Source: Auxenochlorella pyrenoidosa (taxonomy: Eukaryota > Chlorophyta > Trebouxiophyceae > Chlorellales > Chlorellaceae). From it: DNA of 64,000 nucleotides. The stretch is taken from positions 35,209 to 99,208 of the forward strand of contig KQ481937.1 of assembly GCA_001430745.1 (NCBI GenBank), read 5' to 3'. The first letter of the stretch is position 1, and each line of letters begins with the position of its first letter. Below the pieces are notes generated by a model, which was given only the letters and a program-made list of their open reading frames with translations, was not told the origin of the DNA and made no database searches. A program made the position numbers and the translations under genes. Shown here piece after piece: positions 1 through 64,000 of this stretch.

Positions 1-860
1 ACTAGTTCGCAAGATGGGCTGCCTTCTTGGCTCCACAAGGCGCGCTTGCATGCGTGGGTGCTGTTTGGTCCATGCTGCTGGTCGGGATGACTGGCGCTGT
101 GATCAGCTGCATGGTCACTCCATTAGAGGGCTTTGGTGACGCGGCATGCATGCAAGGCTGCTGGTTGGCGAGCAGGCGAGGGGGCCCTCTGTGATTGCTC
201 GTGCTAATCATGTCGGCATCAGGCTCAGCATGCTAGCTTTCTTCACAGTCGCAGCCAGCTGCACATAGGATTCTTATTTTTGGTCTTGGCAATCACATTG
301 AGCCTTCACGCAGTGCGTGAACACGGAAGGCAGGGGGGCCAGGTGGTGTGGAGCCTAACCACCTGCGGTTGGCGCGACGAGCTTGGGAGGCATGCCTAGC
401 ACCCTGGGTGGCGGCACCTAGACCACGGTACGCTGACATTGCTGCATTACTCCGATTGCATTCTCTGCTCCCGTTTCCTTGCCCCGCGTCCCGCGCTTGC
501 TGGGTCCTTCCTTGCGCTCCACCGTCCAAGCTGCCTTGCAAATAAAAAATCACAGCGAGCACATTATCGTTTACTAGCTTCAAGTCTGCCGGGCAGGCAG
601 CCTCTGCCGTTCTCCTCAAGCCGCTCCGGCGCCGGCTCACTCCCTTGGGCTGCTGCCATCGGTTTGGTGCTCATTGCCTGTCAAACCTAGCCAGATTAGC
701 CAGCAGCGGAGTGCACGCCCCAGCCTCAGTCTGGCGGCCTCGCCGCTGCTGCCGCCGCCTCCGCCGCAGCAGGCAGCTGAGGCAGAGCCCCCTACAGCGG
801 CGACCACCTAGCATCAGCACGTGAACAGCCTGCAGAGCAGCAGCCAGTCAGAGCGAGGGC
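1..860. other. Upstream region of prominin-like copy A, no gene seen
   Basis: No exon chain with convincing protein similarity was found on either strand; the open frames here are short and compositionally biased. The right-hand part should hold the promoter and 5' leader of the gene starting at 861. The left edge is cut by the window, so the tail of a neighbouring gene cannot be excluded. Confidence 0.5.
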
Positions 861-3800
861 ATGGTCAACATCACGATTGCCGAGGGCGGCGGCGTCGTGG
901 CCGACGGCGTGGTGTCGCTCCTGCCGCAGTGCGCGTCGGTCTCTTACGGGTCGCTCAGCCTTCGGGATGCTGAGCAGTATGACATAACCAGCTCCTCCTA
1001 CTTTGTGGTAAGGCACGGGTATGGAGGCTTAATAGGGGGGCACGAGAGCTGGCAGCGCTGCTGCGTGAGAGCTGCGTGGCATTCCGGGCGGGGCGCATGC
1101 GCGGCTAGACAAGACGGCCTCGGTTGCTGCTTTTGTGCGGCCGTGTCTGTGCCCGCCGGCCTGCTGCAGCCAATGCTCACAGCAGCAGCTGTAGGTGTGG
1201 ATTACAGCCGCGGTTGTGCCTGCCATGCTTGTCGCGACGTCCTGGCGCCTGATGCACCCCCGAAACCAGCCCGCCTGTGCCTGCCCTCCACTCCTGGCCC
1301 ACCCAGACCGTCCTCCCAACCATTGTCCCCGGCCTCGTGTTTGGCATCCTGAGCGTGCTGGGATTCATCTTCTTCAGCTTGTGGCTGTGCACCCAGTGCT
1401 GCGGCAGGCGGCGCAGGGTGCGCGCCTCGCCGGACAAGGCTCAGCTCATGGCCTCTGCTGAGCAGCAGGTGCGTCGGTCGGGCGGCAAGGCCGGCCTGGT
1501 GTCGCTGCCAGACAGCAGGTGCTCTGGCCTTGTGGACATGCAATCCTTGGCGGCACCAGCGCACCCGAAGCCTCCCCGCCTGCCTGCCTGGCCGCGCGCC
1601 TTGGCAACCATTGATGCCTGCAGAGCGACGGCTACGCGGCGCCGGCACAGAAGGGCTGGCGGCACCGCCGCTGGGCGCGGCCCCCCTTCCTCCTGAAGCT
1701 GCTGCTCACTGCGACGGCGCTGGCGGTGGTTGGCATCAGTGCCTGGGGGATGGTCAGCAGCATCAACGCCACCGATGACACTTTCTCCAGCCTGTGAGCG
1801 GCCCCGCTCCCGCTGCCCGGCCTGCACGCGGGGCTGCAGCCGCTCGGCGCCCCGGCGCTTCTGTGCTGGGCCACCCCTGGCGCGTGCAAGCGCTCGTGCC
1901 TTTCCCCGCCCGCATGCCTGCTCACATGCCCCTGCTGCCGCCTGTTTGAGGGCCCAACCCCCACCTTCCCCACCCCACCCCCCACCCTCCCTTTATGCTG
2001 CATGCCTGGCAGGTGGGACCTCGTGCGAGATGTGGAGAATCGGGTGGGCACTGCCAAGGGGAGAGGGGCCGCCGGCTCGCTCTGCCGCCTGATGAGCCCA
2101 GCTGGATGCAGAGCCCTCGTACGCCAGCTGGGCCCCATGCCCTGCCCGGCCAGCCGCCGCTCCCTCCCTGCCGCTGGGCAGCACAGCCGTGATGCCTGCC
2201 ACAGCATGCTCCCGCCCATGTGCCGCGCCCACCCTGCCGTGCGATGCGCATGCTGTGCGCCTGCCCGGCGATGCCCCGCGCAGGTGGGCAACGCGACCAA
2301 CACCATGCAGCAGCTGAGTGGCGAGCTGCAGCAGCTGAATGGCAACGTGACGCAGCTTGGCAACGAGACAATTGGTGATTGAGCAGGGCGGCGTGTGGGG
2401 CACGGGGCACAGAGGGCCAAGGCCTCGCTGCCCTGCCTCCGTCCAGGCCTCATTCCCCGGAGCGCCTGGTTGTTGTCGCCACAACAGCCGCTTGGTGCAC
2501 CCTTCTGTCGGTGTCGGCTTGTGCAGCTGACCGTCTGCGCAAGCGCCGCGCTGCCACCGACCCCGCAGGCCTGCTGAGCTTTGCGGAGGCAGCCGTGCAG
2601 AAGCTGGTGGCCCAGGGGTACTGGAACACCAGCTGGACGGATGCTGCGCAAGTGAAGGAGGAGGTGGGTCCAGGCTGGCTGGCTGGGTCGGCTCCCCCGC
2701 TCGCCAGGCCAGGCCTGCCGGCCCAGCACTGCACATGGTCTTGCCCACCCACAGCTAAGGGCAGCAGGCATGGGGGCTGTGCCGGGCGCAGGCTGCTCTG
2801 GGTGCGGCGTGCCTGCACGTGCGCCTGTGCGCACGCAAATGCCCCTGCTCCGCACAACAGGCCGGCAATGGGCTGGCCGTTGCATCGCGGGGGTGGACTG
2901 AGTTTGGCCTCGACTTGCTGAGGCCCCCCCTGCCCTTGCTCCTGCCGGCAGATCACCGACAAGCTCACCGCGCTGCTGGCGCTGCCAGACAGCATCGCCG
3001 ACGTGCAGCAAGGCATCGAGGCGGGGTTCAACACCCTGCAGGACAGCATAGAGCAGGTGGCCCTCGGGGGAGCGAGCCACTGGGCAAAGTTGGGGCGGGG
3101 CCGAGGGCCAAGCGCGGGACCTGCCCCTGGGCGCCTTGGTTTGCCGCGTGTGTGGAGTTGGCCCGGCACGCCTGCGCTGCTTCTTGTGCTTCTGGACAAC
3201 CGCCGTGCTGGCGCCCGCCCTGCTCCCTGCTGTGCAGTCGCTGGTCAACGTCCAGGACGACTGGGAGGCCCCCACGCTGGCTGTGGAGGAGCGCTGGCGC
3301 TTCATCCCCATTGCAGGTGGGCCCGGGGTGGCTGGCAGGCTGATGGCTGTCACAGCAAGCTGGGCCGCGGCACAGCGCCACACCCCCCCCCTATGGCGCC
3401 GCGGCATGCATGCAGCCAGCAACCAGCTTATGCCATGCCTTGGGCTGCACTGCCGGGATGGGCATCGGTCTTGGAAGATGGTCGCGGCCAGGCTTCTCTG
3501 ACCCTAAGTGCCCAGGCACGCTCCCAACCCGCCCGCCGTGCCCGGCTGCCCCGCAGTCGTGTTTGGCCTCACGGGGGGCGCCTCCCTGCTGTGCGCGCTG
3601 CTCTTCTGGCGGCTGCGCTGGTACCGCACCGCCACGTGGGCGGCCGCGGTGCTCTGGCTAGGCGTGGCGCTGCTCATGCTGCTGGGCGTGGGTGAGGACC
3701 GGGGGGGGGGGGGCCGGCTGCCGCCTGGCGGGGTGCTGCTTCCGATCTTGCGATGCTCCCCCCGACTTGTGCGCTGGGCGCAAGCCTAGGGGGCTGGTTG

Positions 3801-6036
3801 GGCCTCTAACACACACACACTCACACATGCGCGCGCACGAGCGCCATCAGCACGCCGTGTCGTTGCACGTCTGCCAGCGTGCACACGTCTTGATGGGCCG
3901 CACACCTGGCCTGAGGTGCCGGGTCCCGCCCCCACATTCGTTATGCTGCAGGCCTCTTCAACGGGGTGGTCACCGTCAGCACAGACTCTTGCCAGTATGC
4001 AGAGTTCCTGCTGCTGCAGCTGGTCTCGCGCAAAGTGAAGGATGCCGAGTCGCAGCGGCTGGTGGGTGCAGGGCGGCAGGGCCGGGCGGCGGCTGCTTGA
4101 GCAGGGGAGGAGCGGTTGCCGGCTGCACTGGTCCGCTCACAGCTTCAAGCTCAGAAGCAGTGCACTTGAAGACTGGAGGCAGGGGCAGCGCGTGCTTGAC
4201 AGAGGAGGCTGCATGCGGTGCAGGACAAGGCACGAGTTGGGCCGACGTGGTTGCTGCCCTGCCCTGGTGGGAACCAGGCCGGAGCAGACCGGCACACGCC
4301 CCCCCCCCCACACCCACCCACCCACCACCACCACCAACACACACACACACACACACACACACCTGCCGGCCCCCCTCCTGCCCTCCTGCGTAGCTGCTCA
4401 ACGGCTTCTCCTACTACTTTGGGCTGACTGTCATCCCCGACGACATGGTCACCAGCGAGCTGCTCGACATCCCCACCTACCTGCTGCGACAGTTTGTCAC
4501 GGTGGGCTGCGCCCGGGGGTTCCCGCTGCCTGCGAAAACGCGCCCGCTCCTGGCTGCCGCCTGGGCCTGGCGTGCTTGCCCTGCTCTTTGCGCACGTGTG
4601 CGTGCAGGGCCCGCCTGCCTGCTGCGCCAGCCGGCGCTGCCGCCGCTTGGCTGGCTTGCCGGCTCGGCGCAGCAGCCCAAGGCGCTGGGCTCCAATGCCG
4701 CAACTCTTCACCAGTGGCGGCCCGCCTGTTTGGTGCCCCTCTGCAGACCCCGGTGGTTGAGCTGTCCACCAACCTGACCATGAATTTGTCTCCTACGGAG
4801 GTGCGCCGAGAAGTGCCTGGCAGTGTGGCTAGCCACACTTGCTCAAGTATCGTGTGCCTGCGGGGCAGGGCAAGCGCTGCCCCAGGCATGCAGCGTTTGC
4901 ACGCCCACCACGCCCGGCTCTCCCTGATTTCATCCGGTGCCAGCAGCTCTCAAGCGCCGCGGCGCCGCGCGCACCCTGCCCGCAGGTCAGGGCGCTGTCT
5001 GCGGCTTCGGGCGTGCCCTTTGATGCCATGACCAGCGCTTTCCTGCTCATCCCCAACATCTCCAGCACACGTGAGCGCGCAGCGCGTGCTGCCCGTCGGC
5101 AGCCCGCCTGCCGCCCTGCCTGCGGGCATGCATGACCGCGTGCGCGCCACACGCGTGCCCGCGCTGCGGGCCCCTGCCCACCACGCCCAACATCCAACGG
5201 TGCCATGCCTCTGCCGCACACCGCCGCGAGCGCCCGCGGCACCCAGCCCGCGCGCCCCCGCCCCCTGCACCCCCGTGCCCCCTGCAGTGTGGTACCTGGA
5301 ATCCCAGGTGCTGCGCAGCAGCATCGACCCGCTGTACCGCTCAGTCAAGGAGTACCTGTGCTGCACGCTGTCCCGCGAAATGGGCGACCTGTTTGCCGCG
5401 TGGACGGCGGCCGGGGCGCTGGGCTTCGTGCTGGCCGTGCTGTGCTCCGCCCGCCTGGCGCAGCACGCCCTCTCCCTGCGCAAGCAGCAGGTGCGGGGCG
5501 GTGGGGGGCGGCACGAAAGCTCGCCTGGGTGGCCGCAGCTGCGGCCTCCCGGGAGAAACGGGAAACATGCAGCGAGGGCAGCATGGTGTCTATGTCGAGC
5601 GCGGCGGCTGTTGGAAACGCCTGCCTGCTGCCAGAGTGCCCTGGGTCTTGCCAACATGCCTCGTGCTCTTCATGCCGTGCGTCCTCCCAACTTATGCTGC
5701 CTTCTTCACCCCTGGCGTTCTCCCTGTGCCATGCAGCGTCGCGCCATGGCGGCAGCAGCAGCAGCCTCTGCAGCGCACTGGCAGGATCCTGACTGCCCCC
5801 CGCTGCATTACAGCGGAACGGGCATGGCAGCAGGCAACGGAGCAGCGGCAGCGGGCAATGGGACCATGGCAGGCAAAGCGGCAAGCTCGCCAGGACTTGG
5901 GCTGCCCCAGCTGCCACTGGCTGATGGGCAGCAGCGCAAGGACGAGCCGCAGTCCAAGGGCTTCTCTCTGCAGGCCTCTTCAGATGAGGAGGCGGGGCCG
6001 CCCACGCCGCCGCCACCGGCGGGCGGGCAGGACTGA
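861..6036 (+). CDS. Prominin/tweety-like five-span membrane protein, copy A
   Basis: Fifteen exons join in phase to 638 residues: 861-1007, 1307-1468, 1624-1793, 2013-2043, 2284-2374, 2527-2663, 2952-3056, 3238-3316, 3557-3691, 3952-4061, 4394-4501, 4747-4800, 4986-5070, 5288-5490, 5737-6036. All introns are GT-AG. Hydrophobic spans lie near residues 55-77, 124-147, 304-325, 331-352 and 507-529. The layout (outside N-terminus with an N-I-T sequon, short inner loop, large loop, tight hairpin, second large loop, inner tail) matches prominins and tweety proteins. A Cys-Cys followed by arginines after span 1 also recalls prominin. The first large loop contains a glutamine-rich helical stretch with sequons. 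The tail is Ala/Gly-rich, then acidic and proline-rich. In animals such proteins organise membrane protrusions (prominin) or act as membrane/lipid proteins (tweety); the algal role is unknown. Family assignment rests on topology more than sequence identity. Confidence 0.75.
4297..4363. repeat. Low-complexity C-rich and (CA)n tract in intron 10 of copy A
   Basis: A run of C, then CACC-type triplets, then an uninterrupted CA dinucleotide array of about 12 units sits just before the acceptor at 4393. It lies entirely in the intron and probably acts only as pyrimidine-rich or neutral sequence. A shorter CA-rich patch occurs near 3811-3828 in the preceding intron. Confidence 0.85.
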
Positions 6037-6320
6037 GCCTGGCATGCAACGCTCCTTGCTGGCATCCACTGCAATGCATCAATTGAAAAACAGAACAAAG
6101 ATTCAGAGCAATCCTGGGGAGAGGAGGCGGAAGGCATGGGAGGGTCGGCACGCGTGGCTGGCTGTGCTGAGCGGGCGTGCACGCTGCTCGCCAGCTAGGC
6201 AGCGCGAATGCTTCTTTGACTGGCTCCTCTTGCCTGCACTGCAGCAAAGCACCTACTAGTAACTCAACGGCAGCCGAGCGATCAGCCAGCCCTGCTCACT
6301 CTTGTCCGCACCCGGCCGCC

Positions 6321-9300
6321 ATGCTGTTCGTGGACGAGACAAACGTCACTGGTGGTGCCACTGTGCACCAGGGCATTTTGACATGGCTGCCCTCTTGCTC
6401 CCGCACGACAGAGAGCGACATCCACGTTGGCTCTGCGCAGAACTTCGATTTGACGACGACTTCTTACATCACAGACGTGCGCACACGTCTGCAGGGCAGC
6501 TGTGCTGGGTGGGAGCTGGGCCAGGAGCACGACTGGCCCTGTTGGCACCGGCGCTGGCGCTCTGGTGGCGGTGCATGCAGCTGGCTGCGCCTCAGGCAAC
6601 TTTCGATGTGACTGAGCACATGCTTTTCCAAACCTGCCAAACTGTAGCACCATGTGCCTACAATGATACCAGGTAGGGGTTGCCTGATCAAAAGTCGCGT
6701 CAAAGGTCGCGCTCTGCCTCCCAAAGCCGTGCCTGCTCGTCTCCTCCCCTGATGCCACCCTGCCTCCCACTCCGCCACCCACCCAGGAATGGTGTTTGGT
6801 GGGCTTGCCCTGCTAGGATTCCTGGTCACCCTCCTGTGGCTACTTGTCGGATGCTGCCGCCGCTGCTGCCGTGCACAAGGGAAGGTGCAGGCACAACCAG
6901 GCCAGAGCCCGCCCAGCCAGGCCCAGTTCTTGGTGGCTGGCAGCGTGGTGCCACCACCACCGTGGCAGCCTGAAGGCCAGGTGAGATGGTCAGTTAAAGA
7001 CCTTTTGTAACTTATGGCACATCTGCTGTCTGGCGCGAGCTGCGCGGTGGGTACCTCACAGCCTTGGCCTTGAGCGGGACCCAGGGTGAACGCACCTCCT
7101 GCATGCAGCAGCCAGCCTCAGAAAGCTCCTTGAGATCCGCTCAATACCATGACAGGCTTCCAACTGTGCTGTAATCGTGCATTTCTGCCCGCCTTTTACC
7201 AGCAGACGTGGCCCAGCGGGCCCCCCGATAGGCCGCGCAGCCGGCGCCCCACCTTCTGGCAGCTTGTGCTGCTCGCGCTCAAGCTCGCGGCTGCGGGGGT
7301 GTGCGCCTGGGGCCTTGCTGAGAGCGTTCTCTCAACCAACAGCACGGTCTCAGACTTCTGGTGAGGGTCGGGGTCGTAGGAGAATTCTTGTCCCGGCGTC
7401 GCAGCCTCAGAGTGGTTGGCCAGCAGTACTTTGCCACTGCTGCGTGCCAAACCATCCACCACATCATGCGGGTTCAATTTTAAAACGCCAGCACAGCGCA
7501 TGCCTGCCGGAGCCGAGCTGGTTACAATCTCAGCTGCGAATAACTTCTCCTGACTTGGCCACGCCTCGCCAGACATGCTGCCCCTCCCCCCTGGCTGACC
7601 CGCAGGTCCTTGGTCGACCAAGTGGAGGGCAAGGTGGGCTTGGCTCCGGGCCACATGCAGACAGGGAGGGCCCAGCATACCTGCACATGCGGCGCGGACA
7701 ATGACGCACTCGCGGGTTCTGGCTCAGTCTCGCTGGTCTGCCAGCTTGCTGTTATCTGTACCAAACTGTCTGGATGGACTGGATGTCTGTCCACCTGCCC
7801 TGCCGTCGTGACCGCCGTGCTGTCGACGGGCTAGGGTGCATGCGCGCTGAGAGAGCTCTCGACACCACGTTAATATCCTGCACAGGTTGCCAACGCCACC
7901 TCAGACCTACAGCAGCTGCAGGGGGAGGCCACTCAGCTGAGTGGCAGCGTCACTGTTCTCACACAAAGGGCATCACGTGAGGCACAGCGCCCATGTATGC
8001 CTGCCGCGCTGCGTGCTGGCGCGCTGCCGCAGCCCCCAGGGCGTCCAGGCTGCTTCGCTTCGTGCAGCCAAGAGCCGTGCAGACCATATATTGCTGAGCA
8101 GACCAAACCAGCACAGCTGTGCTTGCTTGCCCGTAAGCCAAGCAAGCGTCCCCTGCTTGCTCTGTGGGATCACACTGCTGCCCCGCCCTGCTGCCTATCC
8201 TGCAGTGCTGGCTGCTGCTCTGCGGCGCACTGGCTTGAATGGCAGCGCCGCCGACCAGGCCGTGGCCGCCCTGCAGGCGCTGCCCGCGGCACTTGGCAGC
8301 GTGGCATCATTGGTGCAGGGCGGCATTGACGTGCTGAATGACACAGTCCAGCAGGCAAGCCCACCTGGGCAGCCTGACAGAGGAGGAGCCCTGGTGGTGG
8401 GAGGATTGGTTGGTTGGGGGTGGGGTGGGGGGTTTGGGATGGGGGTGGGGGGCAGCAGAGCAGGAGACGCATGCGTTCCGCCCAGGCAAGGCCTCCAGCA
8501 CTGGCTGTCCTCCCAGCTGTCTTTGAAGTACTGCCATCCCAGCTGTCCTCGAAACACCTTCCCACCCCGCCCTGCTGGAACCCTGCGGAACCCTGCAGAC
8601 CGTGGGCGAGATTCGTGCCGACTGGGAGGACACAACCATGTCCATCCAGGACACCTGGCGCTTCAACCCGATTGCAGGCCAGCCCCCTGGCTGCATCTCA
8701 TCACACGGGCCTGAACAACATTGATCAATCCAGGCCTTTCGCTCTGCGCAGGGGCTGACCTTAGCCCCTGGGAAGGCCGGGCAAGGGGCCCGAGTTGGAC
8801 AGAGAGCTGGGGAGGCTGCCCCCCCTGCGCAGCTGACATGTCAGCCTCGCTGCCTGGCATGTGCGTGCCCCCCGCTCCTGCAGTGCTGTTTGGGTTGGCC
8901 ATCCTGATTGGCGCGGCCTGCTGCCTGCTGTGCTGGCGCGTGCCTCGCCCCGGCGCTGCCAAGCTGCTGACCACGCTGCTCTGGCTGGACACCGCGCTGC
9001 TCATGCTGCTGGGGGCAGGTGCGCTTGCAGCGGTACCTCGGGCAGTGGTACCTCAGGCAGCAGCAGTACAGCTTGGGCCAGGTTCAGGAGCCCCGCTCAG
9101 CCGTGTCGCAAAGACCAGTGGGGGCCAAGCGCAGCCCCCGCTTGTTACAGAGAGCACCAGCCGCTGCTGGTTAATAATTATCAGGCCCTCCAGGACAACC
9201 CGCACCCGCCCCCCCTTGCTCTGCACTGCTTCCTCCCTGGACTGTCCTCCCGCACCCCAGGCCTGATGAGGGGCGTGTACGTTGGTAGCACCGACACCTG

Positions 9301-11101
9301 CCACACTATGTGGAGTCCCTGGCTCTCGACCTGGCGCACCGCAGGATCTCCGACCCCGCGCAGCGCGCAAAGCTGCCGGCGGCTGCAAGGCCGTGGGGCA
9401 CAACACTGGGCCAGCAGCCAGCGGCAGCGGTACCGGTGCAGCAGCAGAGTGGCGCCCACCCGTCCAGGGAACTGCAGTAACTTGTGCACACAGGTGTACT
9501 CCAAACGCCGCCCATTCTGCCCCCGGCAGGTTGTCCGAGCCCTGGAATGCTACCTTGGCATCACCTACATACCAGACTCCCGGGTGGTTGACCAGCTGCT
9601 CGGGGTGCCCACCCACCTTCTGCACCAAGCGGTGGAGGTGCTGCGCAGGGGGGGGGGGGCAGGCTTGCAGGGCCGGAGTCCCAAGGAGGGCTGCCACCAC
9701 TCATCAGCATGGCGTGGGAGACACCTTGCCTGATCTGGGCACACGCCGCACAAGCTGTGCCCTCCTCCTGCTGCTTCCGGGCCATGCTGTTGCAGGGCCC
9801 TGCCGGCGCCCTGCTGCTGCCCCTGCTGGCCAACCCTGCGGTGAGGAGACCGCTGTGCTGAGCCTGGCACAGCCTGCGGCGAGCGCCTGGCTGCCGGGGC
9901 ATTCTCTCAAGTCGGACGGCGCCCGGCGCCCAGAGTGTCCATTGGATTGAAGGCAGTTAGACGCTTTGCCTCTTGTTGAGGCATGCATTGAAGCGTCCTG
10001 CATCGCCGCGGTACACACCACTGCGTTGCACACTGCTGCGGCCTCGGCCCCCCCCTCCCGTGTAGCTGGCGAGTGCAATTAGGGCGGTGGGCCTGTCGGC
10101 GGCAGCAGCAACAGCCCTCCAGAATGTCAGCACCCTCATCCCTGCAGCCTCGGTCACAGGTGCGCTGCGGGCATGGGGCAGCTGACACCAGCTTGGTGCC
10201 ATGTGCTCCTCCAGCTTTGCGCATGGCCATGCCACAGAGGGAAGGCGGCACCCACGGCCTGCCCGACGGGCATGAAGGAAGCAAAGGCTGGAGGAAGAGT
10301 AGCTTGTTGGCGGCTACGTTGCAGTCCCATAAGCGCCACACTCCCAGATGCTGCAACCGGATGAGCTGCGTGTTCCTGCTGTTGGCCGTTCGCCTCCCCC
10401 CCCCCCCCAAACAAAAAACCAATCATCCCGATACCGCAGTTGCGCAACTGGAGGACCAGGCGCTGAAGAGCAGCATAGACCCTCTGTACCACGATGCCAA
10501 GATCTACATGCAAGGCCCCGCCCGATCCTGGCCTGCCACTCTCCCGCCAGCCTCCATCCGCCTGCCCGGACCCCGCCCACCAGTGCCACGCTCCCTCCTT
10601 GTTAACCCTTGCCTGCCTGCCCGCCCGCCTGCCTGCAGCTGTTGCACCCTCTCAAACGAAAGCTACGATGTCTGGGTGGCCTGGACCGTGGCGGGCGTGC
10701 TGTGCTTTGTGCTGGCGCTGTTCTGCAGCCTGCGCATAGCCTGGCTCCCACGAGCCAGACGCAGGCATCAGGCAAGCCATCTGGTGCTTGCTGGCAGCCA
10801 GTGTGGCCATGCCGGCATTGCTTTGTCCGCTGACCCAATTTGCGGCAGTCTACATGCAGTCAGCATGCTTGCATCTGGCCTCATCCCAAGCCAGCTGTTT
10901 CGGCAACCCATGTAGATGCCCCGCTGGCATCCCTGCATGCAGCAGCACGCTGCAGCGCTTGCAGGGCTGCGCGCAAGCGGCGCTGGTCTATCGCCCGGCT
11001 TGGACTCGCCCGCACCCTTCACAAGTGCTGCTCAAGGGCAGCCACCGACTGTCGCTTTCATAGTGCCGCCGATGGCTACCGAGCCGCCCGGGGAGCCTTG
11101 A
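6321..11101 (+). CDS. Prominin/tweety-like five-span membrane protein, copy B (tandem duplicate, possibly frame-damaged)
   Basis: Tandem paralogue of the gene at 861. Exons seen: 6321-6476, 6787-6980, 7206-7360, 7606-7633, 7886-7976, 8206-8354, 8599-8677, 8884-9018, 9261 to about 9375, 9530-9637, 9796-9840, 10066-10159, 10440-10509, 10639-10771, 10943-11101. Several exons have exactly the length of their copy A partner (91, 79, 135, 108 nt). All five membrane spans and the Cys-rich patch after span 1 are kept. The junction from exon 1 to exon 2 does not join in phase with ordinary sites, so the N-terminal structure is unresolved. Exon 9 carries two extra bases near 9301-9306 that shift the frame relative to copy A, and no GT follows it. 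Four introns use GC donors. It may be a functional diverged gene with an assembly error, or a gene starting to decay. Confidence 0.65.
6596..6672 (+). other. Orphan exon-like segment inside intron 1 of copy B
   Basis: An open 77-nt stretch flanked by AG at 6594-6595 and GTAGGG at 6673 would encode a Cys-containing, sequon-bearing segment (FDVTEH...CAYNDT). It has no counterpart in copy A, and its end phase does not fit the next exon at 6787. It may be a decoy, an alternative exon, or part of an N-terminal structure I could not solve. Confidence 0.25.
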
Positions 11102-11253
11102 GCTTCTTGAGCAGCTTGAGCTGCTGGAAAATGGAAGCCTATTGCCTTTATAAAGCCCACCACGGGTGCGCTCTCTTGTGCGTGCCTGCTTTGCCCTGCA
11201 CTTATGCCTGCCTTTTGCCTGCCTCTTCCTGAATCTCAATTGATGTGGGAACC

Positions 11254-11258
11254 TTACA
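11254..11258 (-). terminator. Candidate polyadenylation signal (TGTAA) for the PP2C gene
   Basis: TGTAA on the minus strand, the usual green-algal poly(A) signal. It lies about 0.8 kb beyond the PP2C stop codon, which is long for these genes, so it may not be the one used. The stretch 11102-12069 otherwise holds no recognisable coding exon and should contain the convergent 3' ends of copy B and PP2C. Confidence 0.3.
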
Positions 11259-12069
11259 GTCCATTTGCCAGTACAAAGGGGAGGCCAGGTGCAGCCAGGT
11301 GCAACACAGGAGGCCGGCTGAGCAGCTGTGCGGCCACGGGTGGGGGGCAGGGGGCACAAGGCTGCAACCAATTTGCAACGGGCGGTGTAGCTGCGGCTGC
11401 CGAGGAAGAGGGACGGGAGCCATTGGGGGCAAGGGCAGTATGGTGGGATGGGCAGGGAGAGAGGAACGATCGGAGACGCGCCCGGCCCAGGCGCGCACGC
11501 GTGCTGCAGCAGCGGCACATGGCGGGCCCCCAGGGGCGGGGCGCCCTGCCGGGCGGGCTCGGCAAACCTGGCTGAGAAAAGCAGGAAAATGCAGCGGCAA
11601 CGTTGGAACGAACAGACTTGTGTAGGGCATGGTGATGGGAGAGGGCGGGTGAGGGAGGGGAGGGGCCTTGGGGAGGGCGGCAGCCTCTGCGGGTGAGACC
11701 AGAGCTTGCGCTTCGCGGGAGGGGGCCGGCGGGGGGTGGGTGACTGGCAGGGTGGGCTTTTCGCGATCAGCATTCAATACGGGTCAAAGAATACCAAGCA
11801 GGGGAGGCCCGCAGAGGCTGGGGAGGGGTGGCTGGGCCCAAGGCGCCACAAAAGGGCAAGGTGCATACAGGCGCTCGCCTGCCGGCGGCCACGTATGGCG
11901 CATAGCCGGCACTGCTGCAAGAGCCGGCGGTGGGCAGCGAGGGCGAGGACAGCAGACAGGGAAAGAGGGCGGGGTGTTGTACAGGCGGGGTCAGCGGGCC
12001 GTCGTGCGCGCATGCTGCAGCATGCGCGCAAGCAGTCAGCGTCATTCGTTGCTATGCCAGAGAGCCGCT

Positions 12070-15000
12070 CTAGCGTCCGTCGCGGCTGCCGCTCTGCTGC
12101 GCAGGCGGCTGCCCGGGCGCCGCCGCCGCTGCCGCTGCTGCTGCGACGCTGCTGGCATGCTGCTGCACATCAAAGTCAAGCCCCACCGGCAGGGCGCCGC
12201 TGCTGAAGGGGCTCACAAGCGCAGCAGCGGGGGGGCGGGACGCGCTCCTGACGCCTCCCGTGGCCTCGCCGCCCTGGGCCGGGCCGCTCTCTGCGGCCGG
12301 CGCCTGCTCGGCGAAGGGCGACGGCGCCTTGGCGGGCGCGGCGGACGTGCCCACTGGCATTGGCAGGGCGGCGCTGGCGGCAAAGGGGGAGGCCTGCACC
12401 GGCGGCGGCGGCGGGTGCGACAAGCTGGCCGCGGCTTCTCGGCTGGACCGCACAGCCACGGCCGACGGCGGCTGTGCAGGGCGCTGCTGCCGCTGCGCAG
12501 ACGTGTCGGGCACCGTCTCAGAGCGCTGCAGGACAAGGGGGCGTGCAGGGAGCACAGCCTTGGTCAGCAGGCAGGCGTCTGTGGCAAACACTGCAGGCGT
12601 GCAACCTTCATTACGCCCTAGAAAAGCTGCAGAATGAGGCGCGCAGGCCGCAGCGCGAGGTGCTTTTCCAGCGCCATTAAATGTGCTGCAACGAACCGGC
12701 TGCAGCCGCGCTCCTGCCCTGCATGGCCCTTGCGCCGCCCTGCCGGCCCTGCCCATCTGTGCATGCCATGCCAGTCCAGAGGGGGGGCTGCCCAACCCAT
12801 AGACCGACAGACGTGGGCGCCGTCACCAGTCCAGGGCCCCTCAGCGGGTGCGCGCTGCTCGCCCGTACANNNNNNNNNNNNNNNNNNNNNNNNNNNNNNN
12901 NNNNNNNNNNNNNNNNNNNNNNNNNNNNNNNNNNNNNNNNNNNNNNNNNNNNNNNNNNNNNNNNNNNNNNNNNNNNNNNNNNNNNNNNNNNNNNNNNNNN
13001 NNNNNNNNNNNNNNNNNNNNNNNNNNNNNNNNNNNNNNNNNNNNNNNNNNNNNNNNNNNNNNNNNNNNNNNNNNNNNNNNNNNNNNNNNNNNNNNNNNNN
13101 NNNNNNNNNNNNNNNNNNNNNNNNNNNNNNNNNNNNNNNNNNNNNNNNNNNNNNNNNNNNNNNNNNNNNNNNNNNNNNNNNNNNNNNNNNNNNNNNNNNN
13201 NNNNNNNNNNNNNNNNNNNNNNNNNNNNNNNNNNNNNNNNNNNNNNNNNNNNNNNNNNNNNNNNNNNNNNNNNNNNNNNNNNNNNNNNNNNNNNNNNNNN
13301 NNNNNNNNNNNNNNNNNNNNNNNNNNNNNNNNNNNNNNNNNNNNNNNNNNNNNNNNNNNNNNNNNNNNNNNNNNNNNNNNNNNNNNNNNNNNNNNNNNNN
13401 NNNNNNNNNNNNNNNNNNNNNNNNNNNNNNNNNNNNNNNNNNNNNNNNNNNNNNNNNNNNNNNNNNNNNNNNNNNNNNNNNNNNNNNNNNNNNNNNNNNN
13501 NNNNNNNNNNNNNNNNNNNNNNNCTCGGTTTCCTTGCCTTGGTTTGAACTGTGCTAATGCGCTGCGCATCAAGAGGCACACACGTGCCGACGCTGCTGCA
13601 CAACTTCTTGGCCAGCGTGACCGCCTCCTGGTTGGACATGACGTCCCACAGCCCGTCGCTGGCCATGACCAGCACCTCGTCGCTGGGGTGCCGCGCAATG
13701 ATGGTGACCTGCGGGGGGGGCGGGGGGCGGGCGCGGCGGGGAGGGCGCGGTGGGAAGCGGGCCGGCCGGGAGCAGCAGCGCGGGCGGCTGCAGCGAGGGC
13801 GGGGCTGCCATTCCGGGCTTCGCCACGCAATGGCGCCCCGCAAGGTGATGCAGCACCCGACAGAGAGCAGGACACATTGCAGCCGCAGAACCGGCTGGGC
13901 GTGCTCACAAGCTGTGGCAGCACATGCCCGCCCGCCCACCAGCCGCCCACGACAGCGCTCACCTCGGGCTCCGCGATGACGTATGGGCGCAGCGAGTGGT
14001 CGCCAATGGCCCGCGACACAGCCAGCAGGCCCATCACGCGCACGCCGTTCCAGAACAGGATCTGCCCGCCCGCCGCCTCCACGCGCGCCTGCAGGGGGGG
14101 AGGCCAAAGCAGGAGGAGAGGAGTGGGCGGGCAGGACAGCACGGGCTGGTGCGCCGCCATGCAGGCGCCCCTCACGCCCACCACCAGCGTCGCTGTGCTG
14201 CTGCTTGTGCTCAGCGCGGCATCCGCACAGTGGCGCTGCGGCGACCAGTGCGTTATCACATCAGCAGCGAAACAGGCTGCGCCTCGCTCGCGGTCCATGT
14301 GGCCTGGGTACCAGGGAGCTCGCTGCAGAGGTGCCAACCGGCCCACGACTCATGCAGCCCCGCAACCGCCTGGCTCCCGGCCTGCCCTGTTGCGCTGGCG
14401 CCCCCAGCAGAGGACCCGGCCTTGGCACGATCCAGCACCCCGGCCTCCCTGGCGCCCTCTGATCCCAAAGCCCGGCAGCCCCGCCTGGGCGCGCGCCTTA
14501 TTCCCCTCCCCCCACCCCCCACCCCACCCCACCCCCGCGCGCACCGTCTCGTCCTCCCGCGCCGCCTTGTGGTCGTCTGTGAGCGGCAGCGCGCCGCCGG
14601 AGCGGCACAGCACCGCGCGCGAGTCGCCGCAGTTGGCCACGTAGATCATGCGGGAGCCCACCAGCGCGACCACCGCGGTGGTGCCCACCAGCGCCAGGTG
14701 CTCGTACCCGCCCATGTTGCCAAACTCCTCGTCTGCAGGTGGTGGGGGGGCAGGAGGGGGGGCCAGGTCAGAGGGAGGGGGAGGTCGGGGAGGGAACTGG
14801 TGCTGAGGTGCGCTAGGTGCACTGCCTACACATGCAGCCACCTAGTTTATTTCCCAGCTGCCCTGCCAGCAGGCCTGGGCTCACTGCACACCACGATTGC
14901 GACGCCCCACGCTGCCGGCACGCACCTGTAATGTGGAAGGCTTTTGTAAGGGCCGCTTCTATTGTCTCAGCAGTACAGGACACGCCCTGGACGCTGTTGG

Positions 15001-16942
15001 TGGGGTCCTCATCAAAGTCGGCATCTAGGTAGCTGCCGGCGCTGCTGCTGGAGTTCAGTTCGCCTGCAGCAGCAAAGCACGGTGGGGTGTGCGGCGTCAA
15101 CACGTCAAGTCATGAAACGCAGGCAGGCGCAGGCTGGGCAGGGATGCCAGGATAGCGAGGAGTTGGCACGGCTTGCAGCTGCGGAGAGGGCGGCGATCCG
15201 CCTTGCATCGTGCATTAACAGCCGCGTGCACAGCTCGTGCGCAGGGAAGCCGGTGCTGGCCACATTTTCCCATTCCAGCGGCCCTGCCCGACCTGCCCAG
15301 CACTTGCCTGCCTCCGCGGCGTCCTGATACTCTGTGCCGCTGGCGCTGACTGCCCCCTGGGGCCGAGAGGAGGGCGCGTCGTCGTGCCCGCTGCTGCTGC
15401 TGCTGGCCTGCTGCTGCCCGGTGCCGCTGCTGCTGGAGGCCTGCGGAGCATCGGCCGCTCTGCCCCCCGCCCTGGGCGACCCGGCCGCCGCGGATGCGCC
15501 AGGCCCGCTGCCGCCGCCCTCTTTCGAGCGCAGCGTGAGCAGGTCTGGGCCCACTGCGCAGGCAGACAGCACTTCTCGCACGCGCTCGTGCAGCGATTTG
15601 GCACAGTGCAGCGCTGCATCCGCCCCGCCGTGCCCGTCAAACACACCAAAGAAGTGCAGCGTCTCGGTGGCGTTGCCCCCAAGGTGCTGGCTGCTGCTGG
15701 GCACGTGGTCGACGACCATGGCGCTGGTCAACGACCCGCTGCTGATGCCGGCGCTGCCGCTGCTGGTGCCGGGCGCGCTGGCGCCCGACGTGGCTGCCAC
15801 GGCGGCCATGGCGCTGGCAGTCGTCTGCTCGGAGGCGCCCGACCCGGCGCTGGTGCTGCGCAGCTGCGGCGCGATGCGCGGCGGCAGCAACTCGTCCATG
15901 CCGGCGCGGCTGACGGGCACCTCGACGAGGAAGGGCACAGCCACGCAGGCGTCCTCCATTTTGGCGCGCCGCCCGATCACCGACTTGCTGCCAAACGGCG
16001 GGCAGGCATGCGCCACCGAGGGGTGCGTCGGCGAGCCCGGCTGCGCCGTCCGCGGGGGCTGCCCTTGCTGCTGCGCCTGCGACCGTGGCGACTGGCTCTG
16101 CTGCTCCCGCCGCAGCTGGTGCAGGGGCGGCGGCTCGCCAGCTGCCTGCCGCCGCAGCAAGGCCGCCGCCGCTGCTGCCGCCGGCGAGGATGCCGAGGGC
16201 TCAGCCGCACCAGCTGTCTCGTCCATCGGCTGCGCGCCGCCCCGTGGAGGTCCTATCGCCGGGTCATCTGCTGGAGGGAGTAGGGGGGAGGGAGGGTAGT
16301 TCAGGTCAGCACTGGATAAACGTGGAGAGGTGGCGGCCAGGCAGCTGCGCCGCCCGGCCTACCATGCAGGCTGCAACAGCTTTGCGGCCCCTGCTGCTGC
16401 ATGCTTGCGCGCTGCATAACGCGCTGACAAGCCGGCGCGATGCCAGCGAGCAAGCACAGCCCCAAGCGCTGGCCGCTGGCGCCTGCGGCGGGCGGGCACG
16501 CCCCGACGCCCCGACGTCGCACCGGTGCCCATAGAGTTCTGGCGCTTGAGTGGCTGCTCGTCCACGCCACCCTCTGACTTGGGCGAGTCAGAACGGAGGC
16601 GCCGACCCGTCAGGTGCGTCCTCGTGGTGGCGGGCTGCGCGTGGGGGCCCCCTGCGGCCGCAGGGGGGTCCGCCTTGAAGGCTGTGCTGTCGGTGCTGGA
16701 GCTGCTGGCGGCCTCTGCCTTTGGCCGCGCCTCGGCCGGCTTGATCGGTCTGCAGGCGGGACAAGCTTGGGGGATGGGCGCCCGCTTCGCGCCTGTGGCC
16801 TCCCCGGGGCCCTTGGGCCGCCGAAACCCGCGGCGGGACGCCCCCCTGTCCAGCCCAGGCCCAGCCAGCAGACGCACCTGCGCAGCAATCTGCTCAGGCA
16901 GCCGCACCGCTGTGGACTGCCCCTAGTCTCGGTCTCAGACAT
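12070..16942 (-). CDS. PP2C-type Mg/Mn-dependent Ser/Thr protein phosphatase, interrupted by an assembly gap
   Basis: Exons on the minus strand: 16878-16942, 16523-16749, 15308-16267, 14926-15063, 14545-14732, 13963-14088, an exon starting at 13708 and running towards the gap, and a last exon 12070-12578. ATG at 16942 is preferred because the later open frame has no upstream ATG without it. PP2C motifs occur in order: [37 protein letters not shown] and [16 protein letters not shown], which supply the metal-binding aspartates. The wording resembles land-plant clade A (ABI1/HAB1) enzymes. The DNxS-type motif that should follow is missing because it falls in the gap. Low-complexity Ser/Ala/Gln insertions sit between the first motifs, and the C-terminal tail is Ala/Pro-rich. 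One intron (donor at 15307) is GC-AG. Likely role: dephosphorylating signalling kinases; partners are unknown. Confidence 0.85.
12870..13523. other. Assembly gap (654 N) inside the PP2C gene
   Basis: Unbroken N run. It removes the end of the phosphatase catalytic domain and at least one splice junction. Its true length may differ from 654. Confidence 0.99.
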
Positions 16943-18439
16943 CAGAGAGGCGCATCCCAACGCTCGCTGTGGCGGGCCAGCGGGAGGGAGGGAGAGCCAA
17001 GAACCCTGCTGTGAATAGCTCGCTGCAGCATTTCACGGGGGCACTGGTTAGCACTTTGGGACGGCCCTGATCCTGCCCCGATCATCTCATCGCCCCTCCA
17101 AGGTCCCAGAACGCAGCCCCGAGCCGCCTGTGCCGGTCCCAGCGACCCGAAGGACGTCCTCAGCCAGCCCACTTCAGGTTTCGGCAGTTTCCGGGTCGTT
17201 GCACGCCTCTCTTGGCACGATCTCAGAACTTCAGGGCGCTGGACGAGCCACTGGCTGTCCAGCCCGCGCCAAGCCCAGTTCACAGGCACCACAAACTGGC
17301 TGTCGCACTGGAGCTCTGTCCAGTCCCATCCTGTTTCTTGGCCAAAGCCCGTATCCCGAGCTGGGTGGCGCGCGCAGCACCTTGCCTGCCAGCGCGGCGG
17401 GGTAAGCGGGAAGGCGGCGAGATGCTGCCCTCTCGCTGCCCACCACCCAGCTTTGCCGCACATTCGTTGACCAGCAGCATGTGGATGTGCCCCAGGCAAA
17501 GTGGAAGCAGCTCGTTCAAATGCCGTGTTCTGCAGAAACGAGTCGCTTGGGCCCACCAGAAAGGCGACGAGCTGGTGCCCAAGGTGAAAAAAGGCGCCCG
17601 CTTGCAGCGACGCTCTGAGTGGCGAATTTTGGGCTGCTCCTTGAGGGAACTCGCCTGGCCCTGCAAGTGCGTCCTATGGGCACAAGAGCGATGTAAAGTG
17701 TTGCGTGGTTGGGCAGTTCATGGATGCTGCCTAGGATGCACAGCCGTGTTGAGCCTGCAGCTGCAGTAACTGCCGCTGATATTAAGCATCTCTTGACGAG
17801 TGGCCTGGCATGCAAAGAGCAGGATAGAGTGCCATGCGGTGGACAGCAGACACATGGCGCAGGCACTGTTGGTTGGAGTGCCACATGGAGCAGAACTGGA
17901 GTGCCACATGGAGCAGAACAGTGGAGGATGTGGCATTCCTGTGTGCACGGTCGCAGGCTCCTCAGCACAATCCAGGTGTATGCTCTATGCGCGCAGTTCT
18001 GTACAATGTTTCCTGTATGTGTCCCTTGCAGCGAGCCCCCAGTGAGCGCCCAACAAACAAGCACCTGATAGGGTGCCCCTGCCTGAGCGTCAGCTGTCAG
18101 CCGCCTCAGCGTAGCGGCAGCGCGCGCCCCAAACCCAGCTGCCTGCCGACCTTCCAAGCACCTCGTCCACGATCAAACCACCCAGCCTCAAGCCTTCGCG
18201 TCCCACCCTCGCCAGCAGCAGCAAAGAGTGCAGAGACGGCGTTATTTTATTTGTCGCTGCAGCGGGCAGCGCCTGCTGATTAACTGCCCCGAAGACGAGA
18301 CATTGCTGTGTAGCGATAGGACAGGCAGCAGGGGGGACAGCTCGCAAGGCAGCCTGAGGACCAAGTGCTCGGGCTGCTTGCTGAGCCTCAGCCTCGACTC
18401 CCCGCGTTCAAGCAGCCTGCGAATTCGATCTGGTAGCAA
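16943..18439. promoter_or_regulatory. Divergent intergenic region between PP2C and CLASP
   Basis: About 1.5 kb with no supported gene. It must hold the promoters and 5' leaders of PP2C (leftward) and CLASP (rightward). The longer open frames on the minus strand lack ATG starts and resemble no protein. A 23-bp direct repeat lies at 17874-17919. Confidence 0.55.
17874..17919. repeat. 23-bp tandem direct repeat
   Basis: Two adjacent perfect copies of TGGAGTGCCACATGGAGCAG followed by AAC, at 17874-17896 and 17897-17919. They lie in the PP2C/CLASP intergenic region. They could be a regulatory duplication or neutral slippage. Confidence 0.9.
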
Positions 18440-21400
18440 ATGAGGAGGAGGGGAGGGTTTGGCGACGCAGGTGAGCAGCTGCTCTGTCGCACCGCCCGCT
18501 CGCCTTGGTGTTCAAACCTCACTGCCCCATGAGAGGCCACCTTGGTCCCAGCCATGCAGAATCTGCTCACCCAAAAGCATGCCTTTACTCTCCACTTCAC
18601 CCTTTTCAGGTGGGATTGCCGGCGGAGGCACGCTGCCGCCGGCAGCGCCACAGGTGGTGGGCAGCGAGGCGGAGCTGCGAGGCGAGCTGGAGCGTGCGGC
18701 CGCACAGCTGGCGCCCACGGTGGAGTGGACCGCCCGCGTGGATGCCCTGCTCCGGGTGGAAGGCCTGGTCAAGGGCGGGGCGGCCAGCTGGCCTGCCTTC
18801 CCAGACCTGCTGGCGGCGCTGCTGCGTGACCCGCTGGCTGCCCAGGTGGGTGCTGCCCCCAAGGTGCTGCCCTGCCCTGCCAAAGCCTGTTGCTGTTGGT
18901 TGTACGTCGTCCGTTCAGGATGCCTTGGATGCCATCCCTGTCTTGGACCGCCACTCTGGCGCTGCCCCGCTCAGCCTGGCAGCATCCCCGCCCGACCCTG
19001 CAGCTGCAAGAGCGGCGTTCGGCAGTGTCCAGGCAGGCATGCCACGCCGTGAGCGCTCTGGCGCAGGCCTGCGGCAGCGCCTTTGAGCCCCTGGCCTTGC
19101 ATCTGCTGCCGGCCCTTTTCAAGACGCTGGCCATGGGCATTCACGTGGGTGGTCAGCAGTGGAGTTGATGGGGCAAGCTGCAAGGAAGGCAGGGCTTCCT
19201 GGGCTTGTTCAGCGGGCGCCTTGGCCTTTGGCATGCAAGCGTGCAGCCTGGGAACCCTTGCGAAATGTGTGCGTTACGGTGGTCGGCCACACCAGGCACT
19301 CTGCTTTCTGCTGGCTTCCTGGCTGGTCGCAGGGCAGCCCCGGCTGGGCCCCGCTTTTTCAAAGTAACGCTGCTGCTCGCCCCCCCGGGCCTCCTGCCCC
19401 CTTGCAGGTGGTGTCCGAGGCGGCAGATGCCTGCGCCTGCGCCATGCTGGCGGCCTGCCCAAGCCAGCGCCTGCTGCCCAAGCTGCTGACCACGCTGGCG
19501 GCCGACAAGAATGGCCGGCTGCGGCAGGCGGCCGCCGAGTGGCTGCTGGTGGCCCTGGAGCGCTGGGAGCCGGCAGAGTGGGAACGGCAGCTGGAGGCTG
19601 TTGAGAGGTCGGTCCTGGCAGCGGCTTCGGATGCGCAGGGGGAGACGCGAGCCACGGCGCGCGCGCTGTTTGCCGCGTACGCCCGCGCCGCGCCGGCAGC
19701 CGCGGCTGCAGCCCTTGCCCGCCTGGGGAACCGTGACAGGGCACTACAGGAGAAGCTGGCTGCGGCTGTTGCAGCGGCAGGGGAGTGCAGGCCAGGTGGG
19801 TGCCTGCCAGGTGGCGTGGGCCTGGCCAGCTGGCACGGCAGCTGCTTGGTGTGCAGGCAACCCTGGGCTGTGCTGCGCAAGCTGGTTTGGGTTGAGCATG
19901 CAAACAACGGTGTCGGCTGCAAGCATGAAACCCAACGCAATGCACTGGAGGCTTACCCACGCTTCCTGGCTGCGGGTTGTGCCTTGTTGTGCCACCTGCT
20001 ATGCTATGCCTTGCTATGCCACCTGCAGGCGCGCTGTCTGAGGGCCCCAGCCGGCGCTCCTCCCTGGGGAACAGTGGGGCAGCCACCCCCCGCGGCCTGT
20101 CCCGGACCTCGTCGCTGCAGGCAGCGGACGCTGCCTGCAGCCAACAAGGCAGCAGCCACGCGGCAGTGCGCATGGCGCCAGCTGTGCCCAAGCTGGCGCT
20201 GGGCATGCTGAGCAGCAGCGCAGCAGGCAGCGCTCGTGGCAGCCCCTCCCACCCCAGCAGCGCTCGCTCGGCGTCCAGCGGCAGCCTGGCGCAGGCGGCG
20301 GCATGGCAGCCGGCCACGGCTCGGGAGAACCAGCCAGAGAACAGGGGCACAGGGGCGGCAGTGCAGGCCACCCCGCGATCCATGTTCCCAAAGACCTTTG
20401 CTCGGCGCGAGGCTGCCGCAGCGGCTGAGGGCGAGGCAGAGGCCGGCGAGGCCAGCAGGCCGCCGCCGCCAGCGGCAGGCAGGGAGCGGCCGGGCCTGCG
20501 CCGCTCCCTGGGGGGCGCCGCGCTGCGGATGAGCATCGCTGCGTTCAGGGTGAGAGCATGTGGTGCGAGAGCACTGAGTGCATTGCACGACTGCCGGCCA
20601 GTCCGGGAGGCGTACTGGGCTCGGCTTGTCTCTGTGTGAGCGTACGCTGGGTGGTACCCTGCTCTCTGCCTGCATCATCTTGAGTGGCCAGTCCTGAATC
20701 TCAAGCATGGGCGGGCACTCCCTGCACTTCCTTGCAGTCTGCCGAGGCTGGAGAAGAGCTGGGCCTGGCAGCAGCGGCACCTGCCCGCACCGCTACGGCG
20801 CATCGAGGCGCGCTGCGGGCCCCGCTGCCGCCCCTGCAGCTCTCCCAGTTACCGGCAGAGGGCATGCCGCAGAAGGAGGCGCAGGAGCAGGCCGGCGGGC
20901 AGGCGGGCAGGCCGCTCACCGCCCGGCGGCTGGGAGCGGGCGAGCGGCAGGCGACCAGCATTCCAGAGGGCTCGGGTGAGGGCCGGCGTGGGTGGGGAGG
21001 GGTGGAGCGAGGAACTTAGTGGCTGCTACGGAATAAGGTGGGAGTTGAAAGTTCGGGGCAGTTGCAGCTGGGACGCGGCAAGAGTTTGGGGCCGGCCCGC
21101 GTGCACCTTGCCTCATGTGGACCCTGCCTGCCTGCCCCGGCCTGCCACCATACGATGTGCAGAGGTGGGCAGCCTGTCGAGCGGGTGGGACGAGGGCGGC
21201 GGCGCGCCGGCCGCCAGCCTGGCGTCGCTGCTGGGCGCGCTGTGCAAGCCGGCCGTGGCCTGGTCGGATAAGGTTTCCCTCTTCCAGCAGGTGCAGGCCG
21301 CCCTGCAGCAGGCGGGGTCCGCCCCCCACCTGGCCGCAGACTGCGCCTCCAACGCCGACAGGCTGGTGGCTGCCCTGCTGGAGGGCAGCGGCGACGCGCA

Positions 21401-23795
21401 CTTCCGCGTGGCGGCGGCCGCGCTGGCGGCGCTGGCGGCGGGGCTGGCCGGCCCTTGCAGCCGCCTGTTTGAGCCGCAGCTGGACCGAGTCATGACCTCG
21501 CTGTTTGCCAGGTGGGGGGCGCGGGCCGCCGGCCAGCCGCCGCGGGATTGCAGCAGGCGGTGGTGTGGAGATTGGTAGGCGGGAGGTGCCCCGCTCTTCC
21601 GGCCGCCTCTGGCCTCCTTCTACCTCGTCGTCGTCCCCTCCTGAATGACCCGCCTGTCCACCTACCTCTGCCGCTTCCGCTCAACTCATAAGTGCTCTCT
21701 CTGTGGGTCCGGCTCAACTCAACCCTGCCCTCGCCGTGTGTCCTGCCCAACTCAACCCTGCTCTCACCCATGTGCCCCGCCCAACTTAACCCTGCCCTCG
21801 CCGTGCATCCCGCAGGGTGGTGGACCCCAAAGAGCAGATCCGGCAGCTGGTCAACGCCGCCCTGTCGGCGGTGCTGCAGCAGCAGAGCGCCGACGCCACC
21901 GTGGCGGCGCTGGCCCGCTCCCTGGCAGCCAACCGGGCACCCAGGGTGAAGTGCGCTGTCCTGGACTTCTTCTCTGCAGCCGCAGGCGGCGACTGCAGCG
22001 GCAAGGAGGCGGAGCAGCAGCAGGCGCCGCTGTTGGCCCAGCTCACCGGCTCGGCGGCGCTGCCCGGCCTGCTGCGCAGCCTGCTGCAGCTGTCGACAGA
22101 CAAGAACCCCGACATCCGGCGGGCAGCAGCCGAGGCGGTTGCGGCGGCGTATCACGCCGGCGCGGCGCAGGCGGTGCTGGCGTGTGTGCATGCTCTGCCG
22201 CCCGTGGATGTGCTGGCTGTGCAGCGCGCCATTGGTCCCGCCATCCAGAGGCGCAGCGCCAGCGGCGATGCCATGGCCAGCATGCCTGCGGAGGATGCAG
22301 CAGCGCTGGCACCAACGCACCGCAGCAGCAAACCTTCCAGCGCTCAGCCATCTGCTCCCCACAGCCGGCGGCAGAGTGGGGAGGGCCTGAAGCAGCAGCA
22401 GCAGCATGCCTTGCAGCGCACAGAGAGCAGCACCGGGAGCCTGACTGCTTGCAGCCGGCAGGGCAGTCAGCAATCGGCGGCAGCGCCAGCTGCGCTTCCT
22501 GCCCAGCAGCAGCAGGCGGCAGAGCACACCCCAGAACCGCCGTCGCCCTTCCCGTGGCAAGCAACTCCGCCGCCACGTGGCGCGGCTGCGGAGGCTGCAG
22601 CCGAGGCTCAGCATGCCGTGGCAGCGCAGTACCCAGCTGAGGCCCCGGCTGTGGCTGAGGGCCCCCGAACAGCCCTGCTCTCGTCCGACCTGGCGCCATT
22701 TGATGACGTCATGGCCAGCCAGCTGCAGCGCCTGCTGGCTCAGCTGGACGCCGGCCCGGGCTCAGAGGCGCTGCAGGGGCTGTCCCGCCTGGCGCACGTG
22801 CTGCCGGCGTCTGCCTGGCCGCCCTGCTTTGAGCAGGTGGGGAGGGGAGGAGGGGCGGCGGCAGGAGGTGCTTCTGTCGGGACGCGGGGGGCCCGTGCCT
22901 CCCATGCCGCTTCAGCGCCGCACTCCCCTCCCTAGCCTGCCAGTTGCTCGGTCTGGCGGCAATGCTGAACATTGCCATGGCGTCACTGCCAACTATCTGT
23001 CCTGCACGCTGGCCTGCGCTCTGTGCGCTCCATGCTGTGCAGATCATGGACGCGCTGTGCGCTGCCCTGGATGGCGGCAGCCCCGCGCAGCGCGATGCCG
23101 CGCTCATGCTGGCTCGCGATCTGGCAGCGGCAGCCCAGCCCTCGCTCTTCCTGCCCAGCCTGCCCGCGCTGCTGCCGCGGCTGCTGAACTGCGCGGCAGA
23201 GCAGGGCGCGCGGGAGGTGGCGGTTGCAGCAGACGAGGCGCTGGAGCAGCTGCTGGCGCGCCTGCCGCCGCAGAGCTGCCTCGGCCTGCTAGCCCCGTGC
23301 CTGCCTGCCCCTGGCTCCCAGCTGGGCACAGACCGGCAGGCGGGGGCGCAGCTGCATGCCGCCATGCGCAGCCTGCAGCGAGTGGTGTGCCGCATGCAGC
23401 CTGCCGGGCTGGCGGCGCACCTGCAGCCGCTGCTGCTGCCGGGGCTGTGCGCTGCCTACTCCTCTCCCCTCGCGGACGTGCGCAAGGCCACGGTGGACTG
23501 CCTTGTGGCAATCTGGCTGGTGAGGCTTTCTCGGGCCCAGCCGTCTTTGTCTGGGCAGGCATGCTGCTGAGCACTGGGTGACCGCCTGATGGCAGCCCTG
23601 AGTTCTGTCATCTGCCCCTCCCCCTTCCTCGTCTACTGCTCAGTGCCTGCACCTGCTTTCCCTTCGGCTGCTCAGGTCGTTGGTGACGCGCTCAAGCCCC
23701 ACCTGGAGCCGCTGTCCGCCTCCCAGATGAAGCTGCTGACCATCTACCTGGACAAAGCACGCAGGGCAGGGCAGCCCAACCATCGGCTGGCATAG
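18440..23795 (+). CDS. CLASP: CLASP, CLIP-associated TOG-domain microtubule regulator
   Basis: Ten exons join in phase to 1173 residues: 18440-18470, 18610-18845, 19004-19144, 19408-19795, 20029-20549, 20738-20975, 21163-21511, 21816-22836, 23043-23519, 23676-23795. The ATG at 18440 is chosen because its short exon ends in the phase required by exon 2. Three HEAT/TOG-like arrays are visible: about residues 15-266 (with a LQERRSAVSRQACH segment typical of the CLASP N-terminal TOG), 520-782 (with FARVVDPKEQIRQL) and 925-1165. The last ends in the CLASP-like VGDALKPHLEPLSASQMKLL. Ser/Ala/Arg-rich linkers, the usual microtubule- and EB1-binding part, separate them. CLASPs promote microtubule rescue and anchor microtubules at the cortex and in mitosis. 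No clear SxIP motif was picked out by eye. Confidence 0.93.
21681..21815. repeat. Intronic minisatellite (about four 34-bp units) in CLASP
   Basis: Imperfect units beginning CAACTCAACCCTGC or a variant repeat about every 33-34 bp in the intron before exon 8. The last unit ends in CCCGCAG, which is the acceptor used by exon 8, so the splice site lies inside the repeat array. Confidence 0.75.
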
Positions 23796-23995
23796 CCTCA
23801 CTCCTCTACCACTCTTCAGTCGCACTTTTGCTGCATGCCTTGCACTCTTGCTCCACACTAATCCTTTGCTCGCCTCTCCCTGACTTTCCCCAAGCAGCTC
23901 CCTGTGCTGCCCCCCATGATACGCAGCAGGCCAGTGCTTGCAGGTACTGCTCTCCCTTCTGCTCAGTGATGCACTGAGTACTCCGCTTCAGCAGC

Positions 23996-24000
23996 TGTAA
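23996..24000 (+). terminator. Polyadenylation signal of CLASP (TGTAA)
   Basis: TGTAA lies about 200 nt after the CLASP stop; a second TGTAA occurs at 24064-24068. The channel gene on the other strand ends at 24120, so the two genes converge within about 0.3 kb and their 3' UTRs may overlap. Confidence 0.55.
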
Positions 24001-24119
24001 ACGTCGTGCACCAAAGGCTTGGTCCAAAACCAAGGCGGCAGCAATCGATGACAGTGAAGTAATGTGTAAGTCGGGGCTAAGGCCGGAGGCTAGGGCGTGG
24101 CGGGCGCCGCCATCGACCC

Positions 24120-27100
24120 TCACCTCCTGCCGCTCCGCTGCGCCAACTGGTGCAGGGGCAGGGGGGGCACCACAGGCCGCGCAGCCTCCCGCTCCGCCTT
24201 GCGGCGGGCCACGGTGGCGCGCCAGTGCCGCTGTATCCGCATCACAGTGATGGCCACCTGCTCGTGTTGGGCAGGGGGTGAAAAAAATGTTGCGCTGCAC
24301 GCAGCAAGGGGATGCAGGGGCAGCTCTTGAGAACAGAGTTGGTGGGCTTGTCAAGCCATGCCGCGCCTTGCCTGCATGTTCATGTGCTCCTTCTCCCCGT
24401 TCTTGGGCGCGTGGCGGTTGAGGAAGCGGCGGATCATGCGGTCCAGCCGACGCTTCAGCTCGCCCTCTGCGGCTCGTGGCGGGGGAGATGGAGGCAGACA
24501 CCGAGCAATGAAAGCTTTCCCTGAAAGCCCAAAGATCTACTGCTGAACGTGGGACTGAGGGACGAGCAGGCACGCCCGCATAGCAAGGCCTGCTGCCGTG
24601 CTACATAGGCGCACCCGGGATCTCAGTGCCCGTGCAGCGCATCACCAGCTCATAGGCGGTGCGGTGGAAGGGCGCAAACCCGCGGTCGTCCAGGGGAATG
24701 TCCAACCTGGCGCACAGGTGTGTGGGGGGGTGGGGGTGGGGGTGGGGGGGGGCAGCAGCGCGCTGGAACATGAGGAAAGCAGCTTGAACCCGAGCCATGT
24801 CACGGCATGCCAGCCACCCAAGAGTGCCGGGCGCTCTGCCCCCTCACCCGAAGACAAAGCGCATAACGTCGCTGTCGGTGGCCTTGGGTCCCAGCCCCAT
24901 GGGCGACGGCAGGCGGCGCAGCAGCTGCTCCATGTCTTTCGGGTCGATACTGTTGCTGCCGTCGTCGTATTCTGCTGGGCAGCGCAGGCTTGGCAGGGGC
25001 GGGAACTGAGGGCACTGCAAGACTTGATGTAACAGCAGCACAACTGCCCAGTCAGACCAAGCAACATGGCATCGACGGTTGAGAGCTCGGGCACTCCTTT
25101 GAGACGAGAAAAGCAGCAGAGAAGACAGCTGACCGCAGCGTCAACTTCCACTTCCTATCGCCGCTCACACCACGTGGCCGCCAGCGCTCACCTGCCCACA
25201 GCTCCACGAAATCCTGCAGCAAGGGCAGCGATGAAGGCAATTTGCAAGCATGCTAGAGCGCGCTGCTGAGCATAAGGCAGGCCAAAAGGCAGCAGCCTGC
25301 AGCCTCCCATTCCTTTCCCTGTGAGGCTTCAGGCAGCGTGCCTCTAGATGCTGTGGCGTCAAAGTCCAGTTGGCGGTGTCCTGAATCTTCTCGAAAGTCT
25401 GCAGGGCTTTTGTGCGTCGCACGCTTGGAAAACAGAGGTGGCAGCTGCCCTGCCTGGGCGACCTGCTTGGCAGGACCTGCGCAGCAATGCGCAGCAGTGC
25501 GCGGACCTGGCCCCTGGCCACAGCCTGCGCCCACCTCCAGCTGCACCGTGACCAGCAGGTTGAGTGCAATCATGGCCCCCGCCAGGTAGAAAGCAAAGAA
25601 GTAGGCGGGGGCCCAGGCGTGGCCGCAAGTGCCGGCCGCGGGGTCGCAGCTCGGCGGCTGCGCCATGCAGTCCTGCAGCAGCACCGCCCAGTTGTCGCCG
25701 GTGGCCACGCGGAAGAGCAGCATCAGGGCGCGCGGGAAGGAGGTGAAGTTGGCGTGCTCGTTCAGGTCCTCCTGCCAGACCACCTGCCCAAACAGCTGCA
25801 CACCTGCGGGGCAGGAAGCAGGGGGGGAGGTGTGCCCAGGTGGCAAATGCAGGGGTCTGCCCAGAAAACAGACTGCACGAGGCACACTGCGCAATGCATG
25901 ATTCCTTTCTGCATGCCTGCCCGCCTGCATGCCAGCCTGCTTGTCCGCCGCCCTGCTGCTCTGATCGAGACGCCCAGCCACTCACCCATGTAGGCAAACA
26001 CGAAGAACAGCAGGAAGAGCAGGGCGCCGACGTTGATGATGGCCGGCAGCGAGATGACCAGCGTGCTGAGCAGCATCTGGATGCCCTGCAGCAAGCCAGG
26101 CGAGGTGAGGCAGCACACGGTTGGGTACGCGCGGCCCCAACCCAAAGATCTGCGCGAGCCCAGCGGCAGCGCGGCCCACCTTGGAGTGGCGCAGCAGGCG
26201 GAACATGCGCAGCACGCGGGCCAGCATCATGATCTTCTTAAACGCGCCGAGGTCTACCACGGTGCCTGCCGCTGCATTGGCAACCTGGGTTGCGAGGTCG
26301 GCAGCTGCCGCCAGAGAAAGCGCGACATCCTGCAGGCAGGTAAATTGCGGCGGCAGAGCGTCGGGGCTGGCCAAGCACATGGCGCACCCAAAGAACCCAC
26401 TCAATCAATCAATCAATTACATTTATTGTCCCACTGCACGAGTGTCTCCCTCGTTTGACTGTCTTTCCCTTGCTGCGACACACAGGCGTCTCCACCTTAC
26501 TCTCACCAGCTTGTTCCAGTTGGAGCGCCAGTAGAGCCGCGGCCCCATGGCTGTCAGCTTGATTGCAAGCTCCAGAATGACCAGCGCAGAGAAGGCGGTG
26601 TTGAGCACCTCTTGCGCTGCAGGTGCACGTGCACAGAAGGCAGGCATGACCTTGACTGGGGACTTCTGTCCTGGATGCCCTGCAGTGCACCCTCTGGGCT
26701 GGCGCAGACGGCGGGGCGCTGCCTTCCCCTCACCATGCGCAAGTCCCGCTGGCTCGCCGTAGAAAGTGGTGGCGGTCAGCAGAATGTTCAACTGCAGGGC
26801 ACGGGCACAAGCATGAGCATGAGCACAGTCAAAGCACTCTGCCGCCAAGGGGTGGAGCCGATGGCACCTATCAGGAGGCCGCATGCTTCGCCTGCTGCTC
26901 AGCGGCTCCTCACAATGATGGTGCACAGCATGAAGCGGTCAAACCAGGGATTGTACGCCAGGAGGAAGAACGAGCGACGCAGCCGGCTCTCGGGCATCGG
27001 AGCAACATCAAGCGGCTTGAGCCTGCAGCATGGAGAGCATTTATGAAGCTGGCGGCAGGCCCACAGCAGGCGTCTAGAGTCTCGTCTGCAGCTGCTGGCA

Positions 27101-30100
27101 AGCATAGGCGAAGACACGCATCTCTCAAGCACTGCACCTGAACACTGCCCGCAGCATTTCCACATGGCCCTGCAAGGTGGTTGCGACGGGCGTGTCAGCA
27201 GCAAGGGCCGTATGCTGTGCTTGCCACACGATGAGGTGACGCAGCGTGGCCAGCATGGCAGCGTTGAGGCGTACCGTCTGGCTGGCGGTCAGCAGTGTGC
27301 TTCCCGTCTCGCTGAGGGATTTCAGCCTGCACACGGGCAAAGTTGCACTTGCTGCTCACAAGAGGAGCCCGCCTGAAGCAAGGGAAGCCTTCTGGGCAGT
27401 TGCTGCAACTCAAGTGCCACGGGTCCCAGCCAGCCACCCACTCACCGCCCATACTGGAAGAACACCACTCCAATGTACAGGTTGAGCACGAAGAAGGAGC
27501 AGAGGGTGATGAAGGCAAACCAGAATAGGAAGGCAGCCGGGTTGCTGCCAGGCTGGGGCTGCTGCCCCTCTGTGGCTCTGCTGCGGCATTGGGCACCGGT
27601 GGACATGAAGGGAACCGCCTCGGCTTGGGAGCCAAGACAGCGGCCGCACAGCTTGCCTTGCATTGGTGCACTCGTGCAGGCCCCTTGACGCAGCCAGTCT
27701 TGCTCAGGTCCCACTGGACAGCCCCCACCCACCTGGTTGCCATGCTCATGTACATGGTTGGTGTGTAGCCTGCATGACAGAGCGAGAGGAGAGGGTTGAA
27801 AGCGACGAACAAGTAAGGTCAGGTGTTGATGCCGCGCGACCACCAGTACTGCGCACCGCTGTCACAAGCTCTCTCCGCGAGGTGCTTCCTCCTCTTGGCG
27901 CAAGTTCTCATGGCATGCAGCCCGCCCAGCCAAGCTTGCAAGGCTCACCATCCAGCGTGGAGGTGATGAACAGAGTGAGCAGCGCATTGCCAATCTGCAT
28001 GGCGGCCAGGCAACAAAAGCTCCCATGCATGAATCGGGGGCCGACTTTGCACAGATCATCTGCGTCAGAGTGCTGTGCAGGCTCTGCAATTCCACAGGGG
28101 CACCCATCAGCATGCTCAAGTGCAGCTCACATTGTCAAAGTTGAGCCACATGTTGGTCCACTCGCGCTGCTGCAGGTCGCCGGTGCTGGGGTCCAGGTAG
28201 GACCCCACGCAGTCACTCTGCAACGTGGGGCCGCATGCCGCAGGGAAAAGGCGCGTCGAAAACCTTGACCTGGCCAGTCCCCGCCCTGGCAGCACGTGGT
28301 TAACAAGCCCGCCTGCCTGCGCGCACCTTGCCCGCCACGCTGGCGTCATTGCAGCTCCACAGCAGCCCCGCAAACAGCTGCACGCCAAGGATGGCGAAGA
28401 TGAGGAAGACCATGCCGGCCAGCACTGCAATGGCAGCCAAGAGCGGGTGGGCAGGTGACGCAGACAAGCACAGACGAGAGTGAGCAGGGCAGGATATTCA
28501 GCGCGATGGGCGGCCAACACATTTCAACGGGGAGCTAATACCCTGCCCTGCCGCCGAGGATCACCCGTGACGTTGCCCATTGCGGCGAGGGAGCGCACAA
28601 GGGTGTGGAACACCATGAGCATGCTCTGGCTGCGGGTCAGCATGCGCAGCGGGCGCACAGCACGCAGCACACGCAGCACGCGCAAGACCTGGGCCTGCGG
28701 GACCGCGGCCTGCACCACGAGCACTACAGACGATACCACCAGCACCCCCAGGTCCAGCTGGAGAAGGGGGGTGGGGTGGGGGGTGGGGGGCGCTGCTCTG
28801 AGGCAGGGAGAGACAAGCTTGGAGCACAAGGATGTTGCTCTGCTGCACAGTGCCCGAACCCACGCTGCCCCCACCTTATTGGTATTGAACGACAGGTAGG
28901 GCCGGAAGCCAAAGGCCACAATCTTCAGTGCCGCCTCCACACCAAACGTGGCTGTGGTGCCCACGTCGATCCAGTGCAGCACGTGCGTGCGGTGCGCAGC
29001 AGGGTCCATGGCAGGCGTCTCCAGCGCCATCTGCAGGCAGTCCAGAACCAGGGCCAGGGCGGCAAACGCTTGAGAAGCCTTTTGCAGAGTGTTCGACCTC
29101 CAATGCTGGCAGTGCCCCGGCCCAGCGTGCTTTCTACCGGCAAGCCTTTGTGCCGGAAATACTGACGCACCTCCACACACGACAGCAGCACCACAAGTGT
29201 GAGCAGGTAGTCGATGGCCTCCTTGGTGACAAGGCTGTAGAGCCAGCCGCGCACGGGGTTGTCCACCTGCATTGCAGGAGGGGCAACACCCGACGCAAGG
29301 TTGCTAGGGTGATGGTTAAGAAAGATCTGGCTCTGCTGCTGCTGCTGCCAGCCTGCCTCTACAGAGCACTTCCCGCAGGGCTTTACAGCCACGTGGTGCA
29401 CGCGCCCACCTTGAAAATAAAGAGCGATGTCCCCCGCAGTGGTGGGTAGTCCTTGCGGCGGCTCCTCCGCCCCGCTCGGTTGGCCAGGCGACTGAAGTGG
29501 CTGCTCACTGCTGGAAGGGAGCAGCATACGGCAGCGGCACGTGACAGAGCGCATTGTCAACGAAGAGCCGACGCTGATATCATAGCATCAATCCTGCATG
29601 GATCCATGGCTGGCAGGCACGTGCACAGTCAACGCCAGGTGAATTCCCCGCTTGATGGTCCTGGCTGCTGCTCTGGGCCACCGCCACACCTGAGGAGGCC
29701 CCGCTGATGCCGCTGAACTGCGAGTCAGAGGCTGCATCGTGCAACTCAGATGCCAGGGATTGGTCAGAGCCTCTTCGCTGCAGGGATGCCTTCCCGCATT
29801 GCTGCTGCTGTGCACTGCTGCTGCTTGCTGGGGCCCCAGCGCTTGGCAGCGCGTTTGGCTTGCCAGTGCAGTCAGGTGATGGGCCGCGGCTGTCAACCAT
29901 GGAAAACGGCGTGGGGCTGCGGCTGCCGGCAACAGGAAAGGGCGTGGGGCTGCGCAGACTGCAAGGGCCTGGTGTGTCCCCACTGTATGGGGCCCCTGGG
30001 CTGGCCACGCCCTCCCCATCATCATTCTCATCTGGTACATCGAATCGCGCCCGCCTGATGGGCACCCTGATGGCAGGGTGGTGAGTGGTGGAGGCCTTTA

Positions 30101-33100
30101 GGCACGAGCCCGCCCTTTTGCTGGTGCCACACGGCGAGCCAAGCACCACGTCCTCATGCCGCTCTTCCAAGCTGTGGTTGCGCTGCGCTGTCACTGCCAA
30201 CGCCCCTGGTGCTGCCCCTGACTGCATGCCCTCGAAGCGCTCCACCATGCTGCTCACGTGGCCCAGCTGTGTCGGCCCCCCTGACAGCCTTGTGCTGCTC
30301 CTGCTGCTGCTACCAGCCGCGCTGCCAGCTGCTTCCTTGGCCTCTTGCGCAGGCGCTGCCTTAATGAGCTCGCTGCCGGCACATGCATCTGACATTGCGG
30401 CAGCAGGTGCGCATGCGCGGCATGCCCCCGCTGGGCTGCAGGCCCTGACGGATGCACCTTCCAAGCCACTGGCCCTGGCAGAAACGGCATCTCGCACTGG
30501 GCTTGCCGCTCCAGCCAGCTTTGCGGACAAGACAGCTGACAGAGTGGCTGCTGCCTGGGCGGCAGCGGCATCATTCAGAGGCGGGGGCGCGCCATCCTGG
30601 GATGCTGAGCCTTTGGTCGCCGCTGCCTCCTTTGCCGTGGCTGCCTGCTGCCACAGCTCTGGCCGGCCAACGACGCTTGCCGGCTCCAGGCTGCTTTTGA
30701 CTGGCCGCCGCTGGCAGAGGCCACAGCATGAGACCAGCAGGCCTCGCAGGCTTGCCAGTGTGCTGAGTGCCCTTGTGATGGTGCCTGTACGGCACAAAGA
30801 CCGTGCACCTGGTGCTCAGAATACAGGGCATGTCTGAGCATTCAGGATGGCATGTGGGGATACACAGCTGCCAGCTCCCCAACTTCCAACCTCCCCAACC
30901 TGGACAGCACCTCCAGTGGTCGTGCGAGTGACCGTGGCATAAGACTGCTCAAATGCCGCCAGGGTGATGGACAGAAAAAGCGTTAGGATGATCCACTTGC
31001 CCACTGTCACCCAGAACACAAAGAATAGCACAGAGGGCCAGCCTGCAGCAACCGAGGGCACAGGGGAGTGGCTGGCCTTGCCGCTCTCCTCATTTGCACG
31101 GGGGCATGGTGCGCTGTTGGTCCCGGCCCTGGCCCGAGCTGCCCACCTGCAGCCGCCTGCACCTTGAACATGATGTCCGGCCAATTCTCGAGGGTGAGAA
31201 CCTGGAATACGAGACTGCATGCATTGTGCAGGGTTGGGGGTGCAAAGGGACCGAGGGATATGCCGCAGGCAATCATGGATTGGCCCCAGAGCACCTTGTT
31301 CTGCCCTGCTGCTGCAGCTGGCCACCGCCAGCCTCCCTTGCCACGCAAGCATGCAGCCATCTCACATGAAGCTGTTCCACAGGCCCAGGAAGCTGGGCAG
31401 CGGTGGGTCAAACTCCAGGGACTGCCGGCCAAACACCTGGAGGCCGATGAGCGCAAAGACAAAGATGAAGAGGACCTGCACCAGGGAAGCAGAAGCAGGG
31501 GTGGTTCTTCCTCAGCCCCCAAGGCTCCTTATCCTGGCACTGCCCTCTCATCAGCTCTGACTTGTTGCACAGTACTGCGCCAGCAGATGCTCCATCCCTG
31601 AGCCTGGGCTGCGCCCTGCCCTCCCACCATCAGCAACGCCACTGCGAGGAACTGCCCCATGCTGCCCATCATCACTTCCGAGATGACGCGCAGGCTGTCC
31701 AGGTAGCGAAAGATCTGCCGCAGCAGGGGACGGCGGGGCAGGGGCTAGGGCACTGCCTGCGCATTGCAGAGCTTGCAAGGCGCGGCAAGCCTGGGCGTCC
31801 CTGCGCCAGCTCACCTTGAGCACGCGCAGCACGCGAAAGGAGCGCAGGATGCGCAGGGTGCGGAACGAGCGCAGCGCATTGCCATTGGCGCCCAGCTGCA
31901 GCAGGGGTGACAGAAATGCGCGGGCGTGAACAGTGGGCTGCATGACAGGCAGGCACAGCATGTCCAGGGGTAGGCCTCTGCAGGCCGGGGCAGGGAAATG
32001 GCAGGCTGAGTAAAGGGGGTCGAGCAGCTGGGGGGCCACGCACCGTCAGAGCCATCTCTAGCAGCCCCAGCGCGACCACAAGCAGGTCAAAGGCATTGAA
32101 GGCGTCCGAGAAGTAGCCCCACACGCCGAGGCCCAGCAGCTTGAGGGCCACCTCGGCGACAAACAGCCAGGTCAGCGCCGTGGAGGCGCAGTCCAGGCCG
32201 CGCGAATAGCCGGCGCTCATGCCTGCAGCAGGGGCCAGAGGGGCAGGGTGCTGCAGCGCCAGGTGCAACTCACCGAAGCAAACAGGTCCACCAGCGAGAG
32301 CGCAACCACGACGCCGTCAAACACGTTCATGCCGTCCTCGCAGAAGCCGGCGGCGCCGTAGCCCAGCAGCTTCAGGCAGCACTCTGCAAGGAAGACGTAG
32401 GTGAACGCCTTGCTGGCGGCATCCAGCCGGCCCCTCTTGGTGTCAGACATACCTGCGCAGGAAAAGCGAGCATCAAGGCATGTCGCCCTGTCGGTCTGGC
32501 ACAGGCTGGGACTGACGTGCCCTCCACTAGAGCACTGGCAGGCCAAGCTACCGAGAGAAGCCCCACAACCAGCAGATTCCAGGGCTGTGCATGCCAGTGA
32601 AGCAGCTGGACAAGAGTCTCTCCCCACCTGCTGTGGTCATGGCCAGAAGTACAGTGTTTCCAATGATGAGCAGCATGAAGAGCCACGTGAAAGCTGGGTG
32701 GTCAACCACCTGCAAACAAGACCAGCGTGTCGAGCCATCTTGCGGAAAGCACACAGGAGACTCTTGCCAAACGGGACTGCAGTAGCAGCTGGCTCGAATG
32801 CCAGCTTGCCACTAGTTCACGCGCCCTTCTCCCAGGAAGCTCACCTGCCTGACCCGCCACCGGAACTCAAACCAGTAGTACCCCAGCTTCCCCCTGACGC
32901 CACTGGGCGGGCCCTCTACCAGCAGTGCAGGGAGGCTGCTGCTGCTGCCCGCTGTGCCTGCCAGCAACATCGGGCTGACGGCCCCCGCCTGCAGAACAGA
33001 GGGGAAGAGGTCTCTGAGAGAAGCACCGTTGTCGCCAGCATGCAGATATGGCCAAAGCAAGCAGTGGTAGCCAGCTCGTCAGTTTGACCCATGACGACCT

Positions 33101-36100
33101 CCCATGCGGGAGCCACACTCGAGCCCGCATACCCTGCTCGAGGCGCGGGAGCTGGCGCGGGAGCTGCGCTGGGACATGCGCTCCTCAAACGCGCTGTGCT
33201 GGGTGTCCATGTGGCGTCGCAGCGCCGCGCGCAGGGCCTGCCAGGCAAGCACCAGGGTGCTGCGCGGCCGGCCGTGGTCGGTCACCGCCTTGGAGTACAG
33301 CGTGGTCGCGGTGGCAAACCGATGCTTCAGCACAGCCAGAAAAAGGTTGACCTGTGTGCGGATGAGCCAGGGCCGAGGCGACCAACAGCGCTGCTCAGCC
33401 GGTGCTCCATAAACACGCCCAACAGGCGCGACGAAACGCGTGGTGCCAGCTCTGCACAAGCTTGCCGACAGCCTCTGCCCGAACTGGGCCCTGGCCCCTG
33501 GACAGCAGCCCACCACAAAGTAGCACTGCAGCAGGATGTAGAGCACGTAGAAGACGACTGGGGCCGGGCCGGAGCGGTCAATGACCAGGTAGAGCTGGTA
33601 GAAGACGTCTGTCAGCGTCGTCTGCAGGGAGGGTGGGGCAGGCGGCAGCAGGACTGTGCGCATGCCAGGCCCACCAGGCTCATGTGCAGGCGGGCACGGA
33701 GCATCTGCAAAGTGCCACACACAAGACAGCCAGCAGCAGTGAGATGCCTGGGTGGCAGGCTGGAAGGGAGGCACTCACCGCCTGGAACATGGACAGCAGG
33801 GAGAGCCCAATGTTGCCAAAGCCCGCAGTTTGCAGTGGGGGCACCAAGTGCTGCTCCTGCACATCAGTTGTGGGCGCAGGGGAGGCATCAACCAACTGCG
33901 GCAAACCCAAAGCGGTGGGAGTAAAGAGCATGCTTTCTGTGCTCCGAGAGATATTGCTTGCACGACCCTTGTACAGCGGTGCCAGCAGCACACCTTGCAG
34001 CTCATGCCCACGGGGCAGTGGTGCGCATGCGCGCCGCAGCCCCACATCTCCCCGCCAGCAGCCTCCACCAGCCCCTCTCCAGAAAGCTCGTCCACACATC
34101 CAAAGTAGGCAGCGTCCAGGAAGAGAACTGGAGGCACATGACATTCAATGGGTTGGCTTGCAGTCTGGACAACTAGAAGCAGGCGCCAGGTCAGCCCCCC
34201 CCCTCCCCCCAGGGATCAAATCAATTCCAAATCAGAGGCAGCGCTGGCAATGCCACGCCCTACCTGTGGCTGCGATTGCAAATAGCAGCATGAAGAAGTA
34301 CAGGAGCCCAACCACGCTGATGAGCATGGGCATAGCCTGCAGGCGACAGCCAGGGAGAGGCAGGGCCGCTCCCAGTTTGTTCTGTGCAGCTGGCAGCAGC
34401 AAAAAAGCCAGCAAACCGATGATTATCAAGCACAGCACAGCCACTTGCCCACGCTGCCGTGCGCCCACCTCGAGGAAGCAGACCACGATGGAACGCAGCG
34501 CCTCAAAGCGGGTGATTGTGCGCAGGGGGCGGAGGGCGCGCAGCGCCCGCACAGCGCGCACAGCAGCGGCGCCAGAGGCGGCGCTGGAGGTGCCCGCTGG
34601 GATGAAGGTGGTGTAGCCTGCCAGCACCATCAGGAAGTCGAACGCATTCCAGGGGCCTCTGCAGGGGCAGGATAGGGCACCGCAGCTTGCTTTCGTGCGC
34701 TGGGCTGGCAGCACAGAAGGCAGAACCAGACGAACGTCATGCCCGGCCCCACCCGCCACCCATGCCTCGCACCGCAGGTACTCGACAGGGCCTCCCGCAG
34801 CCACCACCATCAGGAGCATCTCCAGAGTGAAGAGCACATTGATTGCAATGTCTGGAGTGCAGGAGTCCAGGGCAGGGGCAGCCAGAGGATCAGTGTGGAG
34901 CGCCGAAGGCACAGCAGGCGGCCACCAGGCACGGGGGAAGGGCACGAGTTAGAGGACATTCACAACCTTCCCCGAGCCTGCATAGCAGGCATGCTGAGCC
35001 GGGGCCTAAGCCGACGACAAGTACACCTTCAACCCTGCGCGGCGCCTTCATCTGTCAACCACACACCAAGATCCTTGAGCGTCCTGTTCCAGTGGCTGTC
35101 TTCAGCCAGGGCTGGGCGATACAGGGCCAGCACTGCAGGCAATGAGAGTGGGTCAGTCAGCAGTCTGCTGCTCTTCACATCACAAGTAAGACAGAGGCCA
35201 CGCTCCAAGCCCTGGCCCGTGCTTAGCTAGCTGGGTGTAAGCGGTGACCCATAGGCGTACCTATGCAATTGAAAAGGATGACCAGGAAGACTGCCACCTG
35301 GAAGTCAGGGTGGGTGCTGAGCCGCTGCGCTGCCAGCTGCACCCGCGGCCACCAGGAAAAGCAGCGCGGCTGTGCCTCCGCCTGCTCCTCGGCAGCCGCA
35401 AGTGCGCCCGCCTGAGATCCCTGGCTGGCCTCCCCCCCACCCAGCAGCCGGCGCGCACTCCCGCCGGCGGGGGTGGACAGCCGGGAGCGCCCGCTGTCGG
35501 TGCCACCCTGCCGCCCTGTGACCAGGCGCACCAGGCCACGCGGCACCTCCACCTTGTCACCGGCCACCCGCCTCTTGATGCGCTCCAGCATCTGCTCGTC
35601 CTGCTGCCGCCGCCGGAGCTCCATGCGCCGCTCCTGTGGGGGGTAGGACCGGCGAGCACGCAGCCCGTCATGCCCTGGCATGCCTTCAAGGCCTGCAAGT
35701 TGCAGGACCCTGCCGTGCTGTTTGGCTGGCAACCATGGGCATTTGGCCACTCGGGCCCTTGGCGTCAGCACCATCCCTGCCGCGCATCCCACCCCCTCCA
35801 CCTGCAGCTCCTCTGCATCCCCCTCCCAGTAGGCCTCTGCTGCCTCCAGCTCTTCCTGCAGCTCCGCGGGCTGCAGAGTCTTCAGCCGCTCATACAGTGA
35901 CTGAGGGGGCATGGGGGCACGCGTGGGCAGTCTGCTGCTCATTGGAGCAGAGTCATGCTGGGCGCAGCACTGTTCGCTCGGGGACGGCTGCTGGGGAGCG
36001 GCGGGCGGTGCTCCCTGCCTGCCAGCCACCAGCTCTTCTCCTGCAGCTGCCACCAATGGTGCAGGCACCGCTGCAGGGAGTGCGGGCCGGGGGGTGTCTG

Positions 36101-36739
36101 GTCGTGGCCCACTGGCAGCTGCAGCTGTTGGCAGTGTGAGTCCTGCCTGTGGCACAATCTCAGCGCCCTCTGCTGCTGGAGCTGCAGCCGCTGCATTGGC
36201 CACCTGCCTGTCATCCAGCTCTGGCAGTAAATCTTCCATCTCCTGCCAGAGTTGCTGGGGCAAGCCTGCTGGCTGTTGTTCCAGCTGTGGCTCTTTACGT
36301 GGCGATGGGCTGCGTGGGCGCTGCATGTGGCGCGTCACTGGCCTGCTTGCTGCTCCCACTGTCGCAAACATCTCCTGCGCCAGCGCTGCAGCCACGGCAG
36401 CTGCATCTGGGCGTATGCTGCCACGCGGTGGGACGCGGAGCCCATCGCCAGTCAACACCACTGGTGCCCCTGCCGCAGCCGGCCGCTCCCCCTGCACCCA
36501 TGTTTGAGAAGTTTGAGCTGGTTTGTGGCATCCTGCCTGATGCGGTGGGCAGCCTGGCGGCACAGCTTTGACAGGCAGTCAGGCAGACAGGTAGCGGCCG
36601 CGGCAGCGGTTGCACCCACCTGCTCGGGCTCCGGAGCGATACGTGCGCCTCTCCCGTGGCTCAGGCTGCCGATCCCGGATCGGCCGCGGGCCAGCTTGAC
36701 GGCCTGCGGGCCGTAAGCCCGTCCGGGCGAAGGCGGCAT
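24120..36739 (-). CDS. Four-domain voltage-gated cation (Cav-type) channel alpha subunit
   Basis: More than 30 exons. The 5' part joins in phase: 36620-36739, 35802-36536, 35261-35633, 35067-35132, 34773-34851, 34469-34658, 34264-34336, 33994-34127, 33779-33895, 33514-33621, 33133-33351, 32845-32988, 32628-32709, one of two alternative 179-nt exons, 31815-31895, 31628-31714, 31366-31475, 31147-31214. The last exon is 24120-24257. All four S4 helices carry regular arginines. Pore loops read TTLTDV (domain I), TLENW (II), STLDG (III) and TGDNW (IV). Domain III spans about 29270-27450 and domain IV about 27020-25555. After IVS6 come a Cav-type EF-hand-like region (about 25240-24630) and an IQ-like helix (RIQRHWRATVARRKAE). 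The N-terminus is long (over 350 residues) and the II-III linker has repeated S-P-T-P-F motifs. Likely a plasma-membrane Ca2+ entry channel, related to Chlamydomonas CAV proteins. Some middle junctions, such as the start of the II-III linker exon, remain uncertain. Confidence 0.9.
32044..32222 (-). other. Alternative exon B: domain II S2-S3 segment of the channel
   Basis: 179 nt, the same length and the same phases (in 1, out 0) as exon A, with GTGCGT donor. The product runs MSAGYSRGLDCASTAL... to ...LEMALT and is about 46% identical to exon A by eye. It keeps FVAEVALK in S2 and N-A-F-D in S3. It joins in frame to the same S1 and S4 exons. Joining A to B reads TCG-GCA-TGA, an immediate stop. 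Confidence 0.88.
32274..32452 (-). other. Alternative exon A: domain II S2-S3 segment of the channel
   Basis: 179 nt, AG acceptor before 32452 and a perfect GTGAGT donor after 32274. It enters in phase 1 and leaves in phase 0. The product runs MSDTKRGRLDAASKAF... to ...VDLFAS. It keeps the S2 pattern F-x-x-E-x-x-x-K (FLAECCLK) and the S3 N-x-F-D, the charge-transfer residues of voltage sensors. It joins in frame to S1 exon 32628-32709 and S4 exon 31815-31895. Confidence 0.88.
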
Positions 36740-37857
36740 TTCTGGTGCTTGGACCCAGCGGTTCAAGCGCCAGCGAGAAGGAGCTGACAGCACGAAGGTC
36801 TGAAGGGAAGTCCAAGGCTGCTTGCAATCGCTGTGCTGTGCGCGCTGGCACCGCTGCCGCTCACCCCTCGCTGCTGTTGTCCTCAACAGGCAGGCTAATG
36901 CTTCCTCCAGCACGGTTGGAACCGTTACCAGTGGCGTCCAATCACATCAGCCATCTTCCTGCCCCTCTGCAAAACGTCTCTGCAATTACATCCGCCACAA
37001 AAGCGGCGTGAGTTGAGGCACGGCTGTCGGGGTGCAAAAGCGTGAAGAATAAGTGGAGCACTGCGGGAGGAGTAGGGGGCTGGCTGGGCATACTCTGATG
37101 CAGTAATTCGAGGAGGAATACACGCAGGATCGTGTAATCGTACGCGGGGGGTGAAGGAATGGAGAGGGCATGATGACAGCAAGTTGGGGGCAGGCAGGAG
37201 AGGGAGGAAAGAAAGTCAAACGTACGACAGATGGCTGCACGCCACGTCCAGCAAGGCAAACGCAGGCGCTGGCCGAGGAGGTGGCGCGGTGCGGGTGCAG
37301 CGCGGCGGGCGCAAGGTGCGCGGCTGCCCAGCAACCGGACTGCTTCGAAGCAGGTGCTTCAGCGGCAGCACCCACAAGCCAGCAGCTTGGCTGGGGATAG
37401 TTGACAAGGTTTGGAATAGAGAAGGCGGCGCGCTGGCTGGAAAAAAGCGGCAGAGGGCAGGACGGCTTGGACGAGGGGAGATAGTGCGTGAGTACTGTTC
37501 GACGGCCAGGTATGAAAGAGAATGTGCATTGACGAGGGCTGCACGGGAGACAGTGGGGGGAGGGTTAGCAGCGCTCGAAAAGAATGCGACACGTGTAGGC
37601 GGCCCGCAAGGGCGTGGATCAAAGAAAGGGTGCGGCATAGTGCGCAATTGCTCTGGGAGTACTTGCGGGGTTGGGTTGGCGGCCCCGGGCCTGGCTCACA
37701 CCACAGCGGCAACGACCAGGATGCGGAACACAGGGGAGGGGCCGGGCATGCGCTCGTTCATTCCGGCGTGGCAAGGCTACCGGCTGGTGGAAGGGGGGAC
37801 AAGCCTAAAGAGCATGGGCTGGCAATGTGGTAATATGCTGATAAGAATGGGCCTGCT
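36740..37857. other. Intergenic region between channel and RRM genes
   Basis: About 1.1 kb containing the channel promoter and leader and the 3' UTR of the RRM gene, both on the minus strand. A minus-strand TGTAA occurs at about 36983-36987 and could be the RRM gene's poly(A) signal, giving an unusually long 3' UTR of roughly 0.87 kb. No coding exon is supported. Confidence 0.45.
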
Positions 37858-40597
37858 TCACCACATCATTTGGCCTGCGGCAGGGGCCAGAAGCGGCCAG
37901 TCTTGCTGCGGCGCCGTCAGCACAGGCTGCCCTGCCGCGGCGGCAAGAACAGCCGCGGCGGCAGCCATGCTGCTGGGCGAGGCGGTGGCCGCGTCCAGCC
38001 CGCCGCTGTGGCTGCGGCCGTTTGGCAGCCCGCCCTGGTTGGTTTGGACCATGACGTGGAGGATTTTGTCGCCGGCGCGCATGCCATTCATGGCCTGCCG
38101 CGCGCGCTCCGCCGCACCAGCATCAGCAAAGTTGACAAAGCTGCGGCAGGAGGGGCAGGGAGGCGGAACAGCCGTGGGATGGATGTAGGTGGGCGGCCCC
38201 CCGGTGGGGGGGGGGGGGGGGGTTCCCCGGGGGATAGCTAGGCATTGAGCCACCAGCAGGACTGCTGGCGGGTGGGCGTCGCAGCAAGCAGCGAAAGGGC
38301 CCAGCCCAGGCGCCCCTCCTGCCAGCAGCCTTGCCCAGCTTGCGCCGCCGCTCACCCGGTGCCGTTGCACAGGCCGGTGCTCTCATCGATCAGGATGCGC
38401 AGCCCCGCCACTGCCCCGTAGCGCGCAAAGTTCTCGTACACCCACAGGCGGTCGGCGTTGAGGGGCATGCCTGCGCATGGGGGCGGGGCAGAGGTGGCAG
38501 TTGAGAGCGGGAGGAGGGAGCGGGCGGCAGATGGCAGCGTGCAGATGGCCCCCTGCCCAGAGGCTCGTCGTGCGCTCGTCAGCCCCGGGCCGCCGCCCGC
38601 GCCCCCCCCCCTCCCCCCCACACACACACCTTTGATGCAGATGGAGGACAGCACCTGCGGCTGGTACGACTGCGGTACCAGCGGCGCGGGCGGCAGCTGG
38701 CTGCGCAGCCCCGCCCCCTGCGGCATGGCACTGCCCAGGCTCAGCGCCGAGAGCGCCTGCTGCAGCTGGTCTGCACCCAGGGCGGCTATGCCGCCGTTTA
38801 GCTGCGGTGGCAGCGCGCTGCTGGCCGCCCCGAGCCGCTGCAGGCTCTTGGCCTCGCGCCGGCTCAGCCGCGCCGCCTTTTCTGCTGCCGACTCTGCAAA
38901 GCGCACGATGAGCGACTGCACCGCGCCCGGTGGCGTGCTGTTGTTGAGCGCCGCGATGGCGCGCTCTGCAGCCTCCAGCGAGGCCATGCGCACCAGCGCG
39001 CTGGCTCCGCGGAACTGGTCTGCAGGGGCGCAGGGCAAGGGGCAGCTCGTCGTTGGCGGGACGGCGCAGCCAAAATTTCAGCCCAGTACTGCAGGCTTGT
39101 CCCTGTGCTGGCCGCGGCCAGGCCTGCTGGCCTGCCCTTGTGCCTCCCCAGCCCAGCCTCACCTAGGCAGGGGAAGAGCTTCACATCCAGCACCGCGCCA
39201 TGTGTCTCAAACAGCTGCTGCACCTCTTGCACGCCGTAGCTGGCCGGCAGGTGCTTCACATAGCAGCTGTCCGAGGGCGTGAGGCCAGAAGGTGCGGGCA
39301 TGGTTGGGGGGCCTGTGGGCGGCAGCGCGGGGTAGGCACGAGGGCAGGGAGGTCAGCTGTATGGCGGCGCCCTGGGAGCTGCCTGTTGGGCGGCGGTACT
39401 GGCGCTGCGGCGGCGGCCTAAACCCCTGCAGCGTACTGGAAACTTTGCCAGTACTGGGGTGCCATGCCACCAGGGGCTGTGTGCGGCGCATGCCAGAGCC
39501 GCGTGCTGCAAACGGTGCAGGGTTCTGGCCTGCCCTGCTTTTCACCGGGAGCGGCAAAGCGGACCGCGCGCGCTCACCGGCGTCAGCATCCGCAAACTTG
39601 ACCTGCAGCGTATGGCCCAGCACCGACGTGCCGTCCAGCGAGCCGATTGCCGCTTGTGCCTCAGCCACAGAGCCATAGCGGACAAAGCCGTAGCTGCAGA
39701 GCGGCGCACAGAAAGCGCAGGGACCGGTTCGGGCTTGTACGGTACAAAGGCACGGCGGGGTTGGGCCCAACTTTGGGGCCCATCCTTGAGGTGCCACACA
39801 CTGCACCTGCATGGGCGGACGCTGGCGACAGCCACAAATCCAAAGCAGCGCCTTCCGTGCTCACCCCAGGCTGTGCTTGGTCACCGAGTGCCGCACAAGC
39901 CGGAGGCTGGTCAGCACGCCAAACTGGCCAAACACCGCTGTGATCTCGTTCTCGCCCCACTGCAGCGGCAAGCCCCTGCAGGAAGCGGCAGAGAACAGGC
40001 AGTGCTTGTGACAGGAGAGCGGTGGGGCAGGTGGCCAAGGCAGCCCAGGGCAGGGGAGAGGTTGTAGCCGGCGGTACGAACACTCTCCGTCCGGCGGCGG
40101 CCTCGAGGAGCCGCCCAGGGGTGGTCCTTCACCAGCACGTCGCGGGCACCTTTTCGTTTTCCATCCCCGCACCTGACAAACACGTTTGGATGGCCAGAGC
40201 AGGAGGGGAGCCCCGCTGCAAGCGTCTGCAATGCCGCCGCCGTGGCGCTGGCCGAGGAAGTGGTGGTTGCGCTCAGCGGCTCGTGAGGCGAGCTCTCGAT
40301 TGGAGATGAGCTTCCACTGTGCCCTCCGCTGGCCGAGGGGCTGCCGCCCAACATTGCGTGGCCCTTCGCCGCCCAGGCTTTGTCTGCACTGCTCCCAGGC
40401 TGCCCAAGGTGCACCAAGCTTCGGTGACACGCCCCTGGAGGGGCTGTCAGGACGGACGTATCGAAGACTAAGGGTGTAGGGGGGTGTTCGCGGGCAACTG
40501 CGTCCGCTGCTCTTTCACTCGCTGAATATGATGGCCAGAGAGGAAGGACGGTGTGTTTTGGATCGAGAGCACGCCTTGGCAGGACCAAACGTGCCAT
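37858..40597 (-). CDS. Three-RRM RNA-binding protein (ELAV/CELF-like arrangement)
   Basis: Seven exons join in phase: 40173-40597, 39865-39975, 39578-39693, 39163-39312, 38630-39019, 38356-38470, 37858-38140. The first ATG (40597) gives 529 residues; an internal ATG at 40354 gives 448 and is a plausible alternative. RRM1 begins near residue 137 (NVFVRGLP with RNP1-like YGFVRYGS), RRM2 near 233 (CYVKHLP with GASALVRM) and RRM3 near 392 (ICIKGMP with GFVNFADA). RRM2's RNP1 is degenerate. A Ser/Thr-rich N-terminus precedes RRM1 and an Ala-rich linker separates RRM2 from RRM3, as in Hu and CELF proteins that bind U- or GU-rich RNA to control splicing, stability or translation. Target RNAs cannot be read from the sequence. 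Confidence 0.85.
38203..38222. repeat. Poly-G run in intron 6 of the RRM gene
   Basis: An almost pure run of G (C on the coding strand) a short way downstream of the donor of exon 38356-38470. It is intronic and prone to length errors in assembly. Confidence 0.8.
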
Positions 40598-41145
40598 GCT
40601 ATGCGATGTGTTGATCGTCCTTCATCGTCAGTTTCAGCCGGTTTACGGGCCTCCTGGTGCGTCCTTGTCTAGATCGCAGCGCGGAGCTGCTTGCTAGCAG
40701 GGTCGCATGTGTGTGTGGGTTGGCACACTCTGCCGCCTGCGCCGCAGCGGGACTACGCCCTGCCTCTGCTTCTCGTGCCTCCTTGAAAGTGTCTCAACAC
40801 CCCCCCTGACTCATCCCTCTTTCCCCCACCAAACCAGCCGGCCCATTGCATAGCCTTTCTGATGACACCTTTCAACTGCGAGTGCAGTGAGGAACACCCC
40901 CGAGCAAGGGGCGGTGACCGCTCGCCAGCTTCACAACACCAGCGGTTAACCAGCGGTGCATTCAGGTGCCCAACCATGCCGCCTTCCTCGTACAGCACAG
41001 GGCATGCCACCTGTGCTTTGACCCGGTACACATACTTTGGTGCAGCGCTGTGTGCGATGCCCACGCTCCGCCCACATTCTGCTGTCGAGGCTCGTCACGT
41101 GCTGCTATGCTCTGCACTTTTTGCCTCTGTTGCACCAGAGCAGCC
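40598..41145. promoter_or_regulatory. Divergent region between RRM gene and small secreted protein
   Basis: About 0.55 kb with no supported coding exon. It should hold the RRM promoter and leader, and the promoter of the predicted gene at 41146 if that is real. No TATA-like element stands out. Confidence 0.4.
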
Positions 41146-41639
41146 ATGGGACCGATAGCAAGCTGCAGGGGGTGCGGCGCGCCCACCCTACTCGTCATGC
41201 TTCTGCTGCTGGGAGGCTTGGAGGCCAGCCACGGTGCGGCAGGTGCGGAAAGGCAGGTGCTCTGCAAGCCCCAGCCATCCCAGGCTGCCAGGCAGTGCCC
41301 TGCTGCCCTGCACGGCCCTTGGGCCAACCTTGGACCCCTTCTTGTGCTGGTTTCAGGGCGCCCGTACGTGGCAGGCTACTCCCTGACAAATGCCGATGGG
41401 ATGGAGGTGGATGGTGATGGTTCTCCTGTCAGCCGCCGGCTGCAGCAGGTGGGCCCCTCACTGACAGCGGCTGGCGCCGCCTGACATAGGATGCAGGCTT
41501 GCTGCACACGCTGAAGACATATGCCTGTGCTTGCCTGCAGGAAAGCGCGGGCCTACTGGTTTTTGCACCCGGGTTTGAAGAGGCTGCATATGCACCGGCG
41601 CCTGGCCCCGCTGGCGGGCGCCGCATGCTCCACGGCTAA
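41146..41639 (+). CDS. Possible small secreted protein, 95 residues
   Basis: Three exons join in phase: 41146-41242, 41357-41448, 41541-41639. The start gives a convincing signal peptide: a short polar N-terminus, then APTLLVMLLLLGGLEASHGAA. The mature part (GRPYVAGYSLTNADGMEVDG...) is short, acidic then Ala/Pro-rich, with no cysteine pairs and no family I recognise. The first intron is a multiple of three and open, so an unspliced form adding about 38 residues is equally possible. It could be a real secreted peptide or a chance reading frame. Transcript evidence would decide. Confidence 0.4.
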
Positions 41640-42080
41640 GGCGAGTGGCATTGCAGGTAGGTCAACAGGGCAGCTCGGAGCTTGCATGGCAGCGGCTGCA
41701 TTGTCTCGCGTGCTGCAGGAGTCAGGCGCACAGCGCGCTGCCACACACCACCAAACACTGCCGCCCGCTACTTGCAGGCTGCTGCGGACACTGGATGGCT
41801 AGTAGCTCTCTGGAGGCTGGCTGGTTGAGCAATGACGCCGCCGCAGATCATCAATGCACGTCCTGAGGGCGGCAGCCAGCAGCACATCCTTCTGTTGGTT
41901 TCTGGGCTTCGCTCACACCTATGCACTCCTTATCACTCTAGCACAAGGCAGCTTGACAGCAGAAGAATTGACACTTGGGCAGGTCAAGCACAGTTTGCCC
42001 TCGCTCCTCAGCCCTGAGCCTGGTGGTTCGGCGCAGGCCATGAGCTGGCAGATGCTGCGCAGCTGCAGCTGCCCTTGCCT
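41640..42080. other. Unassigned stretch between two convergent small genes
   Basis: Open frames occur on the plus strand (for example from about 41854) but they do not join to neighbouring exons in phase and resemble nothing known. It probably contains the 3' UTRs of the genes on either side. Confidence 0.4.
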
Positions 42081-42751
42081 CTACTCAGAACCTGGCGCAG
42101 GCCTGCGGCGCGGGGACAGCCGGGAGCTGGGGCGGCTGCGCGGGCTGCGGGCGCGCGGGCTCTGCTCAGCCGTCTGCATGCTGGCGGGCAAGGTGCAAGC
42201 ATGCGAGTGTGGTCAGCAGTAATTGGGAATTCTTACTTCCGCACAGCAGCTGTCCCACATCTCCTGCTTGGGAGCTTGATGCTGCCTGCCTGCTTCTCCC
42301 ACCTCAGCCTCTTCCACCGCCGCCTGCGCCTCCTCGCCCTCCTTGCGGGGCGTGCCCATCCATTCGCCCACATTGTGCGACAGCTCCCCCTCCGCGCCCT
42401 TGCTGGTGGGCAGCAGGATGAGGTGAACCGCCTTGTTGGGGCTGAAGGATGCCTGGTTGGGTGCAGTGGACATGGAGGAGGAGGGCAGACAGGAGGTGTG
42501 GGCAGCGCTCGGCCGTACATCGCGGGCGGGCGGGTGGGTGCATCATAGAAAGCGCAGAACGCAGAACCCACCTGCAGCTGCACTCGGAAGAGGAGGTCAG
42601 ACTCCGGGATGCTGGAGGATGAGGCTCGTGGGTGCAGGTCAAGGCGCATGCTCTCTGCCGCATCGGCAGTCAACACCACCTTGACGCGCCCGCCTGCGGC
42701 GGCTGCACGGCAGATGTGATGCATCATTTGTTCGGTTGGCAGCACGGACAT
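42081..42751 (-). CDS. Hypothetical protein, 162 residues
   Basis: Three exons join in phase: 42572-42751, 42237-42452, 42081-42173. The first part is alpha/beta-like (MSVLPTEQMMHHICRAAAAG, then GRVKVVLTADAAESMRLDL). The middle has a hydrophobic strand (KAVHLILLP) followed by an acidic, glutamate-rich helix. The tail is Ser/Arg/Pro-rich and basic. No signal peptide or membrane span. The ATG at 42751 follows an AG at 42753-42754; an upstream exon-like segment (donor GTAAGG near 42834) is open from an ATG, but that frame does not continue into this one, so I treat it as 5' leader, where that ATG could act as an upstream start. I do not recognise the family. Confidence 0.55.
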
Positions 42752-43161
42752 CCTAGCCGGTTTGAAGGCGCAGAGATGGGGTGGCGTACGCAAGGTGGGG
42801 CCAGGCGGGGCAGCAGCAGGCGGCGCCGGCGCCCTTACCGACAGGTGCGGGCTTGCCGTCTGCGGCCTGCGGCTCGTGCTTGTGGTGTCTCAGGCCGGAG
42901 ATGCGACCGCCCATGGTTGCAGTGGGGCTGCAGGTTTGAACACAGGAGGGGCCCACAGAAACAGGTGAAGGCAGGTGCTATTGCGGTTGGGGCTATTATT
43001 TCGAAGTGCTGATGGACAAAACGTGAATGGCAGAACAGAAGCGATCTCCACGCACAAACGAACAAACCTGTGCTGCTGTCGCCTGCTGAGACCGACCAAC
43101 CCACCTTGCCGCAAAACCGGAAGCAGAGGAAGATCGCACAACTGCCGATCCACCGCACCCA
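42752..43161. promoter_or_regulatory. Divergent region between the 162-residue gene and the NTF2-like gene
   Basis: About 0.4 kb separates two start codons on opposite strands, so a shared bidirectional promoter is likely. A spliced leader for the minus-strand gene probably occupies its left part. Confidence 0.4.
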
Positions 43162-45195
43162 ATGCCGCAATTGGCTGCGGCGAGGCTTCTGGCACCAGAG
43201 GCCTCTGCCTCGGCGCCTCCCTCCTCCTGGCGCAGCCACAAACCTGCTCACGCCGCCTCAACCCAGGAAATGAAGCGCAGATGGCAGCAGCAGCGCGGCA
43301 GCAGGACCGAGGCACGGCGCCTGCCGCCCGGTGCCGCTGCCTGGGCCGAACTGCCTCGCAGCAGGCTGCAGCTCCTTGTTGCTGGCGCCCAGCCACCAAA
43401 CCATGCACATGCGAGCAGCGATGACAGTGGCAGTGCCCTGCCGCCCGCCGTGCGCGCCTTCCTCTCTGCCTTCAACGAGCGGTCAGTGGCGGGCATGGCG
43501 GCGTGCCTTGCGCCCCAGGCCACGTACATCAACCTCTCGCACGCCCAGCCGTACCGCGGCAAGCAGGTGTGACGCCAACGCCAACTGGCCATTTTTGCCT
43601 CCGCATGAGCATGTCGCCCTGCCTGTGTGGCCAGCCACCTTCCCTTCGTCATCTTGTGTGCCCATGCAGGCAGTGGAGGCCATGCTCTCCTCCCTCGTGG
43701 CCGGCGCGCCACCCGACTGGCAGCTGGCCGTGCTAGACTCCACGGCCGACCCCTCCGCCGCGGCGGTGGTCTTCTGCATGAGGGACGGGCAAGGTCGTGA
43801 TGTTCCGCTGTCGCAGGGCCTCGCTTTCTATCGGCTTGACGAGGTGGGGAAGGGCCTGGGGGGCTGCAGTCCAGGCATTCAGGGGTGCTGAGGGCAGCAT
43901 GCAACACCGAGCATTGCAGTGCTGTGTGGTGACATGTGCCTGCCAGCTGCTTGCCTGCGTCTTTGCCGCCCCTGCCCCAAACCCGGGTGATACAGCGACT
44001 CATGAAGCTGCCCTGCTGCCCTCTCATCTGCCTGCAGGCGGGTCTGATTGCCCAGATCACCGAGGCAACTGAGCAGGTGTTGAAGTTGCCTGAGGCAGCG
44101 CTGCCGGCCGTGGGCGCCGCTGCGCCGCTGCTGCAGGCCCTGGGTGGCAGCCCGCTTGGGGCAATGCTTGCCAGCGGGCAGGCGCCAGCTGCCAGCAGAG
44201 CACCGTTGCAACAGCAGCAGTTCATGCCAGGCAGCAGCTTTCAAAGCAGCAGCAGCGGCAGCAAGAGCAGTCGCCAACCGTCACAGCTCTCCGGCAGCTC
44301 CACATCTCTGCCAAAGGCACGAGGAGCATCGATGGGGACAGTAGCAGCAGCCGCAGCAGCCGGTGAAACAAGTCCACAAGCCGGCGGCAGCGCCAGCAGC
44401 GGCCCGCCTGGCGACAGCCTTGCTGCGCTCTCAGGCACATGGGTGAAGGATTTTGCGGCCTCGGATCTGGAGGCGTACAGCCGGGCCTGCGACCTGCTGC
44501 AGCTTGGCGGCCTGCAGAAGACCACCGCGCTGCAGCTGATTGAGGGCATGGAGATTGAGCAGCGGGGACAGCACGTGGCGGTGCGCTACCTCACAGGCGA
44601 GCCAAATGCCAGGGAGCAGGGCTGCACCGGGCAAAGCCGGGCAGTTCCAGGCCTGCAGTGGTGCACTTGCGTGCCGCTGTTGTGAGTCACAGCTGAACGA
44701 CATGCACAGTGCGGTTTGCAGTAACAGCTCTTCAGCGCCGTCCTGCCTTCTGTTGGTCACGCTAGGCACCCAGCCGGCTTGGCTGCCTCCCATGGTGTCC
44801 TAGCCATCTGGCCAGACGAAGTATTTCCCCCTCCTCCTCCCCGGTGCCCATGTGCAGTGGTGCCCTTTTTCAAGGTGACGGAAGCCATGCAGCTGGGCGC
44901 AACCGTCAGCATGGGCCGCCGCGACCTGCGGCAGGGCACCCAGCAGGCCACCGCAGCCGCCGGCGCCGACGGCAGCCTGCGGGTCAGCATCTCCTGGGCT
45001 GCCCCCAACGCGGGGAGCATTGAGGAGACGTACCGGCTGGCGGGTGCTGGCGGCGACACGCTGGAGTGCCTCTCGACTGTGACCGTGGCCGCCGGCAGCG
45101 CCACCACGCGCACCGTGTACCGTCGCAGCACCTCGGGCTGGGCGCCGCGCTACCGGTGGAACCCGCTGACCGGCATCGGCCTCGGGGGGCAGTGA
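43162..45195 (+). CDS. NTF2/SnoaL-like plus calycin-like protein, probably plastid-targeted
   Basis: Four exons join in phase to 491 residues: 43162-43566, 43670-43843, 44038-44596, 44858-45195. The ATG at 43162 gives a basic, Ala/Ser/Arg-rich N-terminus of about 75 residues that looks like a transit peptide; a second in-frame ATG at 43270 is possible. Residues about 95-205 resemble the NTF2/SnoaL cone fold (AFLSAFNERSVAGMAACLAP, then SHAQPYRGKQAVEAML). A Gln/Ser-rich linker follows. Residues about 325-491 (SGTWVKDFAASDLEAYSRAC ... VVPFFKVTEAMQLG ... RTVYRR) resemble a plant lipocalin/calycin-like beta-barrel. Both folds bind small ligands, but no catalytic residues can be assigned. The third intron appears to be GC-AG (donor at 44597). 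Confidence 0.7.
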
Positions 45196-45230
45196 TCGAG
45201 GCCTGGCTACCCTTTTCGCCCTGCATACAT

Positions 45231-45235
45231 TGTAA
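45231..45235 (+). terminator. Polyadenylation signal (TGTAA) of the NTF2-like gene
   Basis: TGTAA begins 36 nt after the stop codon. From here to 45768 (about 0.53 kb) no gene is seen; the stretch should hold the VPS51 promoter and leader. Confidence 0.6.
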
Positions 45236-45768
45236 ACAGACGGTGGTGACAGCAAACGGTGCTGATCAAGGGTAGTCCGCACACTCACCAGCCCTCGGAC
45301 AGCGACTCTCGGTTGCCCCGGGCCGGGCACTGAGCCCGCCAGCAGCAGAGTGGCGGCATCACTACAGGTGCTGGAGCCCGGCGCAGCAGGCTTTGACAAT
45401 CACAGATCGTTTTCCTTGGCCAGCCAAGCGTCCCTGGCGGCGCCAAAAGCCTCCTGCACGCCTCTGCTGCTAGTCCGCTCCCGGGCGCCTTGTCGCTCGG
45501 CGCGCTGCTTTCATTTCCTGATCGCTGTGATCCACGTCTTGGAAAAGAGATCGGGGCGACGCTTGCTCAGTCAAACGGCGGCACTGGCTTGGCGCGCCGA
45601 AGGCAAGCCCTCCTGCGTTTTGCGCATACCCAGAGAGTCTGTGTTGGTTATGTGGATGTGGTGCCGCGCTTTGAAAGCAGCGGCGTAAGTTTCAGCTGCA
45701 GTCGCCGCTGCTGCCTGCCGCCGCCCACCAGCCCTTCCGTCGTTCACCTGCAGCCTTACGCGGCAGCC

Positions 45769-48700
45769 ATGGCGGCCACAGCGGGGCCTGGGACGGGCAG
45801 CGCGGACAAGGCAAGCAAGGTGAAGAGCCTGCTGGCCTCGTATTATGACATAGACGACTTGGATGGCGGCAACTCACTGCACGACTCGCCCAGGTGCGGC
45901 AAGCGGACCCTCACTGCATGTGCTGTCGACTTGATTTCCGTTGGCTACTTGACTGATGCGCATGAGATGCGCCGCTGCAAATTGTTATGTTTGGGGTCCC
46001 TCCAGGCCTCGATGCATGCCGCTCGACACCCATGAGCAGCCGCGCCGGCTTCACTGCTTGCACCCCACGCAGACCTGCGCCCTCGCCCGCCGCCGCGCGC
46101 CTGCCACCCGTGCTGCCGTCCCCCGGTGGCAGCGACGCAGCTGCGCTGAACGCGACCTACTTTGACCCAGACTCCTACCTGAAAAGGGTGCTGAAGGAGA
46201 CGCGGCTGGCGGAGCTGACGGCCCGCCAGCGCGACCTGCTGGCCGAGGTGGCCGGCCTGGACTGCGACATGCAGGTGGGCTCCGTGCTGGCCTAGCCTTG
46301 GGAGCCTCCAAGCCGGCGTCGCGGGTCTGCAAAGAACGCAGGCTCCTGCTGCTGATGCCGGTGTTGCATTGCACCATGCCGCCGATGGCCCTCTTCTGCA
46401 GATGCTGGTGTACGAGAACTACAACAAGTTCATCACCGCCACCGACACCATCCGCCAGATGTCGTCCTCCATGGAGGGCATGGACGACCGCATGAAGGCG
46501 CTGCGCCAGCTGATCGGTGGGTGCGCGTGGGAGCGTGGGGGCCCGCCCTGCGTTCGAGGGGTTCAATGCCGCCGTTCTTTTTTATCGCGAGGCATTGCTG
46601 CATGAAGGAGGAGGCCGCAGGCGCGCCGGTTGGGCAGCACGGCGGGCTGCTTGCTGCCGCCCGCCATGCCCCGCCTAGCATGTTGGCCCTGGATCCCGCC
46701 CAGCGCGTTTCCCCGCACCCCCTGCCCGCCATGCAGACGGCGTGGTGGTCACGTCTGACGAGGTGCACGGCAAGCTGCAGCAGCGGCAGCAGGAGGTGGA
46801 GGAGCTGGGCGCTGTGCGCGCACTCATGGCCAAGCTGCAGGCGGTGTTCGACCTGCCGCGCAAGCTGCGCGCGGCCATCGAGCGCGAGGCGTACGAGCTG
46901 GCGGCAGACTGCTACGCCGACGCGGCGCCGCTGCTGCGCAAGTACGGCCACAAGGTGGGTGCACCAGGGGGCGCGGACGGTAGGTATTGCCTGCTGCACA
47001 CACACTCGCGTGTTCGGCCAGAGCCGGCATCATGAGGTGATTGTGTCGCCATGCCGCCTGCGCCTACTTGACCCGGTGCTACCAGGTGCTATGTGGGTGT
47101 GTGGCTATGCGGCAGACTGCCGGAATGCGCCGTACTCTTGCCTGCGCAGTCGCGCCCGCCCTGAGCACCCTGCTCACCTGGCCTGCACCCTCCCCCCGCC
47201 CCTGCTGCAGGGGGCCTTCAAGAAGGTGGCCTCCGAGGTGGAGGCGTGCGCCCGAGAGCTGGCGGGCATCCTGCGCCGTCGCCTGCTGGCCGCGCCCGAC
47301 CAGGCGGCCGAGTGCATCCAGATGATTGCCAAGCTGGGGGAGCCCACGGAGAGCCTGCAGGTGGGCTGGGCGGCAGGCTGGTGCCAGCCTGCCAGCAGGG
47401 TCGGCTGTGCGGGGACGCATGTTGGTTTGGCTGCTGGCAGGGTTGCGGCCATCGTTGGGAGCCCAGCAGGGCCGAGCAGGGCGCTGCAGATATGCAGGCA
47501 GGGAGGACTGCTGGAATTTCAGCGGTCGCAGGCCCAGGCTGGGCTGTTGAAAGGACACGCAAAGCTGGCCGGCCAGGCACACTACGCCAAGATGGGATTT
47601 GATGCAACGCGGCAGCATCAGGAGAGCCCAGCTGTTGTGCAAGTGGTTCCACGGACGACATCGTATCATAGCCCTCATGCTTGTCTCTCTGGTGTGGCAG
47701 GAGGACTTCCTAGAGTGTAAGCGGCAGCGCCTGGAGGGCCTGCTGGCGGCTGCCGGGCTGGCCCTGAAGATGCTGGCAGTGGACAAGGGCCTGCTGAGCC
47801 CTGTAGGTGGGTGCTGGCTGCTTGGAAGAAATGTTGCCGCAGTTATTGTGCTCTGCGTGAGTTCTAGGATCGCTGCGGCAATTGGGGTCATTCTTCCATG
47901 CGCCAAGCATCGCTTTGTTGCCTTTGCTGCCTTGAAAGGGTTCCCGGGTGTGTGGTTTGCTTGCTGCGCCTGCGTCTGCTCAAGCCTCGTGCCCAGCAGA
48001 CCCGCATTTTGTGACTAGAAGATGCATGCCTGTGTGCTCCTGCCTGGCTTGCAGAGCTGGGCACGGTGGATGAGGGCCTGCGCCAGCGCATGCTTGCAAT
48101 GTTCCCACCGCCTTCAGCAGACGACGCAGCAGACGGGCAGGACGGAGCCGAGGGCGGCGCGGCAAGCAGTGACGGCCAGCAGCAGGGTGGGCAGCAGCTG
48201 CCCAGCCTCCACCGCGTCATTGTGGAGCTGGACGGGAAGTTCATCACAGGTGGGCGTTGCAACTAATCAGGCAGGGAAGAGGCGTGCAGCAATGCGGCGC
48301 GGCGCCAACGTTGTCACGCAAGCTTCCTCTCCTCTCTGCAGAGCTGACCCACACCGCGGCGCTCTTTGCCGAGCTCTTCCCGCCTGGCGGGCGCAAGCGG
48401 CTTATCAAGGTGGGTGCCAGCCAGCTGGCTGCCCCAGATTGGCCACTCCATGTCCGGGCATGTCCCGCATCAGATTTGACTTAGCAACTGCCATGCATCC
48501 CCGACTACAGCTTATCCATGCTTGGGCACCCTTGCCCCACCTTCTTCGCCCCGCAGATGTCACGCGAGTGCTTTGCGCGCTACCTGAAGCTCACTCGGCG
48601 TTCTCTGTCCGATGCGGCAGCCATCGCAGCCGCCGGCGCCGCGTGGATCACCTCTGCAGGGGAGCCGCTGCGCCCGCTTGACGAGTGCCTGGCAGAGGCG

Positions 48701-51329
48701 GCGGCAGAGGAGGGCTCTGGCGCGGCTGCTGGAGCGGAGGGCAGCATTGCAACTGGTGGGCTTGGGCTGGGGGGATGGCATGCGCTGCCATATCGGCATG
48801 CCACAAAGCCGGCCTGCTGCTTGCACTGTCTGCTCGCGCTGTGCCGCTTCGCGTGCGCCTGCCCCGCCTGCAGCCTGCCTGGCCTCCACTGACGCTCCAG
48901 CCCTCCTCATCCCAATGCCTCTGGCGCAGACTGGGGCACCGCGGGCTTGCTGGAGGGCCTGTACGTGGTCAGGACCGACCTGGCCCGCCTTGACTCACTG
49001 CTGCCCGAGCTGTCGCCCAAGGACCGCGGGTCAGAGCTGGTGGAGCACACCGTGCGGCAGCACGTGTCGCTCTGCTTTGCCGCCCTGGAGCGGCGCCTGC
49101 TGGGCACCGCCGAGGCGCTGCGCGGCGCGCTGGGCGCGCCGGGCGCGCCGGCGGCGCGCAATGGCGAGGCCAAGCGCCGCCTGCTGGTGCACGGGCTGGG
49201 CCTGCTGCAGGAGCTGATGATGCAGGGCATGGCGCGCCTGCTGCGCAGGTAGGCCGGCGCGGTGGAAGGGGTTTGCTCGTGGCAGGTTGTTCCATGAGCT
49301 GGGCAGGCTGGGGGTAGTGAGGCACTGCTGCACTGCCCGCCTTGGTGACCTGCTTTGTGCCTGCTGCTCCTCCCGCAAAGCTCGACCTCCCCCCTTGTCC
49401 CGCTTCTCGCTCGCGCCACTGCAGCCTGAAAGAGTACGAGCGCCAGAAGTGGGTGCTGGCCGGCTGGGGCGAGGTCTTTGTCAATGCTGTGCACGGCCAG
49501 GTGTCAAACCTGTTCCTCTCGCTGTGCCAGCAGCTGCTGGCGGCGGTGCAGCTGGCGGCGCCTGCCGGCCTGGGCGCTGCCGTGGTGGGCAGCACGCGCA
49601 GCTCCGTGGAGTCTGCGGCGCCCTTTGCAGCCATCCAGCGGCGGCACAGCCAGGCGGCGCCAGAGGGCGCGGGCGGCGGGGGCGACGGCGCCGCGCCGCC
49701 CCCGCCGGCCCTCCTGCTGCTGCTCTGCAAACTGTGCCGGTTTGCGGAGCAGGAGGCGGTGGGGTCGGCGCTGGTGCTGCTGCAGCAGCTGTACCCGGAG
49801 CGCCTGCTGTCGGGCGGCGAGGAGCTGCCCGCCTTTTTGCCCACCGAGCTGGGGCGGCAGCTGGCGGCCACGGCGGGCGCGTTGGCGCAGGGCTACGTGG
49901 CGGCGCACGGCGAGGCGCTCACCCTGGCGGTGGCCAGCACCACCCAGACGACTGACTGGATGCACCACAGGGAGCCGCGCGCGCCGCGCGAGGTGTGCGA
50001 CCTCCTCTTGGAGAAGGTGGCAGGTGGGAATTAGAGGGGGAGGGCTGGGGGGGGCAGCGCCCTGGGGACCTTGCGAGATGGGGAAGCCCCGGGTGCAGGG
50101 GAATACTGGGTGTGCCAGCCAGGGGGAAGCAGCGGGCTTTGGGGGTCGTGGCATCTGGTGGCGGGGCGCACCGGCTCGTTGGGTGCTGAGGGTAGGGCAT
50201 GCATTGCAGGAGGTTGCCCCGGCCTGGACCGAGTCCTCTGCCGCGCTGCGGCCACCGGCTGCCTGCAGCCCCCGGCAAAAGCGCTGTGTGCGGCATGTCC
50301 TGCCCTGCTGCAGAGGTGGACGTCGAGGCCTCCTACCTGCTGGATGACAGCAGCAGCGCCGCCAGCGGCGCGCCCAGCCGGCTGTCGCGCATACACTCGC
50401 GCGTGCCCAGCACAGGCAGCGCGGCCTCCTGGGACTCCTCGCTGCCCGCGCACTCGCACAGCAGCAGCCGCACCGGGCTGGCGCTGGATGCGCAGGGCGC
50501 GTATGTGGAGGCTTCGGTGGGGCGCATGCTTTCGGCGGGCCGCGACAGGTGCGGCACCCTCCATGCTGGGTTGTGGGCCGGGGCTGAAGGGACGTGCATG
50601 CTCTTGCGCACCCTGGTGCTTCCCTGCATTGCTGGCTGCTTGGGGGCCTGGGGCAGGCTGCAGATGTCCCATCTCGTCTTGAATGCAGCACTGTGCAGCC
50701 TGCACGCCTGCCAGGCACCCGCCATTCCTGCCCGTCTCCCCCCTGCAGGGGCAGCCTGGGTGGGCTGGAGCTGTCGCGCCCTGCCATCGCGGCGGCGCTG
50801 CTGTCTATCGCGCTGCGCGCGCTGGTGGACGCCCTGCGCCAGCAGACGCTGGGCCGCGCTGCCTTCCAGCAGGTGCAGCTGGATGTGCACTACCTCCGCC
50901 CAGAGGTGAGGATTGTGTGTGTGTGTGCCCAGGGGCGGGCCTTGCGGCAGGGCGGTGCTCTACGGAGCGCGGGCTCTCAACAGGGACGAGAGTATGCCTC
51001 TGATTATGCCTGCTTGAAAGGGCAAGGGCCATGCAGAAAGTGGGACTGTTGTACAGAGCAGGGCGCGCTCCAGCGCGCCCCACGGCGCCCACTTTGTGAG
51101 CCGGGCATTGCTCCCGCCCTTGCCCACCCGGCCGCAGCTCCAGCGCCTGGTGGCGGGCAGCGCCGACGGCCCTGCCGTGGTGCAGCTGCTGGACGAGCTG
51201 ATGGCGGTGGCCATGGAGCGCTGCCTGGAGCCGCTGCTGCTGGAGTCATCGGTGCTGGACCGCATCCTGGCCAGCGCCAAGCTGGCTGCGGGCAGCCAGC
51301 AAGCGCAGCAGCCGCTGTCGCTGCTGTAG
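45769..51329 (+). CDS. VPS51: VPS51, GARP/EARP vesicle-tethering subunit
   Basis: Fourteen exons join in phase to 959 residues: 45769-45893, 46073-46274, 46402-46516, 46737-46954, 47211-47360, 47701-47806, 48055-48249, 48342-48409, 48557-48755, 48930-49248, 49425-50023, 50314-50548, 50749-50905, 51138-51329. The N-terminal signature is clear: [13 protein letters not shown], then [19 protein letters not shown] and [20 protein letters not shown]. This coiled-coil start lets VPS51 join VPS52 and VPS53 and bind a SNARE. The rest is helical, as in CATCHR-family tethers, with a Ser-rich low-complexity insert near residues 760-840. The length suits plant and animal VPS51. It acts in retrograde traffic from endosomes to the trans-Golgi. 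Confidence 0.92.
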
Positions 51330-51373
51330 GAACAGGCGCTCGCGCTGTGTGCCGGGGTCTTTCTTCGTCACCT

Positions 51374-51378
51374 TGTAA
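51374..51378 (+). terminator. Polyadenylation signal of VPS51 (TGTAA)
   Basis: TGTAA lies 45 nt after the stop, and another at 51401-51405. Between here and 51997 (about 0.6 kb) no coding exon is supported; the stretch holds the promoter and leader of the next gene. Confidence 0.6.
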
Positions 51379-51963
51379 GTGATTGCAAGATGCCACTACA
51401 TGTAACCTGTACGGAGTATCACAGCTGGCATGCCCTGTGGACCTGGCAAGGCACTTTAGTTGCGGTATTGCTCTTGCCAGGCAAAGCGCAGTTGCCAGCA
51501 TGCAGCACCCACTAATGGCAGTCCTGCACTTGAAGGTCGCTCTCCTGAATATACCGCAAGAACTACTTTCTGATGTGCATCACTGCTGTGGGAAGGTCGA
51601 GGCTGGGCATGGGTGGCTGCTGGATGCCTCGGTTCTCCTTGCCGCTGTGGTCAGCATAGCAGCACGAGGGGGCGAGGGTTGCATGAGTGGTGATGGAGCA
51701 CGCAGGGCTCCCCGTCCTTCAAGTCGAAGTGCATGTGTTTTGATGTGCATGCATTCGTGAGAGCAAAGAAGCATTGTGTGCAGGCCACATCGATTCTGCA
51801 CCGATCGCCCACAGCGCGCAGCAGGCGGCGACAGGCTGCGCCAGCTGTCGTCGCCAACTCTGCAATTCTCGCTTCCGCTCCCTCCGGAGCGTTCCTCCTC
51901 GGCTTTAAACAGCTGGTCGAGCGCTGTAGCCGCGGTCGTGCTTTCAAGGGCCGGCAGACAGGC

Positions 51964-51993
51964 GGAGTCAGCTCAGAGGGAGTCAGCTCAGAG
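51964..51993. repeat. 15-bp tandem repeat in the leader just before the TmcB-like start codon
   Basis: Two adjacent copies of GGAGTCAGCTCAGAG end four bases before the ATG at 51998. The repeat would lie in the 5' UTR, next to the start site. Confidence 0.85.
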
Positions 51994-51997
51994 GGAG

Positions 51998-54900
51998 ATG
52001 CAGCGGCAGAACAGCGCGAGCAGCGCAGGCTCGGGCAGCACAGCAGCGACCAGCAACTCGGCCTGGAGCGGCGAGTGGGCAGGGCTCGGTCTTTGAGCGA
52101 AAAGTGTTGGCAACTCGCTTCCTCTGCTTTTTTCATGGCATGGCTTCTGCATCTACCGCCTCTGATCGATTTGGAGCAATCTTGGGCCCTTCCCGGTCGC
52201 AGGCGCCTCCAGCCAGGGAGAGAGACCTCAAGAAGACGGTGCAGCTGCAGCCGACGATGCCTCGGCGGAGTTGCAAGGCTCCCTGCGGGGCTCACTGCAG
52301 GTGGGTGTGCTGCATATGGCGCTCGGGCGCCTTGGGTGGACCGTCCCGCGCGGGCGTGGCGGGCGGCGAGCGGCAGCCATGTCCTGCCGCTCTCAAGCTG
52401 CCGCTCAAACTTCATGCTGCTTTGCAGGAGGCTGTGTTTGGCGTGCTGTACACTCTTTCCAAGGAGAAGTTTAGCGAGGGCTGGCGCTGGGTATTGGTCA
52501 CCATGGTGAGGGCTTGTGCCTGTCCGTCTTACCGGCGCAGAACTGCAAGCCTTGCCCAGCACCGCTGATTGTGCCGCCCTGCGTCTCATCTCCTCCTGCT
52601 GTATCCAGGTGACAGCTGAGCTGAATGCACGGTTCAAGACCTGGATGGTTATAGTGAATGCATGGTCAGGGGCTCTCGCATTCACGTTGATACTGCCTTG
52701 TCCACTGCCCCTGCTGCCACCCCTCCCTCCTCCCCCACGCACAAAGATTGTGGATTACCTGCAGCTGGCAGTCTTCTTCATTGGAAACAAGTGAGAAGGC
52801 GACACAGTTACGTAGGGAGTGTGATGCACGGTGTTATTTTATGCTTGGACCTCAGGATAACCAATGCTCTGTCATGTGCTCCTCAAACCGCTGCGTCATA
52901 CCTCGCCCTTTTCCCGCTCCAGCTTCCCGTGGACGATGAACTTCCGAGCCTGGTACTGGAAGTGGCTCTCCTGGATCTGCTTTACCAACAGTGAGAGCAG
53001 GGCACAAACCTGGTAATGGCAGGCTGCTCTGGCAGGCAGTGCCTGCCCGCTTGCCCACCATCCTGCCGGCCACTCGAACCATCTCCCTGAGCTTACTGTG
53101 CAATGCAGTGTTCCCGCCCCACACGGGACTTGGCAATGGTGACTACACGTTTTACCAGGCGAGATACTGAGAAGCTAGAGGCTAGACTTGGCCAGAAAAC
53201 TGGGCAGGCCATTTGCAGCCCGGGCCTGCTCTCGCCTTGCAACAACCCTCTTGCCCCCATGTACCCCCGACAGGTTGTGTTCTACACGCTCACCGTCATC
53301 CTGGTGGCTGCCTTCATTCTCTGCGTGTTTGTTGGTAGGCAGGCTGGGGGCGCAAGCCATGCATTGCCAGCGACATGCGGGGATGGCGGTAGGCATGGCA
53401 ACTTGCTATGCAGCCCGCCCTGCTGCCAGGCCAGCTCTCTCTACCTTGCCGATATCATGCAGGGCATAGCTTCAAGACAGGCAGCTTTCCCTGGGTAGGT
53501 GATGGTACGGGGGGAGGGGGGGAAGGGGCGATGGGGGCGGGGGGGTGCAAGAGCCTGCACAGCAGCCGAGCAGCTGCTGCAGCTGCAGGCCATGCATTTT
53601 GGGAGGCAGCAGGGCGCATACCCTCCCCTGCTGCTCGCGCCGCTGCCCTGGCTTTGCAGTTGTGGCCCATCAAGGTGCTCAAAGTGGCCGTCAGCTTCTT
53701 CTTCGAAGTGTTCTACATCTCCTCCCTGGGCATTTTCTGCGTGTCCCTGGACTGCACCTACTACCGCAGCGGCGCCAAGTACAGCGAGGCGAGTGTGGCT
53801 GGCATGCTGGGCTGGGGCGGCCTGCGCTGCAGAGAACAAGCTTCGTCCGAGATGTTTCAGGTGCCATTGCCGCCGCCTTATTTGCCGCCTGCCAACTAGG
53901 TGCCGGCCACCCCCCTGCCTGCAGAAGTTCCCTGCTGTGGAGTGCTTCCACATGCCACACCTGGCCACCATCATCATCTCCTGCAGCGTCTCGCTGCTGG
54001 CCATGCTCATGGCGAGTGCAGCCTCCCGCATTTGCGGTCACCGGCAGACACATCCATGTGCCTGGGTGGCCAGCTGTTGCGGGAGACTTGATGGACTGCT
54101 GGCCATCCGGCAAAGTTCAGCGGGACTGCATGCGACCTCTGCACCCGCCCCAGCATTCCTTCCTGCGCCGCTGCCCTGCAGGCTTACTTCATCTCCATTG
54201 CAAACTCTGAGCTCGACCCGCTCAAGTTTGAGCCTGCAGGACAGGCACACCACAGGTTTGGCAGCCACAGACAAGGGCAGGCTCTGATGGGAATGGCAGG
54301 GCCTCAGCACGCCAAACGCTGCCGCTCCTCCCCATTGCGCCCGGTCCCCCACGCTCCTGAGACGTGAAACCCTGGATCATGCAGGTCTGCTGTGAAGCGC
54401 TGGGCCCTGATCTCAATCATCACACTGGTTAGAATGCAGAAGCTCCCCGCCGCTGTGGCTGGCTGCCTGCAATACAAGCCGCCCGCAGGGCATGTCTTCG
54501 AGACAGCAGCCTGCATCCAGATGTCCGCATGATGCAGCGCCACGCAAGAGCTCGAGTGGCAGCCACTGACGCCCTCTCAGCCCTCCCAGCTTTCATGCAA
54601 ATCGGGCCCCAAACCTCGCATGCAGGTCAACGAGATCCTGCCGTCGTACACGCAGACGCAGGGTGTGGTCTGCATCCTGATCACAGGCTACCTACTGTAC
54701 AACTGTGAGGATGCACCCGCAGCTGCGGGTAGCTGGAGACTCTGGGGAAGGCGTGACAGTTGCGATGCAGAGCCTGCCGGCTGCCTCTTCACGCAGCACT
54801 TGTGCGCTGCCCTCTGTCTCTGCAGACATCCGTTACATGCCCTTCCAGACTCCCTGGGTGAATGGTCTTCAGGTGTGCAGGCAGCTTGCCAGACGAGTCT

Positions 54901-57900
54901 TGGACGTTTTAGCAACCTGCGTGTCCTACCTTCTCTCTGCCAGCGTCCTCGGTCCTGCGGCAGACCTCAACTCTCAAATCATTCCCAACTTCTGCCTGTC
55001 CCGAACCGCTTGCAGGTCAGCTTCTTTGCCTCCCTCACCTGGGCATCCCTGATCATCCTGCTCACCGCCTTCATCTACCCAAACCAGACCGTGGGCCTGT
55101 TCACCACGCTGCTGTGGGCGGGTGCGACGCCTGTAGTGTGCAGGTTGTTGAGTGTCCGAAGGCTCAATGAGCACAGGCCCTGGCTAGCTCCGCCGTCTGC
55201 ATGTATTGCTGGCAGCCGGCGGCCTTGGCTGCAGGCAGCGCAGGGCTTCGACCGCTGAAACCGACCCTGGATCACTGCTGCCGGTCTCCTGCAGGCGTGC
55301 TGCCCAGCGTCGTGCTGGCCTGGACGCTGCTGTACTGCCGCCTGCGCTGGGCGCACCGTGTCGCGCTGAAATACCGCGAGGCGCTGTTCTGCAAGCAGCA
55401 GGTGGTGCACAAGTTTGTCGATGAGCTGGAGGTGGAGGTGAGGGGCGGGCGGGGGCCCAGAGGGAGGGGTGCGGGCAGGGGGGGCGGTGCTTATGCACAG
55501 GTGGGCGCTGCTTGCAGACGGTGGTGTACATGGTGATTTATCTTGAAGCCAATTGCAGCAGAACCCGTGGCCTTGGGGATGGCCTTGTCTGCCTGTCTAC
55601 CTACCTCCCTGCCCTCCAGGTGGTGGCCCGGTGCGCCCGGATCACAGACCAGTGGGGCGAGCGCATTCCTGAGTGGATCGAGACTGCAGAGGTGGTTATC
55701 AAGGCGGGGCTGGAACAGGTGTGCAGGGGATGTACTCCATCACGGGCAGGCTTAGGCAGGAGTTGAATGCAGGGAGCCATCAGCACCAGCAAGCTCGTGC
55801 GCTGCTTTGCCTAGGGCTGTGCCTTGCCTGCGCCTGCCTCGACCTTTGTCAACCCCCTGCACAACCTGCAGTTCCCAGACAGCGCCTTCCTGCACATCCT
55901 CTACTCATCCTTCCTGCTCGAGGCTCGCAAGCAGAACCAGGTGCAGCTGGGCCAGTGGCATTTGCAAGGAGGAGGGTGCTGCTGCCCAGGAGCGGTTGAG
56001 CAAGGCTTGCAGCAGTGCAACCGCATCAGCACTGCCTTCCTGACCGCTGCATGCACCGCCTTCTCCCCTGCAGCGCGCCGCCAGCATGCTGGAGATGGCG
56101 CGCAAGCTGGAGCCCGGCATCGGCGAGCGTTTTATGCTGTTTGTGCGAGACCGGGAGCAGAAGCAGCGCCAGGGCGCCGGCGGCAGCGATGGATCTTACG
56201 ACCTGCTCTCCTATGTGGAGTTCCAGGTAAGTTGCCCAGGCCGGGGGTGGGCTGCAAAGCAAAGCAAACAGGTGGATGCAAGAGCAGCAGGGGCATGGCA
56301 GCAGGGGCGCATGCCCTCGCTCATGCCCGAGCTCTGCCTGCTGCCCGCGGGCCTTGCCTAGCCGCGGCCATCCCTGCCTGACCTCCTTCCCTGCAGAACA
56401 GCTATCGTGCCATCATCGAGTCGCACACGGGCGCGCTCAAAGCCATCCGCAACTTCTGGCGCAGCTTGGTGCGCCGCGACGTCAAGTTTGGTGGTGAGCG
56501 CGCCTGCTAGGGAAGATGGACGAGCACCGGCTGCAAACTAGGGGAGATGTCTTGATGAGGATGGCCCTGGTGCGCAGGTTTCTCAGTGCGACCCCCCCTT
56601 GTGCCACTGCCCCGCAGACCTGACCCAGGCCTTCACGCTCCTGGATGCCGCCGAGAAGCGGGCAGAGCTTACGTACCAGGCGGTGGGCTGCCTAGGCCTG
56701 CCTCGCTAGGCACACCCTGCCTCAAGCTCTGCTACCTGCAGCAAAAGTTTCAAGCTGCATCGGCTGACAAGCTGACCCGAAGGCACCTCCCTACCTTCTG
56801 CTGCCCTTGCTGTGGCGTCGCAGGTGCTGCTTAAGCACCCCTCCTCTGTCAAGCTGTTGCGCGCCTACGCCCGGTTCCTAGAGGCGAGCGGCTGCTGCAG
56901 TTGGGGAGCATGCAAACATGGGGGTGCAAAGCGTCAAGCTGTGCGCTGTGCTGCCAGGGCTTTGCACACACACATTTTCAGAAAGAGTTTCGTTGACGCT
57001 CTGCCCCGCTGCCTGCAGGATGTGCGCTCCAACCCATGGGCGGCGCAGCGTTACTATGGCGAGGCTGAACGGCTGGAGATCGAGGCTAGTGACCTTGGGC
57101 AGGAGGGTGGCGAGGGGTGAGCATCAGGGGGAAGGGTCGCTGCCTTGGGCTGCAGCCAGGGAATGACAATGGCCTTTCAGGCAGAGCTGGCCTAAGCTGG
57201 CCGGCAACACTTGCAGTTTCTCAACGTGTGTCCAGCCCTCTTTGCCCCTTTCCCGGGCCCTGCAGCGCTGGCGAGGGCAGGCAGGACAACGGCGATGAGC
57301 GCTCGCTCAACCAGATGGTGGACGACAGCAGCGATGCGATCGTTGTAACAAACGATGCCGGGTGAGCACGGTGAATGCTGGGCAAGCTTCTTGGGCTGCA
57401 AGAAGGGAAGATTCAGGGCAGCTGATGGCTTCGAACGGCTGCGGGCTCAGTTCTTGCTTCTTTGCTTTGCCTGATTGATGAGACAATCATGCCCGCCCTC
57501 TTCTGTGTGCAGCATCATCCAGTTCTGCAACCGCGCTATCGCCGACATGTACGTAAAGGACAGTGCTGGCGAGGGCATTCGCCAAGGGGGAACATGCACT
57601 GCCACAGCAAGACCAACGTGCCTCGCCCACCACGATGCATGGCAGCGCCTTGATCCCCAAACTTCCTGCCCGCTGCCCCCCGCCTGCAGGTGGGGCTACT
57701 CTGTGAATGAGCTGCAGGGCAAGAACGTCAGTGTGCTCATGGGCCCTCCAGCCTCATCCCACCACTCCCAGTATCTGCAGCGCTACAAGAAGACAGGTCA
57801 GAGCGCGGGAAGGGTGATAGCCTGCCACTGCCGTGATTTTGGCCAAGATGCCCAGGAGGCAGAGTGCCGCTGGGGCATGATCTCCTTCTGCTCGCTGCCG

Positions 57901-60900
57901 TGCATTCTGCAGGCAAGTGCAGCGTGATGAACACCACTCGGACGGTGGTAGGCATGCACAAGGAGGTGCGCGACAGGGAGGTGTCCGGCTCATTTTGGAG
58001 TGTGCATCCAGTGCTGCATCAACCCTGCAGTCTGGCATCTCCCATCCAAGCTTGGTCCAACGTCCTTGCAGAGCTTCAGCTTCCCGGTGACCATGACCCT
58101 GAAGGAGGTCAAACAAGGCGACAGCAAGTCATTCATGGTGCGCTGCCTGGGGATAGGGCCCTGCTGCAGCCCCCTGCAGAGGCGGCTCCTTGCCTTCGCC
58201 CAGCTGCAGCGCTCCAGCACCATTTGTGCCGTGCCCTGCCCTGCTGGCCTCCCCGGGTCGTCCAGTCACCCTGCCCATTCCTACCCTCCTACCAATCTGC
58301 TCAACCTGCAGGGCATCTTCAAGACGTCAAAGGAGGACTTGCGCTGGGCTGGCCTGTGGGTGAACGCCGGGGGCCACGTGATGGGCCTGGACCGTCCCTT
58401 TTCTGACAAGTTTGGCTGGGCGCACAAGGACCTGGCCCTGCAGCACATCGCCTCCATTGGTGCGGACGACTCTGTGGGCGCAAACTTTGCCATTGTGGCA
58501 GACAAGCTGAAAAAGGTAAAAACTCGAACTGGTGGGGGTGGGGTGGGGTGGGAACCGGGGGCGGCAGGGCTGCAGTGCCTGCTTGAGTGGACAGCGTGGG
58601 TTGGCAGCCCTGCTGTTGTGTACGATGCCTGCCTCCTGCCTGCTACACTACAAAAGGGGAGCATTTGCCGCATTGCTGCATTGGAACTGCCCTGCTCCCT
58701 CTGGTGCAGTGGGAGTACAAGGAGTCCGAGGTGGGCCAAGTGGTGCACACCTTCACCGTGCGAGTGCGGCACAAGTACGGCGCCAGCGTTCAGGTGTCTG
58801 GCGAGGCCAGCTTTGAGGGCACGCAGAACATGCGCACCGTGTGAGTTTGGCACTGGGCAGCCAGGGGCGGCGCTGAGCCGTCTGTGCCCCCTGCAGAGCA
58901 GCAGGCGCCGCGACGACTGCCTGTGCATCCCAGACCCTGCGCTCCCAGCCTCTACAACCGTATCTCATTCTGGGTCCCTTTGTCCTGCCTGCAGCCGCGT
59001 GCGCTTCCTGCTGGATGAGAGGGTGGAGAGCCTGGGCCTGGTGTCCGTCAACCCGGCTGGTGCCATCGTGTACTGCAATGCCACTTTCGAGTCGATGCTC
59101 GGCTTTGAGCCAGGCAAGCGGGCAGTGGGCGCAGCGAGGCTTCGTACGCAGGCACACCTCTGACGCCTGCGATGTATGGCCGTCATCATGGCAAGCTGCT
59201 AGTTTCGGGACGGTTCTCATGGGCACGCTCCCATGCGTGTGCAGGTGCACTGATGGGCAAGAACCACTCCATATCAGACCTGCTCAAGGGGCCCGCCGTC
59301 AAGATGGTGGTCCGCTGGCTGCAGGCCGCTGCCAGGAACACCGACGCCAATGCCATTGTGAGTTGTCTACGGGCACATGTGCGACGGCATGTGTCCGGCT
59401 GAATCTCTGTGGGGTGCTGGGCTTCACTGGCGAAAGCCAGGTGTAGTCAGGCGACCACAAGCCCTTCTTGACCCACGTGCTCTGCTCCCCTCCGCTGTCG
59501 GCAGGCTCCCACCAGCTGCCGCACCGGGCGCACCGTGCTGCTTGTGGGGCACAACAACAAGGAGGTGCCAGTGCGGCTCACCATCGAGCCGTGCATGGTG
59601 GGCAAGATGCGCCTGCTGACGGCAACAAGTGAGCGCTTGGCAGTGGCAGCTGATGCTGCTGAGCTATGATGCAAGACTGGGCTGCAGGCAGCCCACAGAC
59701 GGGCGCAGCGTGCACATAAGCAAAGCCTGCTAAAGAGCCGGCCCCCGCCACTCAAACGTGCATGTGGGTCATTTGCCACCCCTGCTGCTGCCCGCGTGCA
59801 GCGACCAAGCAGCCCATCCCGCCGGCAGACTGCTGGGGCGGCGGCAGCCTCAAGGTGAGCCGGCTGCAGCCAGCATGTCTGCTGCCCAGCACGTCAGCCT
59901 GACAGGTTCTTTGTCAGTATTTTGCTGATGGCCTGCCGCGTGCTCGACACGTGATGGATTGGATTTGCTGCTCCCGCAGGATATGATCGAGGCCGGGAAG
60001 CGGATGCTGCTGCTGCTGCGCGGCGACGGCTGCATCCTCACCTTCAAGGCCGACCCGGCTTTGCTCACCGGCCTGTTTGGACAGGATCCGGCTACTCTTG
60101 TCAAGAAGGTGTTGTGTGCAGCAGTCCTGAACTGCTTGGGCAACTGGGGTTCAGGCACCCCGGCACCTGATCTTACCCTGATCATCATGGGTTCTCAACC
60201 CTGCTGGATGTCCATCTTGTTCTGCCCACTGCTTCCTGCCTGCTGCAGAAGCTGTCAGAGTTGGTGCCCGAGATGCTGGCGCCGGCAGGCCATCAGGGCA
60301 CCTGGCCCAGCCAGACGCAGCTGCTGCACCGCCTGGTGGCGCACTCTGTGGCAGTGGCAGGTGGGAGTGCATTGTCGCCGCAGGACTAAGGCGGGGGTGA
60401 AGCTGCTATGTTCTGCATGCAAAGCATGTTGCTGTGCCTTGCTTCGCCCTGCCGCTGCATCTGCCGTCTGATGCACCGTGCCATCGTGCAACCAGCCCTG
60501 CAGCCGCGGGCGGCAAGGCTTCCTTCCGTGTCGGTGTGCTGCCCGATGCCAACGTGATGAGCCTGCGGGCTCGCATGGCATTGGGCTCATCCGGTACAGT
60601 TGCCAGCAGGCAAGGGCTGGGCAGAAGGCAGGCACAAGCAACAGCGCTGTTGAGCAAGGGAGAATTCGTCAGCAGCCGTGGGTGAGCCCCTGTCGACAAG
60701 CAGGGAGGTAGCTCACCCTACTCTTGCACTTGCTGGCTGCAGGCTGGTGCTGCACCCTGTGGCCGACACGGAGCTCGATGTGGCGGAGCTGGTGGACGAG
60801 GGCTTCATCACCCAGCAGGACGTGGTGGCAGGTAGGCAACAGCTGGCAATAGCCAGGTGGCCGGACAGGGACTACTCTGGACGCCAGGTAGCCGGCAAAC

Positions 60901-63900
60901 AATCAACGCCGACTCACTCTTGCGAGCTGCCGCTGCCTGTCCTGGCCTTATCCGTACAGATGGGGGGCTGGTGCTGGCTGAGATCTGGAAGGAAGACCTG
61001 CTGGAGGCCGTGATGGAGATAGATGCCGAGCTCAAGGTGGGGCCGGCTTGCACGTAGGGCAGCCGGGCTGCTGGCCGCCAAAAGAGCCGCCACCTTTGCA
61101 GCGGAGATGGTGGCTGCCAGGCAAGCCACTGACTTCTGCTCACTACGGTGCATTCGATGCCAGCTCAACTGTGCTCGGCCCACCCCGGCAGGTGAAAAGC
61201 ATGGATGGAGAGGCAGGCCTGCTAATGGGCCACAGCCGCGAGGCGCTCAAGGGTCAGCCCATCCTGTCGGTGCTCAAGCCGCTGGGTAAGGGGGGTCAGG
61301 GGTGTACTGGCCAGTACACCATGGAGGTGATGGCAGACGGGCAATCTCGCGAGCACATCTTGGCTGCAGCCCGAAAACATCCTGCACTGTCCCTTGCCGA
61401 GCTTTTGCACTGCTTCCTTTGGCCAGCAGAACTCGGTTGACGCCTCCCCTGCCCCCCCGCAAGCAGACTACCGCCTGTCGCACATGGCACGCTGCGAGGA
61501 CTTTCTTGGGATCAAGCGCTCCCAGCTCAAGCACACCGCGGATGCCTCGGTGTCGGAGAAGCAGGCATGGGCCAGGAGGAGGGCCGACGGGGCACGGGGC
61601 GTGGGGGGTGGGCGGGGGGGTGGGGGGGTGTGCCCCAAGGGACCTGTCGCTCCCCTGCGTGCTTGCCCTGCCATCTTAATACCTGCCTCTCTCTGCCTGC
61701 TCCACCCCCGCCACCCTCAGTCTATGGAGGCGCAACACGTAGACGGCAGCAAGGTGGCCGTCCACGTCCAGGTGGGCAGCACAGAGTGCCACCGCGTGGC
61801 CACGCAACGGCTGCCGTGCTCAACGGGCTACAAATGCGCACCCTCGTAGCACTGGCACTCGCCAACGTCCTCATCTTTCTGCAGGGCGCAGACAAGCATG
61901 GCGACGGCAGCAGGTGGATGCTGCGTATAACACCGCAGGCTGTGCAGCCGCAGCAGGCGGCGCGCCCCAGCCTGCTTGAGGTACTGGCCCGCCACACTCA
62001 GCTAGCCGCCAGCCGGAAGCACAGCGCCAGCGACCTGTCAGATGCAGCCGAGGCTGAGGATGACGGGCACAAGCAGTGAGTGCGGGGTTGCAGGCGGGTG
62101 TGAGCTGACCGAGCAAGGAGATGGGACTAAAGCAGCTGCGTGCGCAGCTGTGCACTAGTGCTCACCCTTGGAGATGGGATTCCTGCCAGCGACCAGTTTG
62201 CCTCACGCTGGCAGCTGCATGCTATTCGCCCGCAGGATTGTGGCGGCGCCCAGCGGCGGCGTGGCAAAGAGGGCGGCAAGCGAGGCCTCTGCCTCTGAGC
62301 GGGAGGATGGCACCTCTGTGGGCGATGGCACGTCAGTGGGCGCCAGCGAGGTGGGCAGGGCTGGAGCGCGCCTGTTGGGGCCTGTGGAGCCTGGCTGCTC
62401 CCATGCCTGCTGGCACATTATTCAAGCAGCGCTGTCCTTTATATGGTGCTTGCCGGCTGGCTGACTGCAGGGTGCCGGGGGCTCCAATGACTTCCAGCGC
62501 GCCAAGCGGTGGGTTCTGCTGTTCTGTTTGTTGCTCCTTGCGGCAAAGGGAGCAGAGCTGGAACATGGCAGGCGCCAGCATTGCGTACACTGCAGGTCTT
62601 CTCTGCGCCCGACTCCTCCCGCAGCTTCAAGAAGCTCAACCGCCTGCTCAATTCTCCCAAGGCCCGCATGGTGATCAACGCGCTGCACAAGTGAGACGCA
62701 GCTGATGGTGACTGGCACCGGAGCCCGTGCTGTGGGCACACGTGCTGCGCGCCTCCTGCTGCATGACCACATCCTGTGATCTCTGATCCTTTCGCAGGTA
62801 CTCTTTTGCCATGCTGGCCTGCATGGCTCTCCTGCACGTCATCCTCTTTGCTATGTGAGGGGCTTGACCTGCCTGCCAACCGACCGCTGCTTGCTGCAGA
62901 AGTGGCTAGGCTGGCACTTACAACTCTTCGCGTTGGATGCGTATGCAGTGCATGCAATGCTCTGATGGATGTTCGCCTACCCCGCCCCCTTGTCTGCAGT
63001 ACTTACAGTCACATCCAGCACTTCAACGGGTAGGCCAGCCGGAGCAAGCAGTGGGCCATGCATGTTCGAAGGAGATGACGGCATGGCTGCCTGTCTGTGT
63101 CCTCTCGCTGCCGCTGGTCCCGCTTAGCCAGCCTCGTCTGCCCCTGATCTTTCTTGCCGCAGGTTCATGTCCAATACCATCTACTCTGGTAACTGCCAGC
63201 CAGGCTGGACAGCTGTTCTGAGCTGGCTCAGGCTGCCACCGTGTGGCCATGGTAGGCTGTAGCGCACAGCATTCTCCGACTGCTTTTGCCGCACTCCCCC
63301 ACTGCTGCTCCCCAGGCGAGGCCGGCACCATGACCCAGAAGCTGCTCTACTCTTCTCGCATCAAGATGTCATCGCAGGACTATGGCAACCCCTACAGCTA
63401 CTATGGCCGCAGTGAGAGGACTGCACCCTCAGGGGTTCGATGTCGCAGCGCACTCAGTGTGCAGGCTGCCGTAGCCAGCTTTTTTTCCCCTGCGGACTGG
63501 CAGCTGGACTCCCAGCCCTGTTGCGCGCTTTGGCTGGCCTACGTTGCAACTCTGGCCTGCTTGGTTGCACCTCTGAGCCGACATTCGCTCAGCCTGTGGC
63601 CCCTGCAGATGCCACATCGGCGGCCGAGCTGGCAGAGGAGTTCACGTCTTTTGTGTTGGACAAGGTGCGCTGCAGGGCGTGGGCCGGGAGCTGTGCAGGA
63701 ATGCGCTCAATCGCTCTTCATGCAAAATATGATGCCGTGCCGGCCTGCCAGCTGCAGGCACCTGTGCTGGATGCAAGCTGCGACAGCTTCGCCCCACGGC
63801 ACCCTCACGTGCCCTGCTCGGCGCCCTGCAGGCCGACCTGGTTGACGACCGCGTGAAGTGGGTGTTCATGGGCACAAATCCCAAGAAGCAGGTGCGGCGC

Positions 63901-64000
63901 CAGGGCTGGTGGATCCTGGGTGCAAGCGGATTCATGTTGCTGGCTGGTTCCCTCAAAAGGTCATACCTCACCTGCTCGCGGGGGGCGCGGGGAGGGGGGG
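51998..64000 (+). CDS. TmcB/TmcC-like membrane protein with TPR and PAS regions (3' end outside window)
   Basis: A very intron-rich gene, some 40 exons in 12 kb, running off the right edge. ATG 51998 opens a Ser/Gln-rich start; the first donor is weak, so the first junction is uncertain. Exons at 52300-55440 give about ten hydrophobic spans (VVFYTLTVILVAAFILCVFV, SFFFEVFYISSLGIF, LATIIISCSVSLLAML). Then come TPR/HAT-like helices (LLKHPSSVKLLRAYARFLE, NPWAAQRYYGEAERLE) and PAS units (DDSSDAIVVTNDAG ... WGYSVNELQGKNVSVLMGPP, and GAIVYCNATFESMLGFEPG). A second hydrophobic region starts near 62800 (YSFAMLACMALLHVILF). This order is that of Dictyostelium 'tiny macrocysts' B/C proteins and their many algal homologues. 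A role in sensing signals at a membrane is an inference from the PAS domains. The last exon visible ends at 63891. Confidence 0.82.
55620..57117 (+). other. TPR/HAT-like helical region of the TmcB-like protein
   Basis: Successive short exons encode amphipathic helices, including VVARCARITDQWGERIPEW, RAIIESHTGALKAIRNFWR, LDAAEKRAELTYQ and NPWAAQRYYGEAERLE. Their phases are consistent and no stop interrupts them. This stretch defines the TmcB/TmcC family between its membrane part and the PAS array. Confidence 0.7.
57265..59640 (+). other. PAS-domain region of the TmcB-like protein
   Basis: The first PAS unit is split over exons near 57265-57360, 57514, 57690-57796, 57913-57965 and 58070-58140 (helix NRAIADMY, glycine-rich GKNVSVLMGPP, late strand SFSFPVTMTL). 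A second unit begins near 58995 (ESLGLVSVNPAGAIVYCNAT). More PAS-like fragments follow to about 61800. No flavin-binding LOV cysteine motif (NCRFLQ-like) was seen, so the ligand is unknown. Confidence 0.65.

Follow-up and report, generated by a model that had tools for sequence, protein, structure and literature searches.

We begin by considering the described systems that lie closest to the present locus. Animal excitability genes are known to exchange a voltage-sensor module by means of mutually exclusive exons. In the mammalian calcium channel CaV1.2 (CACNA1C), the exclusive exons 21 and 22 encode S2 and part of the S1-S2 linker of domain III (PMC5748662, PMC5059693). In the green alga Volvox carteri, exons 4 and 5 of cyn23 are 106 nt each, differ in 13 residues and are mutually exclusive, both forms being documented by RT-PCR (PMC4378016). 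A physical basis for such exclusion is described for exons 4a and 4b of vertebrate OGDH, where the intron between them has its branch points 25-41 nt from the donor (PMC7969005). The preliminary description of the present DNA held that no such case was known in green algae, which the Volvox gene shows to be wrong for exclusive homologous exons in general. A survey of the literature on exclusive exons in green algae, in Chlorella and in the ion channels of unicellular algae (including PMC4378016, PMC12702839 and PMC7534427, with subscription literature mostly uncovered) returned no algal channel case. For homologous exons, mutual exclusion has been demonstrated both in a green alga and in animal Cav channels; the algal channel case would be the new part.

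The locus considered here is found in Auxenochlorella pyrenoidosa, in a window of 64,000 nt (the whole stretch of DNA that was analysed) on contig 1 of an assembly of 51.6 Mb in 65 contigs. On the minus strand, two adjacent exons of 179 nt each, exon A (32274..32452) and exon B (32044..32222), provide two versions of the segment that runs from the S1-S2 loop through S2 and the S2-S3 linker to S3 of domain II, an assignment made for both from the gene model, homology, conservation and an exon tree. As with exons 21 and 22 of CaV1.2, a four-domain channel gene has two neighboring, equally long exons that would exchange a part of the voltage sensor that includes S2. The alga differs in that the exchange would take place in domain II instead of domain III and cover S2 to S3 instead of S2, with exons of 179 nt instead of 60 nt and a spacing of 51 nt instead of 147 nt (human coordinates, PMC5748662). 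We infer that the green algal pair arose separately from that of CaV1.2. The resemblance to Volvox cyn23 lies in the green algal host and in the equal-length, homologous exons, exclusive in cyn23 and very probably so here, although cyn23 encodes a cyclophilin and not a channel.

The two exons belong to a four-domain voltage-gated cation channel gene (25535..36739, minus strand), represented by a hand-built model of 37 exons that reaches S6 of domain IV; this count includes both A and B, and C-terminal exons below 25535 lie outside the model. The GT-AG junctions were chosen by reading so that the protein stays open, and the model gives 2048 aa to the end of domain IV, without a stop, for either isoform. 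Each half of the product contains two stretches that match Ion_trans (Pfam), giving the four Ion_trans domains of such a channel, and the A/B region best matches the second of the four repeats in the animal Cav channels 7mix, 9ayg and 8eog. By this comparison the A/B region is domain II of a four-domain channel, and that part of the preliminary assignment to domain II of an algal Cav channel holds. The label Cav needs more caution. The filter letters in the model are Glu in domain II, Asp in domain III and Asp in domain IV, and the domain I filter FQATTLTDVF (33779-33621, at the junction of exons 8 and 9), aligned by eye, carries no acidic residue at the filter position; the domain I filters of the Micractinium conductrix protein P0001 (FQVTTQTDW) and the Parachlorella kessleri protein P0004 (FQVITMSSW), also aligned by eye, likewise lack one. 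Four acidic filter residues (EEEE or EEDD), as expected of a Cav channel, are not found in the model, the domain I pore loop being the one without. The gene is therefore filed as a four-domain cation channel for which calcium selectivity is not assured. Its filter, approximately T/E/D/D by eye, is near the T/E/N/D of one four-domain channel of Chlamydomonas (PMC5824947).

An Ion_trans search of the whole genome returned six matches, all of them exons of this gene, a count that is a lower bound because the search was exon-wise. The gene may be the only readily detected four-domain channel gene of the genome, in which case splicing may be a main way to diversify the channel. Several features of the surroundings are recorded here in their own right. 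The linker between domains II and III is a single low-complexity exon of 1095 nt (30784-29690) with RSPTPF/SRSPTPF-like repeats. Immediately upstream of the channel gene and on the same strand (minus) lies an RRM gene (approximately 40400-37860), which matches the RRM-bearing first part of P0001 (three RRM stretches); the P0001 record fuses the RRM gene and the channel gene, probably through an annotation error, which also suggests a conserved gene order. The G+C content drops to 0.48 in the 2 kb block 12001-14000; all other blocks of this size in the window lie at 0.61-0.71.

The arrangement of the pair, all on the minus strand, can be followed from S1 to S4. The constitutive exon for S1 of domain II (32628..32709, 82 nt), placed by the gene model and a frame test, leaves in phase 1, and in the model an intron of 175 nt (32453..32627) separates it from exon A. 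Between A and B there is a gap of 51 nt (32223..32273), which has GT...AG ends in the sequence, and exon B is followed by a modeled intron of 148 nt (31896..32043) and by the constitutive exon for S4 (31815..31895, 81 nt, phase 0 to 0), supported in the same way as the S1 exon. For A as for B, the entry phase is 1 and the exit phase 0. When the exons are joined, S1+A+S4 and S1+B+S4 are open, S1+A+B and S1+A+gap+B run into a TGA at the start of B, and S1+S4, with both exons skipped, is shifted in frame. The coordinates, the two lengths of 179 nt, the splice dinucleotides, the phases and the flanking S1 and S4 exons had been given correctly to the base in the preliminary description, and its statements that the one-exon joins are open, that the A-B join stops and that the double skip breaks the frame are all reproduced by this joining.

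The splice-site scores (acceptor 7.55 and donor 7.58 for A, acceptor 10.55 and donor 8.07 for B) all fall within the range of the other sites of the gene. Compared with the criteria of PMC3228551 for mutually exclusive homologous exon pairs, A and B show the similar length, the GT-AG splice-site pattern and frame, and the homology. An open frame alone is weak evidence, since 51 of the 105 intron frames of this GC-rich gene are open as well; homology and conservation are what count. The codon-usage signal is strongest in the expected frame for both exons (0.72 bits per codon for A and 0.82 for B, using a codon table derived from the isoform B model that includes B and excludes A), with introns giving a mean of -0.02 and a maximum of 0.47. 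The third-position G+C is 0.86 and 0.88 in A and B, against 0.77 gene-wide.

At the protein level, A and B are identical at 27 of 59 residues, exactly the number estimated earlier by eye, with an ungapped BLOSUM62 score of 118. None of 100000 shuffles of B reaches this score (mean -48, s.d. 16, maximum 30). In a search for duplicated exons within the gene, A-B is by far the strongest match (4e-13), the next best being about 2e-5; the weaker matches were judged by eye to be four-domain repeats, low-complexity coding sequence or chance. Phe20, Glu23 and Lys27 of S2 and Asp45 of S3 (exon numbering), to which we assign the usual sensor roles, are present in both exons of this genome, so the earlier remark that both keep them is true here, while exon A of the relative P0087 has Leu at the position of Phe20. 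The two versions differ in the S1-S2 loop, in S2 (AECC in A, AEVA in B), in the linker (AAGF in A, VWGY in B) and at the end of S3. The S4 charges are encoded in the constant exon and are common to both isoforms. It is a natural guess from these differences that the two isoforms gate differently.

The next question is whether the pair exists in related algae. A search with domain II returned 86 proteins, including those of Micractinium conductrix (P0001), Chlorella sorokiniana (P0002), M. tetrahymenae (P0003), Parachlorella kessleri (P0004) and P0009. The query protein for this search, and for the search of long proteins mentioned below, included 35 residues from a 105 nt in-frame intron within exon 30, far from the regions searched. 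Seven of the 86 were compared: P0002, P0003, P0004, P0005 and P0009 entered the tree, P0006 was compared outside it, and P0001 was left out of the tree, its A and B letters being carried by P0089. In the single predicted protein P0001 an A-type segment precedes a B-type one (residues ~1034-1148), the join being made through a shortened A, and the letters imply an intron of about 60 nt there; we take this A-to-B join for a probable prediction artefact. P0003 begins at the methionine of B (residue 1), and P0002, P0004 and P0009 each have a single B-like segment.

A query made of the A and B peptides end to end returned nine proteins. Three of them (P0087, P0088 and P0089) are single open frames through A, a short gap and B, and in this way the pair is found, by protein and ORF search, in three more lineages. 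One of these is Micractinium conductrix, P0089 agreeing with the letters of P0001 over the parts that P0001 keeps, and one groups with Chlorella sorokiniana: the B of P0088 falls together with those of C. sorokiniana and P0093 (87/85, not starred). This makes it probable that Chlorella proper has the pair, even though the C. sorokiniana model shows B alone. Two of the nine, P0090 and P0091, are the A and B frames of the present genome itself, found on 21 and 19 database contigs respectively, which argues against a local assembly error. P0092-P0094 start at the methionine of B and are uninformative on A, and P0095, a more distant channel fragment, was left out of the comparison. The B of this genome is closest to that of M. 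tetrahymenae (52 of 59 residues). A search of long proteins for the A region gave no match among 49 candidates, a result of little weight given that P0001, which holds A, was also missed. P0089 found no relative among viral contigs (four pattern-matching stretches, none confirmed). At the A/B pair the published models are probably wrong in M. conductrix, where one protein has both segments, and in M. tetrahymenae, where the model starts inside B; that of C. sorokiniana (B only) is perhaps incomplete.

We turn our attention to the age of the two exons. In a tree of 16 exon-length segments (59 columns, with a bootstrap that is not fully settled), the four A's make up a clade of their own (99/99) that excludes all B-type rows and sits on a long stem of 1.03 changes per site. 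The nine B-type rows group weakly (31/78), so the A clade alone is established. Pairing of A with B of the same lineage is rejected in all four lineages (AU p 2e-5 to 2e-4), and together with the A clade this places the duplication before the split of the sampled lineages. The mean identity is 0.65 among the A's, 0.63 among the B's of the same four lineages and 0.45 between A and B; the 95% interval for the A-A minus B-B difference is -0.07 to 0.12. That A-A identity matches B-B identity indicates that A is held by selection as strongly as B. Eight positions (D3, R6, F16, A34, M41, S52, V54 and S59) are fixed in the four A's with letters absent from the nine B-type rows, two of which, V54 and S59, recur in outgroup rows. 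B is closer than A to two of the three outgroup rows, P0004 (Parachlorella) and P0009.

The spacing of the two exons bears on how exclusion may be enforced. The gap is 51 nt in this genome, and its lengths in the relatives would be 46 nt (P0089), 40 nt (P0087) and 40 nt (P0088), as deduced, like their splice sites, from read-through protein letters, on the assumption that B starts two bases before its ATG as it does here. In all three read-throughs the letters are V-S after A and then A-D or A-G before the methionine of B, as GTGAG-like and GCAG| sites would read. Between these splice-site ends the gap letters vary by lineage, with Pro, Ser, Cys and Leu abundant, as expected of a translated pyrimidine tract. 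The other introns are 94-215 nt long (35 in the channel gene) and 143-265 nt (6 in the neighboring RRM gene), so the gap is shorter than all 41 other introns examined, the sample from which minimal intron size in this alga is judged. Measured from the donor of A, the gap has A's at +4, +10, +22 and +25, and one at +50 within the AG. Those that leave at least 12 nt to the AG, and can be considered candidate branch points, are all at +25 or less (a branch point within exon A is also conceivable), while the four shortest other introns allow a candidate branch A at 69-78 nt from the donor. For animal introns PMC7969005 cites a steric minimum of about 50 nt from donor to branch point, and the candidates lie below it. 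The proposal is the same as for OGDH exons 4a and 4b, namely exclusion by branch points below the steric limit, with the difference that the OGDH branch points have been mapped and the alga offers candidates only, within a whole gap of 40-51 nt.

Counts of 5-letter words over 35 introns gave no clear branch-point consensus. Exclusion by RNA structure of the docking-site/selector kind has been set aside, the duplexes between introns being no stronger than in shuffled sequence by a simple duplex test, in which the three intron pairs had 82, 42 and 35 of 200 shuffles as low as the observed value. U12-type introns have been set aside as well, no donor among the listed introns of the gene fitting the U12 consensus.

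The best explanation, to which we give a probability of nearly nine in ten, is that A and B are mutually exclusive and that exclusion by crowding is backed by the reading frame. The exon for the domain II segment from the S1-S2 loop to S3 would have been duplicated in tandem before the sampled Chlorella and Micractinium lineages split, after which A would have diverged fast, as the long stem branch suggests, with both copies kept. Splicing would connect S1 with either exon and the chosen exon with S4. The two full-length products would be channels with different S2-S3 parts in the voltage sensor of domain II and with no other difference; as in animals, the cell very probably makes two channel types out of a single gene. 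Exclusion would act on two levels. The donor of A and the acceptor of B, 40-51 nt apart, would be too close for U1 and U2 snRNPs, and in this genome a transcript with both exons would be out of frame and stop at the start of B. If the branch point of B sits in exon A, the choice of B would use up A just as well. Crowding plus frame is the most likely mechanism, in which the short spacing would act as a physical block. The preliminary statement that exactly one exon must be chosen finds support in the frame here, in the pair in three other lineages, in the conservation specific to A and to B, and in the short gap.

It is unlikely that A, the gap and B instead make up one composite exon, or contain a facultatively retained intron, giving domain II an extra S2-S3 hairpin. 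Two added passes would keep S4 in its normal orientation, P0001 is annotated with both segments in one protein, and animal CaV1.2 has a transcript in which exons 21 and 22, its exclusive pair, occur together (PMC5059693). That CaV1.2 form, however, conducts no calcium (PMC5059693), and in the present genome either retention of the gap or A-B splicing ends at the TGA. In each of the three relatives in which both exons were found (P0087, P0088 and P0089) the gap reads through in frame, so a retained-gap protein with both segments is possible there. The A+B query favored open read-through ORFs, so the three in-frame gaps may reflect the design of the search, and the lineage-to-lineage variation and pyrimidine-tract composition of the gap also count against the composite exon.

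Even less should be expected of the proposal that B alone is used and that A is a relic persisting unspliced in an intron. A copy out of use would have decayed, but the codons of A are of coding type, its splice sites are intact, its conservation equals that of B across the same four lineages and it carries the eight fixed positions, which outweighs the three points that speak for a relic, namely the C. sorokiniana and M. tetrahymenae models with B and without A, the higher acceptor score of B, and the nearness of B to two of the three outgroup rows. We give hardly any credence to independent recent duplications in each lineage or to an assembly artefact here. The synonymous codons of A and B agree at 17 of 26 sites, where 11.6 are expected from gene-wide codon usage (p 0.02). 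To a small degree this counts against the duplication being very old; it could hint at a recent origin or gene conversion, or just reflect the stronger codon bias of the A and B exons. Recent duplication is opposed by the A clade and by the rejection of same-lineage pairing in four of four lineages, and an artefact by the many contigs that carry the A and B frames.

Taking mutual exclusion by crowding and frame as the working model, we lean toward a broader reading of the locus. Green algae would have evolved exclusive voltage-sensor exons independently of animals, in what is perhaps the sole readily detected four-domain channel gene of this genome; the gap of 40-51 nt would hard-wire the exclusion, A would be a neofunctionalised sensor, and a single cell would tune its electrical or calcium signaling by splicing. 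The two exons with their gap of 51 nt would offer a compact model for a hard-wired splicing choice, and the A/B pair would be a natural experiment on the part that S2-S3 plays in setting the gating. Conserved exclusion of this kind in unicellular Chlorella-type algae would mean that the plant lineage arrived at this solution on its own.
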